A stretch of DNA of 64,000 nt from positions 1-64,000 of the forward strand of contig BPHC01000006.1 in NCBI GenBank assembly GCA_026003355.1. Reading direction: 5' to 3'. This document shows, piece after piece, positions 1 through 64,000 of this stretch. The DNA comes from Cyclobacteriaceae bacterium. Its GTDB lineage: Bacteria; Bacteroidota; Bacteroidia; Cytophagales; Cyclobacteriaceae. The notes under the pieces were generated by a model. That model had not been told where the DNA came from. It was given only the letters and a program-made list of their open reading frames with translations, and ran no database searches. The translations under genes were made by a program, and so were the position numbers. The first letter of the stretch is position 1. The number at the start of each line of letters is the position of its first letter.

Positions 1-1
1 C

Positions 2-118
2 TTTAACTGGACGCCCTTTGGGGCTTTTACCCAGTTTCATCTGCGCATAAACGCCAAAGCTTCCATACTGCAGGACCTGCGGCTGGAACGCAGAAAACCC
101 TTTTACGACAACCGATGA
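2..118 (+). CDS. C-terminal end of an unidentified protein (partial)
   Basis: An open frame enters from the left edge and runs 38 codons to a TGA at 116-118. The visible residues are rich in aromatic and basic side chains (starting FNWTPFGAF and ending RKPFYDNR). The alternating aromatic and polar pattern could be the last strands of an outer membrane or secreted beta protein, but it does not end in the usual terminal Phe. It converges on lysS, whose stop lies 33 bases further on. I do not recognise the family, and too little is present to name a function. Confidence 0.45.
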   Translation, partial: FNWTPFGAFTQFHLRINAKASILQDLRLERRKPFYDNR

Positions 119-151
119 ACTTGCCCTGATGCAAAAAACTGCATTGGGTGG

Positions 152-1898
<1,747 letters not shown>

Positions 1899-1917
1899 AT
1901 CCGTTTAATTTGGAACG

Positions 1918-1948
1918 CAAAAATAAGGATAATAACCGGAGCGGCTAA
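1918..1948 (-). promoter_or_regulatory. Probable lysS promoter
   Basis: On the minus strand the -7 element TATTTTTG (1918-1925) fits the Bacteroidota consensus TAnnTTTG. A weak -33 element TTAG (1945-1948) sits 19 bases upstream. The lysS start codon follows 20 bases downstream. Confidence 0.55.
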
Positions 1949-2002
1949 GAACTCCTGCTCCAGGAAACCATGGCTACGGCAGCATAGCCTGTTTTACTTA
2001 TG

Positions 2003-3193
2003 CTAACCCGGCTGTTGCCTCCTTCTATGCAACTCCATGCGAATCAGCATCAGTTCGCGACTGCTTTGCCCGGCAACCGAAGTGTTCTCTTCGGCCCTGC
2101 GAAACAAATAGGGCATTACTGCACGCACCGGCCCGTAGGGCAGATATTTTACCACATTGTATCCGTTGCGGGCCAGGTTAAAGCTTATATGGTCGCTCAT
2201 GCCATATAGCTGGGCAAACCACACGCGTTCATCCTGCGGTAATAGTCCGTGTTTTTCCATGAGCACGGTTAGGTAGTAGTTGCTGTACTCGTTTGTGCGA
2301 GCCGCATACCAGAGCAATCCGTTGTTTGTTGTCTAAACAAAAAGCCAGGGCTTTGTTAAAGGCTTCATCGGTAGCCTGTTTGTTGGGTTGTATGGGGTCG
2401 GGGTATCCCATCGTTGCCGCGCGCCTGCGTTCTTTTTCCATATAGGCCCCGCGTACCAGCTTTGCACCAAAAAAAAACGTTGTGCATAACCGCTTCATGA
2501 AAGTGATTGCGCAGGTTGGCAAGGCCGGTGGTACGATACAGCTGGTAGGTGTTGTAAACAATAGCCCTGCGGGTGTTGTATTTTTTCATCATGTTCAGGG
2601 CCAGCCGGTCTACTGTATCCTGATACCAGCTGTCTTCGGCATCAATCATAACGGGTACCTGCAGCTCATAAGCCCTGCCGCATATCCGGTCGAAGCGTTC
2701 CTGCACGCGCTGCCAGGCCAGTTGTTCTTCTTCATCAAGATCCTTTCCCTGCTGTATTTTCTCCATCAATGCTGCCGATGCCACACCGGTAGGTTTGAAT
2801 ACGCAAAACGGAATATGGCCAGATCCGGCAGCGGTTTCCAGATTGTTCAGTGTTTCGCTAACGGTTTGCTCAAAACCGGCCTCGGTGTGTTCGCCCTCAA
2901 CAGCATAATCCAGAATGGCCCGCACATGGTAAGCCGCCAACCGGTTAATAACCTGCCGGGCTTCGTCCTTGTTTTCGCCCCCGCAAAAATGGTTGAACAC
3001 CGTTTTCCGGATAATCGATTCAACCGGCAGGCGGAGCAAAAGGCTCAGCCTTACCAGCCTGGTAGCAAAGTCAGCTACCCATGGATGGTTAACCACAGAG
3101 AAAATTAAATGTGCTCTTTTAAGCTCGGCATCGGTGCGATAGGCAAATGCTGCTTTTGTATCCTCGAACGAAACGGGGGGGGTGGGTATCCAT
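2003..3193 (-). CDS. Proline dehydrogenase, reading frame broken by three +1 indels
   Basis: FAD-dependent oxidation of proline to pyrroline-5-carboxylate, the first step of proline breakdown. Family features are an N-terminal VSFEDTKAAFAYRTDAEL segment, a barrel with MIDAEDSW, and the C-terminal signature KLVRGAYMEKER followed by CGSHNEYSN. This is a stand-alone enzyme of about 395 residues with no aldehyde dehydrogenase domain. Frames break at a C8 run (3175-3182 on the plus strand, reads correctly as C7), a T9 run (2469-2477, reads correctly as T8) and an AAA (2292-2294, reads correctly as AA). The ATG at 3193 restores the usual N-terminus once the C8 run is shortened. Sequence error is favoured because all three breaks are single extra bases in homopolymers. 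Confidence 0.88.
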
Positions 3194-3218
3194 GGCGCGA
3201 ATATAGGCGGTGCCTTTG

Positions 3219-3290
3219 TACCGGCAACAGTTTTTAATAAGTAGCTCCTGCCGGTAAGAACAACCCGGCCCACCGCATTGTTACCGGCAG
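3219..3290. repeat. Three copies of TACCGGCA, two forming a perfect 10-bp inverted repeat, between divergent genes
   Basis: TACCGGCA lies at 3219-3226 and 3282-3289, and its reverse complement at 3249-3256. The second and third copies extend to a perfect 10-base inverted repeat: CTGCCGGTAA (3248-3257) and TTACCGGCAG (3281-3290). The copies start 30 and 33 bases apart, close to three helical turns. They lie in the gap between proline dehydrogenase and the aromatic amino acid genes. They could be an operator or a stem-loop. CCGG-containing words are common in this genome, so this is tentative. Confidence 0.35.
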
Positions 3291-3319
3291 TATATGGCAA
3301 TTCCGTAACTTCAGGCCCC

Positions 3320-4402
3320 ATGAATCTAACCGAATGGATTAATCCCCTGAAAAGGCCTTTGATTATTTCCGGCCCCTGCAGCGCTGAAAGCCCCGAACAG
3401 CTTTTAATCATAGCCGGCAGGCTTAAAAAACTGGGCATACCCATTATGCGCGCCGGTGTATGGAAGCCCCGTACCCGCCCCGGAACTTTTGAAGGTAGGG
3501 GAAATGAGGCGTTGCAATGGCTGGCCCAGGTAAAACAACAAACCGGCATAATGATAGCCACTGAAGTAGCTACTGCGCAGCATGTGGAAAAAGCCTGCCA
3601 AGCCGGCGTGGATATACTTTGGATTGGTGCGCGTACCACCGTAAACCCTTTTATGGTACAGGAAATAGCCGATGCCCTGAAAGGAACAGACAAGATTGTT
3701 TGGGTAAAAAACCCGCTTAATCCGGAACTGGCCCTTTGGCTTGGCGCGCTGGAACGCATTAACCAAAGCGGTATTAGCCGTTTAGCTGGCATACACCGGG
3801 GTTTTACACCCTTCCGCCAGTCGAGGTACCGCAACCTGCCCCTGTGGCAGTTGCCGCTTGAACTTAAAAGCAGCTGCCCCCAACTGCCCCTCATTGCCGA
3901 CCCCAGCCATATAGCCGGCTCACGTAATCTGATTTTTGAGGTCGCCCAACGTGCGCTCGACCTGGGTTATGACGGACTGATGATTGAAACGCACCCGGAC
4001 CCCGACAAGGCATTGAGCGATAGCCAGCAACAAATTACTCCCGAAACACTGGAGCAAATCCTTGCGCAACTGCATACCTATACCCCTTCTTCTGATAATA
4101 CCGTGTTTTTGAATAAACTGGAAAAGCTGCGCGAGCAGATTGACCACATTGACCGCGAGTTAATTGATACCCTGGCCGCCCGCATGCGCCTTGCCGAACA
4201 AATAGGCGAATACAAAAAAGAAAACAACGTGGCCGTATTCCAGGCCGAACGATGGAAGGAGATTATGGAAAGCAGGCCCCTGTGGGGAGAACAGGTAAAC
4301 CTCTCAGCAGAATTTATGCGCGAACTGTACCGGATAATCCACGATGAATCCATCCGTGTGCAAACACAAATTTTTAACCGGTCCGAACATGACGCTGCCT
4401 GA
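3320..4402 (+). CDS. Bifunctional DAHP synthase / chorismate mutase type II
   Basis: Joins the first step of the shikimate pathway (phosphoenolpyruvate plus erythrose 4-phosphate to DAHP) to chorismate mutase, which commits chorismate to phenylalanine and tyrosine. Residues 1-260 are a DAHP synthase I/KDSA-type barrel with GPCSAES at 18-24 and RAGVWKPRTRPG at 44-55, and HPDPDKALSD near the C-terminal end of the barrel. Residues 267-360 are an AroQ helical chorismate mutase (LREQIDHIDRELIDTLAARM). The ATG at 3320 is chosen because the conserved NLTEWINPLKRP start follows it; an upstream in-frame ATG would add 14 unrelated residues. It overlaps aroB by 14 bases, so the two are co-transcribed. 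The mutase domain is likely to be where feedback control is sensed, as known for such fusions. Confidence 0.93.
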   Translation: MNLTEWINPLKRPLIISGPCSAESPEQLLIIAGRLKKLGIPIMRAGVWKPRTRPGTFEGRGNEALQWLAQVKQQTGIMIATEVATAQHVEKACQAGVDILWIGARTTVNPFMVQEIADALKGTDKIVWVKNPLNPELALWLGALERINQSGISRLAGIHRGFTPFRQSRYRNLPLWQLPLELKSSCPQLPLIADPSHIAGSRNLIFEVAQRALDLGYDGLMIETHPDPDKALSDSQQQITPETLEQILAQLHTYTPSSDNTVFLNKLEKLREQIDHIDRELIDTLAARMRLAEQIGEYKKENNVAVFQAERWKEIMESRPLWGEQVNLSAEFMRELYRIIHDESIRVQTQIFNRSEHDAA

Positions 4403-5429
4403 ACACATCCGCATCTCCGAATCGCCCGGAGCTGACCTGAAGGATTTTTTGAATAAAAACTCCTATTCGGCTGTGGCCCTGCTTACCGATAACCACACTG
4501 CCCTGCACTGCTACCCTGTTATAAGGCACGCACTTCCGCAGCATATCCATGTTACCATTCCGGCAGGCGAGGTGCATAAAACCCTCGATACCTGTGCTGA
4601 GGTATGGAAATACCTGACCGAAGCCCGGCTCGACCGCCGATCGGTGCTAATTGTACTGGGTGGAGGAATGCCCGGCGACCTGGGTGGTTTTTGTGCGGCC
4701 ACCTTTAAGCGAGGCATTGATTTTATACTTGTACCCACCACCCTGCTGGCCATGGCCGATGCCAGCATTGGCGGAAAGTTGGGCATTGACTTTATGTCGT
4801 ATAAAAATCAAATCGGACTGTTCTGCCAGCCGGCACTTACCCTCCTTTCGGCCGCTTTTCTCAGCACCCTGCCGGAGGCCGAACTCAGATCAGGCTATGC
4901 CGAAATACTGAAACACGCCCTGATATCGGAACCGGCATGGTGGGATGAGCTAACCGCCAGGCCGTGGAAGCAACACAACTGGCAGATACAAATTGAAAAA
5001 TCGGCCCTGCTAAAATGGCGCGTGGTTTCAGAAGATCCGCATGAAGTGGGTATCCGCAAAATACTCAATGCGGGGCATACCCTTGGGCATGCCATAGAAA
5101 GCTGGTTTCTTGCCTGCAACCGCCCTGTTCTGCATGGCGAAGCCGTAGCTGCAGGCCTGGCAGCCGAATCGATTATTGCGCGCGATGAAGGCCTGCTGTC
5201 GTCACACCTGAGCCGGCAAATAATCCGGTACATTACCGATGTGTTTGGCAAGCTGCACTGGAACAGCCACGACACGGCCAGCATTGTTCAACTTTGCTTT
5301 CAGGATAAGAAAAATACGGGAAAAAAAATCCGTGCGGCCCTGCTAAAAGAAATAGGGCAGACCATGTGGGATTACGAGGTGAGTCCGGAGCGCATTACTG
5401 CAGCACTCGAAGAGTACCGGCAGTTGTAA
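4389..5429 (+). CDS. aroB: 3-dehydroquinate synthase
   Basis: Second shikimate enzyme; NAD- and zinc-dependent conversion of DAHP to 3-dehydroquinate. The 346-residue protein has the glycine-rich NAD loop GGGMPGDLGGF, the PTTLLAMADASIGGK substrate segment, the zinc ligands ELRSGYAEILKH and NAGHTLGHAIE, and the final zinc His in HGEAV. The start codon lies inside the 3' end of the DAHP synthase gene, which implies translational coupling. Many AroB proteins have GGGVVGDLAGF at the NAD loop; the MP pair here is a mild variant. Confidence 0.95.
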   Translation: MTLPEHIRISESPGADLKDFLNKNSYSAVALLTDNHTALHCYPVIRHALPQHIHVTIPAGEVHKTLDTCAEVWKYLTEARLDRRSVLIVLGGGMPGDLGGFCAATFKRGIDFILVPTTLLAMADASIGGKLGIDFMSYKNQIGLFCQPALTLLSAAFLSTLPEAELRSGYAEILKHALISEPAWWDELTARPWKQHNWQIQIEKSALLKWRVVSEDPHEVGIRKILNAGHTLGHAIESWFLACNRPVLHGEAVAAGLAAESIIARDEGLLSSHLSRQIIRYITDVFGKLHWNSHDTASIVQLCFQDKKNTGKKIRAALLKEIGQTMWDYEVSPERITAALEEYRQL

Positions 5430-5621
5430 TCAGATGTAGATCGGATCCTCATCTGTTGCTGTTTCTTTTTTTCTGTTGCGAAGGGCCCTTTTCAGGCTCT
5501 CGGTTTGCCTGGCTACAAACTCACGGGTTTTCTTTTTACGATCGCCCGTTAGCAACCAGGCTGCCAGTAGCGCACCCGATGCAATTCCCAAACCAAGCGC
5601 TATTTTTTTGGTTAAACTCAT
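5430..5621 (-). CDS. Small YtxH-like single-span membrane protein
   Basis: A 63-residue protein starting MSLTKKIALGLGIASGALLA: a short basic start, one hydrophobic glycine/alanine-rich span (about residues 5-23), then a basic segment DRKKKTREFVARQTE and an acidic tail. This matches the general shape of YtxH or gas-vesicle-like small proteins of unknown role. It sits between aroB and aroA on the opposite strand; its stop codon touches the aroB stop codon with no gap. A start 15 codons upstream is possible, but MSLTKK is the usual start type. A -7-like TAAATTTG lies just upstream. Confidence 0.6.
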   Translation of the reverse strand: MSLTKKIALGLGIASGALLAAWLLTGDRKKKTREFVARQTESLKRALRNRKKETATDEDPIYI

Positions 5622-5701
5622 ATACAAATTTAAACCGCTTTTGTAAAGCAATTGTTTCAGGCTCAATAAAAAATATTTGCTTTGCTAACTTGCATCACAT
5701 C

Positions 5702-6928
5702 GTGCAAACCATAACCCTTCAACCAGCTCCGCGGCTCTCAGGCAAGGTTCAACGCCTTCCGGCATCCAAAAGCCTAAGCAACCGCGTTCTTATTATTGAC
5801 GCTCTGGCAGGCGGCGGCTCGGATATTCAAAACCTCTCTGAAGCCAACGATACCCGGCTGATGAAAAACCTGCTTGCTTCGGCCGATCCGGTATGGAATG
5901 CCGAAGATGCCGGAACCACCATGAGGTTTCTTACTGCATTTAGTGCCGTGCAGCCGGGCACACGCCAGCTTACGGGCACCCCGCGGATGAAACAACGCCC
6001 CATTGGCATACTGGTAGATGCGTTGCGCGAACTGGGCGCTGAGATCAGGTACCTGGAAAAGGAAGGCTACCCTCCGCATGAAGTTAAAGGCATTGTTCAC
6101 CCCCGAACCAATGAAGTAACCATTCGGGGTGATGTAAGCAGCCAGTTTATTTCGGCCTTGATGATGATTGGCCCAGTTCTGCCGGGCGGCCTGCGCATAA
6201 ACCTGAAAGGGCCTGCGGGCAGCCGGCCCTATATTGAAATGACTGCCGCGCTGATGCGCAGGTTTGGTGCGGAGGTAGCCTGGCAGGATAACCGGATTAA
6301 TATAGAACCTGTAGCCTACAAAGCCGCATCCTACACGGTAGAAAACGACTGGTCGGCTGCCAGTTACTGGTTTGCTTTTGCGGCGCTTGCCCGGGCCAGC
6401 GAAATTCTGTTGCCCTCCATGACGCTCCGTTCGTTGCAGGGCGACCGCATTATTGCAACCTGGATGGAAAGCCTTGGGGTTACGTGCCAGCCCCGTGGCA
6501 ACGATTTGCTGCTGTTGCACAAAGACGATGTTCAGGCAAGCGTACAATTTGATTTTACCCACTGCCCCGACCTGGCTCAGACGATTATGGTGGTATGTGC
6601 AGCCCGCCAGATCAAAGGAGTATTTACCGGGCTGCACAGCCTTCGCATAAAGGAAACCGACCGCATTGCGGCCATGCAACGCGAGCTAAGCAAGTTGGGC
6701 GCCACGCTCCTGGAACAGCAGGGCACCTGGATACTGCAGCCTGCGCCACAGCTTCCTGAAAGCATCGAAACCATTCAAACCTACGAAGACCACCGTATGG
6801 CCATGGCCTTTGCTCCGCTGGCTGCCGTTAAAACAATACGTATTGAAAATCCGCACGTGGTAAAAAAATCGTACCCGCACTTTTGGGACGATGTGCAGCA
6901 CATGGGTATCAGGTTAACCGGCTTTTAA
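5702..6928 (+). CDS. aroA: 3-phosphoshikimate 1-carboxyvinyltransferase (EPSP synthase)
   Basis: Sixth shikimate step: adds enolpyruvyl to shikimate 3-phosphate. The 408-residue protein has LPASKSLSNRVLIIDAL near the start, the NLSEANDTRLM loop, DAGTTMRFLTAF, the GDVSSQFISALMM phosphate loop and the late catalytic segments SLRIKETDRIAAM and YEDHRMAMAFAPLA. No ATG is in place; GTG at 5702 puts the start at VQTITLQPAP, just ahead of the conserved core, and is preferred. The 3' end overlaps the convergent BtuF-like gene by 20 bases. With the DAHP synthase and aroB, this gives three of the shikimate genes within 4 kb; aroC, aroD, aroE and aroK are not here. Confidence 0.93.
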   Translation: MQTITLQPAPRLSGKVQRLPASKSLSNRVLIIDALAGGGSDIQNLSEANDTRLMKNLLASADPVWNAEDAGTTMRFLTAFSAVQPGTRQLTGTPRMKQRPIGILVDALRELGAEIRYLEKEGYPPHEVKGIVHPRTNEVTIRGDVSSQFISALMMIGPVLPGGLRINLKGPAGSRPYIEMTAALMRRFGAEVAWQDNRINIEPVAYKAASYTVENDWSAASYWFAFAALARASEILLPSMTLRSLQGDRIIATWMESLGVTCQPRGNDLLLLHKDDVQASVQFDFTHCPDLAQTIMVVCAARQIKGVFTGLHSLRIKETDRIAAMQRELSKLGATLLEQQGTWILQPAPQLPESIETIQTYEDHRMAMAFAPLAAVKTIRIENPHVVKKSYPHFWDDVQHMGIRLTGF

Positions 6929-7697
6929 GCTGCCTGATATAGTCCGGAAAATACAGCATGCGGCTGCCATACCATGAGAACATTTCACCATCAGTTAAAA
7001 TAATCCGTGCTTCCGGCAACAGCTGCCTTATTTCGGCTATATGTTTTTCACGAAACGGATAGGGCTCGGACGAAAGCAATACCACTTCGGGGGCAAGCCT
7101 GCGGATATCATCATCGGTAAGCGGGGGGTATCGCGGTGTATTTTCCAGCACGTTGGTAAACCCGGCCAAACACATCATCTGGTGTATGAAGGTCCGGCTT
7201 CCGGCACCCATCCACGGATTTTTCCAAATCAGGTACAGCGCCCTTAGCCGTGGCAGGGTTTCCATGGCGGCCAAACCCGACTCAATTTCAGCGGCAAGGG
7301 CCTGGGCATGGTTGCCACAACCTGTTAAATTGCCCAAAGCCCGAATCATATCAAGGGCGCTTTCAAGGTTTATCACATCACTCATCCATACAGGGAATTC
7401 TTTTTTCAATGCTTCAATTCCTTCGCGGTGGTTTTCTTCACGGTTGCCGATAACCAGATCAGGGTTGAGGCTACGAATAATTTCGGGACGAAAGTTTTTG
7501 GTGCCACCCACAAGGGTTTTGTGTTTTTTCCATTCCGGCGGACGAACGCAAAACCGGGTAATGCCTACCACCCGGCTGTCAAGACACAGCTCACTGAGAA
7601 GCTCGGTTTGCGAGGGCACCAGCGATACAATGCGCTGCGGAGGGAACCGGAAAGTTACCTCATAACCCATCTGGTCGGTAAAGGTGGCGTAATTCAC
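6909..7697 (-). CDS. BtuF-like helical-backbone metal/cobalamin-binding protein without signal peptide
   Basis: A 262-residue protein of the family of ABC-transporter binding proteins for cobalamin or iron chelates. It has the N-lobe sequence RIVSLVPSQTELLSELCLDSRVVGITRFCVRP (interrupted here only for reference to its parts), the PDLVIGNREEN strand, a long linking helix, and the C-lobe PEVVLLSSEPYPF. The start is GTG at 7697; FTDQMG just after it matches family starts. There is no signal peptide or lipobox, so it may act in the cytoplasm or be exported by another route. No permease or ATPase lies beside it; a FecCD/FecE-type pair without a binding protein lies at 36.1-38.1 kb. Ligand unknown; cobalamin is the commonest annotation. 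Confidence 0.75.
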   Translation of the reverse strand: MNYATFTDQMGYEVTFRFPPQRIVSLVPSQTELLSELCLDSRVVGITRFCVRPPEWKKHKTLVGGTKNFRPEIIRSLNPDLVIGNREENHREGIEALKKEFPVWMSDVINLESALDMIRALGNLTGCGNHAQALAAEIESGLAAMETLPRLRALYLIWKNPWMGAGSRTFIHQMMCLAGFTNVLENTPRYPPLTDDDIRRLAPEVVLLSSEPYPFREKHIAEIRQLLPEARIILTDGEMFSWYGSRMLYFPDYIRQLKSRLT

Positions 7698-7702
7698 AGG
7701 GC

Positions 7703-7740
7703 GAAAATAAAAAAGGCACTCCGGTTAAGGGAGTGCCCTG
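7703..7740 (-). terminator. Intrinsic terminator after the PAS histidine kinase
   Basis: A perfect 8-bp stem (7715-7722 with 7730-7737, GGCACTCC/GGAGTGCC) with a 7-base loop, followed on the minus strand by a T-rich run (7704-7714). It separates the kinase from the BtuF-like gene that starts at 7697. Confidence 0.85.
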
Positions 7741-7776
7741 ATAAAAAACGCACAGAGTACGCGAAGAAAGACCCTC

Positions 7777-8880
7777 TCACGAAAAACTCCGCGACCCTGC
7801 GCGTATATCTTCTGTTGCCATGCCGGCAGGTGCCTTCATGTTGGGCAGGTAAACGGTAAAGGTGCTTCCGACTCCGGGTTCGGAGGTTACACTTACTCTT
7901 CCGTTTAATCTTTGTACGGTGTCTTTTAAAATAAACAGCCCCAGACCCGTTCCCTGAGCCACCGTAGTGGCGCGGAAAAACATCTCGAATATGCGTTGCT
8001 GATATTGTTTATCAATGCCAATGCCGTTGTCCTGCACGGTTAGCGCAGCTTCGGCCGGGTTTACCTGTACGGTTATCTGAATAAGATTATGATCTTTTTG
8101 CGGGTCAGAATATTTTATAGCGTTGGTAATCAGGTTGGTAAGTATGGTCTTAACCCGCAGGCGGTCTGACCAGTATTCTTCGGGTTGATTTACATTTACC
8201 CTGATTGAAATTTTTTCCGGCTGATAGGTAAGGCGGTGGTCGGCAAGTTCTTCTTCAATAAGCTCCTGCCAGTTTATAAGCTCACTGGATATAGCCATTT
8301 TACCTGTCCGGTAAAAGTGGTTCATTTCTTCAATAAAAGCATTGAGTTTGGTTAAGCTCCTGCGCAACAGGGTAAGGTATTCCGAACGCTGCGGTTCGGG
8401 GGCCTGTTCGGCAAGGGTAAGCAGGCCCATGGCCGACATGAGGGGTGCTTTCAGGTCGTGGGTAGTTTTATAAATTACCTGATCCATCTGCTGGTTCGAC
8501 TGCAGTAACTGTTCTTCTTTTTTCTTTCGAAGGGTAACATCATGCAGCTCAAGTACCCGCCCTCCGTCTTCATGGTCTTGCCTTACCTGGTAAGCCGTTA
8601 CATCGAAATAGGTTATCTCATCACCTGCCAGCTTCAGGCCTACCTCAAAAATTTTCCTTTCGTTAACCCGCGTAAGGCAGTCCTGCCAGTGTTTAGCCTG
8701 GTCAGGTTCGGTGAAGTTGAAAATACTTTTGCCCAGCAGCGACAGCGGTTCGGCCCCGTATTTACGCACTACCGATGAGATGTAGCGGATGTGGAAGTGT
8801 TTATCCAGCAACACATAAATGTTATCGGAGTTTTCAACCAACTCTCTGAAAAAGCTATACATACTCTCCTTACTCAACAA
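7777..8880 (-). CDS. PAS-domain sensor histidine kinase
   Basis: A 367-residue soluble kinase. Residues about 10-115 form a PAS domain (NIYVLLDKHFHIRYISS, LLGKSIFNF), and a short coiled linker follows. The HisKA domain has the phospho-acceptor His at about 141 (TTHDLKAPL), and the HATPase domain has the N box LITNAIKYS, G1 DNGIGID and G2 GTGLGLFILK. No membrane span or signal peptide is seen, so it senses a cytoplasmic cue. No response regulator is adjacent. It lies 47 bases after the two YfiR genes on the same strand and may be co-transcribed with them. The C-terminus runs about 20 residues past the usual kinase end. Confidence 0.9.
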   Translation of the reverse strand: MLSKESMYSFFRELVENSDNIYVLLDKHFHIRYISSVVRKYGAEPLSLLGKSIFNFTEPDQAKHWQDCLTRVNERKIFEVGLKLAGDEITYFDVTAYQVRQDHEDGGRVLELHDVTLRKKKEEQLLQSNQQMDQVIYKTTHDLKAPLMSAMGLLTLAEQAPEPQRSEYLTLLRRSLTKLNAFIEEMNHFYRTGKMAISSELINWQELIEEELADHRLTYQPEKISIRVNVNQPEEYWSDRLRVKTILTNLITNAIKYSDPQKDHNLIQITVQVNPAEAALTVQDNGIGIDKQYQQRIFEMFFRATTVAQGTGLGLFILKDTVQRLNGRVSVTSEPGVGSTFTVYLPNMKAPAGMATEDIRAGSRSFS

Positions 8881-8927
8881 GTTTTAGCCGAAAACTCCGA
8901 TACATTTTCCATCGTGGGGCCGGACAG

Positions 8928-9437
8928 TTAAATCAGTATAGACATACTGGCCAGCTGTCCGGATACCTTTAGATTGCTGCTGCTAAAGGTAGCCTGGTTA
9001 AGCTCCCATTTAAGCTTACCATCAATAACCCTGAAGTTGATGCAGCTGCCTTTCTGTCCCAGGCCATTGCCATCGGTTACGGTAAGTACCGGTTTGCCGG
9101 CAATGGAGCTTTTTATGTTTTCAAACTCCTTACTTTTTGATTTGCCCAGATACACCACATGGCAACTGGCAGCCTCGTTAGCCGTGGTAAGTTTTTTTAC
9201 CACATACTTTTTGGCTCCTTTCGGTTTGCCGTCGTACCAGGCCTTAAGCGTGTTGAACACGTTGTCTTCGCCCATAACGCCTACCACAAAATCGCCTGGC
9301 GCGGCCTCATCGGGCCATTGTACATACTTAATGAAGTTAAACAACATGGCCGCGTGAATTTCATGTTCAGGACGTTCCTGGGCCTGCCCTGTTACCGCAG
9401 CACCGGCCATCATAAGGAAAAACATGAGCTTTTTCAT
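8928..9437 (-). CDS. YfiR/DUF4154 family periplasmic protein, copy 1
   Basis: A 169-residue exported protein: signal peptide MKKLMFFLMMAGAAVTGQAQ (residues 1-20), then the DUF4154 domain with LFNFIKYVQWP, DFVVGVMGEDNVF, CHVVYLGKSKSKEF, VLTVTDGNGLGQKGSCINFRV and a C-terminal SILI. In Pseudomonas, YfiR is a periplasmic repressor of a diguanylate cyclase; that role has not been shown for Bacteroidota members, so function here is open. It forms a tandem pair with the next gene; the two align along their whole length and appear to be a duplication. Confidence 0.85.
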   Translation of the reverse strand: MKKLMFFLMMAGAAVTGQAQERPEHEIHAAMLFNFIKYVQWPDEAAPGDFVVGVMGEDNVFNTLKAWYDGKPKGAKKYVVKKLTTANEAASCHVVYLGKSKSKEFENIKSSIAGKPVLTVTDGNGLGQKGSCINFRVIDGKLKWELNQATFSSSNLKVSGQLASMSILI

Positions 9438-9460
9438 ATGTGAGAGGTTTATGAGGTTAC

Positions 9461-9976
9461 TTAAATAAGAATGGCCATTGACGTAAGCGAGCCTGCAACT
9501 TTAAGATTTGCAGCCTCAACAGCCTTCTGGTTCAGTTCAAATTTAAGTTTGTTATCCACAAATTTAAAGTTAATAGCGCTGCCTTTTTCGCCCAGGCCTG
9601 CCTTATCGGTTATAATCAGCGTGCCTTTTCCTTTTACTTTGGCATTTACCGCTTCAAATTCTCCGCTTTTGGTTTTATCGATAAATACCACGTGGCAATC
9701 GGTAACTTCGGCAGCTGAGTTGAATTTTTTAATGACGTAGGTTTTGTTTCCGCGGGGCTTGCCACCATACCAGGAGTTGAGCGTATTGTACACTTCGTGG
9801 TTTCCGATAACACCAATAACAAAATCGCCACTGGTGGAGTGGTCGGGCCACTGTACATACTTCACAAAGTTGAACACCATCATGGAATACACTTCGTGAA
9901 GGGGGCGGTCCTGGGCATTTACCGAAACAGCCAATGTTGCAAATACCACCAAGAGGGTTTTTCTTATGCTTTTCAT
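9461..9976 (-). CDS. YfiR/DUF4154 family periplasmic protein, copy 2
   Basis: A 171-residue paralogue of the downstream neighbour, starting MKSIRKTLLVVFATLAVSV with cleavage likely after NAQ. It has the same landmarks: FNFVKYVQWPDHS, DFVIGVIGNHEVYNTL, CHVVFIDKTKSGEF, LIITDKAGLGEKGSAINFKF and C-terminal AILI. The ATG at 9976 is preferred over one 15 codons upstream because it begins the signal peptide. It lies 23 bases from copy 1 and is probably transcribed with it from the promoter at 10001-10008. The conserved FxKYVQWP segment and GSxINF strand suggest both bind the same class of ligand or partner. Confidence 0.85.
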   Translation of the reverse strand: MKSIRKTLLVVFATLAVSVNAQDRPLHEVYSMMVFNFVKYVQWPDHSTSGDFVIGVIGNHEVYNTLNSWYGGKPRGNKTYVIKKFNSAAEVTDCHVVFIDKTKSGEFEAVNAKVKGKGTLIITDKAGLGEKGSAINFKFVDNKLKFELNQKAVEAANLKVAGSLTSMAILI

Positions 9977-10000
9977 TCTTTTTTCCGGTTGATTACGGTA

Positions 10001-10008
10001 CAAAAGTA
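10001..10008 (-). promoter_or_regulatory. -7 element ahead of the YfiR pair
   Basis: TACTTTTG on the minus strand matches TAnnTTTG exactly and lies 24 bases before the copy 2 start codon. No clear -33 element is seen; the upstream DNA is a GC-rich hairpin. Confidence 0.55.
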
Positions 10009-10009
10009 G

Positions 10010-10034
10010 GCCCCCCGGCAAATGTTCGGGGGGC
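10010..10034 (-). terminator. GC-rich hairpin after the M42 peptidase
   Basis: A perfect 8-bp stem (10010-10017 with 10027-10034, GCCCCCCG/CGGGGGGC) with a 9-base loop lies after the peptidase stop codon. The following minus-strand DNA has only a short T run, which is also part of the next promoter, so termination strength is uncertain. Confidence 0.55.
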
Positions 10035-10077
10035 GTTCATAAGCCTCTTCTTATGGATGTAAGATTTTAGTTGATTT

Positions 10078-11148
10078 TTATTTAATGTACCTGAAATCCT
10101 GGCCGGGCTTAACCTGCAAAAGCACTTCGTAAATAAGCTTTATTACGTTTTCCACGTCATTTTTATGCACAGTTTCAACCGTGGTGTGCATATATTTCAG
10201 CGGCAGGGAAATGAGGGCCGAGGCCACCCCCTCGGCCGAATAGGCAAAAGAGTCGGTATCGGTGCCGGTCGAGCGGCTTACAGCCTGCCGCTGGAAAGGT
10301 ATTTTTTTCTTTTCGGCGGTTTGAATTATCATTTTCAGTACGTTGTGCTGTACGGCAGGGCCGTAGCACAGTACCGGGCCGCTGCCGCACTTTATATGGC
10401 CCGTTTCCTTTTTGTTGTACACGGGCGAGCAGGTATCGTGCGTTACATCGGTACAGATGGCCAGGTCGGGTTTTAACCTGCGCGAAATCATTTCCGCTCC
10501 GCGAAGGCCAATCTCTTCCTGAACCGAGTTAACCACGTAAAGGCAGTAGGGAAGTTTCTTGTTGTTTTCGTGAAGCCTGCGCGCCACTTCGGCAATCATA
10601 AAACCTCCCATCCGGTTATCAAGGGCACGACCTACCAGAAAATTTTTATTCATTTCCATGAGTTCATCATCGAAGGTAATTACGCAGCCCACGTGTATGC
10701 CCATTTCTTCCACCTCTTTTTTGGAGTCGGCACCTACATCAATAAAAATATTTTTAAGAGAGGGAGGTTCTTCTTTTGCGGCATCGCGTACATGTATGGC
10801 CGGCCAACCGAACACGCCCTTTACGATTCCTTTTGCGGTGTGGATATTTACGCGCTTGGAGGGGGCTATCTGATGGTCCGAACCTCCGTTGCGCTTCACG
10901 TAAATGTAGCCATCGTCGGTAATATAGGCTACGAACCACGAAATTTCATCGGCATGGGCTTCGATTACTACTTTGTATTTTGCTCCGGGATTAATAACGC
11001 CTACTACGGTTCCGTAAACGTCAACCAGATGGTCGTCAATGTAAGGCTTTAAATAGTTGAGCCATATTTGCTGACCGGAATATTCAAAACCGGTTGGCGA
11101 AGCGTTGTTCAGATATTCGTATAAAAATTTGGTGCTTTTCTTATCCAT
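10078..11148 (-). CDS. M42 family metallo-aminopeptidase
   Basis: A cytoplasmic two-metal aminopeptidase of 356 residues that trims peptides. The metal and catalytic residues are all visible: His65 and Asp67 (EAHADE), bridging Asp177 (GRALDNR), catalytic Glu211 and metal ligand Glu212 (VQEEIGLRG), Asp234 (CTDVTHD) and a His near residue 319 (KYMHTTVE). The family forms large tetrahedral oligomers and is often annotated as glutamyl aminopeptidase or, wrongly, cellulase M. It follows the carboxylase gene by 15 bases on the same strand, so the two probably share a transcript. Substrate preference cannot be told from sequence. Confidence 0.92.
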   Translation of the reverse strand: MDKKSTKFLYEYLNNASPTGFEYSGQQIWLNYLKPYIDDHLVDVYGTVVGVINPGAKYKVVIEAHADEISWFVAYITDDGYIYVKRNGGSDHQIAPSKRVNIHTAKGIVKGVFGWPAIHVRDAAKEEPPSLKNIFIDVGADSKKEVEEMGIHVGCVITFDDELMEMNKNFLVGRALDNRMGGFMIAEVARRLHENNKKLPYCLYVVNSVQEEIGLRGAEMISRRLKPDLAICTDVTHDTCSPVYNKKETGHIKCGSGPVLCYGPAVQHNVLKMIIQTAEKKKIPFQRQAVSRSTGTDTDSFAYSAEGVASALISLPLKYMHTTVETVHKNDVENVIKLIYEVLLQVKPGQDFRYIK

Positions 11149-11163
11149 AGTGTATTGGTTTTT

Positions 11164-12735
11164 TCACAAAGGTATGTTTCCGTGTTTTTTCCTGGGCAGT
11201 GTAGCCACTTTATTTTCGAGCATGGCGAAGGCGCGTATAAGTTTAATACGTGTCTGGTCGGGGAATATTACCTCGTCAATATAGCCGCGGTGGGCTGCCC
11301 GGTAAGGCGTGGCAAATTTGCGGGTGTATTCTTCAACTTTTTCGGCCAGTTTGGCTTCTGGGTTTTCTGCCTCGGCTATTTCTTTTCTGAAAATAATTTC
11401 GGCAGCTCCTTTAGCGCCCATCACGGCAATTTCGGCTGTTGGCCAGGCAAAATTCAGGTCGGCACCAATGTGTTTGGAGTTCATCACATCGTAAGCGCCG
11501 CCATAGGCTTTGCGGGTAATTACCGTTACGCGCGGCACGGTGGCTTCGCAAAAAGCATATAATAGTTTTGCGCCATTGGTAATAATACCGTTCCATTCCT
11601 GGTCGGTACCGGGCAGAAAACCGGGTACGTCTTCAAACACCAGAAGGGGTATGTTAAAGCTGTCGCAGAAGCGCACAAAACGCGCACCTTTTATGCTGGC
11701 TTTAATATCCAGCACACCGGCAAGCGAAGCGGGTTGATTGCCCACCACCCCGATGCTCCGGCCCGCCAGGCGGGCAAAGCCCACCACAATGTTTTCGGCA
11801 AAATTTTTATGCACTTCAAAGAACGTGCCCCCGTCAACAACCTCTTCAATCACTTCGCGCATGTCGTAGGGCTGGTTGGGGTTGGCGGGAATAATGTTGT
11901 TTAGCCTTTCGCGCATTTCATTACCTGGTGTATAGGGCAACCGGGGAGGGTCGTCTTCGCAGTTTTGCGGGATATAGCTCAGCAGCTTTTTTATCTGGTT
12001 AATGCACTCCACTTCGTTGGCACAAGAAAAGTGGGTTACGCCGCTGCGTGTGCTGTGGGTTAATGCTCCGCCCAGTTCTTCGGCCGTAACGTCTTCGTGG
12101 GTTACGGTTTTTACCACGTTTGGGCCGGTAACAAACATGAACGAGGTGTTTTCGACCATAAAGATGAAATCGGTTATGGCAGGAGAATAAACCGCTCCTC
12201 CCGCACACGGCCCCATGATGGCCGAAATTTGCGGCACCACGCCCGAAGCCAGGGTATTGCGATAAAAAATATCGGCATAACCGCCCAGCGATACCACACC
12301 CTCCTGGATGCGCGCCCCGCCCGAGTCGTTTAACCCGATAACGGGAGCGCCGTTCTTCATGGCAAGGTCCAGCAGCTTTACAATTTTTTCGGCATGTGCC
12401 TCAGAAAGTGAACCGCCAAACACGGTAAAGTCCTGCGAAAAGACATATACCAGCCTGCCGTTAACCGTTCCATAACCGGTTACCACCCCATCGCCCAGGT
12501 AATGCTCTTTGTCCAGACCAAAGTCACGGCAGCGGTGCATAACAAAACGGCCAAGCTCCTCGAACGAGCCTTCGTCCAGCAACAGTTCTATGCGTTCGCG
12601 GGCGGTTAGCTTACCCCTTTTGTGCTGCTGTTCGATGCGGGCCTCGCCCCCACCGAGCATAGCTTCCTGATTCTTTCGCTTCAGCTCATTGAATTTTTCG
12701 AGCAACTGCGGGTCTGATATTTTTCTTGAACTCAT
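11164..12735 (-). CDS. Acyl-CoA carboxylase carboxyltransferase (beta) subunit, probably propionyl-CoA
   Basis: A 523-residue crotonase-fold subunit that moves the carboxyl group from biotin to an acyl-CoA, most likely propionyl-CoA. Landmarks include [39 protein letters not shown], the first oxyanion loop [21 protein letters not shown], and the C-terminal [19 protein letters not shown] and [10 protein letters not shown] loops. The ATG at 12735 begins [15 protein letters not shown]. No biotin carboxylase or carrier subunit is adjacent. A methylmalonyl-CoA epimerase at 49.2 kb would act just after it in the propionyl-CoA to succinyl-CoA route. Confidence 0.93.
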
Positions 12736-12795
12736 ATTCGGCCATTATGCCCGAAATATAACCAAAGCTATCCTGTATATTCGGCTGTTTTTTTG

Positions 12796-13723
12796 ATGAA
12801 TACACGTATTGCCATTTTAGACCTGGGTACCAATACCTTTCATTTGCTTACAGCCGAAAAAAACAGGCAATGCCTGGACGATTATTCACCGCGACCGCCA
12901 GGCAGTTAAAATCGGGCAGGGTGGCATTAATCAGGAAATCATTTTGCCCGAGGCAGAAGAACGCGCCATTCGCACGCTTAAACATTTTACCGCAACCCTG
13001 CAGGCAAACCAGGTGGGTCGGGTGCTGGCTTTCGGAACCAGTGCCATTCGCGTGGCCCGCAACCAACAGGCCTTCCTTGCCCGCATACAGGCCGAGACAA
13101 ACATTACCGTAAAGGTGCTTTCGGGTGACGAGGAAGCGCAGTTTATTTATTACGGAGTAAATAAAGCCTTACGACTGGAAAACGACAGGGCATTGATTGT
13201 TGATATTGGCGGAGGCAGCGTGGAATTTATTATAGCCGGTGAAGGCCGCATGCTCTGGCACACCAGCCTCGAAATAGGAGCACAAAGACTGATGGAAAAA
13301 TTCCACCACCACGACCCCATTGCTCCGGAAGAGATAACAGGCCTTATGACCTTTCTGGCAACAGAAATGAAACCTGTTTTACAGGCCATTTGGCAGTTCA
13401 TGCCTAAAACACTTGCCGGTTCCTCGGGAACCTTCGATACGCTTAGCGATATTTTCTGTTTAAAACACCAAATCCAAACAGAACCCAATGCTCCCGAAAC
13501 ACCCCTTACCATTCAGGGATTTGAGGAGATTTATGCCGATTTAATTCAAAAAGATCGCAACGCACGCCTGGCTATTCCCGGTATGATAGAAATGCGGGTT
13601 GACATGATTGTGGTGGCCTGCTGCCTGATCAGGTTTCTGCTGGATCAGCACCGGTTTACCTCCATCCGTGTTTCATCGTATTCCATGAAAGAAGGCATTC
13701 TGGAGCGGCTGGATTATCTGTGA
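12796..13723 (+). CDS. Exopolyphosphatase / pppGpp phosphatase (Ppx/GppA), frame broken by one +1 indel
   Basis: Hydrolyses polyphosphate or pppGpp. The actin-like fold is clear: phosphate-1 loop LDLGTNTFHLL near the start, GTSAIRVARNQQ, the DIGGGSVEF phosphate-2 loop and GSSGTFDTL. The first 20 or so codons (from ATG 12796) are in a different frame from the rest. Removing one A from the A7 run at 12857-12863 joins them, giving 308 residues. This short one-domain form is the usual Bacteroidota type. Its 3' end overlaps the convergent sugar porter by 10 bases. A single homopolymer error is the simplest explanation for the break. Confidence 0.88.
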
Positions 13724-15069
13724 ACACCTGATTCGGCACCTGCACCGGCAGCTATTTCTTCCAAAGTCCGGCCCCGGGTTTCGGGCATGAAACCAAAGGC
13801 CCATATGAGCTGGGCCGCCATCATGGCCATGAAGAACAAAAAGATGTAGCCGGGCTGATGCCGCAGTAGGCCTTTTTGAGCATCCAGAAATACAGGCGTA
13901 ACCAGCGTGATGATGGCCGCCAGTACCCAGTGCACACTGGCACCAAACGACTGCCCTGCCGCACGGGCCCTGTTAGGAAATATCTCGCTTATAAAAACCC
14001 AAATAACAGTTCCCTGCCCTACCGCATGCGAGGCAATAAAAACCAGCAGAAATACGAGCAGCCATCCGGCTCCGGCCGAAGCAAAAAATGAATATGCCAC
14101 CATGCCCAGGCTTATGATGTACCCCAGCGAACCCCAGATTATCAGCGCCCGCCTCCCCGAACGGTCAATGAGATAAAGCCCGACAAATGTAAATATCAGG
14201 TTTATCCCACCCAGCGCTATCGAGTTAAAGAGCGAATCGCGCGTGGCCAGCCCGGCCCGCTCCAGTATTTCGGGGGCGTAGTACAAAATAAAGTTGATGC
14301 CCGAAAGCTGGTTGAAAAAGGCTATGAAGAAGGCCAGTATTACCGGCCTTCTGATTTCGCGGCTTAGCAGGTTAACTTTTGTTTGTTGCTCTGCCGGGCT
14401 GGCCTCAATCCGGGCCAGGAGCTCATCGGGTTGGGCCACCCCCAGCTTTATCAGGGCCTGGCGTGCTCCGGCCCTGTTGGATTTTTTTACGGCCAGCCAC
14501 CGCGGGCTTTCGGGTATGCCCAGAACCAATACCGTATAGACCAGTGCCGGCAACGCCTCAATGCCCAGCATCCACCGCCAGTCGTTGGATCCGCCTACAC
14601 CCTGTAACAGATAGTTTGATATAAAGGCGGCCAGAATACCGAAAACAATATTAAACTGGTAGGCAGCCACCAGCCGCCCGCGCCACCGGGCTTCGGCAAT
14701 CTCGGCAATGTAGGCAGGGGCTGCCACAGAAGAAATACCCACCCCTATGCCGCCAATGAAGCGAAAGAATGAAAATGAATAAGGTTCGGGCGCCAGTGCC
14801 GACCCAACAGCCGATACGGTGTAGAGTACACCAATCCAGAAAAGTGTTGGCTTGCGCCCCCATTTATCAGTGGGCCAGCCTCCCGTTAAGGCACCCAGCA
14901 CGGTTCCCCACAAGGCCATAGACATGATGAAAAATCCATGAAACCAGGGCGATGTATTCCACAATTCTTTAATGGGCAGGTTGGCACCGGAGATAACCAC
15001 CGTGTCGAACCCAAACAAAAAGCCCGCCATGGCTGCTACCACGGCAATACCGAACATTCGTGGCCTCAT
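13714..15069 (-). CDS. Sugar porter family MFS transporter
   Basis: A 451-residue inner membrane protein with 12 predicted spans. Sugar porter signatures are present: GFLFGFDTVVISGA in helix 1, GWPTDKWGRKP in the 2-3 loop, ESPRWLAVKK before the central loop, QLSGINFILYYAPEI in helix 7, DRSGRRALI in the 8-9 loop and PETRGRTLEEI near the C-terminus. This is the XylE/GalP-type fold for proton-coupled or facilitated hexose or pentose uptake. The substrate cannot be told. It stands alone, convergent with ppx and 113 bases after the DUF4139 gene. Confidence 0.92.
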   Translation of the reverse strand: MRPRMFGIAVVAAMAGFLFGFDTVVISGANLPIKELWNTSPWFHGFFIMSMALWGTVLGALTGGWPTDKWGRKPTLFWIGVLYTVSAVGSALAPEPYSFSFFRFIGGIGVGISSVAAPAYIAEIAEARWRGRLVAAYQFNIVFGILAAFISNYLLQGVGGSNDWRWMLGIEALPALVYTVLVLGIPESPRWLAVKKSNRAGARQALIKLGVAQPDELLARIEASPAEQQTKVNLLSREIRRPVILAFFIAFFNQLSGINFILYYAPEILERAGLATRDSLFNSIALGGINLIFTFVGLYLIDRSGRRALIIWGSLGYIISLGMVAYSFFASAGAGWLLVFLLVFIASHAVGQGTVIWVFISEIFPNRARAAGQSFGASVHWVLAAIITLVTPVFLDAQKGLLRHQPGYIFLFFMAMMAAQLIWAFGFMPETRGRTLEEIAAGAGAESGVHR

Positions 15070-15182
15070 AAAACTGTTTTAAGGCAATAATAATAGCATA
15101 AGCCTGGCATTTTACCTACTTGCACAACTTCAATAGTTTGGCAACCTGCCATTCAAAGCGGTGCGGTGGCAGTAAATGCCGG

Positions 15183-16769
15183 TTAATAATTTATCTGCCG
15201 GCCCTTTGGGTACTTCACTTCGTAGGCAAACCCTACCGTTTTCGATTCGTTGGGTTGCAGGGTTAATTCCCACGATAATTTACCGGTTTCTTTATTGTAG
15301 CGTGCACCGCCCGAATCAATCAGGGTAACTTCAATCTGGCTGTTGCGCGAAACCGGAACGTGGTCTTCAACCATAATGGTAACCGGAACTGTGCGGGTGT
15401 TGCGCAAGGAAATATTCCAGGCTTTGGACTGGCGTATATTCGAGCCCATGGTTTTTCGTGTGGTAAAGTCTTTTCGTTGTTCGCGCTTAATAATCAGTCG
15501 CGGGTCACGGCCCATGGATACCGAAAGCGTATCGGTTGTTTGCCCGGGATTAATGTAGGTTTTACCCACATAGGTACCTTCAAAAAACACCTGGGCTTCG
15601 CCCGGCATAAGATTGTATTCTTCCCAGCCGGTGATGTGGGCCTGAAGGAAGGCATCGTTATCCAGAAGGGGCACCGCAGCATAGCGGTAGGTAGCCGGCA
15701 CATCAAAGCGCTGAATGTCGATGGTTACCGGCTGTGTTGATGATGTTACCGTATAAGGCAGTCCGATGTCGAACTCGGTGTTCAGCGAAGTTTGAACAGC
15801 CTGTGTATAGTTTGCAAGGGTGGCTTCATCGCTCACAAGCAACACTTCTTCATCCGGTGCCTCAGCTACATCGCCCCTTACATTTTTTGCGGCAGCCGCC
15901 CTGGGGGTCGGGGGGTACAGAAAATCCAGATACCAAACATCCAGTTCTGGTTTCACGCCGCCCGATGCAGGATTGGCTGTTGATAATTTAAGTTTTACCT
16001 GTTTCCAGTCCTCTCCGGTACTTTGATGCACCCGGGCCCTGTAATGCAGTTGCACCGGGCCGCCCGCATTCAGGGCACGTATATCGTAAACCGGCTGCCA
16101 GCCGGCATTGTTTACCACATACGACAGTTCGAGTTCGGCAGGGCCGGCTGTTTCGGTTAGCAGGCTAATTACCACTTCGCTGGTGTTGCGTTTATACAAC
16201 TCATTCTGTGCACTATACTGCCTGTTTAATTTTTCAAGCCGTTCTTTGAGCCATGCTGTCTTTTCATCGGTCTTCAGGCGCAACAGGGTTATTTCGGTAA
16301 GTCTGGACCTGAAATAATCGGCCATGCCTTTCAGTTCGCTGACCGAAAGGTTTTGATTGGCACCCCCTATGCGCTGATTGGCCAGCAGCATTTGCTCTTC
16401 TTTGTTGAGCACCTCCCGGTTTTGTTGTTCGAGCATAAGCTGGCGGTTGTAAAAATTTATTGAATCTTTAAGCTTTTTTAATTCGGGCGGCAGCAACAGT
16501 TCATTTATAAAACTGTGGCGATGGCCCACACCCAGTAACACGGCTTTTCCCTCTGCACGCACCTGAAGACTTTGCGGATCGAGTGCGGCGGGCAATCCGC
16601 GCACCACAACAGTATTTTTTCCCGCCTCCACACGTGCCTTAACCTGCCGGGTTACCTGGGCACGGTTTAGGAACACGGTTACCCGTGAAATATCAGACTC
16701 AGCTGTTTTTTCTGTCTGCGCCATAACCAGGTTGGTTATAAGGAAGGCTGTAATTCCAAATTTTCCCAT
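15183..16769 (-). CDS. DUF4139 (mucoidy inhibitor A-like) exported protein
   Basis: A 528-residue exported protein. The ATG at 16769 gives a signal peptide (MGKFGITAFLITNLVMAQ). An N-terminal DUF4140-type domain follows (VTVFLNRAQVTRQVKARV, VVRGLPAALDPQSLQVRAEG), then a coiled coil (about residues 95-205, with LEQQNREVLNKEEQM), then the DUF4139 beta domain (ELSYVVNNAGWQPVYDIRAL, YRARVHQSTGEDW, LSTANPASGG) to a C-terminal NESKTVGFAYEVKYPKG. Family members are annotated MuiA-like, but the biochemical role is unknown. An upstream in-frame extension exists but lacks a convincing start. It diverges from the LDH2 gene. Confidence 0.88.
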   Translation of the reverse strand: MGKFGITAFLITNLVMAQTEKTAESDISRVTVFLNRAQVTRQVKARVEAGKNTVVVRGLPAALDPQSLQVRAEGKAVLLGVGHRHSFINELLLPPELKKLKDSINFYNRQLMLEQQNREVLNKEEQMLLANQRIGGANQNLSVSELKGMADYFRSRLTEITLLRLKTDEKTAWLKERLEKLNRQYSAQNELYKRNTSEVVISLLTETAGPAELELSYVVNNAGWQPVYDIRALNAGGPVQLHYRARVHQSTGEDWKQVKLKLSTANPASGGVKPELDVWYLDFLYPPTPRAAAAKNVRGDVAEAPDEEVLLVSDEATLANYTQAVQTSLNTEFDIGLPYTVTSSTQPVTIDIQRFDVPATYRYAAVPLLDNDAFLQAHITGWEEYNLMPGEAQVFFEGTYVGKTYINPGQTTDTLSVSMGRDPRLIIKREQRKDFTTRKTMGSNIRQSKAWNISLRNTRTVPVTIMVEDHVPVSRNSQIEVTLIDSGGARYNKETGKLSWELTLQPNESKTVGFAYEVKYPKGRQINY

Positions 16770-16876
16770 AACGAATGTGTTTTTTTTGCCAGATGCGCGG
16801 TAATGATAATTTTCACAAGGTAAGGCAGTTTTTTTGCATGCCAAGCAGAAGATGAACATGGGCAGGTATGTTTGTT

Positions 16877-16884
16877 TATCTTTG
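16877..16884 (+). promoter_or_regulatory. -7 element close to the LDH2-family start codon
   Basis: TATCTTTG matches TAnnTTTG exactly and ends only six bases before the ATG at 16891, so the transcript would begin at or within a few bases of the start codon. No good -33 element is seen at 19 bases. Confidence 0.5.
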
Positions 16885-16890
16885 CCCGGC

Positions 16891-17976
16891 ATGGACTGGC
16901 CCGTATTTGAAGCAGAAAAATTAAAAGCTTTTGCCATAACAGTTTTTGAAAAGATGGGCTGTTCGCCCGAACATGCCCGGCTTGCCGGCAACGTATTGCT
17001 GGATGCCGACCTCCGGGGCATTGATTCGCATGGCCTGGCCCGGCTTTCGGGGTATGTGCGCTTATGGGCAGCTGGCCGTATCAACACCTCACCCCGCATA
17101 ACTGTTGTGCATGAAACTCCCTCTACCGCTGTGGTTGACGGAGATGGCGGCCTGGGATTAATTGTTGCGCCTTTTGCGATGGAGGCCGCCATAGCTAAAG
17201 CCGGGCATTGCGGAACGGGCTGGGTTGCGGTGCGAAATTCCAACCACTTTGGCATTGCGGCACATCATGCCATGCTTGCCCTGCCACATGATATGATTGG
17301 TGTGGCCATGACCAACGCCAGCCCCCTGGTAGCTCCCACCTTTTCTACCGAACGCCTTTTGGGCACCAACCCAATTGCCGTGGCTATTCCTGCCGGCAGT
17401 GAACAGCCTTTTGTTCTGGATATGGCCACTACCACTGCCGCAAATGGCAAGTTGGAAATTTTACAACGGCTGGGTAAAAATGCTCCTGCAGGCTGGATAC
17501 AAACCAAAGAGGGCAAGCCCTCTGTCAATCCGTTTGAGTTAAAGGAAGGCGGGGCACTGCTGCCGCTGGGCAGTGATTATGAACACGGCAGCCATAAGGG
17601 CTACGGCCTCGGTGCGGTGGTGGATATTCTGTCGGCTGTGCTGTCGGGTGCCAATTACGGGCCGTGGGTACCTCCGTTTGTGGCATTTCTCCAACCCGTA
17701 TCCAACCCGGTGGGTGCCGGCATCGGGCATTTTTTGGGCGCCATGCGGATTGACGCTTTCCGGCCGGCAGAAGAATTTAAGCACCACATGGATAACTGGC
17801 TGAGGCGTTTTCGGACTGCGCAACCGGTATCAGGAGCGGAAAGGGTGTTGGTTCCCGGTGATATAGAGGCCGAAACCGCTGCCCGGCGCCTGCAGCAGGG
17901 CATTCCCGTAAACCCGGTGGTGTTAAATGATTTGCACGAACTGGCCCGGAAGCTCAGCGTCCCGGCCATCCGGTAA
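16891..17976 (+). CDS. Malate/L-lactate dehydrogenase, LDH2 (type II) family
   Basis: NAD(P)-dependent oxidoreductase of 361 residues from the family that holds malate, L-sulfolactate, ureidoglycolate and 2,3-diketo-L-gulonate dehydrogenases. Conserved segments: LLDADLRGIDSHGLARLSGYV near residues 30-50 (quoted across its two halves LLDADLRG and IDSHGLARL), VRNSNHFGIAAHHA, LLGTNPIAVAIP, the GSHKGYGLGAVVDILSAVL helix. The ATG at 16891 (MDWPVFEAEKL) is preferred; an in-frame ATG 19 codons earlier would place the promoter inside the gene. Substrate not determinable. The 3' end overlaps a convergent outer membrane protein gene by 23 bases. Confidence 0.88.
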   Translation: MDWPVFEAEKLKAFAITVFEKMGCSPEHARLAGNVLLDADLRGIDSHGLARLSGYVRLWAAGRINTSPRITVVHETPSTAVVDGDGGLGLIVAPFAMEAAIAKAGHCGTGWVAVRNSNHFGIAAHHAMLALPHDMIGVAMTNASPLVAPTFSTERLLGTNPIAVAIPAGSEQPFVLDMATTTAANGKLEILQRLGKNAPAGWIQTKEGKPSVNPFELKEGGALLPLGSDYEHGSHKGYGLGAVVDILSAVLSGANYGPWVPPFVAFLQPVSNPVGAGIGHFLGAMRIDAFRPAEEFKHHMDNWLRRFRTAQPVSGAERVLVPGDIEAETAARRLQQGIPVNPVVLNDLHELARKLSVPAIR

Positions 17977-18508
17977 AGAAAAAACGAATGGAAAGCGGCG
18001 AGGCAAACACACTGGTATTGGTGTACAGAAAGTCATACGATACCAGCATGTTAAAGTAACTGTTACGGCCTGCCGGACTGGTGTAGCCTATGCCGCCAAA
18101 CAGGCGCTCAAAATTTCCGGAAGAATCGGCCTGGCCCCTTTGGGTAATTTTAATCGTTACCAGGTTATATTCGAACTGGACAAAGAAGTTGCTGATGTTG
18201 TGGCGCACAAAGGGGAAAAAATTATACATATAGTTTTTCACGCCTGCATCCTGATAAGTGGTGTAGTTGTATTCCAGACCCCCGCCTGCCGAAAGGTGTG
18301 TGGTGAGCATATATCCCAGTTGCCCCGAAGCTCCAATTGAAAAAAACCTGCCATAAAAGGCATCCTGCCCGAAATTAAGGCCGCTTAGGCCAAATCCAAT
18401 ATACGCCCTGTTGTTCAACGACCAGTCGGAAGTACTGCCTATCTCGCGCTGTGCCCAGAGCACAGCGGGTATGAAAAGGCCAGCCAGAAACAGGATTTTG
18501 AATTTCAT
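17954..18508 (-). CDS. Predicted outer membrane beta-barrel protein, unknown function
   Basis: A 184-residue exported protein with signal peptide MKFKILFLAGLFIPAVLWAQ. The mature part is a run of amphipathic beta strands: AYIGFGLSGLNFGQ, FFSIGASGQLGYML, LSAGGGLEYNYTTY, FFVQFEYNLVTIKI, SYFNMLVSYDFLY. This fits a small (about 8-strand) porin-like barrel. The C-terminus RFFFTGWPGR runs slightly past the usual aromatic end. It overlaps the FtsB-like gene start region by 4 bases (ATGA), so the two genes are co-transcribed, FtsB-like first. Confidence 0.65.
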   Translation of the reverse strand: MKFKILFLAGLFIPAVLWAQREIGSTSDWSLNNRAYIGFGLSGLNFGQDAFYGRFFSIGASGQLGYMLTTHLSAGGGLEYNYTTYQDAGVKNYMYNFFPFVRHNISNFFVQFEYNLVTIKITQRGQADSSGNFERLFGGIGYTSPAGRNSYFNMLVSYDFLYTNTSVFASPLSIRFFFTGWPGR

Positions 18509-18801
18509 TGTTCTTCTTCGGTTATAACAAATACATCTTCGCTTTCCTTTTTCATAAGGTACCGTTCGCGGGCAAACTTTTCAAGCGATTCATTGCTACC
18601 AAACAGCTCCTGCCGGTCTTTTTCCACTTCTTTTATTTTTTCCTGGTAATATTCCTTTTCCCGCTCCAGTGCGCGCAGGCGGGCCGAAAGCCGGAACCGG
18701 CTTACCAGGTCGTTGGGGTCCAGCAACAACATCCAGATTAAAAACACCAGGCCGGTTACCACGTAAAAATTCCGGAATATCCGGGGTATGCGTATCCTCA
18801 T
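18505..18801 (-). CDS. FtsB/DivIC-like septum formation initiator protein
   Basis: A 98-residue bitopic protein of the divisome: short basic N-terminus, one membrane span (about residues 12-25, NFYVVTGLVFLIWMLLL), then a periplasmic coiled coil (LRALEREKEYYQEKIKEVEKD in overlapping heptads) ending in the family signature ESLEKFARERYLMKKESEDVFVI. Such proteins bridge FtsQ and FtsL during septum assembly. It lies downstream of eno on the same strand, a pairing also common outside Bacteroidota, and overlaps the following outer membrane protein gene by 4 bases. Confidence 0.9.
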   Translation of the reverse strand: MRIRIPRIFRNFYVVTGLVFLIWMLLLDPNDLVSRFRLSARLRALEREKEYYQEKIKEVEKDRQELFGSNESLEKFARERYLMKKESEDVFVITEEEQ

Positions 18802-18899
18802 GAGCTAAAAAAATATTTTCTAAGGTAAGAAAAAATTTATTAAGCAATACCCGGTGCCCTTTGGTGGTCTGACCTGCTTCGCACTATACTGCCTTAACC

Positions 18900-20186
<1,287 letters not shown>

Positions 20187-20225
20187 TTACTGTTTGGTAA
20201 TGTGCTCTAAAATTTGCCGGTTTTG

Positions 20226-21329
20226 TTAGCCAACAGGTTGTGCCGCGTGCTCGCGCACCATCTTTATAAACTCATCAAAAAGATATCTCGAATCATGGGG
20301 TCCTGGTGATGCTTCGGGGTGATACTGCACCGAAAAAGCTTTTTTGTTTTTAAGCCGTATGCCCATAATGGTGTTATCGTTAAGATGGATGTGGGTCACT
20401 TCCACATCTGGATGGTTCATTACATCTTTTTCATTAACGGCAAAGCCATGATTTTGCGAGGTCATTTCGCCCAGGCCGGTAAGCAGATTTTTGACCGGAT
20501 GATTAAGGCCCCTGTGGCCGTGATGCATTTTATAGGTTGAAATGCCACAGGCCAGGGCCAGCAGCTGGTGCCCCAGGCAAATTCCAAACAATGGCTTGCC
20601 GGCTGCCAGTATTTGTTTTACGGTATCGATGGCATAATCCATAGCTGCCGGATCGCCCGGGCCATTGGAAATAAAGTAGCCGTGGGGATTCCACTTTTCC
20701 ATTTCGGCAAACGCAGTACGGGCCGGAAACACTTTTATGCAGCTGCCGGCACGGCACAGATTCTTTAAAATACTTTTCTTGATTCCCAGGTCGAGCGCAG
20801 CAATTCGAATTTCGCTTTCGCTTCCCGTGAGATAAGGCTGAGGGGTTGTTACCTTTGAGGCCAGCTCCAGGCCCTCCATTGAAGGTACCCTGGCCAGTTC
20901 GGCACGCATCTGTTCGGGTGTAAGCTCGGATGAAATAAGCGCATTCATGGCGCCTTTGTTGCGGATATGCCGTACCAGCATGCGTGTATCTACGTTGCAA
21001 ATGCCGGTAATACCGTGCTTTTCCAGGTATTGCTGCAGGCTTTGGGTGGCTGTTTGCCGGCTGTATTCCCACGAAAATTCATTTACCACAATACCGCTTA
21101 TTGTCGGCCCGGCCGATTCCTGTTCATCGTCAAGTGTTCCGTAGTTGCCAATATGGGCTGCGGTGGTAACCACAATTTGCCCAAAGTAAGAGGGGTCGGT
21201 GTAGATTTCCTGATAGCCGGTCATGCCGGTGTTAAAGCAGATTTCACCTCCGGTAGTACCGGGAGCACCCACAAGGGTGCCTTCTGCCAGCAGGCCATCC
21301 TGAAGTAATAAGTATGCTTTTTTGGTCAC
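20226..21329 (-). CDS. carA: Carbamoyl-phosphate synthase small subunit (glutaminase)
   Basis: Supplies ammonia from glutamine for carbamoyl phosphate, feeding pyrimidines and arginine. The 367-residue protein has an N-terminal CPSase domain (GEICFNTGMTGYQEIYTDPS, GIVVNEFS) and a C-terminal class I glutamine amidotransferase with nucleophile Cys in FGICLGHQLLA and the His/Glu pair in QYHPEASPGPHD. carB is not in the window. It has its own -7 element just upstream, after the terminator of the ribosomal block, so it begins a carA-eno-ftsB-like unit. Confidence 0.96.
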   Translation of the reverse strand: MTKKAYLLLQDGLLAEGTLVGAPGTTGGEICFNTGMTGYQEIYTDPSYFGQIVVTTAAHIGNYGTLDDEQESAGPTISGIVVNEFSWEYSRQTATQSLQQYLEKHGITGICNVDTRMLVRHIRNKGAMNALISSELTPEQMRAELARVPSMEGLELASKVTTPQPYLTGSESEIRIAALDLGIKKSILKNLCRAGSCIKVFPARTAFAEMEKWNPHGYFISNGPGDPAAMDYAIDTVKQILAAGKPLFGICLGHQLLALACGISTYKMHHGHRGLNHPVKNLLTGLGEMTSQNHGFAVNEKDVMNHPDVEVTHIHLNDNTIMGIRLKNKKAFSVQYHPEASPGPHDSRYLFDEFIKMVREHAAQPVG

Positions 21330-21346
21330 AGATTATTTTTGGTGAA

Positions 21347-21354
21347 CAAAATTA
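21347..21354 (-). promoter_or_regulatory. -7 element of the carA promoter
   Basis: TAATTTTG on the minus strand matches TAnnTTTG and lies 17 bases before the carA start. It is placed just after the terminator that ends the ribosomal block. No strong -33 element was found. Confidence 0.5.
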
Positions 21355-21402
21355 AGATTACATGCGATAAGTTATAGAGCCCTTCAGGGTTTTTTAGGTC
21401 TG

Positions 21403-21440
21403 AAAATAAAAAAGGGACTGGCGCTGTGCCAATCCCTTTT
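21403..21440 (-). terminator. Intrinsic terminator ending the ribosomal protein block
   Basis: After rplQ the minus strand forms a two-part stem: AAAGGGA/TCCCTTT (21433-21439 with 21411-21417) and TGGC/GCCA inside it, followed by a T-rich run (TTTTTTATTTT). It is a strong Rho-independent terminator. Confidence 0.88.
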
Positions 21441-21458
21441 ATCTGAAAACGTGTGCGG

Positions 21459-21965
21459 TTATTCATTGGTGGTTTTTTCCTCGCCACCGGCTTTTTCTTC
21501 GGGCTGATTTGTTGCTTCTGTTGCGGCTGTTTCTGTTTTTTTGGCTTTGCTTCTGCCTCTGCGGGTTTTGGCTTTTTTGGCGGGAGCCTGTTTGCCGTAT
21601 ATTTCATTAAAATCCACCAGCTCAATCATGCACATTTCGGCACTGTCGCCTACACGGGTTTCACCCAGTTTAATTATGCGGGTATAGCCCCCGGGGCGTT
21701 CGGCGGTGCGCGAAGCCACCGTGCTGAACAATTCCTTTACCGACTCTTTGTTCTGCAGGTAGGAAAATACCATTCTTCGCGAGTGCATGGTATCGGTCTT
21801 GGCGCGGGTAATAAGCGGCTCCACGTATTTGCGAAGGGCCCTGGCCTTGGCCACCGTGGTGAAAATGCGTTTATGCAGTATAAGCGAGGTGGCCATATTA
21901 GACAGCATGGCCTCGCGGTGACCGGCCTTACGGCCCAGGTGATTGACTTTCTTTCCGTGTCTCAT
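21459..21965 (-). CDS. rplQ: 50S ribosomal protein L17 with charged C-terminal tail
   Basis: Large-subunit protein near the exit tunnel. The core ([21 protein letters not shown] to [11 protein letters not shown], residues 1-about 125) is standard. A C-terminal tail of about 45 residues rich in Lys, Ala, Glu and Thr follows ([15 protein letters not shown] onwards), making 168 residues compared with about 125 in E. coli. Such tails are known in Bacteroidota L17. Last gene of the block, 6 bases after rpoA and followed by a terminator. Confidence 0.96.
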
Positions 21966-21971
21966 GGTATC

Positions 21972-22961
21972 TTACTCTTCGTCAAGTTTATACTTCGACA
22001 GGTCCATACCAAAGGTAAGACCTTTTTCGGCAACCAGTTGTTCCAGTTCGGCAAGTGATTTTTTACCAAAGTTGCGGAACTTCATCATATCGGATATTTC
22101 CAGCTGCACCAAATCGCCCAGCGTTTTCACACCTGCCGATTTGAGGCAGTTGTAGGCGCGCACCGAAAGATCGAGGTCGTGCAGCTGGGTTTTAAGCAGC
22201 TTGCGCATGTGCAGCATTTCTTCGTCAACCTGCTCCACCTCAGCCTCCCTGATGGTTTCAATTTCCATTGATTTATCAGAGAACAGCGCAAAATGCTTGA
22301 TGAGCACATGAGCTGCTTCTTCCAAAGCTTTTTCAGGATGAATGGAGCCGTCGGTCTGGATTTCGATAACCAGTTTTTCGTAGTCGGTTTTTTGTTCTAC
22401 GCGGGTATTCTCAACGCTGTACTTCACATTTTTAATGGGTGTGAAGATGGCATCGATGGGAATGTACCCAAATACCTGTTCATTGGGTTTGTTTTCTTCG
22501 GCGGGTACGTAGCCGCGTCCCTTCTCGATGGTTAGCTCAATTTCGAAGTGAGCGCTCTCATCGAGGTTGCAAATTACATGGTCGGGGTTAAGCACTTCGA
22601 AAGCCGAAGTGAAGCGCGAAATATCTCCAGCTTTGAACTGGGTTTGTTTTTTAATGTTAACGGTTACTTTTCCGTCAAAGCTTTCGCCCACTTTTTTAAG
22701 CCTTACCTGTTTAAGGTTAAGAATAATTTCGGCTACATCTTCCACCACTCCTTCGATGGTTGAGAATTCATGGAGAACACCGGGTATTTTGATACCGGTA
22801 ATGGCGTAGCCTTCGAGCGAAGAAAGCAGTATTCTGCGCAATGCGTTGCCAATGGTTACGCCATAGCCTTTTTCGAGTGGTTTGAAGGTGAAGGTGCCGT
22901 GAAAATCATCGGCCTTCTCCATCACCACCTTTTCGGGCATTTGAAATGTTATTATTGACAT
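21972..22961 (-). CDS. rpoA: RNA polymerase alpha subunit
   Basis: A 329-residue subunit that starts polymerase assembly. The N-terminal domain has [20 protein letters not shown] (the dimer and beta contact segment) and the C-terminal domain has the helix-hairpin-helix DNA and activator contact region ([35 protein letters not shown]). The linker is acidic ([11 protein letters not shown]). It lies between rpsD and rplQ, the normal alpha-operon order. Confidence 0.97.
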
Positions 22962-22991
22962 AATATCTTGAGATTAATAGATTAATCAGGT

Positions 22992-23597
22992 TTACTTGGA
23001 ATAAAGTTCGACAATCAACTGTTCGTTGATGTTTTCCGGAATGTCGGCACGGGTAGGCCAGTGAATGAGTTTACCTTCCATTTCGTTGCCGTCCCACTCC
23101 AGCCACGGGTACTTGTTTACGCTTTGAAGCGCCAGGCTGTTGGTTATTGCCTCAAGCGATTTGGACTTTTCGCGAACGCCCACCTTATCGCCCGGTTTGA
23201 GGGTGTAAGATGGAATATTCACGATATTTCCGTTTACGGTAATGTGCTTGTGCAAAACCAGCTGGCGGGCCGCCCTTCGGGTGGGTGCAATACCCATGCG
23301 GTACACCGTGTTGTCCAGGCGAGCCTCCAGCAGCTGGAGCAATACCTCGCCGGTAACACCCTTTTTACGCGATGCAATGTCGAACACACGGGCAAATTGC
23401 CGCTCGAGCAAACCATATATGTATTTCGCTTTTTGCTTTTCAGCCAACTGCACCGCATATTCCGATTGCTTGCGTTTTCTGCCACGGCCGTGCATGCCGG
23501 GGGCAAAATTCTTTTTCTGAAGGGCCTTGTTATCGCCCAGTATGGGCTCACCGAAACGTCTGGAAATGCGTGCTCTGGGACCTGTGTATCGTGCCAT
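22992..23597 (-). CDS. rpsD: 30S ribosomal protein S4
   Basis: Primary 16S rRNA-binding protein, 201 residues, with an S4 RNA-binding motif in the C-terminal half ([39 protein letters not shown]). The N-terminus ([20 protein letters not shown]) lacks the four zinc-binding Cys residues, so this is the zinc-free form. In E. coli S4 represses its own operon; whether that holds here is unknown. Between rpsK and rpoA. Confidence 0.96.
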
Positions 23598-23628
23598 TTT
23601 ACTTTGCTTTTTTCATTTTACAGTTTAT

Positions 23629-24024
23629 TTAAACACGCCTGCGCTTGGGCGGGCGGCATCCGTTGTGCGGCAGCGGTGTTACATCGCGAATGGCGGTAAT
23701 CTCTATGCCGGCTGTTTGAATGGTGCGTATAGCCGACTCGCGGCCGGCTCCCGGACCTTTGACAAACACTTCCACTTTGCGCAACCCCAGTTCGAATGCA
23801 CGCGAGGCGGCATCCTGGGCGGCCATTTGGGCGGCATAAGGGGTATTCTTCTTCGACCCCTTGAAGCCCATCTTTCCGGCCGATGACCAGGTAATAACCT
23901 GACCGGTGGAGTTGGTCATGGAAACAATGATATTGTTAAAGGTGGCTTTAATGTGTGCCTGTCCGGTGGCTTCCACATTCACCACGCGTTTTTTGCTTTT
24001 GTCTTTCTTTTTTTCAGCTGCCAT
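23629..24024 (-). CDS. rpsK: 30S ribosomal protein S11
   Basis: A platform protein of the small subunit, 131 residues. The core includes [21 protein letters not shown] and ends with the conserved basic tail [17 protein letters not shown] lysine-rich N-terminal extension ([15 protein letters not shown]) is typical for the phylum. Between rpsM and rpsD. Confidence 0.96.
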
Positions 24025-24052
24025 AGTTAACAGTTATTATCAGCTCAACGGT

Positions 24053-24433
24053 TTAGCCTTTGGTTGCTTTCTTCTTGTTGGCCACGGTTTTGCGTTTTCC
24101 TTTGCGCGTGCGGGCATTGTTTTTCGTGGTTTGGCCACGCACAGGCAGGCCTTTGCGGTGGCGCAGGCCGCGGTAGCAGCCAATGTCCATCAGCCGCTTA
24201 ATGTTCATCTGAACCTCTGAGCGAAGGGCTCCTTCAACCCGGTATTGTTCGGCTATGATGGAACGTATGGCATTCGACTCCTCATCGGTCCAGTCTTTTG
24301 CCTTTTTATTCCAGTCTACACCGGCCTGGGTAAGTATTTTCTGGGCCGACCGGCGGCCGATGCCGTAAATGTAGGTAAGGCTTATTTCGCCTCTTTTGTT
24401 GTCCGGAATATCAACTCCTTGTATCCTTGCCAT
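24053..24433 (-). CDS. rpsM: 30S ribosomal protein S13
   Basis: Head protein of the small subunit that contacts the P-site tRNA and L5, 126 residues. It has [20 protein letters not shown], the [12 protein letters not shown] helix and the basic [24 protein letters not shown] tail that reaches the tRNAs. Between rpmJ and rpsK. Confidence 0.96.
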
Positions 24434-24454
24434 GGTTATGGTTTTAATTATGGT

Positions 24455-24571
24455 TTATCCCTGGCGCTGTTTATAGCGCGGATTTTTCTTGTTAATAACG
24501 TACAGTTTGCCTTTGCGCCTTACAATTTTGCAATCGGCACTGCGCTTTTTTATGGATGCTCTTACTTTCAT
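24455..24571 (-). CDS. rpmJ: 50S ribosomal protein L36, zinc-free form
   Basis: A 38-residue protein starting [20 protein letters not shown] and ending [12 protein letters not shown]. The zinc form of L36 has three Cys and one His; here only one Cys (position 14) remains, the others being replaced by Ser, Asn/Lys and Tyr, so it cannot bind zinc in the usual way. This Cys-poor form is common in Bacteroidota. Between infA and rpsM. Confidence 0.93.
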
Positions 24572-24587
24572 GTCTTTGCCTTTAATT

Positions 24588-24806
24588 TTATTTATACCTA
24601 AACACAATTCTGCCTTTGGTAAGGTCGTAGGGCGACATTTCAAGTTTTACCTTATCGCCCGGCAACAGGCGGATATAATTCATCCGCATTTTACCCGAGA
24701 TATGCGCCAGCACTTCATGCCCGTTTTCCAGTTGTACACGGAACATGGCGTTGGACAATGCCTCGGTTATGGTACCGTCCTGTTCTATTGACTTTTGCTT
24801 CGCCAT
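24588..24806 (-). CDS. infA: Translation initiation factor IF-1
   Basis: A 72-residue OB-fold factor that blocks the A site during initiation: [61 protein letters not shown] and GRIVFRYK. Length and sequence are normal. Its start overlaps the 3' end of map by 22 bases, so the two are translationally coupled. Confidence 0.96.
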
Positions 24807-25582
24807 TTATAAGCGTAACGTTGTTCTATATATTGGTGGGTGGTTAACACCTCGGTTTCATTTTCCCGGATGGCCACCATATGTTCGTAGTGTGCCGAGG
24901 GCCGTCTGTCGGCCGTGCGGATGGTCCAGCCATCGCGGTCCTGCACTACTCTTCGGGTACCCATGTTAATCATGGGTTCGATGGCAAACACCATTCCCGG
25001 CACCAGCTTAACTCCCTTTCCGCGCTTGCCGTAATTGGGTATTTCCGGCTCTTCGTGCAGGTTTTTGCCTACTCCGTGCCCTACCAGCTCGCGAACCACA
25101 CCGTATCCGAAGCTTTCGACAAAGCTTTGGATGGCATAGCTGATGTCGCCCACCCGGTTTCCGGCTTTTGCCTGTGCTATTCCCCGCATGAGTGATTCGT
25201 AGGTACGGTTAAGCAACAACAGCACCTTTTCGTCTGTTCCCTCAAGCGGGTAGGTGTAGGCCGAGTCGGTGTGGTATCCTTTGTAGTAAACCCCACAGTC
25301 AACAGATACCACATCGCCTTCGCGCAATTCGTAATTGCCTGGTATGCCGTGCACCACCACATCGTTTACCGATATGCAGAGGGAGGCGGGAAAGCTGCCA
25401 TTGTAGTTTTTAAACGATGGCACCGCTCCGTGGTCGCGGATATACGCTTCGGCAATCCTGTCCAGTTCGGATGTTTTTACACCCGGCCGGATATGCGAGG
25501 CAACCTCACCATGGGCAAGACCCAGAATACGGGCTCCCTCTCTGATGATGTTGATCTCCTCATCGGTCTTTAAGTGAATCAT
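24785..25582 (-). CDS. map: Methionine aminopeptidase, type I
   Basis: Removes the initiator methionine from nascent proteins. The 265-residue pita-bread fold enzyme has the five metal ligands: two Asp ([11 protein letters not shown] and HTDSAYTY), His ([15 protein letters not shown]), Glu (VFAIEPMIN) and Glu (YEHMVAI) with the substrate His in VHGIPGN. The ATG at 25582 ([16 protein letters not shown]) is the family start. It lies 7 bases after secY; adk, found between secY and map in many bacteria, is absent. The C-terminus runs on as [13 protein letters not shown]. Confidence 0.94.
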
Positions 25583-25589
25583 TGCACAC

Positions 25590-26909
25590 TTAAGCCGCAG
25601 CAAACTGAGAACGTCCTTTTACACGTCCGGATTTCATCATTCCTTCGTAGTGCCGCATCAGCAGGTAACTTTCAATTTGCTGCAGGGTGTCGAGTATTAC
25701 TCCCACCATAATCAGCAACGAAGTGCCGCCATAAAACTGGGCAAAATTCTGGCCAACCCCTGCCATCACGGCAAAGGCCGGCAGCACGGCAACCACAACC
25801 AGAAACAGTGCTCCGGGCAGTGTAATTCTTGATAAAACCGTATCGATAAACTCCGCGGTCTGCTTTCCGGGTTTTACACCGGGTATAAACCCACCGCTGC
25901 GTTTTAGATTATCGGCAATGTCGTTTGAGTTGATGGTGATGGCTGTGTAGAAAAAGGTGAACAGCAGAATAAGTACACCAAACAACAGGTTATATTGCCA
26001 GCTGGTATAGTCTGAAAAAGCCGATCCAATGTAGGCACCAATATCGGTATCGCGCCAGATACCCGCTATCAATGCCGGAATAAACATAAGTGCCTGCGCA
26101 AAAATAATAGGCATAACTCCGGCAGAGTTAAGTTTCAGCGGTATGAAGTCGCGCTTGCCGCCATACAGCTTGTTGCCGATTACCTGTTTGGCATATTGTA
26201 TGGGTATGCGGCGGGTGGCCTGGGTTAATAAAATTACACCCATTACCACAAAGAAGAGGGCCAGCAGTTCAATTATAAAAAGCAGTGCTCCCTGCATGCC
26301 GCGGTTGTTTACGGCTTCGTCAATAAGGGCACCCGGAAAACGCGAAACAATTCCAATCATAATGAGCATGGAGATACCGTTTCCGATGCCCTTGTCGGTA
26401 ATGCGCTCGCCCAGCCACATGCAGAACATGGTGCCGGCAATAAGGATGGTGATGGATGAGAAATAGAAGAAGAATCCAGGATTGGTAATGGCTTCCTGAG
26501 GTATGGTACCCCGGATGTAGCCGTACGACTGAAAACCGGTGATGAAGATGGTAAGCACGCGCGTCATCTGGTTAAGGCGCTTGCGCCCGGACTCACCTTC
26601 TTTTTGCATTTTCTGAAAGTACGGAACGGCAAAGGTGAGCAGCTGTACAATAATGGAGGCGGAAATGTAGGGCATAATGCCCAGCGCCAGAATGGAGGCC
26701 CGGCTGAAGGAGCCGCCCAGGAAGGTGTTAAGCAGATCGAAAATACCACCCGATGCCACATTGGCGGCAAGTATTTCGGGATCAATGCCGGGCAGCACAA
26801 TGAATGAGCCCAGCCTGAAAATAATAAGATAACCCAGCGTGTTGAGGATGCGCACACGCAGGTCTTCAATTAAAAAGATGTTCCGTATGGTAGTAAAAAA
26901 CCGCTTCAT
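25590..26909 (-). CDS. secY: Preprotein translocase subunit SecY
   Basis: Channel subunit of the Sec translocon, 439 residues with ten membrane spans. Landmarks: MKRFFTTIRNIFLIEDLRVR, LPGIDP plug region, the GIMPYISASIIVQLL helix, RRIPIQYAKQVIG in the cytosolic loop, GVMPIIFAQALM and the C-terminal RHYEGMMKSGRVKGR. Its start overlaps the rplO stop codon as TGATG. The block position (rplO-secY-map-infA) is normal for the phylum. Confidence 0.96.
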   Translation of the reverse strand: MKRFFTTIRNIFLIEDLRVRILNTLGYLIIFRLGSFIVLPGIDPEILAANVASGGIFDLLNTFLGGSFSRASILALGIMPYISASIIVQLLTFAVPYFQKMQKEGESGRKRLNQMTRVLTIFITGFQSYGYIRGTIPQEAITNPGFFFYFSSITILIAGTMFCMWLGERITDKGIGNGISMLIMIGIVSRFPGALIDEAVNNRGMQGALLFIIELLALFFVVMGVILLTQATRRIPIQYAKQVIGNKLYGGKRDFIPLKLNSAGVMPIIFAQALMFIPALIAGIWRDTDIGAYIGSAFSDYTSWQYNLLFGVLILLFTFFYTAITINSNDIADNLKRSGGFIPGVKPGKQTAEFIDTVLSRITLPGALFLVVVAVLPAFAVMAGVGQNFAQFYGGTSLLIMVGVILDTLQQIESYLLMRHYEGMMKSGRVKGRSQFAAA

Positions 26910-27349
26910 CAGGCAATGCGGGTTATGCTTCCTCCAGCTTGTTCAATGGCCTGGCGTGCGGTATCCGAAAAGGCATGCGCCTGTACATTAAGGCGGGCCT
27001 TGAGCTCACCGCGTGCCAGTATTTTTATTTTGTCTTTCTTTCCTACTATTCCGTTATCAGCCAGAACCTGTGGCGTAATGTCGGTAACCTTTTCAGATAA
27101 TGACTGGAGCACATCGAGGTTCACTGCCTTGTAGGTAACTTTGTTGTTGTTTTTAAAACCGAACTTGGGTACGCGTCTTTGCAGGGGCATCTGTCCGCCT
27201 TCAAAGCCGATTTTTTTATGATACCCTGAACGTGACTTGGCCCCTTTATGGCCTCGTCCTGCCGTAGTTCCTCCCGATCCCTGTCCGCGTCCCAGCCGTT
27301 TGTTGGTGCGAACAGAGCCTTCTGCAGGTTTTAATGTATGTAACTTCAT
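26909..27349 (-). CDS. rplO: 50S ribosomal protein L15
   Basis: Late-assembling large-subunit protein, 146 residues from the ATG at 27349 (MKLHTLKPAEGSVRTNKRLG). It has the glycine-rich rRNA-binding region GRGQGSGGTTAGRGHKGAKSR (in overlapping parts) and EGGQMPLQRRVPKFGF. A TTG two codons earlier is open but unlikely as the start. It follows rpmD by two bases and overlaps secY by one base. Confidence 0.95.
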   Translation of the reverse strand: MKLHTLKPAEGSVRTNKRLGRGQGSGGTTAGRGHKGAKSRSGYHKKIGFEGGQMPLQRRVPKFGFKNNNKVTYKAVNLDVLQSLSEKVTDITPQVLADNGIVGKKDKIKILARGELKARLNVQAHAFSDTARQAIEQAGGSITRIA

Positions 27350-27351
27350 AA

Positions 27352-27531
27352 TCAAAGTTCGGTTACGGTAATTAAATGATTCACCTTGCGGATCATCCCG
27401 GCAATTTGCGGGGTAAGTTCCACTTCAACAGTTTTATTGATGCGTCCCAGCCCCAACGCCTGGAGTGTGCGCTTTTGGTCCTGCGGACGCTTTATTGAAC
27501 TGCGATATTGGGTAATACGTACTTTGGCCAT
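27352..27531 (-). CDS. rpmD: 50S ribosomal protein L30
   Basis: A 59-residue protein from the ATG at 27531: MAKVRITQYRSSIKRPQDQK, RTLQALGLGRINKTVEVE, and PQIAGMIRKVNHLITVTEL. It is the normal short bacterial form. The reading frame remains open upstream into rpsE but the family start is clear. Four bases after rpsE. Confidence 0.94.
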   Translation of the reverse strand: MAKVRITQYRSSIKRPQDQKRTLQALGLGRINKTVEVELTPQIAGMIRKVNHLITVTEL

Positions 27532-27535
27532 GGGT

Positions 27536-28054
27536 TTAACCGTTAAATACTTTTGTAAGTGAAACACCTCGTTTGGCAGCCACTGCAACGGGATCGCGCA
27601 TGCTGGTTAGGGCTTTAAAAGTTGCCTTAACCACGTTGTGCGGGTTTGACGATCCCTTTGATTTGGCCAGCACATTGTGTACACCTGCGCTTTCCAGCAC
27701 GGCACGCATGGCCCCGCCGGCAATAACACCGGTACCGGGTGCGGCTGGCTTGAGCAGCACATACCCTCCGCCAAACTTGCCGATGGCTTCGTGCGGAACA
27801 GTACCTTTTATAATAGGCACGCGCACCAGGTGCTTTTTGGCGTCATCAATTCCTTTGGTAATGGCATCGGTTACTTCGTTGGCTTTGCCCAGGCCGTAGC
27901 CTACCACACCATTGCCGTCGCCTACTACCACTATGGCGGCAAAACTAAAGCGGCGGCCGCCCTTCACCACTTTGGCTACACGCTGTATGGCTACTACGCG
28001 TTCCTTGAGGTCAATTTCGCTTGCTTTTACCGTACTGATATTACTTACTGACAT
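27536..28054 (-). CDS. rpsE: 30S ribosomal protein S5
   Basis: Decoding-accuracy protein, 172 residues, with the double-stranded RNA-binding fold ([39 protein letters not shown]) and C-terminal domain ([21 protein letters not shown]). The loop VKGGRRFSF holds the positions where spectinomycin resistance mutations occur in E. coli; it looks wild type. Confidence 0.96.
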
Positions 28055-28071
28055 ATTGTTTCGTTTATCGG

Positions 28072-28419
28072 TTAAAATTTAAGGCCGCCTTCGCGCGCAC
28101 CTTCGGCAAAAGCCTTCACATTACCATGATACAGATAGCCGTTGCGGTCGAATACCACCTGCTCTATGCCGGAGGCCTTCGCCTTTTCGGCCAGTTTGAG
28201 TCCGGCCTGGCGCGAATTGGCAATGTTAAGCTTTGTTTTATCGCCCAGTTCACGGGTTGATACCGAGAGCAGTGTAACACCCCTGGTGTCGTCTATCAGC
28301 TGGGCATATATTCCCGTGTTGCTGCGAAACACCGACAGGCGGGGGCGTTCGGGCGTTCCGGATATTTTTTTCCGGATACCTCTTTTTATGCGAATTCTGC
28401 GGTGAGTTTTTGTAGCCAT
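28072..28419 (-). CDS. rplR: 50S ribosomal protein L18
   Basis: 5S rRNA-binding protein of 115 residues: basic N-terminus [19 protein letters not shown], then [21 protein letters not shown], and a C-terminal [21 protein letters not shown]. Normal length and position between rplF and rpsE. Confidence 0.95.
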
Positions 28420-28440
28420 GTTAGTGCAATGCTTTTAATG

Positions 28441-29001
28441 TTACTTGGCTCCGGCTGCCTTGCCGGCTTTTCTGCGTACGTATTCACCCACAAAGCGAAT
28501 ACCTTTTCCTTTGTATGGTTCTACCTTGCGCAGGGATTTAATCTTGGCGGCCACCTGACCCAGCAACTGCTTGTCGATGCCTTCCAGGGTAATGGTGGGG
28601 TTACCGCCCTTTTCCTGTGCTGCCTGAACTTTTATTTCCTGGGGAATAGCCATAAAAATGTTATGCGAATACCCCAGGCTAAGCTCCAGCACGTTACCCT
28701 GGGCATTGGCTTTAAAGCCAACTCCCACCAGTTCGAGCTGGTGCCTGTAGCCCTTTGTAACGCCTTCGACCATGTTGGCCAAAAGGGCACGGTAAAGACC
28801 ATGCATGGCGCGGTGGCGTTTTTGGTCGGTGGGGCGTTCAACCACAAGGGTATTGCCCTCCTGCCGGATGGTTATATCCGGATGGACCTGTTGCTTTAGT
28901 TCACCTTTAGGGCCTTTTATGGTTACCGTATGTTGTTCGGCAGCGTAGCTAAAGGTTACTCCGGCCGGCAGGTTAATGGGTTTCTTTCCTATACGCGACA
29001 T
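28441..29001 (-). CDS. rplF: 50S ribosomal protein L6
   Basis: Large-subunit protein near the sarcin-ricin loop, 186 residues with two related domains. It begins MSRIGKKPINLPAGVTFSY and has the C-terminal signature EPYKGKGIRFVGEYVRRKAG. Between rpsH and rplR; 15 bases follow rpsH. Confidence 0.96.
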   Translation of the reverse strand: MSRIGKKPINLPAGVTFSYAAEQHTVTIKGPKGELKQQVHPDITIRQEGNTLVVERPTDQKRHRAMHGLYRALLANMVEGVTKGYRHQLELVGVGFKANAQGNVLELSLGYSHNIFMAIPQEIKVQAAQEKGGNPTITLEGIDKQLLGQVAAKIKSLRKVEPYKGKGIRFVGEYVRRKAGKAAGAK

Positions 29002-29016
29002 GACGGATGCGGCTTT

Positions 29017-29415
29017 TTAGTACACGTAACACAAAACTTCTCCGCCCACATTCAGTTTGCGGGCTTCTTTGTCGGTAATCACACCTTTCGAGGTAGAAAG
29101 GATGGCTATACCCAGGCCGTTCATCACACGGGGAAGGCGCGAAGTATCTACATACTTGCGAAGGCCCGGAGTAGAGATGCGCTCCAGCCGGGTGATGGCG
29201 GGTTCACGGGTTTCGGGGTGGTATTTAAGGGCTATTTTAATAACTCCCTGGGGATTGTTACCCTGCTCGAACTTGTAGTTCAGGATATAACCTTTGTCGA
29301 ACAACACTTTGGTTATCTCCTTTTTAAGGTTCGAGGCGGGTATTTCTACCACGCGATGGTTGGCTTTTATGGCATTGCGCAACCTGGTCAAATAATCTGA
29401 AATAGGGTCAGTCAT
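29017..29415 (-). CDS. rpsH: 30S ribosomal protein S8
   Basis: Primary 16S rRNA-binding protein, 132 residues from the ATG at 29415 ([20 protein letters not shown]). It ends in the conserved [26 protein letters not shown] region. In E. coli S8 binds the spc mRNA and represses the operon. Here the gene is preceded by an unusual 174-base gap that holds a strong promoter and two overlapping hairpins, so it probably begins its own transcript as well as being read from upstream. Confidence 0.95.
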
Positions 29416-29433
29416 ATACTGTTTCCTTCTTTT

Positions 29434-29472
29434 CTGCTTTAAAATAAAGCAGCCCGCAAAAAAACGGGCTGC
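29434..29472 (-). promoter_or_regulatory. Overlapping hairpins in the rpsH leader (terminator-like and alternative)
   Basis: Read on the minus strand, an 8-bp stem GCAGCCCG/CGGGCTGC (29465-29472 with 29449-29456, T-rich loop) is followed by TTTATTTT, the form of an intrinsic terminator. A second 8-bp stem CTGCTTTA/TAAAGCAG (29445-29452 with 29434-29441, 3-base loop) uses the last four bases of the first stem, so the two cannot form together. Transcripts arriving from rpsN would carry the full first stem. Transcripts from the promoter at 29472-29502 would begin within its 5' arm and carry only part of it. Confidence 0.65.
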
Positions 29473-29502
29473 AAAGATACCTAACAATTTTGGTTATCCA
29501 AA
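29472..29502 (-). promoter_or_regulatory. Internal promoter before rpsH
   Basis: A full consensus Bacteroidota promoter on the minus strand: -33 TTTG (29499-29502), exactly 19 bases, then -7 TATCTTTG (29472-29479). Downstream reads GCAGCCCG with a T run, as at rplC and rpsT. Confidence 0.85.
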
Positions 29503-29589
29503 CTGTTACCTGGTTTCGGGTGTTCCGGCTCCTCCGGACTACAGCCGACCTGGGTACTCAGCAACCGGTCAGTACGTCAGAAAATTGCC

Positions 29590-29859
29590 TTACCAGCTGG
29601 CCTTGGTGAGGCCTGGTATTTTGCCTTCGGAGGCCATTTGGCGGAATACGTTGCGGCAAACGCCAAATTTGCGCAGGTAACCTCTGGGCCGGCCGGTGAT
29701 TTTGCACCGGTTGCGAAGACGCACAGGCGAGGCATTTCGCGGCAGCTTGTCGAGCGCCAGGTAATTGCCTTCTTTTTTAAGCCGTTTGCGCTTTTCGGCA
29801 TAGGTGGCTACCAGTTTTTCGCGTTTGGCCTGACGGGCTATGATGGAAAGTTTCGACAT
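29590..29859 (-). CDS. rpsN: 30S ribosomal protein S14, zinc-free form
   Basis: An 89-residue S14 of the long type without the CxxC zinc pairs; only two isolated Cys are present (LRNRCKI and FGVCRN). It starts [20 protein letters not shown] and ends with [18 protein letters not shown] 174-base gap separates it from rpsH, the largest gap in the ribosomal block; the 80 or so bases before the rpsH promoter hold nothing I recognise. Confidence 0.95.
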
Positions 29860-29868
29860 ACAATATTT

Positions 29869-30420
29869 TTAATTTTTGTTTGCAAAGGGCATTCCGAAAG
29901 CCTTGAGCAGCTCATAGCTTTCCTCATCGGTCTTTGCCGTGGTAACAAAGGTGATGTCCATGCCACTTATTTTATTGACCTTATCAATGGATATTTCCGG
30001 GAAGATAATTTGCTCGCGGATACCCAGTGTGTAGTTGCCCCGGCCGTCAAAGCCTTTGGGGTTTACTCCGCGGAAGTCGCGCACGCGCGGAAGGGCGATG
30101 TTCATAAGCCTGTCCATGAATTCGAACATGCGGTTACCACGGAGGGTAACCCGCACTCCGATGGGCATGTTTTCGCGCAGCTTAAAGTTCGAAATGGCTT
30201 TTTTGGCTTTGGTGGGTACTGCGCGCTGCCCGGTTATGGCTGTTATTTCTTCAATGGCCTGTTCGATGAGTTTTTTATCGGCCACTGCTGCCCCCACGCC
30301 CTTGTTTATGCAAATCTTTTCGATTTTGGGCACCTGCATAACAGACTTATAGCCGAATTTGCTTTGCAGAGCCGGGATAATCTCCTTTTTATATTTTTCC
30401 TTTAATCTTGGGGTACTCAT
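29869..30420 (-). CDS. rplE: 50S ribosomal protein L5
   Basis: Binds 5S rRNA and contacts S13 across the subunit bridge, 183 residues. It has [20 protein letters not shown], the [15 protein letters not shown] strand and [20 protein letters not shown] near the end. Start overlaps the rplX stop by 4 bases (ATGA). Confidence 0.96.
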
Positions 30421-30761
30421 GACTTAATGAATTCTCCTGTTTTTTTTGCGTAACGCTGCAGTTTACCTTTTTCGTTCAGCTTTCTTCCCACGCGCGTAGG
30501 TTTACCCGAGGCAGGGTCAATGAGCATCAGGTTGCTTACATGCACGGGTGCTTCGGTGCGTTTAATGCCGCCTTCGGGCTTGCCGGCCGAGGGTTTTTCG
30601 TGTTTGGTTACCACATTTATGCCCTCGACTATGGCTTTGCGCTTTTCGGGAAACACTTCCAGTACACGGCCGGTTTTACCTTTGTCGTCACCGGCCAGTA
30701 TTTTAACCATGTCGCCCTTGCGGATATGCAGCTTGGGCTGCTTGTTATACTTTCTTTCCAT
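30417..30761 (-). CDS. rplX: 50S ribosomal protein L24
   Basis: Assembly initiator of the large subunit, 114 residues, with a KOW motif ([19 protein letters not shown] and [20 protein letters not shown]). A short N-terminal extension [12 protein letters not shown] is present. One base after rplN; 4-base overlap with rplE. Confidence 0.95.
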
Positions 30762-30762
30762 A

Positions 30763-31131
30763 TTACAATACTTCGGGGGCCAGTGAAACGATTTTCATGA
30801 ATTGCTTTTCGCGCAGTTCGCGTGCCACGGGCCCGAATATGCGGGTTCCGCGGGGTTCATCCTGTGCGTTGAGCAATACTGCGGCGTTGTCTTCAAAGCG
30901 TATATATGAGCCGTCTTTTCTGCGCACTTCTTTACGGGTGCGCACCACAACGGCCTTGGTAACCGTACCTTTTTTAATTTGGCTGGTAGGCAATGCCGAT
31001 TTAACGGTAACGACAATCTTGTCGCCTACCGAGGCATATCTGCGGCCACTGCCGCCCAGTACGTGCATGCAAAGCACTTCTTTTGCTCCGCTGTTATCGG
31101 CAACTGTTAGTCGGGTTTCGGTTCGGATCAT
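30763..31131 (-). CDS. rplN: 50S ribosomal protein L14
   Basis: A 122-residue beta-barrel protein near bridge B5, highly conserved: [60 protein letters not shown] and a C-terminal LAPEVL. Normal length and position. Confidence 0.96.
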
Positions 31132-31139
31132 GACCTTAC

Positions 31140-31394
31140 TTATTTAGCGCGTTCAACAATTTCAACCAGGCGCCAGCGCTTGCGTTTGCTCAGCGGGCGC
31201 GTTTCCATGATGCGCACAGTGTCGCCAATTCCGGCCTCATTTTTCTCGTCATGAGCCAGAAACTTGGTGGTTTTTTGAACGAACTTGCCATAAATAGGGT
31301 GTTTTACCCGGCGGTGTACGGCAACGGTAATGCTTTTCTGCATTTTGTTGCTCAACACGGTGCCAATCCGTTCTTTTCTTTTATTTCGTTCCAT
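31140..31394 (-). CDS. rpsQ: 30S ribosomal protein S17
   Basis: Primary 16S rRNA-binding OB-fold protein, 84 residues: [56 protein letters not shown]. Six bases after rpmC and eight before rplN. Confidence 0.95.
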
Positions 31395-31400
31395 GCGCTT

Positions 31401-31595
31401 TTATTTTTCCAATTGCTTTTTTCTTAATTCAGTACTAAGCCGCGCAATAAGTTTGCGGGTTTCGCGGATGCGCATCGGGTTTTCGATGGCCGATATCCGG
31501 TGGGCAAACTTTAGTTTACGCAGGTTTTCTTTTTCGCTGTCTATTTTTTCGCGCAGCTCATCGACTGTCAGGGTTCTGATTTCTGTGTTTTTCAT
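31401..31595 (-). CDS. rpmC: 50S ribosomal protein L29
   Basis: A 64-residue two-helix protein at the exit tunnel where trigger factor and SRP dock. It has EIRTLTVDELREKIDSEKEN and the conserved RMRETRKLIARL-type segment (here MRIRETRKLIARLSTELRKK). Three bases after rplP. Confidence 0.94.
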   Translation of the reverse strand: MKNTEIRTLTVDELREKIDSEKENLRKLKFAHRISAIENPMRIRETRKLIARLSTELRKKQLEK

Positions 31596-31598
31596 GGC

Positions 31599-32024
31599 TT
31601 ACTGACCTTCAACGTAATCTCTGCGAACAACAAATTTGGTTTTAATGGGCAGCTTGCCTTCGGCCAGCCGCAAGGCCTGGCGGGCTGTGGCCATGCTTAC
31701 CCCGCCGGCTTCGAATAAAATGGTTCCCGGTTTTACAACGGCAACCCAGTATTCCGGTGCACCTTTACCTTTACCCATCCGCACTTCGGCCGGCTTTTTG
31801 GTGATGGGCTTATCTGGGAAAATGCGTATCCACACCTGGCCTTCGCGCTTCATTGCGCGGGTAAGGGCCACACGGGCGGCTTCGAGCTGGCGGGCGGTTA
31901 TCCAGCCACCTTCAAGCGATTTGAGGCCGAATGAACCAAATGCAATGGTGTGGCCCCGGGTGGCCATTCCCTTTACACGGCCCTTTTGCATTTTTCTGTA
32001 TTTGGTGCGTTTGGGTTGAAGCAT
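31599..32024 (-). CDS. rplP: 50S ribosomal protein L16
   Basis: A 141-residue protein beside the peptidyl transferase centre and A-site tRNA. It starts [20 protein letters not shown] and has the conserved [37 protein letters not shown] and [18 protein letters not shown] segments. Between rpsC and rpmC. Confidence 0.96.
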
Positions 32025-32061
32025 GTTCTTAAACAGTTAAAGCGTTCACCTCTGTAATTTC

Positions 32062-32805
32062 TTATCTTTTTCTGCGTTCTCCGCTACGGCCTTCGCCACG
32101 CCTGCGTGCCGAGCGTTCGCCGCGGCCCGAAGGGGCTACAGTGCCCGTGGCCATCCCTACATTGGGCGAAAGGTCGCGTTTGCCATACACTTCGCCTTTA
32201 AATATCCACACCTTTATGCCGATTTTACCATAAACGGTTTGTGCTTCGGTTACGGCATAGTCGATGTCGGCACGGAGGGTGTGCAGGGGTACGCGGCCCT
32301 CTTTATATTGTTCTACACGTGCCATATCGGCACCTGCCAGCCTTCCGGAAACTTTTATTTTAATTCCTTCTGCCCCTACGCGCATGGCCGAGGCAATGGC
32401 CTGCTTCATGGCGCGCTTATAAGAAATGCGGGCTTCAATTTGTTGTGCGATGGACTCGCCAACCAGTTTGGCATCGAGTTCCGGGCGCTTAATTTCGAAT
32501 ATGTTTATCTGAACGTCTTTTCCGGTGAGGTGTTTTAGCTCTTCCTTAATTTTATCCACCTCGGTTCCGCCTTTACCAATAACTACTCCCGGCCGGGCGG
32601 TGTGGATGGTTAGGGTAATGCGCTTGAGCGTGCGTTCGATTACAATTTTCGATATACCTCCTTTGGGGATGCGGGCTTCAATGTATTTGCGTATCTTCTG
32701 GTCTTCCACCAGTTTATCGGCAAAGGTTTTGCCTCCATACCAGTTGGAATCCCAACCGCGTATAATACCCAGGCGCAGGCCTACCGGATTTACCTTTTGT
32801 CCCAT
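32062..32805 (-). CDS. rpsC: 30S ribosomal protein S3 with Arg/Gly-rich tail
   Basis: mRNA entry-channel protein, 247 residues. It has [20 protein letters not shown], a KH domain ([20 protein letters not shown]) and the C-terminal S3 domain ([19 protein letters not shown]). A low-complexity tail of about 30 residues rich in Arg, Gly and Ser ([20 protein letters not shown]) extends past the E. coli end. Its start shares a base with the rplV stop (TAATG). Confidence 0.96.
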
Positions 32806-33263
32806 TATGCGTTCGTTTGGTTAGCGGTTACTGTTTCTTCTTTTTTCAGGCTGTCTAATACAAGGGTAACATGGTGCGAGCGTTTGCGTATTCTGTAGGC
32901 GCGACCCTGAGGTGCGGGGCGCAGGCGCTTAAGCATACGGCCGCCATCTACCCAAATGTATTTTACATACAAATCGGCTTCTTCCAGTTTGCCATCGGGA
33001 TTTTTAGCCTGCCAGTTGGCAATGGCCGAAAGGAGTAGTTTTTCCAGTTTGGGCGCTCCCGATTTAGCCTGATATTTCAAAATGTCGAGGGCGCGTGCCA
33101 CGCGTTCGCCGCGTATTAAATCGGCTACCAGCCGCATTTTGCGGGGAGAGGTGGGCACGTTGCGCATACTTGCTGTTATAGGTCCGCCTTCAGCGGCCTC
33201 TTTGCGCGCTTCGCGCTTCTGGCGCTTTAACACCGATCGTTTAATTTTCTTTTCGGTTTCCAT
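32805..33263 (-). CDS. rplV: 50S ribosomal protein L22
   Basis: Lines the exit tunnel through a beta-hairpin, 152 residues. It has [20 protein letters not shown], the [20 protein letters not shown] helix and the hairpin [20 protein letters not shown]. An N-terminal basic extension ([19 protein letters not shown]) and a short C-terminal tail make it longer than the 110-residue E. coli form. Confidence 0.95.
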
Positions 33264-33265
33264 AC

Positions 33266-33544
33266 TTACTTACCTTCTTCTTTCCGGTTACCGGAGTGGC
33301 CGCGGAAGGTGCGTGTGGGCGCAAACTCGCCCAGCTTATGACCTACCATGTTTTCGGTTACATACACCGGTATGAATTTATTTCCATTGTGCACGGCAAA
33401 GGTGTGACCGATTAATTCGGGCACGATGGTTGACCTGCGCGACCAGGTTTTAATAACCGACTTCTTGCCGGCTTTTTCCATGGCTTCCACCTTTTTCAGC
33501 AGGCGAAAATCGCAGTAAGGTCCTTTTTTAACTGAACGTCCCAT
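33266..33544 (-). CDS. rpsS: 30S ribosomal protein S19
   Basis: Head protein of the small subunit, 92 residues: [78 protein letters not shown]. Two bases separate it from both rplB and rplV. Confidence 0.96.
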
Positions 33545-33546
33545 GG

Positions 33547-34371
33547 TTATTTCTTCCTCCTGGATATGATCATTTTATCAGAATACTTTTTGGGGTGCCG
33601 TGTTTTCTTTCCTTTGGCATACAGGCCCTTGCGCGAGCGCGGGTGCCCGCCCGAGGCGCGGCCTTCGCCACCACCCATAGGGTGATCGACCGGGTTCATG
33701 GATACACCGCGGTTGCGTGGCCTTCTGCCTTTCCAGCGCATGCGGCCGGCCTTACCGATGCTCTCGTTCATGTGGTCGGCATTGGAAACGGCCCCTACGG
33801 TGGCCATGCAGGTTTCCAGTACATTGCGCATTTCGCCCGACGGCATTTTAAGTGTTGCCAAACCGTTTTCGCGTGCCATAAGCTGCACAAAGGTGCCGGC
33901 GCTGCGGGCTATGGCACCGCCTTTTCCGGGTTTGAGTTCAACGTTATGCACAATGGTACCCAGGGGTATGTTAGCCAGGGGCAGCGCATTGCCAACTTCG
34001 GGGGGTACATCAGGACCGGACATTACCACCTGTCCTACTTTCAGGCCATCAGGAGCCAGTATGTACGTTTTATATCCATCGGCATAGCTCAGCAGGGCCA
34101 CGCGCGCAGAACGTGTGGGGTCATATTCAATGGATTTAACGGTGGCCGGAATGCCGGTTTTGTTCCTTTTAAAGTCAACCAGCCGTATTTTTTGCTTATG
34201 TCCCCCACCAATGTACCGCATGGTCATGTGCCCATCGTTGTTGCGGCCGCCCGTTTTTTTACGGGTTACCACCAGCGACTTTTCAGGCCGCGTTGCCGTA
34301 ATGTCGTCAAACGAGGGCGCCAGCCTGTGGCGGGTGCCGGGGGTAACGGGTTTTAGTTTCCTCAACGCCAT
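33547..34371 (-). CDS. rplB: 50S ribosomal protein L2
   Basis: Core protein needed for subunit joining and peptidyl transfer, 274 residues. It has [20 protein letters not shown], the [19 protein letters not shown]-type stretch and the active-centre loop [20 protein letters not shown] with its conserved His. Normal length. Between rplW and rpsS. Confidence 0.97.
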
Positions 34372-34385
34372 GACGCTCTCTGTCT

Positions 34386-34673
34386 TTAAATGTTGCTATA
34401 AAAATCTATTACCTCTCCGCTGGCCAGGGTTACAATTGCCTTTTTGTAGCTGGGCTTGCGTCCTTTTAAGGTGCCGGTTTTGGTATAGCGAACCTTTTCT
34501 TTTCCCATTACGCGCATGGTACTAACTTTTTCCACGTTAACGCCATACTGTTTTTCTACGGCATTCTTAATCTCTATTTTGTTGGCTTTGATATCAACAA
34601 TGAAACCGTACTTACCCTTTTCGTTAAGGGCAGATACTTTTTCGGTTACCAGTGGACGTTTCAGTACGCTCAT
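34386..34673 (-). CDS. rplW: 50S ribosomal protein L23
   Basis: Exit-tunnel protein that docks trigger factor and SRP, 95 residues: [40 protein letters not shown] and [20 protein letters not shown]. It overlaps the rplD stop by 4 bases (ATGA). Confidence 0.95.
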
Positions 34674-35305
34674 GACGCTTTGTTTAACAGGGTTTCAACC
34701 TTGGCAACGGAACTTTCCAGCAAAATCAGCGCATCGGCATTCAGCACATCATAGGTGTTAATCTGATCGGCCGTGGTGATTTTGGTATTTTTAAGGTTTC
34801 TGCCCGACAGAACTATGTTTTTGTTTGTTTCGGGCAGCACCAGCAAAGTTTTTTTATCGGCCAGCGAAAGGGCAGCCAGCAGGCTTTGGTAGTTTTTGGT
34901 TTTGGGTTGCTCGAAGGTAAAGTCTTCGAGTACGGCAATGGCGTTTTCGCGGGCTTTGTAGGTAAGGGCCGATTTTCTGGCCAGATCTTTTATTTTTTTG
35001 TTGACCTTGATGGAATAATCACGGGGAACGGGTCCGAATATGCGTCCGCCTCCACGGAACTGCGGGTTTTTGATGCTACCGGCCCGGGCTCCGCCGGTAC
35101 CTTTTTGCCTTTTGATTTTTCGGGTTGAGCCGGAGATTTCGTTGCGTTGTTTGGATTTGTGCGTGCCCTGGCGCTGGTTGGCCAAATAGCTTTTCACATC
35201 CAGATAAATGGCATGGTCGTTTGGCTCAACAGCAAATATGGCATCGGAAAGGACAACCTTTCGAGAAGTCTTTTCTCCGTTGGTTTTTACTACGGCTACT
35301 TCCAT
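34670..35305 (-). CDS. rplD: 50S ribosomal protein L4
   Basis: Tunnel-wall protein, 211 residues from the ATG at 35305 ([20 protein letters not shown]). It has [40 protein letters not shown] and [20 protein letters not shown]. In E. coli L4 represses the S10 operon; no leader like the E. coli one is evident. It shares one base with the rplC stop (TGATG); a GTG one codon upstream is an alternative start. Confidence 0.95.
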
Positions 35306-35937
35306 CACTTCTGCAGAATTACAGTTGAATTTTTAGCGCCCGGAACCGAACCACTTACCACAATAATGTTCTGTTCGGGCATAATCTTCATTACCCTGAG
35401 GTTGGTAATCTTTACACGGTCGTTACCCATGCGCCCGGCAAGGCGCTTTCCTTTAATAACGCGCGAAGCAAAAGATGCATTACCCATTGAGCCCGGCGCA
35501 CGCAAGCGGTTGTGCTGACCGTGGGTTGCCTCGCCTACGCCGGCAAAACCATGACGTTTTACCACGCCCTGGAAGCCACGGCCCTTCGATGTACCCACCA
35601 CATCCACAAAATCGCCTTCATTGAACACCTGCTCTACACGGATTTCTTTTCCAACTTCAACAATGCCTTCAAATTCCTTTCTGAAATCGCGGAACTCTGC
35701 AATATTTTTTTTGGGTGTGGTTCCCGCCTTCTTGAAATGACCAATAAGTGCTTTAGGTGTGTTCTTTTCCTTGCGATCGCCATAGGCAAGCTGTACGGCC
35801 CGGTATCCGTCTGTTTCAACATTTTTTACCTGCGTAACCACACAGGGACCGGCTTGAATTACCGTGCAGGCAATGCTTTGCCCGTCAGCACCGTAAATGC
35901 TGGTCATCCCGATTTTTCTTCCTATAATTCCAGGCAT
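35305..35937 (-). CDS. rplC: 50S ribosomal protein L3
   Basis: First gene of the block, 210 residues: [40 protein letters not shown], then the conserved [20 protein letters not shown] and the [20 protein letters not shown] region. In most bacteria rpsJ comes just before rplC; here rplC follows a strong promoter directly and a divergent transporter gene lies beyond. rpsJ and the str genes are therefore elsewhere in this genome. Confidence 0.96.
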
Positions 35938-35968
35938 GGGTAAACCTTTTAATGCTTGTTTTTCAGGC

Positions 35969-35991
35969 TTTTGCGCGTTCTTCGCGCAAAA
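35969..35991 (-). promoter_or_regulatory. Hairpin in the rplC leader
   Basis: A perfect 9-bp stem (35969-35977 with 35983-35991, TTTTGCGCG/CGCGCAAAA) with a 5-base loop sits about 10 bases after the expected start of the ribosomal transcript and 32 bases before rplC. It is not followed by a T run, so it is a leader structure rather than a terminator. Confidence 0.55.
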
Positions 35992-35999
35992 AAGGACTG

Positions 36000-36030
36000 C
36001 AAAGATAGGATATAGGATTTAGTTAGCAAA
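36000..36030 (-). promoter_or_regulatory. Main promoter of the ribosomal protein block
   Basis: A perfect Bacteroidota promoter on the minus strand: -33 TTTG (36027-36030), 19 bases, -7 TATCTTTG (36000-36007). It is followed by GCAGTCC and a T6 run. Same layout and spacing as the rpsH promoter. Confidence 0.88.
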
Positions 36031-36107
36031 CCTGCCCCTCTTTTTTTTAAAATCGGGCCACCCGGCAATTGGGTTTTTCCTATCATTGATGCCGGAAAAA
36101 CGGTTCC

Positions 36108-37103
36108 GTGGTGCGTTGGTGGTTACTTTCTCTTTTAGTAATACTGCTGGTGGTGGCTCATCTGCTGTCGGGCAGCGTGTTTATTCCCCCGGCCGGGGTT
36201 TTAAAAATCATAACGGGTAAAGTGCCTGAACAGCCGGCCTGGGCCGACCTGATTTGGCTATACCGTTTACCCAAGGCCCTCACTGCCCTGCTGGCCGGTA
36301 GCGCCCTTTCGCTAAGCGGCCTGTTTATGCAAACTTATTTCAGAAACCCGCTGGCAGGACCTGATGTGCTGGGATTAAGTGCAGGTGCAAGTCTTTTCGT
36401 GGCGCTTTTTATTATGACCGGAAGCGTTTTGCCCCTCCCATCGGGCAGCGCCTCGGTTTTAATTGCAGCGTTTGCGGGAAGTGCACTGGTCTTTCTGCTT
36501 ATGACTTCGGTCGCCTATCTGTTAAAGGATGCCTCTTCACTGCTTATTAGCGGCCTGATGGTAAGCGCACTGGTTTCGGCACTGGTAAGTGTTTTGCATT
36601 TCTTTTCCCGTGCCGAGCTGCAGCAATATTTTTTTATGTGGTCAATGGGCAGCCTGGGGCATTTGAATTATACGGAACTGGTGTGGCTTGCCCTTGCCCT
36701 TGCTCTGGGAACATTGCTGGCCGCCACACTCACCAAGGCCGCAAATGCCTGGCTGCTGGGTGAAAATTACGCGCGCAGCATGGGCATTGCCACCGGGCGC
36801 ACCCGCCTACTCATTATTATATGTGCCAGTTTGCTTACTGGTGCGGTAACAGCTTTTTGCGGACCCATTGGCTTTGTAGGTATTGCAGTACCCCACCTTA
36901 CGCGCCTGCTTTTCAGAACGGCTAATCATCGCCAACTAATACCGGGTACATTGCTGTGCGGTGGCGCACTGATGTTGCTTTGCGACCTGACCGCCCAGCT
37001 TCCGGGCAGTGCGCGTGTTCTTCCCATAAACGTAATCACCGCACTGGTGGGGTCGCCTGTGGTGATCTGGGTTATTATGCGCAACAAGAAAACCTGGGTA
37101 TGA
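36108..37103 (+). CDS. FecCD-family ABC transporter permease (iron chelate / cobalamin type)
   Basis: Inner membrane permease of about 331 residues, with the roughly ten spans of the FecCD/BtuC family. It has LIWLYRLPKALTALLAGSAL, the LSGLFMQTYFRNPLAGPDVL-GLSAGAS signature and CGPIGFVGIAVPHLTRLLF. The start is uncertain: GTG at 36108 opens the frame, while an ATG at 36089 lies in another frame that would join if one G were removed near 36107-36111 (giving MPEKRFRVRWW). It overlaps the ATPase by 3 bases. No binding-protein gene is adjacent. Confidence 0.9.
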   Translation: MVRWWLLSLLVILLVVAHLLSGSVFIPPAGVLKIITGKVPEQPAWADLIWLYRLPKALTALLAGSALSLSGLFMQTYFRNPLAGPDVLGLSAGASLFVALFIMTGSVLPLPSGSASVLIAAFAGSALVFLLMTSVAYLLKDASSLLISGLMVSALVSALVSVLHFFSRAELQQYFFMWSMGSLGHLNYTELVWLALALALGTLLAATLTKAANAWLLGENYARSMGIATGRTRLLIIICASLLTGAVTAFCGPIGFVGIAVPHLTRLLFRTANHRQLIPGTLLCGGALMLLCDLTAQLPGSARVLPINVITALVGSPVVIWVIMRNKKTWV

Positions 37104-38074
37104 GCAATAAGGCTGTTTTGCTGCAAACCCGTAGTCTTTCCGTTGGGTATGAGAAGCCTCAAAAACAGGTGCTTCTGGAAAACCTCCACCTTGCCCTGCC
37201 GGCAGGATCGCTGGTTTGCTTTATGGGCCCCAATGGTATTGGCAAATCTACCCTGCTGCGTACCCTGGCAGGCTTGCAAAAGCCACTTTCGGGCGAAGTC
37301 ATCCTTTCGGCTGAAAAGCCAGGGCCGACCGAAACCTTTGTATCGGTAGTTTTAACCGACAGGACCCCGGCACTTTACCTCACCGCCGAAGAAGTAATTG
37401 CCTTTGGCCGCTACCCCTACCTGAACTGGCTGGCACAGCTTTCGGCCCACGACCGGAATGTTATTGAACAGGCCATTGCAACAACCCATGTTGCGGCATT
37501 TCGCCACCGCAAAATGTTTGAGCTGAGTGACGGCCAGATTCAGTTAACCATGATTGCCCGGGCCCTGGCCCAGGAAACGCCTGTAATGTTACTGGATGAA
37601 CCTACCGCCCACCTCGACCTGAACAACCGGGTAGAAATAATGAACATGTTAAGAGAAATAGCCCGCCAACAGGGTAAAGCCGTGCTGGTGGCCACCCATG
37701 AGCTGGACCTTGCGCTGCAAACAGCCGATCTGATTTGGCTGGCCGGAGAGCAGCGAAACGTGCTTACCGGCTTTCCGGAAGATCTGGTGCTGAACGGAGT
37801 GTTTGACACCATTTTCCGCTTCAAGGGTTTTGACCTTAAAACCGGAAAAATACAGCACAATCCATGGCGAAATGTGCCTGTAACCTTAACCGGTGAAGGG
37901 GCAGAATATTTGTGGACCAAAAATGCACTGGAAAGAAACGGCTACGGCGTTCAGGCAGAAAGTTCCATTCTGGTAGAGGTAAAACGCAGCCATGAGCTGA
38001 TGTGGCTGGTAAACGGGCAGGCATGCCACAGCCTGGAAGAAGTAATTACAGTGCTTAACCGAAATAGTTGCTGA
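37100..38074 (+). CDS. FecE/HmuV-type ABC transporter ATPase with C-terminal extension
   Basis: Energises the FecCD-type permease just upstream, to which it is joined by an ATGA overlap. The 324-residue protein has Walker A GPNGIGKST, signature LSDGQ (usual LSGGQ), Walker B VMLLDEPTAHLD and the switch His in VATHELDLAL. Family members are about 255 residues; this one has about 70 extra C-terminal residues (VPVTLTGEGAEYLWTKNALE onwards) that look folded and contain alternating strands and helices. A regulatory or partner-binding role for the extension is a guess. Confidence 0.9.
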   Translation: MSNKAVLLQTRSLSVGYEKPQKQVLLENLHLALPAGSLVCFMGPNGIGKSTLLRTLAGLQKPLSGEVILSAEKPGPTETFVSVVLTDRTPALYLTAEEVIAFGRYPYLNWLAQLSAHDRNVIEQAIATTHVAAFRHRKMFELSDGQIQLTMIARALAQETPVMLLDEPTAHLDLNNRVEIMNMLREIARQQGKAVLVATHELDLALQTADLIWLAGEQRNVLTGFPEDLVLNGVFDTIFRFKGFDLKTGKIQHNPWRNVPVTLTGEGAEYLWTKNALERNGYGVQAESSILVEVKRSHELMWLVNGQACHSLEEVITVLNRNSC

Positions 38075-38091
38075 GTGGCTTTTACCGACCT

Positions 38092-38616
38092 TTACTGTTT
38101 TTCTTTCTCACGGTAAAAGTTTAGCGATACCGAATTAACGCAGTATCGTTTTCCGGTTAAGGTGGGGCCGTCATCGAACACATGCCCCAGGTGCGAACCA
38201 CAGTTGGCGCACAGTATTTCGGTGCGAATCCAGCCGTGCGAGGTATCGGTTACGTATCGGATTTTACCCCCCTCTATGGCGCGGTCAAAGCTGGGCCATC
38301 CGCAGTCGGAGTCGAATTTCATATCCGAAGTAAAGAGCTCTGCTCCGCAGGCTGCACAGGTGTAAACACCCTTCTCATTAAATTTATAGTACTTTCCCGT
38401 AAAGGGCGCTTCGGTACCTTTTTCCCTCAAAATGTGGTATTGCTCGGGCGTTAGTATTTTTTTCCACTCTTCTTCTGTCTTAAATACCTTTTGTTCGGCA
38501 ACAAAGGGTTTTTCTTTTTCAATAATATTTGATTTCATGTCGCGCATATGCTGGGCTTGATTGGTACAACTGATTAACAAACCGGCAATCCAGATGAAGT
38601 GATGTTGTTTCATCAT
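38092..38616 (-). CDS. msrB: Peptide methionine-R-sulfoxide reductase, probable lipoprotein
   Basis: Repairs oxidised methionine (R form). The 174-residue protein has a signal-like start with a lipobox ([12 protein letters not shown], Cys near residue 17), suggesting a lipid-anchored periplasmic enzyme. The MsrB core holds two zinc CxxC pairs (CAACGAE and [12 protein letters not shown]), [10 protein letters not shown] and the catalytic Cys in [13 protein letters not shown]. It is convergent with the ABC ATPase gene. No MsrA is attached. Confidence 0.92.
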
Positions 38617-38659
38617 AAGTTAAACAATTTAGTTTTTGCTAATGTTCGGCATGCACCCG

Positions 38660-39406
38660 CTATGGATTAAAGTACTTCGCCACACCCAGAGCTATCATAA
38701 GCGATTTGTTTCTGAACCGGTTGTTTTCTTCGGGTAGTTGCTGTACCCGGGTAGTAGTGGTGTATTCCGTAAACAGAAACTGCACCCCGCCCTTTACGGC
38801 CAGGGAGCCGGCCGGCCGATACAGCACAAAGAATTCAGAATTCAATGAACCCCGGTCGTTATCGCTTACCAGCAACAAATTAAAGGAAGTGGGTTTGGCC
38901 TGCGCAGCTTCCCTGACCGGGCCGTTAATGTAGGTGGCCGGTTGCTTTGCACCTAAGGTGGCGCCTATTACGTCAATGTTAAAGCCGGCCCGCCAGTGTT
39001 GCGCTATCCGATATTGAATTTGCACAAACAGGTTAACGGCATGCATAGAAGAAACGCCTACCTGTATCGAATCCATGTTGCCGGGCTGATTGGGTTTGAA
39101 TAACACCAGCGGGCCGGTGCTGCCGGTAGTTAGCCGGGCAGGGGCCGTAGCGTAAAACCGATCGGTCCCGCGGTATCCTGTATACCTTATTCCGGTGCCC
39201 CACACCCACTTCTCCCGCTCACCTATTTCCCATTCCCTTCCGGCTAACGCGCTGAAAGAAAACCCTTTTCCACCAAGACCAAAAGAAGCATATACCATGT
39301 TATGCTGCCCCTTTACATCTTTATTTGCCAGTACAACGAAAAGCATGACATAGAAAATTGTTTTGCGGGCATGCCACAAGGTATTTTGCCGTGAAATTGC
39401 GGGCAT
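38660..39406 (-). CDS. Predicted exported beta-barrel protein, unknown function
   Basis: A 248-residue protein with an N-terminal signal region (ARKTIFYVMLFVVLANKDVK) and then strands typical of an outer membrane barrel: MVYASFGLGGKGFSFSALAG, WVWGTGIRYTGYRG, HAVNLFVQIQYRIAQHWRAG, LNSEFFVLYRPAGSLAVKGG, VQFLFTEYTTTTRV and a C-terminal LMIALGVAKYFNP. No family is recognised. It lies 43 bases after msrB's start on the same strand, upstream of it in transcription, and diverges from the MOSC gene. Confidence 0.6.
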   Translation of the reverse strand: MPAISRQNTLWHARKTIFYVMLFVVLANKDVKGQHNMVYASFGLGGKGFSFSALAGREWEIGEREKWVWGTGIRYTGYRGTDRFYATAPARLTTGSTGPLVLFKPNQPGNMDSIQVGVSSMHAVNLFVQIQYRIAQHWRAGFNIDVIGATLGAKQPATYINGPVREAAQAKPTSFNLLLVSDNDRGSLNSEFFVLYRPAGSLAVKGGVQFLFTEYTTTTRVQQLPEENNRFRNKSLMIALGVAKYFNP

Positions 39407-39423
39407 AGTTTATTATTGCTATG

Positions 39424-39446
39424 ATTGCACAACAAATATTGCACAA
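39424..39446. repeat. Tandem direct repeat ATTGCACAA in a divergent promoter region
   Basis: Two exact 9-base copies (39424-39432 and 39438-39446) start 14 bases apart in the 46-base gap between the barrel protein and the MOSC gene. Possibly an operator; no known motif is matched. Confidence 0.3.
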
Positions 39447-39452
39447 AAAAAG

Positions 39453-40256
39453 TTGAAGCCGGCCCGGTTAAAAGAAATATGGATTTACCCAGTTAAATCG
39501 TTGGGGGGCTATCGTTGTGCGGAGGCCCTGGCGCTGGAAAAAGGCTTTGTGCATGACCGGCGCTGGATGCTGATTGACGCAAACAACCGCTTTCTAACCC
39601 AGCGCGAGCATCCGGAGATGGCTTTATTTTCCGTCTTCCTTTCCGGTAACACGTTGAAGATTACCCACCGCAAAACTGCCGCTTCAGTTCAGTTTGAAGT
39701 GTGGCGGCAAAGCGGCAAAAAATACACAGCCCGCATCTGGCAAGATGAGGTAACCGTATATGAGGTACATAGTGAGGTAAGCCGTTGGTTTACCCATGAA
39801 CTGGGATTGGAATGCAGGCTGGTGCGCTTTCCGGAAGAAAATCCGCGGCCGGCCTACCCCCGGTATGTGCCCCTGCCGGGCAACGTAAGCCTGGCCGATG
39901 CATATCCCTATCTGATTATCGGTCAGGCTTCGCTTGACCTGCTGAACCGCCACCTGATAAACCCCGTTTCCATGCTGCGCTTCCGGCCTAACCTGGTAAT
40001 CAGTGGAAGCGAACCTTTTGCCGAAGACGCCTGGAAAAAATTTACTATCGGGCAGGTACTCTTTGAAGCCGTTAAGCCCTGCGCACGATGCATACTTACC
40101 ACCGTAGACCCCGATACCGGCATACGCGGAAAAGAGCCCCTTAAAACCCTGGCTGCCTTCCGAAAAACCGGAAACGCCATTTATTTCGGCATGAATGCCA
40201 TTGCCCACACCAGCGGAATCATAAGTGAAAATGATGAAATAAGCTTTACGCATTAG
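39453..40256 (+). CDS. MOSC-domain protein (YcbX/mARC-like molybdenum cofactor protein)
   Basis: A 267-residue protein with an N-terminal MOSC beta-barrel (RLKEIWIYPVKSLGGYRC, FVHDRRWMLID) and a C-terminal MOSC domain carrying the conserved cofactor Cys region (VKPCARCILTTVDPDTG). YcbX and mARC enzymes reduce N-hydroxylated compounds using molybdenum cofactor; a YcbX-type C-terminal ferredoxin domain is absent here, so electrons must come from another protein. TTG at 39453 is preferred as the start, just before the first conserved strand; an in-frame ATG at 39363 would overlap the divergent gene. Confidence 0.85.
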   Translation: MKPARLKEIWIYPVKSLGGYRCAEALALEKGFVHDRRWMLIDANNRFLTQREHPEMALFSVFLSGNTLKITHRKTAASVQFEVWRQSGKKYTARIWQDEVTVYEVHSEVSRWFTHELGLECRLVRFPEENPRPAYPRYVPLPGNVSLADAYPYLIIGQASLDLLNRHLINPVSMLRFRPNLVISGSEPFAEDAWKKFTIGQVLFEAVKPCARCILTTVDPDTGIRGKEPLKTLAAFRKTGNAIYFGMNAIAHTSGIISENDEISFTH

Positions 40257-40265
40257 CTGCAATAG

Positions 40266-40273
40266 TATATTTG
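40266..40273 (+). promoter_or_regulatory. -7 element before the Sco gene
   Basis: TATATTTG matches TAnnTTTG and lies 36 bases before the start codon at 40309. Upstream CTTTA (40244-40248) is a possible weak -33 element at slightly short spacing. Confidence 0.5.
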
Positions 40274-40308
40274 CCGAACCCATAAACGCTGAACACCGTT
40301 TTAATGCA

Positions 40309-40986
40309 ATGAATGATTTTCTGATAAACACCATGGCATACCGATTTTCCGTTTGGCTTGTAGTTACACTCAATCTTCTTGCATGCCAGTCTTCAAAAAA
40401 TGAAAAATTGCCCATACTTGGCGAACGTAAACTGGATGTTGTTGAGGTTAACGGCAAAAAACAGATAGATACCGTGTACCACACCATAGCTCCGTTTTCG
40501 TTCATCGACCAGGACAGCCAAAGCGTTACACACCGCACCCTGACCGGAAAGATATATGTGGCCGACTTTTTCTTTACCTCCTGCCGTACCATATGCCCCA
40601 TCATGAAAACACAGATGCTGCGCGTGTACGACTCCATTCAGAAATACGATGATGTGGTTATCGTGTCGCACACCATCGACCCCGAACACGATGATGTGGC
40701 CCGCCTGCACGATTTTGCAGCTAAACTGGGCGTAAAAAGCAGCAAATGGCACTTTGTTACCGGAGAAAAAGATTCCATATACAACCTGGCTCAAACCAGT
40801 TATTTTCTTACCGCTTTGGAAGATAAAAGCGAACCGGACGGATTTATACACAGCGGCGCCTTTTTACTGATAGACAAGAAGCGAAGAATACGGGGTAAAT
40901 ACGATGGCACCTCAGAAGAAGACGTAAACCGCCTTATAAAAGATATTGGCATTCTCAGAAAGGAATATGCCCAAAAGGCTAACTAA
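40309..40986 (+). CDS. Sco1/SenC family copper-dependent assembly protein, probable lipoprotein
   Basis: Thioredoxin-fold protein that delivers copper to, or reduces, the CuA site of cytochrome oxidase. The 225-residue product has a lipobox near residue 26 (VTLNLLACQ), the copper site CRTIC (CxxxC) in FFTSCRTICPIM, and the later copper His in DGFIHSGAFLLID. All three metal residues are present. A second ATG eight codons in would suit the signal peptide equally well. It overlaps the next gene, a cytochrome c, by 20 bases, which supports a respiratory role. Confidence 0.9.
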   Translation: MNDFLINTMAYRFSVWLVVTLNLLACQSSKNEKLPILGERKLDVVEVNGKKQIDTVYHTIAPFSFIDQDSQSVTHRTLTGKIYVADFFFTSCRTICPIMKTQMLRVYDSIQKYDDVVIVSHTIDPEHDDVARLHDFAAKLGVKSSKWHFVTGEKDSIYNLAQTSYFLTALEDKSEPDGFIHSGAFLLIDKKRRIRGKYDGTSEEDVNRLIKDIGILRKEYAQKAN

Positions 40987-41383
40987 ATGGTTATTAACCG
41001 CAGTCCTGCTGTACGGGTGCACCACGGCACAGGAAAGAAAATTTAAACAGTACTACCTGCAGGGGCAGCTGCTTTATGAAAAACATTGCAGCAATTGTCA
41101 TCAACCTAACGGATCGGGGTTAAAAAATCTTTATCCGCCGCTTGCCCTTTCGGATTTTTTAAAAAACAACCCCGAAAAGACCCTGTGTTTGATGCGCCAT
41201 GGTCTTACGGGAGAGGTGGTGGTGAATAACATTACTTTTAACCAGCCCATGCCTGGCATACCCTCTCTTACCGACCTGGAAATAGCCGAAATAGCCACCT
41301 ATATATACAATTCATGGGGCAATAAACGGGGCCTTGTTGAAGTTCAGGAAGCCGAAAGGGTGTTGCGTTCGTGTATTGAATAG
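40967..41383 (+). CDS. Single-haem cytochrome c lipoprotein
   Basis: A 138-residue protein starting MPKRLTKWLLTAVLLYGC, with the lipid-anchored Cys near residue 18. One haem site is seen (KHCSNCHQPNGSG) and a likely axial Met in NQPMPGIPSLTD, followed by the last helix DLEIAEIATYIYNSWG. This is a class I cytochrome c facing the periplasm. It is translationally coupled to the Sco gene. The partner oxidase is not in the window. Confidence 0.9.
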   Translation: MPKRLTKWLLTAVLLYGCTTAQERKFKQYYLQGQLLYEKHCSNCHQPNGSGLKNLYPPLALSDFLKNNPEKTLCLMRHGLTGEVVVNNITFNQPMPGIPSLTDLEIAEIATYIYNSWGNKRGLVEVQEAERVLRSCIE

Positions 41384-41402
41384 CATTGCCCTTTTGCCGG
41401 TT

Positions 41403-44225
41403 CTATTTTATTTCAACCGTTACTTCGCTTGTTTCGGCTCCGTTGCTGAATCTTAGTCTGTATATTCCTTTTCCGGCATACACCAGGTTTTCGGAGGCTG
41501 CCGCGACCCGTTTGCTTTTTTCAGATGACGGCTGCGCACCGTTTATTTTCACATCCCAGTTAAACCGCTGAAAACCCATCCCACCTTCAGCAGCAAGCGT
41601 GCGCAAGGTACTGCCTTTCTCATCCAGTACTTCTACTTTTATTTTATCGGCAGGCACACCCACGTAATACAGTACCACAACACGGGGTTCATTTTCCTGC
41701 GCCCACGGATAGGCCTTCTGTCCCCATCGTTCACTGTACTGCAGGCTCTCGGGGTTAAATGCCTGTATAGCTTTGCCGGGATCTTTCAGTGCCTGAAGAG
41801 GCTTAACATCCATTATAAACACACTGCGCCCGTGGGTGGCTACAATCAGTTCATTATCGCGCGGATGTACCATCATATCGTAAGCAGGTACGTTAAGCAT
41901 GGGGGTTACAAAATGCCAGTTCAAACCACGGTTAAAGCTAACCCACGTGCCGTTGTCCATCCCCGCGTACAGCAAATCGGGCACAACCGGATCCTGAATG
42001 ATTACATTGGCTACCGACCCGGGTAAATCGCCTTTAACAGAAGTCCAGGTTTTACCGTAGTCGGTGCTCATGTAGAGGTAAGTGGTGAAATCGTCATTGC
42101 GGTAACCATTTAGCGAAACGAACACCGTTCCTTCGCTGTGGGGTGATGGAAATATGCTGCTCACCCATTTTTCCTGCGGAAGGTGCTGTGCAATGTTTTC
42201 CCAGCTGCCGCCGCCATTGCTGCTTACCCACAGGTTACCGTCATCGGTGCCGGCATACAGCAAACCGAATTTAAGTGGCGACTCGGCCAGTGCCGATATG
42301 GTTGAAAACGGAACATCACCCTGCGGTTTGTTTTTCGTGAGGTCATCGCTAATCACTTCCCAGGTCTCTCCGCGGTTCAGGCTTCTGAAAACCTTCTGGG
42401 CTGCCATATACACAATGTCGGGGTTATGGCGGCTCAGCAGCAACGGTGTACGCCAGTTCCACCGGTAGGCCGGCTGGCCGATATCGTGGCGGGGAGTTAT
42501 GCGGGCAGGCGGTTTGCCGGCCTCATTGCGGAAATAATTGCCGAACTGAAAGCCCCAGTACACCCGCCTGCTGTCGCGCGGGTCGGGCACCACATACATC
42601 CCGTCTCCCCCTCCTATTTCCTCCCAGTGTTTGCCGATATTGGGTATTGAACGGGACGACCCCTTTAAAACGCCATTATCCTGCAGACCGCCATACACGT
42701 TGTAGGGCGTTTCCATATCGGCCTGTACAGTATAGAACTGCCCCACTGGCATATTATTGATATGTTTCCACCAGGCGCCCTCATCGTAACTTACGTAAAG
42801 GCCTCCGTCATTTCCAAGCAGCAAATGTTTGCCATCGGCCGGATTAACCCATAACGCATGGTGGTCAACATGAATACTCATTTCCCCGCGCAGCGTATCC
42901 AGGCGGTTCCAGGTAACACCGGCATCGTTCGATTTAAGCAGCGGGACACCGTAAATATACACCTTGTTGCAGTCGGAGGGATCAACCTGCATTTCCGAAA
43001 AATAATAGCCATAGGTAAAAAACACCCCTTCCAGATCGTAGCTGTTCATCTTTTTCCATGTTTTGCCGAAGTCCTCCGAACGATAGAGTTCGGCTCCTGT
43101 AATTCTGGTATTGAACAGGCTGGCGTTGGCATCGCCACCGAGGTATTCATAAATTGCACGGGGTGCATACTTTTTGTCGCGCACTTCCTGTTTCACTTTT
43201 TTTGCATCGTATTTCTGCGGAAACCTGTTTTCGCGCAGAAATGCTTCCAGTTTTTTATCGTCCAGTTTAAGAAATGCTTCGGCCGTCATTTCGCGGAAAA
43301 CGGCTGCCGTAAGTTTGTCCTGCGCGCCTGCCGGTTTTTCCGGTTGTGGAATCTGGTGCTGGTTATCGAGAACAGCATACACAACCTTCGGATCATTGAG
43401 GCAAACACTCAGCCCGATGCGCCCCACCTGCCTGCCCTGCGGAAAGCCTGCAACGGCTTTTTGCCAGGTTTCGCCCCCGTCATCCGAACGGTATATTGCA
43501 GAGCCTTCGCCCGATTCCTTAAAGTTCCATGCCTTACGGTCTTTTTCCCAGGATGAGGCAAGCAACTGGTTTGGGTTTTTCGGATTCACAACCAGGTCAA
43601 CTATACCCGTGCTGTCGTTTACAAACAGGGTTTTGCGCCAGGTTTTGCCGCCATCCATGGTTTTATATACACCACGGAGCTCACCCGCGGAGTACAACGG
43701 CCCCAGGGCCGCAACCCATACAATGTTGTCGTTTTCAGGATGTATAACCACCCGGCCAATGTGATGGGTACCTGCCAGACCCAGATGTTGCCAGGTGCTG
43801 CCACCATCGGTTGTTTTATAGATGCCGGCTCCGGCATAACTGGAACGGCTGCTGTTTTTTTCGCCGGTACCCACGTACATCACCAGCGGATTACCCTGCG
43901 ACAGCGCCATATCGCCAATGCCGGGAACATCAGCCCCATCGAAAACCGGTTCGAAGGTAATGCCGTTGTTTACAGTTTTAAAAATCCCGCCCGAGGCAAA
44001 GCCCACGTAATATTCGGTGGTTTTACGGTTGTTTACCTCAATATCCACAATGCGCCCGCCCTGTACAACCGGACCAATGTTGCGCACCGGATACCGGGCC
44101 AGAACAGACTTCTGTGCCCGGAGGTTACGCTCTTTCAGCGAATTTTCCCAGTCTATTGAAGATGTGGGCTGCCCCCATAATGAACATGAAGCCAGCCATA
44201 GTAAACCGATAACAATAGGTCGCAT
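41403..44225 (-). CDS. Large exported BNR/sortilin-type beta-propeller protein
   Basis: A 940-residue exported protein. It has a signal peptide (MRPIVIGLLWLASCSLWGQ; LASC could also be a lipobox) and then many Asp-box repeats of the form DGGxTW: TTDGGSTWQHL, TMDGGKTWRKT, SDDGGETWQKA, SEDFGKTWKKM, SNDAGVTWNRL, NRGETWEVI, SSNGGGSWENI, STDYGKTWTSV and NRGLNWHFV. These build one or two seven- to ten-bladed propellers as in sortilin or xyloglucanases. The C-terminal 100 residues form a separate beta domain (VVVLYYVGVPADKIKVEVLD). Often annotated glycosyl hydrolase, but catalytic residues cannot be assigned from sequence alone. It diverges from the small gene at 44318. Confidence 0.85.
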   Translation of the reverse strand: MRPIVIGLLWLASCSLWGQPTSSIDWENSLKERNLRAQKSVLARYPVRNIGPVVQGGRIVDIEVNNRKTTEYYVGFASGGIFKTVNNGITFEPVFDGADVPGIGDMALSQGNPLVMYVGTGEKNSSRSSYAGAGIYKTTDGGSTWQHLGLAGTHHIGRVVIHPENDNIVWVAALGPLYSAGELRGVYKTMDGGKTWRKTLFVNDSTGIVDLVVNPKNPNQLLASSWEKDRKAWNFKESGEGSAIYRSDDGGETWQKAVAGFPQGRQVGRIGLSVCLNDPKVVYAVLDNQHQIPQPEKPAGAQDKLTAAVFREMTAEAFLKLDDKKLEAFLRENRFPQKYDAKKVKQEVRDKKYAPRAIYEYLGGDANASLFNTRITGAELYRSEDFGKTWKKMNSYDLEGVFFTYGYYFSEMQVDPSDCNKVYIYGVPLLKSNDAGVTWNRLDTLRGEMSIHVDHHALWVNPADGKHLLLGNDGGLYVSYDEGAWWKHINNMPVGQFYTVQADMETPYNVYGGLQDNGVLKGSSRSIPNIGKHWEEIGGGDGMYVVPDPRDSRRVYWGFQFGNYFRNEAGKPPARITPRHDIGQPAYRWNWRTPLLLSRHNPDIVYMAAQKVFRSLNRGETWEVISDDLTKNKPQGDVPFSTISALAESPLKFGLLYAGTDDGNLWVSSNGGGSWENIAQHLPQEKWVSSIFPSPHSEGTVFVSLNGYRNDDFTTYLYMSTDYGKTWTSVKGDLPGSVANVIIQDPVVPDLLYAGMDNGTWVSFNRGLNWHFVTPMLNVPAYDMMVHPRDNELIVATHGRSVFIMDVKPLQALKDPGKAIQAFNPESLQYSERWGQKAYPWAQENEPRVVVLYYVGVPADKIKVEVLDEKGSTLRTLAAEGGMGFQRFNWDVKINGAQPSSEKSKRVAAASENLVYAGKGIYRLRFSNGAETSEVTVEIK

Positions 44226-44317
44226 AACCCGATATTTTACGAAATATAAATATTTACTTACCTCGCAGCCTATACAAAGCGCCGGATGTTATTTTAGTGG
44301 TTGATTAACCTGATAAC

Positions 44318-44686
44318 ATGACCAACGATCCGGAGCTTAACGGAAAATACCTCGGAACCATTTCGGCCGATTTTGTAAAAGTGGCCGATTTGCTGAAAGA
44401 AGCCGCCTACCAGATTCGCGTGCGCGGCTTTTCTGATTACCCGATTTTTCCGGTTTGCAGGCGCGAACAGCCCATTGGCCAGCTGCTGGTTGACCGCCAG
44501 ATAAGCGCTACCCAATGGAATTATTACGCCTCGTACCTGGACGAATTTGTGCAGCGCGGACTGATTGATCAATCCGGACAGGAGTCGTTTAAAAACGCTT
44601 ACAAAAATGCCGATGAATTCTGCTGCCTGTTTGTTATAGACGAGGCTTTTACCAACTTTGTTTTTATTCCATATCCGGAAGACTGA
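44318..44686 (+). CDS. Conserved small protein of unknown function
   Basis: A 122-residue soluble protein with no signal peptide or membrane span. It reads as mixed helix and strand (FVKVADLLKEAAYQIRVRGF, YPIFPVCRREQPIGQLLVD, WNYYASYLDEFVQRGLI) and ends with hydrophobic strands (CCLFVIDEAFTNFVFIPYPED). I do not recognise a named family, though I believe similar proteins occur in other Cytophagales. Its stop shares a base with the start of the large sensor kinase (TGATG), so the two are made together. It could be a partner or regulator of that kinase. Confidence 0.7.
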   Translation: MTNDPELNGKYLGTISADFVKVADLLKEAAYQIRVRGFSDYPIFPVCRREQPIGQLLVDRQISATQWNYYASYLDEFVQRGLIDQSGQESFKNAYKNADEFCCLFVIDEAFTNFVFIPYPED

Positions 44687-47600
44687 TGAAATTCCTTACC
44701 GGCTTTGCGGTTTTGGTTTTACTGACTGATGCTCCGGCACAGCCGCAACATAACCGGCCGGTATTTGAACAGCTGGTCATTCCCGGCAATATACAATCAA
44801 CCGAATATGCAGATGTAATTCAGGACCAGGAAGGACTGCTATGGGTGGTCGCCAACGGCCTGCATGCGTATGATGGCTTTCGCTTTGTCCGGTACGACAC
44901 AACAGCCAACTCGCGGTCGCTGCTGAACCAGGAAATAAACTGCCTGCTGTACGATTCGGTACGCAGACGCCTGCTTATAGGCACCCGAAATCTGGGTGTT
45001 GTTGAATATAATTACGAAACCAACCTGCTGCATGCGCTGCCGGCACCCCACGGAACGCCTATTATTAACCATCTGGCGATCGATGCATGGGGAACAGTGT
45101 GGGCTTCGTCCTTCAACAGCGGGCTGTTTACCATTAAAAACGATACGCTGGTAAGAGCCGATGTAAAGAACTACTCCAGCGTACGCACTTCGGCCATACT
45201 GGTTGACGGAAACAGCCTGTGGGTGGGCGATGTGCGCAAGTTGTATGTTGTGCAGCAAAACAAAGTTATCGACTCTTTAATTTTAAGCTGGGATAAGGTG
45301 GACTTTGCTTCGCAGGGCCGGGTTACCGCATTGCACAAGCACGGTAGCCGGTTGTACATAGGCACCGAAAAGCTGGGTGTGCTGATTTACGACACCCGCC
45401 AGCAGAAATTTATACGTTACCTGGGCCCGTCAGAACCTCCCTTCTTTAACCGCATAAACCGTATTTACACCGACCGCCGCGGCCAGGTCTGGATCCTCAC
45501 CAAAGCCGGGGGCATTGCCATCTGCCATCCGGAAACGGAACAGCTTACCACACTCATGCCCAGCCAGCTAACATCCTATTCGCTTAGCAGCCATAACTGC
45601 AATGCCATACTGGAAGATAAAACCGGAATTATCTGGATTGCCGCTTCGGGTGCCCTGAACAAGTACGACCCCGATAAAGTGCAGTTCAGGCATATTACCC
45701 ACAGACAGGGTGATTCAATAAGCCTGTCGGACAAAATGGTGCGCTGCGTGTACGAAGATATTGACGGTACCCTGATTGTTGGCACCGACGGGGGGTATCT
45801 GAACTTTCTGAATTTAAACAGGCAGCAAAACCGGCCGGTAAAAATTAACGTAGACGGAAGCCCGAAGAATTTTATGCCGGCTTCCATTGAGGCGCTGGAC
45901 GAACAAAACCTCCTTATCGGTACCAGCGCAGGCCTGCTGGTAATGGACAAGCAACGGCAAACTTTCAGATATTTTGATTCGCGCCTGCCGGCCGTGTCGC
46001 GCGGCATGGTAAGACAACTCATTAAAAGGGACAATTATCTGTATGCTATTGCTTCCGGATTTCTGCACATCATAAATCTAAAAACCAGGCAGGTGGCAGT
46101 TTTCAGGAATTACAACGATGGTGCCGGTAAAGTGCCTGTTCGCGGGGTATCTGCTCTTTACTTCGATTCTTTTAACCGGCTGTGGCTGGGCGTGCAGGGA
46201 GGGGTCTCGCTGTTAAATGCCGACTCTACTTTTACCTACTTTCCGATCGAACCCGAGCGCACCCGTCCGGACGGATCGTATTTCATGGTGCTGGCCATGA
46301 ATGAAATAAACGGCCACCTGTGGATAAGCACATTTAATTACGGCATCTGGAAACTCAGGCTCACCCCAACCGGTCAGGAGAAAGAGGTTGTACAAAGAGT
46401 AGAAATACCCGGCTTTAACAAAAATACCATTTACTGTACCCTGCCCGACCGCCAAGGCACCATTTGGATGACTTCGAACGAGGGACTGCTGCGCTACAAC
46501 CCCGCCACCGGCAACCTCCTTACCTTCCTTCCTGAGCAGGGTGTACAGGCCATGGAATTTAACCGCCTGGCCTTTACCACAGCCCGCACCGGTGAACTGG
46601 TGCTGGGCGGAATTGACGGCATTAACATATTCAGGCCCGAAGACATACAAACGCACATAACCCTGCCCAGGGCCATCTGGCTGTATGCAACGCATTACAG
46701 GCTGGCCGATGTACCGTTTTACACCAACCTGAGAGACAAAGACGAGTTGAACCTGCAGAAAAACCAAACATCGCTTGCCGTTTATTTTCTTCTGCCAGCT
46801 TTTAACACACCGCGCAATTTTATTACAGAATACTTTCTGGAAGGGCATGACTACACATGGACCGAGGCTTCCGGCAGCGAAATAGCCCTTCCGAATTTAA
46901 AACCCGGCTCCTACACCTTGCGGCTCCGCACAAGGATAAACAACCGTACAACCGAAACCAAACCGCTTAAAATCAATATACCCGTTCCGCTGTGGCAGCA
47001 GGGGTGGTTCATAGCCCTATGGGCTCTTTTTCTGATTGCACTTACCTTTTCCGGCTTCAGGGTACAGGCCGGAATAAGCAAACGAAACAAGCAAAGACTG
47101 GAAAACCTGCTTCATCAGCGCACGGCTGAGATTGAAAAATCGCGCGAAGAATTAAAAGCACTAAATGAAAAAAAAGACCTGATATTCTCCATCCTTTCGC
47201 ACGACCTCCGATCGCCTCTTACCACCCTGCAGGGATTTTTATCGCTGCTCGAAGAAAACGCTGACAAACTCCGGCCCGAACAGATTGCCGCGTACGCGCG
47301 CAACATACGCAATTCAGTTGGCAGTGCACTGGACCTGGTTGACAATACCCTGTACTGGGCTTTATCGCAAACCGGCAGCATTCAGTGCAGTCCTGCATCT
47401 TTTTCGCTGAATGAAGTACTTAACAAAATTTACCACCTGTATCAGCTTACCGCGTCGCGCAAACATGTAGAACTGCGCCTGTTAAACAACACCAACCTGC
47501 AGGTTTATGCCGATGAAAACATGGTTTATGTGGCCCTGCGCAATGTGGTATCGAACGCTATAAAATTTACGCACGAGTGGAAGTCGGTTACCATAAAATG

Positions 47601-47862
47601 CGAAGCATACAACGGACAGGCCCTGATTGCGATAAAAGATGAAGGCATAGGCATGAGCCGGGAATATCTTACGCGCCTGTTAGGCCATCAGAATGTGGCC
47701 ATTAAAAAGGGCACTGCCAACGAGCGTGGTACCGGTCTGGGGCTGATATTATGTTATAAATTTATTGACCTGAACAACGGCCGTATTGAGGTTACAAGCG
47801 AGGAAAACCGTGGCACGGAATTCCGCATTTACCTGCCGCTTTCCGATGCCGGCCGGAAATGA
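44686..47862 (+). CDS. Reg_prop (two-component propeller) sensor histidine kinase without receiver domain
   Basis: A 1058-residue membrane kinase. Signal sequence at residues 1-18. About residues 25-690 are periplasmic propeller blades (repeats such as DQEGLLWVVANGLHAYDGF, DKTGIIWIAASGALNKYDPD, DRQGTIWMTSNEGLLRYNP), then a Y_Y_Y domain (ITEYFLEGHDYTWTEASGS) and one membrane span at about 773-793. The cytoplasmic part has HisKA with His839 (ILSHDLRSPL), and HATPase with N box NVVSNAIKFTHE, G1 DEGIGMS and G2 GTGLGL. Many Bacteroidota relatives carry receiver and AraC domains after the kinase; this one ends at the kinase, so a separate regulator is needed. It overlaps convergent thiL by 34 bases. 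Confidence 0.93.
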   Translation: MKFLTGFAVLVLLTDAPAQPQHNRPVFEQLVIPGNIQSTEYADVIQDQEGLLWVVANGLHAYDGFRFVRYDTTANSRSLLNQEINCLLYDSVRRRLLIGTRNLGVVEYNYETNLLHALPAPHGTPIINHLAIDAWGTVWASSFNSGLFTIKNDTLVRADVKNYSSVRTSAILVDGNSLWVGDVRKLYVVQQNKVIDSLILSWDKVDFASQGRVTALHKHGSRLYIGTEKLGVLIYDTRQQKFIRYLGPSEPPFFNRINRIYTDRRGQVWILTKAGGIAICHPETEQLTTLMPSQLTSYSLSSHNCNAILEDKTGIIWIAASGALNKYDPDKVQFRHITHRQGDSISLSDKMVRCVYEDIDGTLIVGTDGGYLNFLNLNRQQNRPVKINVDGSPKNFMPASIEALDEQNLLIGTSAGLLVMDKQRQTFRYFDSRLPAVSRGMVRQLIKRDNYLYAIASGFLHIINLKTRQVAVFRNYNDGAGKVPVRGVSALYFDSFNRLWLGVQGGVSLLNADSTFTYFPIEPERTRPDGSYFMVLAMNEINGHLWISTFNYGIWKLRLTPTGQEKEVVQRVEIPGFNKNTIYCTLPDRQGTIWMTSNEGLLRYNPATGNLLTFLPEQGVQAMEFNRLAFTTARTGELVLGGIDGINIFRPEDIQTHITLPRAIWLYATHYRLADVPFYTNLRDKDELNLQKNQTSLAVYFLLPAFNTPRNFITEYFLEGHDYTWTEASGSEIALPNLKPGSYTLRLRTRINNRTTETKPLKINIPVPLWQQGWFIALWALFLIALTFSGFRVQAGISKRNKQRLENLLHQRTAEIEKSREELKALNEKKDLIFSILSHDLRSPLTTLQGFLSLLEENADKLRPEQIAAYARNIRNSVGSALDLVDNTLYWALSQTGSIQCSPASFSLNEVLNKIYHLYQLTASRKHVELRLLNNTNLQVYADENMVYVALRNVVSNAIKFTHEWKSVTIKCEAYNGQALIAIKDEGIGMSREYLTRLLGHQNVAIKKGTANERGTGLGLILCYKFIDLNNGRIEVTSEENRGTEFRIYLPLSDAGRK

Positions 47863-48890
47863 TTCCATCCCTGCGCCTGCAGCGGCACCAGGTTGTTTTG
47901 TTTGGTTACCAGAATGCGTTCTTCGGGGTTGTCGGTAATGTATCCGATAAAATGAATATCCGGATGGTTTTTTATTTTTTCAAAATCAGCAGGGTTAATG
48001 GTGAAAAGCAGTTCGTAATCTTCACCTCCGTTCAGGGCACAGGTGGCGGGGTCGAGCTTAAACTCCATGGCAGCGGTATTATAGACCTGAGCATCAATGG
48101 GTATTTTGTCTTCAAACAGCCTGACGCCCGTCTTTGAGCGGGCGCAGATATGAAAAAGGTCCGATGCCAGCCCATCGCTAACATCAATCATGGCTGTTGG
48201 TCTTACGCCGGCTTCGCGCAATTCATGCACAATATCTGTTCGGGCAACAGGTCTGAGCTGCCGCCCCACGGCATAGGCATATTTTTCCAGCACGGGCTGC
48301 ATATCGGGGTTGGCCATGTACACTTCTTTTTCGCGTAGCAATACCTGCAGGCCAATGTAGGCGCCCCCCAAATCGCCCGTAACACATACAATGTCTTTTG
48401 GTTTCGCACCGCTGCGTTTTACCACGTCATCTTTTCCGGCCTTGCCAATAGCCGAAAGCGACAGAATAAGGCCCGAACGTGAGGCGCAGGTATCACCTCC
48501 CACCAGATCAACACCGTATTGTTCGCATGCGGCCCGCATACCTTCGTAAAGTGCCTCAACCGCCTCAACAGAAAAACGGTTGCTTAAGCCCAGGCTTACG
48601 ACAACATGCGAGGGTACTCCGTTCATGGCGGCAATATCCGACACATTTGCTGTTACTGCTTTATGGCCCAGATGCTGCAGCGGGGTAAACGATAAATCGA
48701 AGTGAATGCCTTCCACCAGCATATCGGCCGTCCACAGTAAATAATGGTTACCTGCATCTATTACAGCTGCATCATCGCCAATGCCAGCCACGGTATCGGG
48801 TCGCACTGTTGCAATCAGGCTTTTTAGCCGTTCAATCAGTCCAAATTCTCCCAGCTGGCTTATTTCGGTGCGTTTTTCTTTCGTTGACAT
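47829..48890 (-). CDS. thiL: Thiamine-monophosphate kinase
   Basis: ATP-dependent last step to thiamine pyrophosphate. The 353-residue PurM-like protein has GEFGLIERL near the start, GIGDDAAVIDAG (Mg and nucleotide loop), WTADMLVEGIHFDL, NVSDIAAMNGVP, GGDTCAS and DVSDGLASDLFHI. The 3' end overlaps the convergent sensor kinase gene by 34 bases. No other thiamine genes are near. A -7 element lies 44-51 bases upstream. Confidence 0.95.
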   Translation of the reverse strand: MSTKEKRTEISQLGEFGLIERLKSLIATVRPDTVAGIGDDAAVIDAGNHYLLWTADMLVEGIHFDLSFTPLQHLGHKAVTANVSDIAAMNGVPSHVVVSLGLSNRFSVEAVEALYEGMRAACEQYGVDLVGGDTCASRSGLILSLSAIGKAGKDDVVKRSGAKPKDIVCVTGDLGGAYIGLQVLLREKEVYMANPDMQPVLEKYAYAVGRQLRPVARTDIVHELREAGVRPTAMIDVSDGLASDLFHICARSKTGVRLFEDKIPIDAQVYNTAAMEFKLDPATCALNGGEDYELLFTINPADFEKIKNHPDIHFIGYITDNPEERILVTKQNNLVPLQAQGWNHFRPASESGR

Positions 48891-48975
48891 GCAGGTAACA
48901 GTTATTTATGGAACAGATTAAACCTTTCACCGGCAAAAGTACACTTCCGGCGACAATTGCAGCCCATTACCTGCA
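48890..48975. repeat. 9-bp inverted repeat flanking the thiL / lipoprotein divergent gap
   Basis: TGCAGGTAA (48890-48898) and TTACCTGCA (48967-48975) are perfect reverse complements 68 bases apart in a divergent intergenic region that also holds the thiL promoter. Possibly paired regulator sites; chance is not excluded. Confidence 0.25.
48934..48941 (-). promoter_or_regulatory. -7 element before thiL
   Basis: TACTTTTG on the minus strand matches TAnnTTTG, 43 bases before the thiL start codon. No convincing -33 element at 19 bases. Confidence 0.45.
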
Positions 48976-48988
48976 AAACGGGGTATTC

Positions 48989-49192
48989 ATGGCCAAAAAA
49001 CCAGCCATGAAAGCGATTTTTTGCGCGGTCGTGGCTTTAATCCTGACAGCCGGATGCGGCACCATACCAAAACCCTATTACGAAACAAGGGTAGGGAAAA
49101 AGAAGCAGAAATATTACAATGCCATCCAGTTCGGGCAGCGCGATATTCCGCCCTTTCCGAAAACAAAAACCAGCCGGCCTAGGAGCCGGTAA
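48989..49192 (+). CDS. Small lipoprotein of unknown function
   Basis: A 67-residue protein from the ATG at 48989: MAKKPAMKAIFCAVVALILT then the lipobox TAGC (Cys at about 23), giving a mature part of about 45 residues that starts CGTIPKPYYETRVGKKKQKY and ends in a basic, proline-containing tail. I do not know a function; the shape suggests a tiny lipid-anchored periplasmic protein. An upstream in-frame start at 48908 is possible but would bury the signal peptide. The 3' end overlaps convergent methylmalonyl-CoA epimerase by 14 bases. Confidence 0.6.
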   Translation: MAKKPAMKAIFCAVVALILTAGCGTIPKPYYETRVGKKKQKYYNAIQFGQRDIPPFPKTKTSRPRSR

Positions 49193-49586
49193 CCGACTGG
49201 CATAGTTCTATCAACACTCCCTGCGTGGTTTTGGGATGAAGAAAGCAGATGAGCTTGTTATCGGCTCCTTTTTTGGGTACGGATGTAAGCGGTTCAAAAC
49301 CCAGCCTGCGGTAATATTCTATGGCTGTGTAAATGTTATCTACCTCAAAGGCCAGGTGGTGAATACCCTCACCGCGTTTTTCCAGAAATTTGGAGATGGG
49401 CGAATCGGGACGGGTGGCCTCCAGCAGTTCAATTTTTACCTCGCCTACGCGGAAAAACGATGTTTTTACCCCTTCTGCCTCTACCGTTTCTATTTTGTAG
49501 CACTCCGACCCCAGTAACCGGGCAAACAACGCATTGCCCTCATCCATATTCCGCACAGCTATGCCTATGTGTTCCAGTTTATGCAT
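49179..49586 (-). CDS. mce: Methylmalonyl-CoA epimerase
   Basis: Interconverts (S)- and (R)-methylmalonyl-CoA in propionate metabolism. The 135-residue glyoxalase-fold protein has metal ligands His5 (MHKLEHIGIAV), the Glu/Gln region in VKIELLEATRP, His in GEGIHHLAFEV and the C-terminal Glu in GVLIELCQ. It would act between propionyl-CoA carboxylase (beta subunit at 11.2 kb) and methylmalonyl-CoA mutase, which is not in the window. Confidence 0.93.
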   Translation of the reverse strand: MHKLEHIGIAVRNMDEGNALFARLLGSECYKIETVEAEGVKTSFFRVGEVKIELLEATRPDSPISKFLEKRGEGIHHLAFEVDNIYTAIEYYRRLGFEPLTSVPKKGADNKLICFLHPKTTQGVLIELCQSVTGS

Positions 49587-49660
49587 AATTGCTAATTTTA
49601 CTGCCCAAACTCCGAACTTTCAGGGGGGTTGCCAAGTTTTTTGTCTGTAAATTTAAGGGT

Positions 49661-50068
49661 ATGGAAACGGTGAGCGAAATTCATGTTGAGGCAGCACGCA
49701 TACAACAGGAAATCAAAGACCATCTGGGATTACGGTCGTCTGACCTGGTGTTTGAGTATGGTTCCTCCGACGGCAAGGTAAAGCTGGACCTGATTACCAT
49801 AAACCCCCGGCATAACCAGGCCTTTCTCTTTCACAGTGTAACAGGCACCGACAAGCTCGATGCCCTGCGCAAAATGCTGGACTATGTTCAAAACTATAAG
49901 GAAAAAGAAAACAGTTACACCATACAATGGGTGGTGCGCGGGCAGCGCGAGCTGCATACCTCTTACTTTCGGGCCAGCAACATCATGGATGCCCTGCAAA
50001 AACTGTATTACGGCCGCGACATGAATACCATAACCGTTTTCAGCGTAGTATTGAATCCGGTTTCGTAA
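49661..50068 (+). CDS. Conserved protein of unknown function
   Basis: A 135-residue soluble protein from the ATG at 49661 (METVSEIHVEAARIQQEIKD). It alternates helices and strands: LVFEYGSSDGKVKLDLITIN, NQAFLFHSVTGTDKLDALRK, MLDYVQNYKEKENSYTIQWV, and a C-terminal DALQKLYYGRDMNTITVFSV. No signal peptide. I recall similar proteins only in Bacteroidota and cannot assign a role. It lies 6 bases before the IscA-like gene on the same strand, so a link to iron-sulfur assembly is possible but unproven. Confidence 0.7.
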   Translation: METVSEIHVEAARIQQEIKDHLGLRSSDLVFEYGSSDGKVKLDLITINPRHNQAFLFHSVTGTDKLDALRKMLDYVQNYKEKENSYTIQWVVRGQRELHTSYFRASNIMDALQKLYYGRDMNTITVFSVVLNPVS

Positions 50069-50074
50069 ATTGCA

Positions 50075-50407
50075 ATGCCTATGATTTCGGTTACAGAAAA
50101 AGCCAAAGAAAAGCTGCTGGAACTTCACTCCAAAGAGGGTAAGGGTGCTGAGCCGTATGTGCGGGTTGCCGTAAAGGGTGGAGGCTGTTCGGGCCTGATG
50201 TACGACCTGTCGTTTGATGAGGCTGCTGAGCCGGCCGATCATGTTTTTGAAGATAAGGGCATACGCATACTGGTGGACAAGAAAAGCCTGCTTTACCTGC
50301 TGGGCACCACCCTCGATTTTTCTGATGGCCTGAACGGCAAGGGTTTTCAGTTTATTAACCCCAATGCCTCGCGCACCTGCGGATGCGGAGAGAGCTTTGC
50401 CGTATAA
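50075..50407 (+). CDS. IscA/HesB-family iron-sulfur cluster assembly protein
   Basis: A-type carrier that holds and passes on iron-sulfur clusters. The 110-residue protein has all three conserved Cys: GGGCSGLMYDLSF and the C-terminal RTCGCGESF. Length and spacing match IscA/ErpA. It is co-directional with the 135-residue unknown protein 6 bases upstream. No isc or suf cluster is nearby. Confidence 0.94.
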   Translation: MPMISVTEKAKEKLLELHSKEGKGAEPYVRVAVKGGGCSGLMYDLSFDEAAEPADHVFEDKGIRILVDKKSLLYLLGTTLDFSDGLNGKGFQFINPNASRTCGCGESFAV

Positions 50408-50413
50408 TGCGCA

Positions 50414-50836
50414 TTAAATGGTGGCAATACACTTAAGCTCAATGGCTATGGGTGTGGGCAATGCGTTTACCTCAACAGTGGTGCGGCAGGGCTGGTTGGT
50501 GTTAAAGTATTCGGCATAAATTTTATTAAAGCGGGCAAAATCGTTTTTCATATCGGTAAGAAAAACGGTTACATCTACCAGGTTGTCCCAATGGCTTCCG
50601 CATTCTTCCAGTATAAGCCTTACGTTTTCAAAAACCGACCGGCACTGTACTTCGATATCATAAGCCACCACATTGCCCTGCTCATCGAGGGTTACACCCG
50701 GAATTTCGCTGCTGTTTCGTTTTCGCGGGCCAACACCCGAAAGAAACAAAAGGTTTCCAACCCTGCGCGCATGCGGATAGGGCCCCACAGGCAGCGGCGC
50801 TTGCGAAGAATGATAAATATTGTTCATGGCATCCAT
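50414..50836 (-). CDS. RidA family (YjgF/UK114) protein
   Basis: A 140-residue trimeric enzyme type; RidA proper hydrolyses reactive imines and enamines from pyridoxal enzymes. Visible signatures: QAPLPVGPYPHARRVGNLLF and LSGVGPRKRNS near the start, and the C-terminal PCRTTVEVNALPTPIAIELK, which holds the Arg and Glu of the active pocket. The insertion with SEIPGVTLDEQGNVVAYD is like aminomuconate deaminase-type members, so the substrate may differ from RidA. Start ATG at 50836 or 50827. It directly follows the DUF4198 gene. Confidence 0.9.
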   Translation of the reverse strand: MDAMNNIYHSSQAPLPVGPYPHARRVGNLLFLSGVGPRKRNSSEIPGVTLDEQGNVVAYDIEVQCRSVFENVRLILEECGSHWDNLVDVTVFLTDMKNDFARFNKIYAEYFNTNQPCRTTVEVNALPTPIAIELKCIATI

Positions 50837-51637
50837 TTATAAACCAAACACCAGGCTACCCCAGTAGCTTTGCCAGTCGGCTCCGGCCTCGCGCGCAGGA
50901 ACCATTTTTACACAACTCACCATCCACAGGCCGGTGTTGCTAAGCCGGGTGGTAACGGTTCCGTCTTTTTCGGTGTAGAGGTTCTGCATAAAGGTGCGAC
51001 CGTCTTTGCGGTTCCACACTTTTACCATGGCGTAAGGCAGTGGCTTGCCTTCAAATAATACCCTGAATTTAATTTCGCCGGTAAGTTTTACTGTATAGGG
51101 GTTTTGCAGTGCTATAATTTCCAGAGGTAGTCCGGTAATTTTACGGTACACATCAGCTGTTTTGCCACCTGCCTGCACGAGCAGCTTGGCATTGCGTTGG
51201 TAATATTCGCGGGCAGGTGCATTTATTGTACCGTTTTGTTGGCGGTACTTCAGTATATCTTCCAATCCGTCTTCTTTCAGGTAGGCATTGAAGTCAGCGG
51301 CTTGCAATTCCACAAAAGCATTGCTGCTTTGCAGCACAAATAGATGTGTTCCTTCATCCTTCAGGAGCAGTTCAAGGTGGTTGCCTGTATGGCCTGTGTT
51401 GAGAAGTTCGGCCACACTTTGCACAGTGGCAGGGCCATGGTGGTCGAGGCGGATAACGCGATTTTTCTGCAGGTTCCAGCGTTCACCGGCAAACTGTTCG
51501 CCCACCATACAGTTCAGCTTCATAACTTCGCCAGGCTGGTAGCGGAAGCGGTCGGGCTCCATCCAGAATTCGTGCGCCTGGAGCACCAGCGAAATTCCAA
51601 TCCATACTGCTAAAAAAGCTGCGTCTCTTGCTCTCAT
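50837..51637 (-). CDS. DUF4198 exported protein
   Basis: A 266-residue exported protein: signal peptide up to about LVLQAHEF, then the DUF4198 domain (EFWMEPDRFRYQPGEVMKLN, VGEQFAGERWNL) and a C-terminal Ig-like half (VKLTGEIKFRVLFEGKPLPY, VTTRLSNTGLWMVSCVKMVP) ending WQSYWGSLVFGL. The mature start with His after cleavage (HEFW) resembles families that bind metal through an N-terminal His, and DUF4198 proteins often accompany nickel or cobalt uptake; no such transporter is here. It lies directly between the RidA and aminopeptidase P genes on the same strand. Confidence 0.85.
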   Translation of the reverse strand: MRARDAAFLAVWIGISLVLQAHEFWMEPDRFRYQPGEVMKLNCMVGEQFAGERWNLQKNRVIRLDHHGPATVQSVAELLNTGHTGNHLELLLKDEGTHLFVLQSSNAFVELQAADFNAYLKEDGLEDILKYRQQNGTINAPAREYYQRNAKLLVQAGGKTADVYRKITGLPLEIIALQNPYTVKLTGEIKFRVLFEGKPLPYAMVKVWNRKDGRTFMQNLYTEKDGTVTTRLSNTGLWMVSCVKMVPAREAGADWQSYWGSLVFGL

Positions 51638-51644
51638 GCCCGTG

Positions 51645-52943
51645 TTATTTGCTGTTCATCAGCTCTTCAATTTCCTCTGCTTCGATAGGAATGTCGCGCA
51701 TCAGGTCGGTGAGGCCGTTTCTGGTTATCACCACGTTATTCTCAAGCCTAATGCCCAGGCCTTCTTCGCGGATGTAAATGCCCGGTTCAACGGTCCACAC
51801 CATGCCTTCCTTTATTTTATCAAACATGTTGCCGGTATCGTGCACATCCAGGCCCAGATGGTGGCCGGTACCATGCATAAAATACTTCATGCAGGCGGGT
51901 TTATCGGGGTTTTGGTTTTTAATATCGGTTTTGTCCAGCAGTTTAAGCCGCAATAATTCAGCTTCCATAACTTTCTGTACTTCGCGATGATAGGTAAAGT
52001 ACTGTGTTCCCGGGTGCAGCAAGTTAAACGCTTCGCGCTGCACGCGCAGCACGGCATTATACACATCGCGCTGTCGTTTGGTAAAGCGGCCGTTTACGGG
52101 TATGGTGCGGGTAAGGTCGGCATTGTAGTTGGCATATTCTGCCCCCACATCCAACAGCAGTACGTCACCGTCGTTGCAGGTGGCGCTGTTGTCAATATAA
52201 TGCAGCACGCACGAATTGGCGCCCGACGCAATGATGGGCTCATAGGCAAAGCCCCGCGAACCATGCCGCAGAAACTCATGCGCCAGTTCGGCTTCAATTT
52301 CATATTCTTTAACACCGGGTTTTACAAACTTAAGCACCCGTCTGAATGCGCTGCCGGTAATGTTGCAGGCTTTTTGTATGAGTTCAATTTCGGTTTTGGA
52401 TTTAACCGCACGCAGTCCGGCCATAAGCGGGGCCAGCCTTTCGTATTTATGAAGCGGATATTTTTCGCGGCACCATTTAATAAACCGGGCATCGCGGCTT
52501 TCTACCACCACGTCGGCACGGTAGTGCTCATTGGTGTTGAGATATACATACTCTACACCTCCCATTACCATCATGGTATGAAAAAGTCTGGAAAATTCAG
52601 AAAGCCACAACACGGTTTCTACGCCGGTAAGACTGCGGGCCTCTTCCCGGGTTAGCTTATGTCCTTCCCAGGTGGCAATGGTTTCGTTGGTTTCGCGCAG
52701 AAACAACACTTCGCGGTATTTTTTATCGGGGTAATCCGGGCACAGCACCAGAATGGTTTCTTCCTGATCTACTCCGGTTAAATAAAACAAATCGCTGTTT
52801 TGCCTGAACCGAAGCGTGCCATCGGCATTGGTAGGCATAATATCGTTGGAGTTGATTACCGCCACCGAGCCGGGTTTTAGCAGTTTGGTAAGCCGCTTCC
52901 GGTTTTCAATGAAAAGTTTGTTGGTAATTTTTTCGTAGCGCAT
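51645..52943 (-). CDS. Xaa-Pro aminopeptidase (M24B)
   Basis: Removes N-terminal residues before proline. The 432-residue protein starts MRYEKITNKLFIENRKRLTK (ATG 52943). It has an N-terminal creatinase-like domain and a pita-bread catalytic domain with metal ligands Asp and Asp (LLLDVGAEYANYNADLTRT), His (HGTGHHLGLDVHD), Glu (VWTVEPGIYI) and Glu (GIRLENNVVIT). This matches cytoplasmic PepP. It leads a probable three-gene unit with DUF4198 and RidA (7 and 0 bases between them). Confidence 0.93.
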   Translation of the reverse strand: MRYEKITNKLFIENRKRLTKLLKPGSVAVINSNDIMPTNADGTLRFRQNSDLFYLTGVDQEETILVLCPDYPDKKYREVLFLRETNETIATWEGHKLTREEARSLTGVETVLWLSEFSRLFHTMMVMGGVEYVYLNTNEHYRADVVVESRDARFIKWCREKYPLHKYERLAPLMAGLRAVKSKTEIELIQKACNITGSAFRRVLKFVKPGVKEYEIEAELAHEFLRHGSRGFAYEPIIASGANSCVLHYIDNSATCNDGDVLLLDVGAEYANYNADLTRTIPVNGRFTKRQRDVYNAVLRVQREAFNLLHPGTQYFTYHREVQKVMEAELLRLKLLDKTDIKNQNPDKPACMKYFMHGTGHHLGLDVHDTGNMFDKIKEGMVWTVEPGIYIREEGLGIRLENNVVITRNGLTDLMRDIPIEAEEIEELMNSK

Positions 52944-53026
52944 AATGAGCCAAATATCAGATAAAAAACAATCATCCGGCAAACATTCAGTTGCCGTTTC
53001 AGAATTGTTTGCCGAGAAGGGGTTAA

Positions 53027-53485
53027 TCAGCCCTCCGAAGGTTCATCGGTATCAATAAAGTTTATAAGGATAAAGGTTACCAGCAGGCCCGAGAACACGC
53101 CTTCAAGGGCCACAATAAACGATGCAATATAGGGATTCAAAAAACGGCCCATGGGCTCATTTTCAATCAGATACTGCATAAAGTCGCGGTCCAGCAGCGA
53201 CACATAAACAAACAAAAAGGCGGCAAACACCAGCGAGCCCACCGCCCCGGTAGCAAAGCCGGTTATGAGCGCACGGAAATAATGAATATGTGCGCCATGG
53301 GTTTGCTGAAATTTTTTCAGGGCATAATAAATGCCCCCGATTAATATAAAAAGATTAAGAAGGCGCAACTCAACCACATGCAGCAGGCCGGCAAACTTCA
53401 TAACCAGAAAGTACAAAATAAGGCCGCCGGCAATACGGAGGCCGTAGTTAATGTGTACCAGATTGGGGTTGGCAAGTGCATTCAT
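53027..53485 (-). CDS. DUF4199 membrane protein
   Basis: A 152-residue inner membrane protein with four predicted spans (YGLRIAGGLILYFLVMKFAG, LRLLNLFILIGGIYYALKKF, ITGFATGAVGSLVFAAFLFV, IVALEGVFSGLLVTFILINF). This is the DUF4199 pattern, common in Bacteroidota, of unknown function. It diverges from the SRPBCC gene; two copies of AAATTTACC, 18 bases apart, lie just upstream (53499-53525). Confidence 0.8.
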   Translation of the reverse strand: MNALANPNLVHINYGLRIAGGLILYFLVMKFAGLLHVVELRLLNLFILIGGIYYALKKFQQTHGAHIHYFRALITGFATGAVGSLVFAAFLFVYVSLLDRDFMQYLIENEPMGRFLNPYIASFIVALEGVFSGLLVTFILINFIDTDEPSEG

Positions 53486-53585
53486 GGGCTTGGGGATTAA
53501 ATTTACCGAAGATTTAAAATTTACCTGTTATTATCAAATTTTTTTAAAAAAAACCTAACTTACCCCATCATATATCCCCCACATT

Positions 53586-54608
53586 ATGTTTAAAAAAATT
53601 CTATGGATTATCGCCGGGCTTATTGTGGTTCTGGTGGTAATCGGTTTTATGCTGCCGGGTAAAGTGGTCATCACCCAATCGGCAGTAATTTCTGCACCCG
53701 CATCATACGTGTTCGAAGAGGTAAACAACCTGGAACGGTTCCCGGAATGGTCGTACTGGCACAACCTGTATAAAGACGACATGAAAACCACCTACAGCGA
53801 TTTAAAAACGGGAGTCGGTGCCTTTTACCAGTGGGAAGGTGAGAAAGCCGGAAAAGGAAAGATGACCATTACCGAAAGCGTACCCGACCAGTCGGTAAAA
53901 ATGGATCTCGATTTCATGGAGCAGGGCAAGGCCCTGTCGTGGTACACTTTTGCGCCCGAAGAAAATGGCACCAGGGTTACAACGGGTTTTGAGGTGGACA
54001 TGGGCATGAATCCGTTTATGCGCATTATAGCTGCCACGCTTATGAAGCCTGAGATGGAAAAGGCTTTTGCGTACAACCTGTCGCGCCTGAAAGAAATTGC
54101 CGAAGCCAAACCGGTGTTTACCGTTACCATAACCGAAGAAAATACTCCGCCGGTACGATACATCGGCAAGTCAACCGAAATGAGTTATGAAAACCCCGCA
54201 GCCATAAGTGCAGCCATGGCCAAATCGTATGGCGAGCTTATGGGCATGCTGCAACGCGCCAAAGTTCAACTGGCGGGTTATCCGTTTTGCCTGTACCCGA
54301 AGTGGGACGAGCAAACCAAACAAATGCAGATGGTTTGTGCATTGCCCGTAGATGCCGGTGCCAGGCTGCCCGCATCGGTAAAGGTGAGCGAACTTCCCGG
54401 AGGTTTGGCAGTAAAAGCCATACACAAAGGCGACTACCACACCCTGAGTGCCACGCACGACCAGGTAAATAAGTACATTGCCTTTAAAAACCTGGAGATT
54501 ACGGCAGCCCCCTGGGAAGTTTACGTTACCGACCCGGGAATGGAGCCCGACACCAGCAAGTGGATTACAGAGGTGTACTATCCGGTTAGAAAAAAGCAGG
54601 GCAACTGA
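53586..54608 (+). CDS. Membrane-anchored SRPBCC plus GyrI-like domain protein
   Basis: A 340-residue protein with one N-terminal membrane span (MFKKILWIIAGLIVVLVVIG). Residues about 30-175 are an SRPBCC (polyketide cyclase/START-like) ligand pocket (ISAPASYVFEEVNNLERFPE). Residues about 180-335 are a GyrI/AraC-effector-like domain (FTVTITEENTPPVRYIGKST, VKAIHKGDYHTLSATHDQVN). Both domains bind small hydrophobic ligands in other proteins; what this one binds is unknown. A strong terminator follows. Confidence 0.87.
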   Translation: MFKKILWIIAGLIVVLVVIGFMLPGKVVITQSAVISAPASYVFEEVNNLERFPEWSYWHNLYKDDMKTTYSDLKTGVGAFYQWEGEKAGKGKMTITESVPDQSVKMDLDFMEQGKALSWYTFAPEENGTRVTTGFEVDMGMNPFMRIIAATLMKPEMEKAFAYNLSRLKEIAEAKPVFTVTITEENTPPVRYIGKSTEMSYENPAAISAAMAKSYGELMGMLQRAKVQLAGYPFCLYPKWDEQTKQMQMVCALPVDAGARLPASVKVSELPGGLAVKAIHKGDYHTLSATHDQVNKYIAFKNLEITAAPWEVYVTDPGMEPDTSKWITEVYYPVRKKQGN

Positions 54609-54636
54609 TTTTCTGATCGTACCGTGCCTTGGTCAT

Positions 54637-54669
54637 TCCCCGCCTGCAACAGCCAGCGGGGATTTTTTT
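54637..54669 (+). terminator. Intrinsic terminator after the SRPBCC/GyrI-like gene
   Basis: Perfect 7-bp stem TCCCCGC/GCGGGGA (54637-54643 with 54656-54662) with a 12-base loop, followed by seven T residues (54663-54669). Confidence 0.92.
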
Positions 54670-54714
54670 GTAAAACATTCGTGATGTTTTTAAGTCAATC
54701 TTGCTGACTGAAAT

Positions 54715-55686
54715 TTACCGGCCGGCATCTTCGTGCGGGCGTACGCGCAACATGCCGCGTTTCCATTCTTCCAGCTCCAGCCTGCGCTGTTCCAGCTCAG
54801 CTTCACCGGGTTTATAGTTCAGCAACTCCTGCACATCGGGCTGGCCGGCATCTGCCCAGGCACTGTACCACAGGTCGCCCGTCATTTTTACTGCGGCCCG
54901 CATTTGCCGCTCAACCATGCCGTTCAGGGCTTTGTGGTAGGCATAAGTAAATTCGCGGCTGTATACGCGCACCGTTTGCCGTCCGCGTGTTTCAAATGAA
55001 TATTTGCGTTCACCAAACTCTTTGGTAAGCTGCCGCTCAACTGTTAACACGGTGTCTACCTTTAAATGCGACTGAACAATAGCCTCCCACACCCGCTGCA
55101 CTATATTGGGTTCGTACCGGGCGCGCCCCACCCAAAAGTTGTACTCTCCGGCCATCAGTTCAGGCACACGCGACTCCCAGAAGGCGTGAATGCCTTCCTG
55201 CCCGGTTAACTGCCCGTTATAGTTTTCGGTGGTGTGCAGCGGTACATGGGCGTCGGCCACATAATGCCCCAGGTCGGCCGAAAGGCGCAGCACCAGTGCG
55301 GCATCGCGCACAAAAAACGCATCGCGCAACCGGTAATAGGTTGTTACCAGGTGCCAGGGTAAAATGCCATAGGCTTTCAGGGTGTCTTCGGTGTACTTCG
55401 CCACGGCATCCTGCCATTGCCTGGGCATGGTAAACACTGCGCTGTCGCCAAAGTGGTCAATGTCAATGTAATGCCGGGGGGCTTCTTCCGGAACAGCAAA
55501 GCGCCTGCGGTCGGGATTAACCGAGGCTTCGGTAATGTAGGCGTTGTGCTTTTTGTAAAAAGCAATGAGTGGCGGGGGCAGTGTAAAAACCGCCAGTTGG
55601 TTAATCTGCCGGTGGGCATAAAAACCCCATGCGCCGCACAGCAGGGCAGGCACAGCAACTGCCAGCATTTGTACAACTCGCCTCAT
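54715..55686 (-). CDS. Zinc-dependent phospholipase C / S1-P1 nuclease-fold exported protein
   Basis: A 323-residue protein from ATG 55686 with a signal peptide ending near the mature WGFYAHRQINQLAVF, where an N-terminal Trp and a His serve as zinc ligands in this fold. Further zinc ligands are visible in HYIDIDHFGD and DLGHYVADAHVPLH, followed by the conserved TENYNGQLTGQEGIHAFWES. The C-terminus is charged (ELEQRRLELEEWKRGM). Bacteroidota members are annotated zinc-dependent phospholipase C, but the substrate has not been shown. It diverges from the M1 peptidase with only 32 bases between start codons. Confidence 0.82.
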   Translation of the reverse strand: MRRVVQMLAVAVPALLCGAWGFYAHRQINQLAVFTLPPPLIAFYKKHNAYITEASVNPDRRRFAVPEEAPRHYIDIDHFGDSAVFTMPRQWQDAVAKYTEDTLKAYGILPWHLVTTYYRLRDAFFVRDAALVLRLSADLGHYVADAHVPLHTTENYNGQLTGQEGIHAFWESRVPELMAGEYNFWVGRARYEPNIVQRVWEAIVQSHLKVDTVLTVERQLTKEFGERKYSFETRGRQTVRVYSREFTYAYHKALNGMVERQMRAAVKMTGDLWYSAWADAGQPDVQELLNYKPGEAELEQRRLELEEWKRGMLRVRPHEDAGR

Positions 55687-55718
55687 GCGGTGTAATTTAC
55701 CACCAAAAATCACATGCC

Positions 55719-57308
55719 ATGATCATCCGCCTTCTGCTGCTCTTCATTGTCTTCCCCGTACTGGCCAGCGACAACTACCCGCGAAATGAGGCGGTTGACA
55801 TTACCCGGTATATTTTCAGGATAGAACTGAACGACACCACCAACCGCATTGGCGGAATGGCTACCATTCGTTTTTATAGCCGAAAGGCCATTCAGGAACT
55901 GGAGGTCGACCTGGCAGGCGATGCAAGCGGAAAAGGTATGCAGGTAGAGGAGGTGCGCCTGCAGGGCCGCCTGATAATTTTTAATCATCACAACAACCGG
56001 CTTAAGATGCTCTTTCCGGTACAAATACCGCAGGGGCAGGAAAGCGAAATTACCATTCGCTATGCAGGCATTCCGGCCGATGGCCTCATTATTAGCCGCA
56101 ACCGGTATGGGGAACGTACATTTTTTGGCGATAACTGGCCCGACCGGGCCCGGCACTGGTTGCCCTGTATTGACCATCCCTACGATAAAGCAGCAGTTGA
56201 GTTTATCGTCATCGCACCTCCGCATTATCAGGTAGTAGCCAATGGCATTCGGACAGAAGAAAGCTACCTTACAAACCGGCAAAAACTAACCCATTGGCGC
56301 GAAGACGTGCCCCTGCCCACCAAGGTTATGGTAATTGGCGTTTCGCGCTTTGCCATACGCCTGCTCGGTATGGTTAACCACATACCGGTAGAGGCGTGGG
56401 TATATCCGCAAAACCGCGATGAAGGTTTCTCTGACTATGCCCCTGCCGTAAAAGTGCTCAGGTTTTTCGACAGCCTGCTGGCACCTTATCCGTATCGAAA
56501 ACTGGCTAATGTGCAATCAACCACCCGGTATGGTGGCATGGAAAACGCCAACACCATTTTCTATTTCGAAAATTCGGTTAGCGGAAAAGGGCAGGTTGAA
56601 GGCCTAATTGCACATGAAATCGCCCACCAGTGGTTTGGCAACTCGGCATCGGAAGGCGACTGGCATCATGTATGGCTAAGCGAAGGGTTTGCCACCTATT
56701 TTACCCATGTGTATATGGAGCATACCTATGGCTTGGAAAGACGAAAGGAACTTATGAAGCGCGACCGCAACAGGGTAATTGACCATTGCGCCAAAATGCC
56801 TGCCCCGGTAATCGATACCCACATAACCCATTTCCCTGATCTGCTGTCGCCCCATGTTTATGAGCGCGCCTCATGGGTATTGCACATGCTCCGCCGGCAG
56901 GTTGGAGACTCGGCCTTTTTTGCAGGCATACGCCTTTATTACAAAACCTTTTCGTTTGGCAATGCCCGTACCGAAGACTTCAGAAAAATAATGGAAACAA
57001 CATCGGGGCAAAACCTGGAAACCTTTTTCCGCCAATGGCTTTACGAAATACCCATACCCCGCCTGCGGATATCCTGGCAGTACCAGAACGGGAAGGTGGA
57101 CATAAACATCAGCCAGGTGCAGCCGGAACCGGCTTTTTACATAACCCTTGAAGCCGGCCTCACCTTTTCTGACGGAGAAGAACGCATAGAAAAACTGGTC
57201 ATTACGCGCAAAAACCAAACCTTTAGCCTTCCCGTTCCTTCGCGGCCCGTTCGCATCACGCCCGACCCCGGAGTAAACCTTCTTTTTGAGGAGGTGAAGG
57301 GTTATTGA
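55719..57308 (+). CDS. M1 family zinc aminopeptidase, exported
   Basis: A 529-residue exported peptidase. Signal peptide at residues 1-17 (MIIRLLLLFIVFPVLAS). An N-terminal beta domain follows, then the substrate-anchoring GGMENANTI (GAMEN motif), the zinc site HEIAHQW at 299-305 with the third ligand Glu in WLSEGFATYF, and the transition-state Tyr in HVYERASWVLHML. A short beta domain ends the chain. It lacks the large helical C-terminal domain of aminopeptidase N. It is followed by the rpsT promoter. Confidence 0.93.
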   Translation: MIIRLLLLFIVFPVLASDNYPRNEAVDITRYIFRIELNDTTNRIGGMATIRFYSRKAIQELEVDLAGDASGKGMQVEEVRLQGRLIIFNHHNNRLKMLFPVQIPQGQESEITIRYAGIPADGLIISRNRYGERTFFGDNWPDRARHWLPCIDHPYDKAAVEFIVIAPPHYQVVANGIRTEESYLTNRQKLTHWREDVPLPTKVMVIGVSRFAIRLLGMVNHIPVEAWVYPQNRDEGFSDYAPAVKVLRFFDSLLAPYPYRKLANVQSTTRYGGMENANTIFYFENSVSGKGQVEGLIAHEIAHQWFGNSASEGDWHHVWLSEGFATYFTHVYMEHTYGLERRKELMKRDRNRVIDHCAKMPAPVIDTHITHFPDLLSPHVYERASWVLHMLRRQVGDSAFFAGIRLYYKTFSFGNARTEDFRKIMETTSGQNLETFFRQWLYEIPIPRLRISWQYQNGKVDINISQVQPEPAFYITLEAGLTFSDGEERIEKLVITRKNQTFSLPVPSRPVRITPDPGVNLLFEEVKGY

Positions 57309-57315
57309 CCAGATA

Positions 57316-57347
57316 TTTGGCAAATAAGGGGCAAGCTCTTACTTTTG
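57316..57347 (+). promoter_or_regulatory. rpsT promoter
   Basis: -33 TTTG (57316-57319), 20 bases, -7 TACTTTTG (57340-57347), followed by CAGTCCTTT. Same start-site sequence as at rplC. The rpsT ATG is at 57371. Confidence 0.82.
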
Positions 57348-57370
57348 CAGTCCTTTAAGCAAAAGTTCTC

Positions 57371-57626
57371 ATGGCAAACCACAAATCAGCCGAAAAACGC
57401 ATACGTTCCAGTGAAGCCCGCCGGCAGCGCAACCGCTACCAGCATAAAACCACCCGTACCTTCATTAAAAGGCTGAAAGCCACCACTTCCAGAAGCTGAA
57501 GCCGAAGAACTGCTGAAAAAAGTTAGCAGCATGCTGGATAAGCTGGCCAAGAAAAACATTATCCACTGGAAAAAGGCGGCCAACCAGAAATCGCGCCTGG
57601 CAGGGTATGTAAACTCGCTTAAATAA
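57371..57626 (+). CDS. rpsT: 30S ribosomal protein S20, frame broken by one +1 indel
   Basis: Primary 16S rRNA-binding helical protein. The first part reads MANHKSAEKRIRSSEARRQR, continuing NRYQHKTTRTFIKRLKAT, then hits a premature stop. In another frame the rest continues as EAEAEELLKKVSSMLDKLAK, KNIIHWKKAANQKSRLAGYV, NSLK. Removing one base near 57482-57490 gives 84 residues, the normal length. It has its own promoter and terminator, so it is a single-gene unit. Sequence error is the likeliest cause of the break. Confidence 0.88.
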
Positions 57627-57649
57627 CAACCTTCAAGCCGGCCCCCTGC

Positions 57650-57686
57650 TTCCCGGAAGTGCCACTTGCCGGGAATTTTTATTTTT
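57650..57686 (+). terminator. Intrinsic terminator after rpsT
   Basis: 7-bp stem TTCCCGG/CCGGGAA (57650-57656 with 57669-57675), extended inside by AAGT/ACTT, followed by TTTTTATTTTT (57676-57686). radC starts six bases later. Confidence 0.92.
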
Positions 57687-57691
57687 AGGGC

Positions 57692-58393
57692 ATGGGTAAA
57701 ACGCCTGCCGGCTTTCTGAATATCAAAAACTGGGCAAAGGAGGATCGCCCGCGCGAAAAGCTCCTGCTTAAAGGAAAAAGCTCGCTCACCGATGCCGAAC
57801 TGCTGGCCATTCTTATTCGCAGCGGTACGGCCTCGCAAAGTGCAGTCGACCTGGCCAAGCACCTGCTGCAAAGGGTTAACCACAACCTCGATGAACTTGC
57901 ACGCCTTACCGTTACCGACCTGATGAAGATTAAAGGCATAGGCCAGGCCAAGGCCATTGCCATAGTAAGCGCCCTGGAACTGGGACGCAGAAGGAATGAC
58001 GCTGCCCCCGAAGAACGACCAAAAATAACCTCGGCAGCCCAGGCCTTTGAAATCATCAGGCCCGACCTGCTGGATCTGCCCCAGGAAGAATTCTGGGTGC
58101 TGCTGCTTAACCGTTCAAACCAGCTTATCAGAAAACAGAGAATAAGCCTGGGCGGCATTCATGCCACCTACGTTGACCCAAAAGTTATCTTTAAACATGC
58201 ACTCGATGCGGGCGCCAGCCATTTTATACTGGCTCATAACCATCCTTCGGGTAACCCCACACCCAGCCAGCACGACCGGGACCTGACGCGCAAATTAAAA
58301 GAAGGAGGACAGCTTATTGAAATCCAGTTGCTGGACCACCTTATCGTAGCCGGCAAAAGTTATCTTAGCTTTGCAGACGAAGGGTTGCTATGA
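57692..58393 (+). CDS. radC: RadC/JAB-domain protein
   Basis: A 233-residue protein with an N-terminal helix-hairpin-helix region (LMKIKGIGQAKAIAIVSALE) and a C-terminal JAB/MPN metalloprotease-like domain with the metal motif HNHPSGNPTPSQHD (His182, His184, Asp195). Named a DNA repair protein historically, though that role is doubtful and the family's activity remains unsettled. It overlaps the DUF1684 gene by 4 bases (ATGA). Confidence 0.92.
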   Translation: MGKTPAGFLNIKNWAKEDRPREKLLLKGKSSLTDAELLAILIRSGTASQSAVDLAKHLLQRVNHNLDELARLTVTDLMKIKGIGQAKAIAIVSALELGRRRNDAAPEERPKITSAAQAFEIIRPDLLDLPQEEFWVLLLNRSNQLIRKQRISLGGIHATYVDPKVIFKHALDAGASHFILAHNHPSGNPTPSQHDRDLTRKLKEGGQLIEIQLLDHLIVAGKSYLSFADEGLL

Positions 58394-59001
58394 AAAAACT
58401 CCTCTGGATTATGCTGGCTGTATCAGCGCTCATGGCTGTGTTCTACATCCTAACGGGTACGCAAGGGCAGGACGAGTACATAAAAAAAATTGAACAGCAC
58501 CGCGCAGGGAAAGACCACAACTTCAAAACCAGTCCCGACTCGCCCTTTGCCGGCGACACAACCTTTACCGGGCTTAAATACTTTGCCGTTGATCCCTCCT
58601 ACCGTATCATCGCCCGCCTGGTGCCTGCCCCGCAGAAGCACACCGTTACCCTGGGCACCAGCGATGGCCGGGAAAAAAGGTACCTGGCCTATGGCTATGC
58701 CGAGTTCGAACTGCACGGTCGGCAAAACCGGCTGCTTATTCTTGAAATTGCCGATGCAGGCCCCTATCGCGGTACCCTGTTTCTTGCCTTTGGCGATGAA
58801 ACCAGCGCCCGCGAAACCTACGGAGGCGGTCGCTATATGGATATTGAAAAGGAAAGAGGCGCTTCGATCATTGTACTCGACTTTAACCTGGCTTATAACC
58901 CCTATTGTGCCTACAATAACAACTATTCCTGCCCCCTGCCCCCGCCCGAAAACCTGCTGCCCATACCCATACGCGCCGGAGAAATGAACTACAAAAAGTA
59001 A
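58390..59001 (+). CDS. DUF1684 protein
   Basis: A 203-residue protein with an N-terminal signal or anchor (MKKLLWIMLAVSALMAVFYI) and the DUF1684 domain: FKTSPDSPFAG, GLKYFAVDPSYRIIARLV, YAEFELHGRQNRLLILEIAD, then the strongly conserved DETSARETYGGGRYMDIEKE, DFNLAYNPYCAYNNNYSCPL and IPIRAGEMNYKK. Function unknown. It is translationally coupled to radC, which may be chance or may point to a shared condition of use. Confidence 0.88.
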   Translation: MKKLLWIMLAVSALMAVFYILTGTQGQDEYIKKIEQHRAGKDHNFKTSPDSPFAGDTTFTGLKYFAVDPSYRIIARLVPAPQKHTVTLGTSDGREKRYLAYGYAEFELHGRQNRLLILEIADAGPYRGTLFLAFGDETSARETYGGGRYMDIEKERGASIIVLDFNLAYNPYCAYNNNYSCPLPPPENLLPIPIRAGEMNYKK

Positions 59002-59088
59002 AACCCGGGGCACCGCATTTCCTGCACGGGCATTGCAATGAGGAAGTGTTGTTCCGGACAATAGTTCCCCAAAATAAATCCAATCGTG

Positions 59089-59096
59089 TATTTTTG
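59089..59096 (+). promoter_or_regulatory. -7 element before pheT
   Basis: TATTTTTG matches TAnnTTTG, 38 bases before the pheT start, in the 132-base gap after DUF1684. No clear -33 element. Confidence 0.5.
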
Positions 59097-59133
59097 AACC
59101 TTTACCTGCCCGCAAGGCACATTTGCAACCACT

Positions 59134-61548
59134 ATGACCATCTCCTACAACTGGCTGAAAGATTATATCCTCCTGAACGAAACGCCCGGGGAAACCGGCA
59201 AGCTGCTAACGGCAACCGGCCTCGAAGTTGAGAGCATCGAACCCTTTCATACCCTGAAAGGAAACCTCGAAGGCCTGGTTATTGGCCAGGTGCTAACCTG
59301 CTCGCGCCACCCCAATGCCGACCGGCTTTCGGTTACCACGGTCGATGCAGGCACCGGCAAACCCATGCAAATTGTTTGTGGCGCCCCGAATGTGGCCGCC
59401 GGCCAAAAGGTAGTTGTTGCACTGCCGGGCACAACCCTGTATCCCTGGCAGGGCCAGCCCTTCGCCATCAAAACCACAACCATAAGAGGCCAACTCTCAG
59501 AAGGTATGATTTGTGCCGAAGATGAAATAGGCCTTTCCGGTAATCATGAAGGCATTATTGTGTTGCACACCACCCTGCCCAACGGCACGCCGGCATCGGA
59601 ATATTACCAGCCCTACTCCGACTTTCGTATTGAAATAGGCCTTACCCCCAACCGGGCCGATGCCGCCTCGCACATTGGCGTGGCCCGCGACCTTAAAGCC
59701 GTGCTGAACCGAGAAATACAATGGCCTAAGGTTGACCATTTTGCCGTTGAGAACACCGGCTTTCCGGTTAGGGTAACCATCGAAAACCCCGAGGCCTGCC
59801 TGCGTTACTCGGGCCTAACCATTAGCGGGGTAAAAGTTGGCGAATCACCCGCATGGCTCAAGAACAGGCTGCTTGCCATAGGCCTTACACCCATTAACAA
59901 CATTGTAGATGTAACCAACTTTGTGCTTCACGAATGCGGGCAGCCCCTGCACGCATTCGATGCCAGCGCGCTGGCCGGACGGCATATTATTGTTAAAACC
60001 CTGCCGCAGGGCACCCCCTTTGTTACGCTCGATGGCCGCGAACGCACGCTGCTGGCCAGCGACCTGATGATTTGCGATGAAGAAAAAGGTCTGTGCATAG
60101 CAGGCGTTTTTGGCGGGAAACACTCTGGCATTACCGAAACAACCACCAGCGTATTTCTGGAAAGCGCCACCTTTGCACCAGAATACATCCGCAGAACCGT
60201 ACTGCATCACGGCCTTAAAACCGATGCCGCCTTCCGGTTTGAACGCGGCACCGATCCGAACCTTACCTTGTACGCACTGAAACGGGCGGCACTGCTTATA
60301 AAAGAGATTGCAGGCGGAACTATAGCTTCCGATGTAGTTGATGTTTACCCCAATCCGGTGCCAAACCGCACCATCGAAGTGCGCGATAAAAATGTTAACC
60401 GCCTTATTGGCAAAACCTTAAGCCGCGAGGAAGTATTTTCCATCCTGAAAAGACTCGATATTGAAGTTACCCGGGCCGAAAGCAACAGCTACACCGTAAG
60501 TGTACCACCCTACCGCGTGGATGTTATACAGGAAGCCGATGTGGTGGAAGAAATCCTCCGCATTTATGGCTTTGATAACCTTTCACTGGCCCCCTACCCT
60601 TCGGCCGGTTTTCTGTCGGAGTTTCCACCCAACAGCCCGGATGCTTTCCGCAAAACCCTGAGCAGCATGCTGGCTGGTTCCGGCTTTTATGAAATATGGA
60701 CCAACTCGCTAACCCGTTTATCTTACCAGCAAAAACACGGCCTTGCATTCGGGGCTCAGCCAGTCGAAATTTTGAATAAACTAAGCGAAGAACAGGGCAT
60801 ATTGCGGCAAACCTTGTTGTTTACAGGCCTGGAGGTATGCGCCTACAACATTAACCGCCGGCAAAAAGACCTTAAGCTCTTTGAGTTCGGAAAGGTGTAC
60901 GGAAAAACAAAAACGGGTTACTTTGAAGAAGAACGCCTTGCCCTGTTTATTACCGGTTTGGCCGAAGCCGAAAACTGGCAGCGGCCTCCCCGTGATGTAA
61001 CCTGGCACGACCTGGCCCGGCACGTGCACGACTTACTGGACAAAACCGGGCTGCAAGCCGTAACGCAAAATGAAATAGCTGATCCGCGCTTTGCCTATGG
61101 CGCTGAGTTATCCACAAACCATACACCAATAGGTGTTATGGGTAAGGTAAGCACGGCCATTTTAAAAGATTTTGGCATTAAACAGCCTGTATTCTTTGCC
61201 GAACTGAACAGCGCCTTGCTTTTCAGCCGGGCAAATCCTATGTTCGTGTTCAGGGAAATACCGCGCTTCCCCGAAGTAAGGCGCGACTTATCGCTGGTGC
61301 TGGACAAAAGCGTGAAGTTTGAAACGATACAGTCGCTTATCTTCGCAACCGAAAACCGCCTCATTAAAGAAGTACTGGTTTTTGATGTGTATGAAGGAGA
61401 TAAAATTCCGGAGGGCAAAAAAGCCTATGCGCTGGGACTCATCCTGCAGGATGAAACCAAAACCCTTACGGACGCAGAAATAGACCAAACCATGCAGCGA
61501 CTAATGGACGCCTGCCGGCAAAAATTAGGAGCTGCAATAAGACAATAA
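59134..61548 (+). CDS. pheT: Phenylalanyl-tRNA synthetase beta subunit
   Basis: Structural and editing subunit of the alpha2-beta2 enzyme, 804 residues. Domains in order: N-terminal anchor (MTISYNWLKDYILLNETPGE), EMAP-II-like tRNA-binding domain (LVIGQVLTCSRHPNADRLSV), B3/B4 editing region (IGLTPNRADAASHIGVARDL), B5 DNA-binding-like domain (VPPYRVDVIQEADVVEEILR), catalytic-like core, and C-terminal anticodon-binding domain (FREIPRFPEVRRDLSLVLDK). Full length. pheS is not adjacent. It begins a same-strand cluster with a coiled-coil gene, zapA and rny. Confidence 0.96.
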   Translation: MTISYNWLKDYILLNETPGETGKLLTATGLEVESIEPFHTLKGNLEGLVIGQVLTCSRHPNADRLSVTTVDAGTGKPMQIVCGAPNVAAGQKVVVALPGTTLYPWQGQPFAIKTTTIRGQLSEGMICAEDEIGLSGNHEGIIVLHTTLPNGTPASEYYQPYSDFRIEIGLTPNRADAASHIGVARDLKAVLNREIQWPKVDHFAVENTGFPVRVTIENPEACLRYSGLTISGVKVGESPAWLKNRLLAIGLTPINNIVDVTNFVLHECGQPLHAFDASALAGRHIIVKTLPQGTPFVTLDGRERTLLASDLMICDEEKGLCIAGVFGGKHSGITETTTSVFLESATFAPEYIRRTVLHHGLKTDAAFRFERGTDPNLTLYALKRAALLIKEIAGGTIASDVVDVYPNPVPNRTIEVRDKNVNRLIGKTLSREEVFSILKRLDIEVTRAESNSYTVSVPPYRVDVIQEADVVEEILRIYGFDNLSLAPYPSAGFLSEFPPNSPDAFRKTLSSMLAGSGFYEIWTNSLTRLSYQQKHGLAFGAQPVEILNKLSEEQGILRQTLLFTGLEVCAYNINRRQKDLKLFEFGKVYGKTKTGYFEEERLALFITGLAEAENWQRPPRDVTWHDLARHVHDLLDKTGLQAVTQNEIADPRFAYGAELSTNHTPIGVMGKVSTAILKDFGIKQPVFFAELNSALLFSRANPMFVFREIPRFPEVRRDLSLVLDKSVKFETIQSLIFATENRLIKEVLVFDVYEGDKIPEGKKAYALGLILQDETKTLTDAEIDQTMQRLMDACRQKLGAAIRQ

Positions 61549-61556
61549 TAATTTAC

Positions 61557-61853
61557 ATGGAGCAGGAATTACTTAAAACCCAGTTCACCGCACTGGAACG
61601 CAAACTAACCGTGCTGGTAAACGAGCATAAACGCCTGAAAGAAGAGATGCGCCAGCTTAAAACCGAAAACCAGGAACTCCGGCAACTGCTGCAAAGCCGC
61701 GAAGAACAACTGGAACATTTCCGAAATCAGGCAAAAATCGCTAAACTTGTCGATAATTTACGTTCGGAAGACGGAAGTGCTTCGGAATTAAAGAAAAAAG
61801 TTGACGACTATATCAGGGAAATCGACAGATGCATTGCCTACTTAAGCCGATAA
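61557..61853 (+). CDS. Coiled-coil protein, ZapB-like
   Basis: A 98-residue protein that is almost wholly coiled coil (MEQELLKTQFTALERKLTVL, then heptads with LKEEMRQLKTENQELRQLLQ), ending with a conserved-looking YIREIDRCIAYLSR. Its place directly before zapA suggests a Z-ring accessory role as for ZapB, but that is inference from position and shape. It lies 8 bases after pheT and 17 before zapA. Confidence 0.75.
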   Translation: MEQELLKTQFTALERKLTVLVNEHKRLKEEMRQLKTENQELRQLLQSREEQLEHFRNQAKIAKLVDNLRSEDGSASELKKKVDDYIREIDRCIAYLSR

Positions 61854-61870
61854 ACCTGTAAGCCGGTAAA

Positions 61871-62158
61871 ATGGAAGAGCTGTCCATACGCATAAAAATA
61901 GCCGACCGCGAATACCCCATGAAGGTAAAGCCGGAGGATGAAGAAAGGGTAAGACAGGCCGGACGGCTGATTAATGAACGGATTGCCGCTTACAAAAACC
62001 AATTCGGCATAGAAGATAAACAGGACCTGCTGGCCATGGTGGCTTTCGACAGCCTGGTCGAAAAAATGTCATCAGAAGAAAAACAACAGGCCTTTGGAAA
62101 GGCACTGGCCGAAAAAGTAAACCACCTGAACCAAATCGTTTCCCAGTCAATTCTTTAA
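61871..62158 (+). CDS. zapA: Cell division protein ZapA
   Basis: Crosslinks FtsZ filaments. The 95-residue protein has the ZapA globular head (LSIRIKIADREYPMKVKPED, EERVRQAGRLINERIAAYKN) followed by a C-terminal coiled coil. Length and start match the Bacteroidota form. It lies between the coiled-coil gene and rny. Confidence 0.92.
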   Translation: MEELSIRIKIADREYPMKVKPEDEERVRQAGRLINERIAAYKNQFGIEDKQDLLAMVAFDSLVEKMSSEEKQQAFGKALAEKVNHLNQIVSQSIL

Positions 62159-62207
62159 TTCCTGCCCACCGCTCCGGACAAGTGTTTAACCTTTAACGCT
62201 TTGTTCT

Positions 62208-63783
62208 ATGGGCAACCAATATATTTTAATAGTTACCGGCATTGCCGCCATCGCTACCATAGGCCTGAGTTTTCTTATCGGCCTTATGCTCTACAAACGC
62301 AGGCTCAAACAAAACCAGCAAGAACTCGAAAAGAAGGCCGCCCTCATCATTAAAGAAGCCGAAATGGCGGCCGAAAACCTCAAGAAGGACAAAATTCTGG
62401 AGGCCAGAGAAAAAATCCTCAAAATGAAGGCAGAATTTGAGGAAGAAGCCAACCGGAAGAAAAATCTCATCATCAGCAACGAACAAAAGGTAAAGCAGCT
62501 GCAGCAACAGGTAAGCCGCGAACTGGAACAGGTAAAACGGAAAGAAGCCGAACTCAACGAACTGCAGGAAAACCTGCAACAGCAGCTGGAGATCGTCCGA
62601 AAGCGCAGGGAAGAACAGGAACGGTTCAACCAGCAAAAAGTGCAAATACTGGAAAACATATCACGCCTTACCGCCGAAGAAGCGCGCGAGCAACTTGTGG
62701 CCTCTCTTAAGGAAGAGGCCCAGACCCGCGCTGCCTCGTACATTAAAGACATCATGGAACAGGCCCGCCTTACCGCCACCAAAGAAGCGCGCAAAATTGT
62801 AATCGAAACCATTCAGCGCACCGCCACCGAACATGCCATTGAAAACTGCGTGTCGGTATTTAATCTGGAAAGCGATGACATAAAGGGAAAAATTATCGGC
62901 CGCGAAGGCCGCAACATACGCACCCTGGAGGCCGCCACCGGCGTGGAGCTTATTGTTGACGATACCCCCCGAAGCCATTATTATTTCGGGCTTCGACCCG
63001 GTAAGGCGCGAAATAGCCCGCCTTTCGCTTCACCGCCTGGTGCAGGATGGGCGCATTCACCCTGCCCGCATTGAAGAAATAGTGGCCAAAACCACCAGGC
63101 ACATTGAAGAGGAGATTATTGAAATTGGCGAGCGCACCGTTATTGAGCTGGGCATACACGGGCTTCACCCCGAGCTGGTAAAACTGGTGGGACGCATGCG
63201 GTATCGCTCTTCTTACGGCCAAAACCTGCTGCAACATTCGCGCGAAGTAGCCAACCTGTGTGCCATAATGGCTGCCGAACTTGGCCTGAACGTGAAACAG
63301 GCCAAACGGGCCGGCCTGTTGCACGACATTGGCAAAGTATGGCCCGAAGAACTGGAAAAACCCCATGCCCTGGTAGGCATGGAGCTGGCTCAGAAATACA
63401 AAGAACACCCCGTAGTGTGCAACGCCATTGGCGCCCACCACGATGAAATTGAAATGACCAGCCTCATAGCGCCCATCGTTCAGGCCTGCGATGCAATAAG
63501 CGGTGCACGGCCGGGCGCCCGCCGCGAAGTGATTGAACAGTACATCAAACGACTTAAAGAACTGGAAGAGCTGGGCATGAGCTTTGAAGGCGTTGAAAAA
63601 TGCTATGCCATTCAGGCAGGCCGCGAACTGCGCGTAATACTCGATGCCGAAAAGGTGAGTGATGAACGCGCCAGCCAGCTGAGTTTTGAAATATCGCAGA
63701 AAATTGAACGCGACATGCAATACCCTGGCCAGATAAAAGTTACCGTAATACGCGAAAAGCGCAGCGTGGCGTATGCCAAATAA
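62208..63783 (+). CDS. rny: Ribonuclease Y, frame broken by one +1 indel
   Basis: Membrane-anchored endoribonuclease that starts mRNA decay. It has an N-terminal span ([20 protein letters not shown]), a long coiled coil (about residues 25-190), a KH domain ([20 protein letters not shown]) and an HD domain with [20 protein letters not shown] and the GAHHDEIEM pair. The frame shifts in the KH domain, at the C6 run 62965-62970. Five C residues give [19 protein letters not shown] and an unbroken protein of 524 residues. Error is likelier than mutation. Confidence 0.92.
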
Positions 63784-63803
63784 ACCGGGCAGGCCTGGCT
63801 TTC

Positions 63804-64000
63804 TTACTCCATCAGCCCGGCAATTTCACGGTCGTCAATGCGGATATCGTCTTCGCCTACCTCGTCAAACGGATGCTCCAGATGATCTTGTATGTTATCC
63901 AGGCTAACCAGAATAAAACTGTACAGCACCGGCATAACATATTCCAGCCTGGCCGAGTAATCGCTGAAGGTGCTGGCAAAGTATGGCCCGTAAATAATAG
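63804..64000 (-). CDS. C-terminal end of a bestrophin-like membrane protein (partial)
   Basis: An open minus-strand frame of 64 codons runs from the right edge to a TAA at 63804-63806. Visible segments: IIYGPYFASTFSDYSARLEY, VMPVLYSFILVSLDNIQDHL, then EHPFDEVGEDDIRIDD and a C-terminal REIAGLME. The hydrophobic stretch followed by a PFDxxGEDDI segment resembles the C-terminus of the bestrophin/UPF0187 chloride-channel family. Identification rests on this short tail only. Confidence 0.55.
   Translation of the reverse strand, partial: IIYGPYFASTFSDYSARLEYVMPVLYSFILVSLDNIQDHLEHPFDEVGEDDIRIDDREIAGLME

Follow-up and report, generated by a model that had tools for sequence, protein, structure and literature searches.

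The window analysed here, a stretch of 64,000 nucleotides from a member of the Cyclobacteriaceae, carries a cluster of ribosomal protein genes in which NCBIfam matches place rpsN, rpsH, rplF, rplR, rpsE, rplE, rplX, rplO, secY and rplC at the expected positions. On the minus strand, rpsN ends at position 29590 and rpsH starts at 29415, leaving a gap of 174 nt (29416–29589), to be compared with 15 nt between rpsH and rplF and 9 nt between rpsN and rplE. A first-pass annotation of positions 29434–29502 had remarked on the length of this gap within an otherwise packed block, and the remark holds. Within the genus of the window, the gap is composed of three conserved blocks, namely an upstream RNA-like element, a promoter and a hairpin (Table 1). 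No known Rfam family (release 15) matched the gap at E values up to 1, and none reached the gathering score in 15 loci. Words in the gap such as GCTGAG and GGATAA resemble those of the TPP riboswitch consensus; such a riboswitch was ruled out by the lack of any Rfam match in the gap at E values up to 1. A repeat element was also discarded, as the genome has one full copy and the second DNA match consisted of 32 bases of promoter plus a weak hairpin elsewhere (L002).

Table 1. Features of the rpsN–rpsH gap and the genes that border it (positions in the window)
Feature	Position	Strand	Remarks
rpsN (S14)	29590–29859	−	NCBIfam NF006477, E 3.1e-34; last gene of the upstream half
Antiterminator 5′ strand (proposed), GGTTGCTGAGTACC	29553–29566	−	Last nine bases also form the 5′ side of the S8 helix
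Candidate S8-binding element, CUGAGUACC-CAGGUC-(hairpin)-CGAAACC-A-GGUAACAG	29503–29561	−	59 nt; proposed anti-antiterminator
AGGUC, 5′ side of S8-like core	29547–29551	−	Equivalent to 16S 595–599 (S8 core of PMC4176348)
GAAACC, 3′ side of S8-like core	29512–29517	−	Equivalent to 16S 639–644; 29514 corresponds to A642
UAACAGUUU/AAAUUGUUA hairpin	29482–29508	−	Able to form once the S8 helix is open; 93.9% of cells paired (75 sequences)
Internal promoter	29472–29502	−	−33 TTTG at 29502–29499, −7 TATCTTTG at 29479–29472; exact sigma-ABfr match
Antiterminator 3′ strand (proposed), GGUAUCUUUGCAGCC	29467–29481	−	−7 box plus part of the terminator 5′ arm
Terminator hairpin, GCAGCCCGTTTTTTTGCGGGCTGC	29449–29472	−	9 pairs, 7 of them G-C; followed by TTTATTTT
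U-run 3′ of the terminator hairpin	29441–29448	−	Five or more U within 8 nt
Second hairpin of the first-pass annotation, CTGCTTTATTTTAAAGCAG	29434–29452	−	A/T-rich; weakly supported
rpsH (S8)	29017–29415	−	NCBIfam NF001109, E 5.8e-52; first gene of the downstream half

The promoter has the layout TTTG-N19-TATCTTTG, of the Bacteroidota −33/−7 type with a spacer of 19, and agrees exactly with the sigma-ABfr consensus, TAnnTTTG at −7 and TTTG near −33, as given in PMC7366714. The pattern TTTGN18-21TANNTTTGC occurs three times in the 64-kb window against 0.53 expected, and a scan for promoters of the E. coli type did not have the one in the rpsN–rpsH gap among its matches. When gaps of relatives were sorted by the presence of the S8-like element described below, TANNTTTGC was found in all 78 element-bearing gaps and in 26 of the 32 others, and TAnnTTTGC was likewise kept in 26 of these 32, including the 17 that come from the family of the window. 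The consensus promoter proposed earlier for the gap is therefore real and conserved, and belongs to the Bacteroidota type. In Bacteroides thetaiotaomicron the centre of the −7 box falls at −7 (PMC7366714), so that transcription from the box in the gap would start at about 29468–29470, within the 5′ arm of the terminator hairpin. A promoter of the same type precedes rplC (35999–36030, minus strand); after it, within 35930–36030 on that strand, comes UUUUUGCGCGAAGAACGCGCAAAA, a hairpin that belongs to the leader preceding the upstream half. The whole genome contains 25 TANNTTTGCRSCC sites (TAnnTTTGCRSCC), compared with eight matches to a reversed control pattern. The idea that promoter plus hairpin is a genome-wide habit was rejected: among these 25 sites, only the window site (−19.2 kcal/mol) and L136 (−20.3 kcal/mol) fall below −15 kcal/mol in the 34 bases past the box, the next one being L125 at −13.5. 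The L136 site (about 1480–1520, minus strand), the sole other site of the 25 with a very strong hairpin directly past the box, lies just beyond the end of an ORF of 136 amino acids (1545–1955, minus strand), and no same-strand ORF of at least 60 amino acids is listed downstream in that locus.

The 5′ arm of the terminator hairpin starts at the G of the −7 box TATCTTTG. With 40 terminator-like sites listed over 16 kb (shuffles give an expectation of 28.2), this hairpin is the one with the highest G-C pair count, and across relatives its stem is paired in 98.0% of cells, with pair 108-123 being GC in 60 and CG in the 13 rows where it has switched. Covariation in relatives, put forward in the first-pass annotation as a check on both stems, was thus found for the first of them, and the terminator-type hairpin with its T run described there is genuine and conserved, as is the packing of promoter and terminator into common bases. 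As in an attenuator, an intrinsic terminator lies before the gene presumed to be regulated. Each of the 78 element-bearing gaps has a −7 box from which a hairpin begins, followed by five or more U in the next eight bases, and the U-run was retained in 74 of 75 sequences (at least five U in 8 nt) when the end of the hairpin was set by another rule. Taking as terminator-grade a hairpin of −6 kcal/mol or lower, and as a U-run at least five U in the next eight bases, the combination was observed in 78/78 gaps with the S8 element versus 4/32 without it, an association to be read with the facts that the terminator columns were part of the alignment behind the whole-leader model R2, that two of the 32 element-less gaps had no S14 in the locus and were represented by the 250 bases before rpsH, and that the sequences are related, so that a single event may account for it. 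Counting L246, which has a U-run terminator and no S8 part, would change 4/32 to 5/33.

Of the 32 gaps devoid of the S8 element, 21 also have a hairpin that begins at the −7 box, four of these hairpins being terminator-grade with a U-run. The hairpin could accordingly serve, above all, at the 5′ end of mRNA made from the promoter, by stabilising it for instance; it would then be common in Cytophagales, with termination of read-through secondary. We regard this as quite improbable, because the GCA:UGC pairs need bases upstream of the likely start that promoter-derived RNA would be missing, and because the U-run associates with the S8 element. The earlier proposal that RNA reading through from rpsN carries the full stem stands; its companion, a start inside the 5′ arm, is deduced from how the −7 box is named and centred and stays a prediction, by which RNA from the internal promoter would lose the basal terminator pairs adjoining the U-run.

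Directly upstream of the previously annotated interval lies an element that the annotation had passed over. Its consensus is CUGAGUACC-nA-GGUC-(variable hairpin)-GAAACC-n-GGUAACAG, with the 3′ strand reading GGUAACAG, and its core matches the loop by which S8 recognises 16S helix 21, a loop that in the 16S of the same genome reads AAGUC..GAUACU. In PMC4176348, the S8 core of 16S is described as A595-(A596-U644), G597-C643, U641 and the invariant A642; other base combinations at 597/641/643 still bind S8, and a Thermus variant has G595-(C596-G644). The element retains 597-643, A642 and the 596-644 pair, the latter as G-C in place of A-U. The core GGUC/GAWACC, including the 596-644 pair, stands between two paired helices in 70 of the 75 sequences; the five exceptions comprise three rows with GGCC/GGGAACC and two with CGUC/GAAACC. 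The base preceding the core, equivalent to 595, is A in 73/75 and U in L215 and L225. The bare core motif is not rare, with two occurrences in the window against 0.94 expected. In the 75 distinct sequences the S8 helix was paired in 98.9% of cells, with 22 both-side changes against 1.2 in shuffles (pair 13-62, for instance, is UA in 33, CG in 21 and UG in 21), and a first set of 17 sequences had given 96.1% and 14 against 4.6. The relative nearest by S8 identity (98%), L178, whose genome is also that of L004, carries the U of the rRNA at 641. From these sequence features, we infer that the upstream element mimics 16S helix 21 and would bind S8, which lends support to the mention of S8 as a possible ligand in the first-pass annotation.

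These observations bear on the reading given first in that annotation, plain insulation, according to which a constitutive terminator is followed at once by a promoter, separating two units, and the RNA structure upstream is either a mere spacer or a site for some other ligand. The −7 box, terminator-grade hairpin and U-run found in all 78 element-bearing gaps speak for it. Against it stand the conservation and covariation of the structure upstream, together with its S8 core, present in 70/75 sequences, and we consider this reading improbable.

The 5′ edge of the S8 site, GGUUGCUGAG (29557–29566), is complementary to CUUUGCAGCC, made up of the −7 box and terminator arm. The duplex of GGUUGCUGAGUACC with GGUAUCUUUGCAGCC amounts to −15.3 kcal/mol, a strength equalled by 13 of 20,000 shuffles for a pairing that was first spotted in a fold and tested afterwards, and by three other 14-mers among 23,986 in the surrounding 24-kb r-protein region. 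As this putative antiterminator uses bases of the S8 helix, the two structures are mutually exclusive. GGUUGC, outside the S8 helix, is conserved in 61/75 sequences. Changes in the 5′ strand turned U-G into C-G in seven rows and gave U-A in one; both-side change across the 75 sequences was confined to one pair against 1.5 in shuffles, the outer pairs being nearly invariant, so that covariation does not establish the antiterminator. Some pairs are missing from part of the set: inner pairs 14-92 and 13-93 in 49/75 and 23/75, respectively, and the outermost, 1-106, in 14/75.

Folding predictions were made for RNAs of increasing length. With the RNA ending just past the 5′ arm, the outer helix of the antiterminator had a probability of at least 0.955 in each of the first 18 sequences; with the RNA ending past the 5′ arm, the antiterminator was above 0.5 in 68/75 and below it in 7/75. 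The S8 helix exceeded 0.5 in just 33/75 before the −7 box was made, and its mean probability over the 75 sequences dropped from 0.41 to 0.09 as the stretch containing the −7 box and 5′ arm emerged. The UAACAGUUU/AAAUUGUUA hairpin covers the −33 box and most of the spacer of the promoter. In the full RNA at equilibrium, the terminator had a mean probability of 0.80, or 0.86 with the S8 helix forced. Equilibrium hence favours the terminator with or without the S8 helix, so that a switch would have to be kinetic; with the decision made during growth of the RNA, S8 would be needed to hold its helix.

In the first-pass annotation, a second hairpin overlapping the first was put forward as a possible switch. 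This hairpin is present, and CTGC (29449–29452) is common to both, as claimed. Its conservation is at best weak: a version of at least five pairs, G-U counted, is absent in 23/75 rows, and one of at least six pairs, found in 39/75, exceeds shuffles of the tail past the U-run (mean 19.5, maximum 29 in 100 rounds) in a control that ignores relatedness. Its arms vary from one group to another, and many rows show mainly the U-run set against an A-rich tail. Moreover, its 3′ arm emerges only once the U-run has been transcribed. A switching role for this hairpin is thus not borne out, and the terminator is more likely opened by GGUUGCUGAG.

Combined, these results lead us to a model that we hold somewhat more probable than otherwise, an autogenous, S8-controlled transcription attenuator of the anti-antiterminator/antiterminator/terminator kind, fused to an internal promoter. 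Polymerase arriving from rpsN would first produce the RNA that mimics the site occupied by S8 in 16S helix 21. When S8 is in short supply, GGUUGCUGAG would re-pair with the emerging CUUUGCAGCC, blocking the base of the terminator and allowing read-through into rpsH-rplF-rplR-rpsE and beyond. If S8 is in surplus, it would hold the CUG..CAG helix, no antiterminator would form, and transcription would stop as the terminator closes at its GCA:UGC base. Since initiation at the internal promoter would take place inside the 5′ arm, the resulting transcripts would be devoid of the S8 site and of the GCA of the terminator base, providing a supply independent of S8. The 15 bases at 29467–29481 would serve as −7 box, antiterminator strand and start of the terminator 5′ arm at the same time, and we give even chances to the proposal that they hard-wire an S8-sensing read-through attenuator to an S8-blind internal start.

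The position of the element, which lies where the upstream unit ends, 88 nt before the rpsH start codon and too distant to cover it, would also suit retroregulation, in which the terminator ends the upstream mRNA after rpsN, S8 bound near that 3′ end alters decay of the mRNA and not termination, and rpsH depends on its own promoter. In E. coli, S8 is known to retroregulate rplN and rplX (PMC10931766), and the low antiterminator probability in 7/75 rows is in keeping with it. It would leave unexplained the GGUUGC conserved outside the S8 helix in most sequences and its complementarity to the terminator arm, and we deem it unlikely.

The distribution of the arrangement was assessed by looking for rpsH in 59 genomes, including that of the window; it was found in 57, and gaps were read in 50 of them as well as at 80 named loci (the best 80 of 568). 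Of the 390 genomes sampled from the family, 81 were matched by a covariance model of the whole leader; they belong to 8 of 84 genera, with one match per genome apart from one genome with two. The 80 matches that were read all sit just after rpsN, followed by rpsH in 79 and by the contig end in one. In the order, the whole-leader model R2 matched 8 of 291 sampled genomes, every one in the family of the window. The match in L246 is weak and consists of the promoter and terminator; in this locus (genus g18) the rpsN–rpsH gap measures 92 nt, perhaps as a result of natural deletion of the S8 element.

Pedobacter, Mucilaginibacter, Sphingobacterium and allies share with the window the AGGUC/GAWACC core between two helices in the same rpsN–rpsH gap, in the form GAUAG-nA-GGUC-(hairpin)-GAWACC-n-CUAUC (96.9% of cells paired, 18 rows). 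Their site differs in lying about 10–20 nt before the rpsH start codon, a position that fits translational control. A model of this form, R1, matched 9 of 295 sampled genomes of the class, all in a single family, f60. Its transfer to the family of the window was abandoned, as scores on the Cytophagales form were at chance level (E 2.6 or worse, 22 loci); of ten weak matches, three fell on the core (L162, L172, L184) and the others elsewhere. The two forms thus have a core in common, yet are not linked by the covariance model. In the Sphingobacterium loci L082, L087 and L096, the order of parts differs, a TAnnTTTGC box being followed directly by a terminator-like hairpin with a U-run and then by the S8-like site. 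Prevotella, Parabacteroides and relatives (L062, L086, L095, L097, L105, L107, L109) have a different hairpin shortly before rpsH, approximately AUUGUY..RAUnAAU, perhaps a further S8-like site lacking the bulged A. A third form, approximately UAUAAUUAUCC..GGAUAACAUAUA, precedes rpsH in several Bacteroidota MAGs (L039, L043, L073, L084, L111, L112), and a fourth conserved stretch, CUUAG..AAGAG..CUUGGCU.., in some MAGs (L042, L056, L065, L068).

No comparable S8 element was found in Rfam or in the literature searched, in which subscription journals were thinly covered and which included the available parts of PMC7247131 and PMC10931766; a text search with few terms gave no occurrence in those of PMC8046335 and PMC2965389. 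The 20 new leaders in Table 1 of PMC7247131 include no S8 leader. If the attenuator model is correct, S8 control in the spc region would here differ in kind from the control seen in E. coli and act on transcription. It would supply a concrete candidate S8 element, present across several genera within a single Bacteroidota family, with a second candidate form in another group, as well as a case of promoter and attenuator using identical bases.

Among known systems, the S8 site at rplE in the spc operon of E. coli is, according to PMC10931766 and PMC4176348, likewise an mRNA mimic of 16S helix 21, and involves the same protein family and gene cluster; it differs in acting on translation of rplE, whereas the site in the window lies between rpsN and rpsH, far from a start codon, has a terminator and carries G-C in place of A-U at 596-644. 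The bL20 attenuator in the infC leader of B. subtilis is similar in that binding to an rRNA-like site favours a terminator (PMC10931766), and differs in ligand, position and architecture. In the rplJL leader of Bacillus subtilis, PMC4538822 describes an attenuator in which a ribosomal protein complex, L10(L12)4, holds an anti-antiterminator, antiterminator and terminator are exclusive, and the protein promotes termination. There, another protein acts on the leader of its own operon; the site in the window is located in the middle of a cluster, and its antiterminator strand doubles as the −7 box. We infer that the element of the window would work like the L10(L12)4 attenuator of B. subtilis and use the ligand known from the spc operon in E. 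coli. This suggests that S8 may control translation in some lineages and transcription in others while rRNA mimicry is kept, as is known for L10 and L20.
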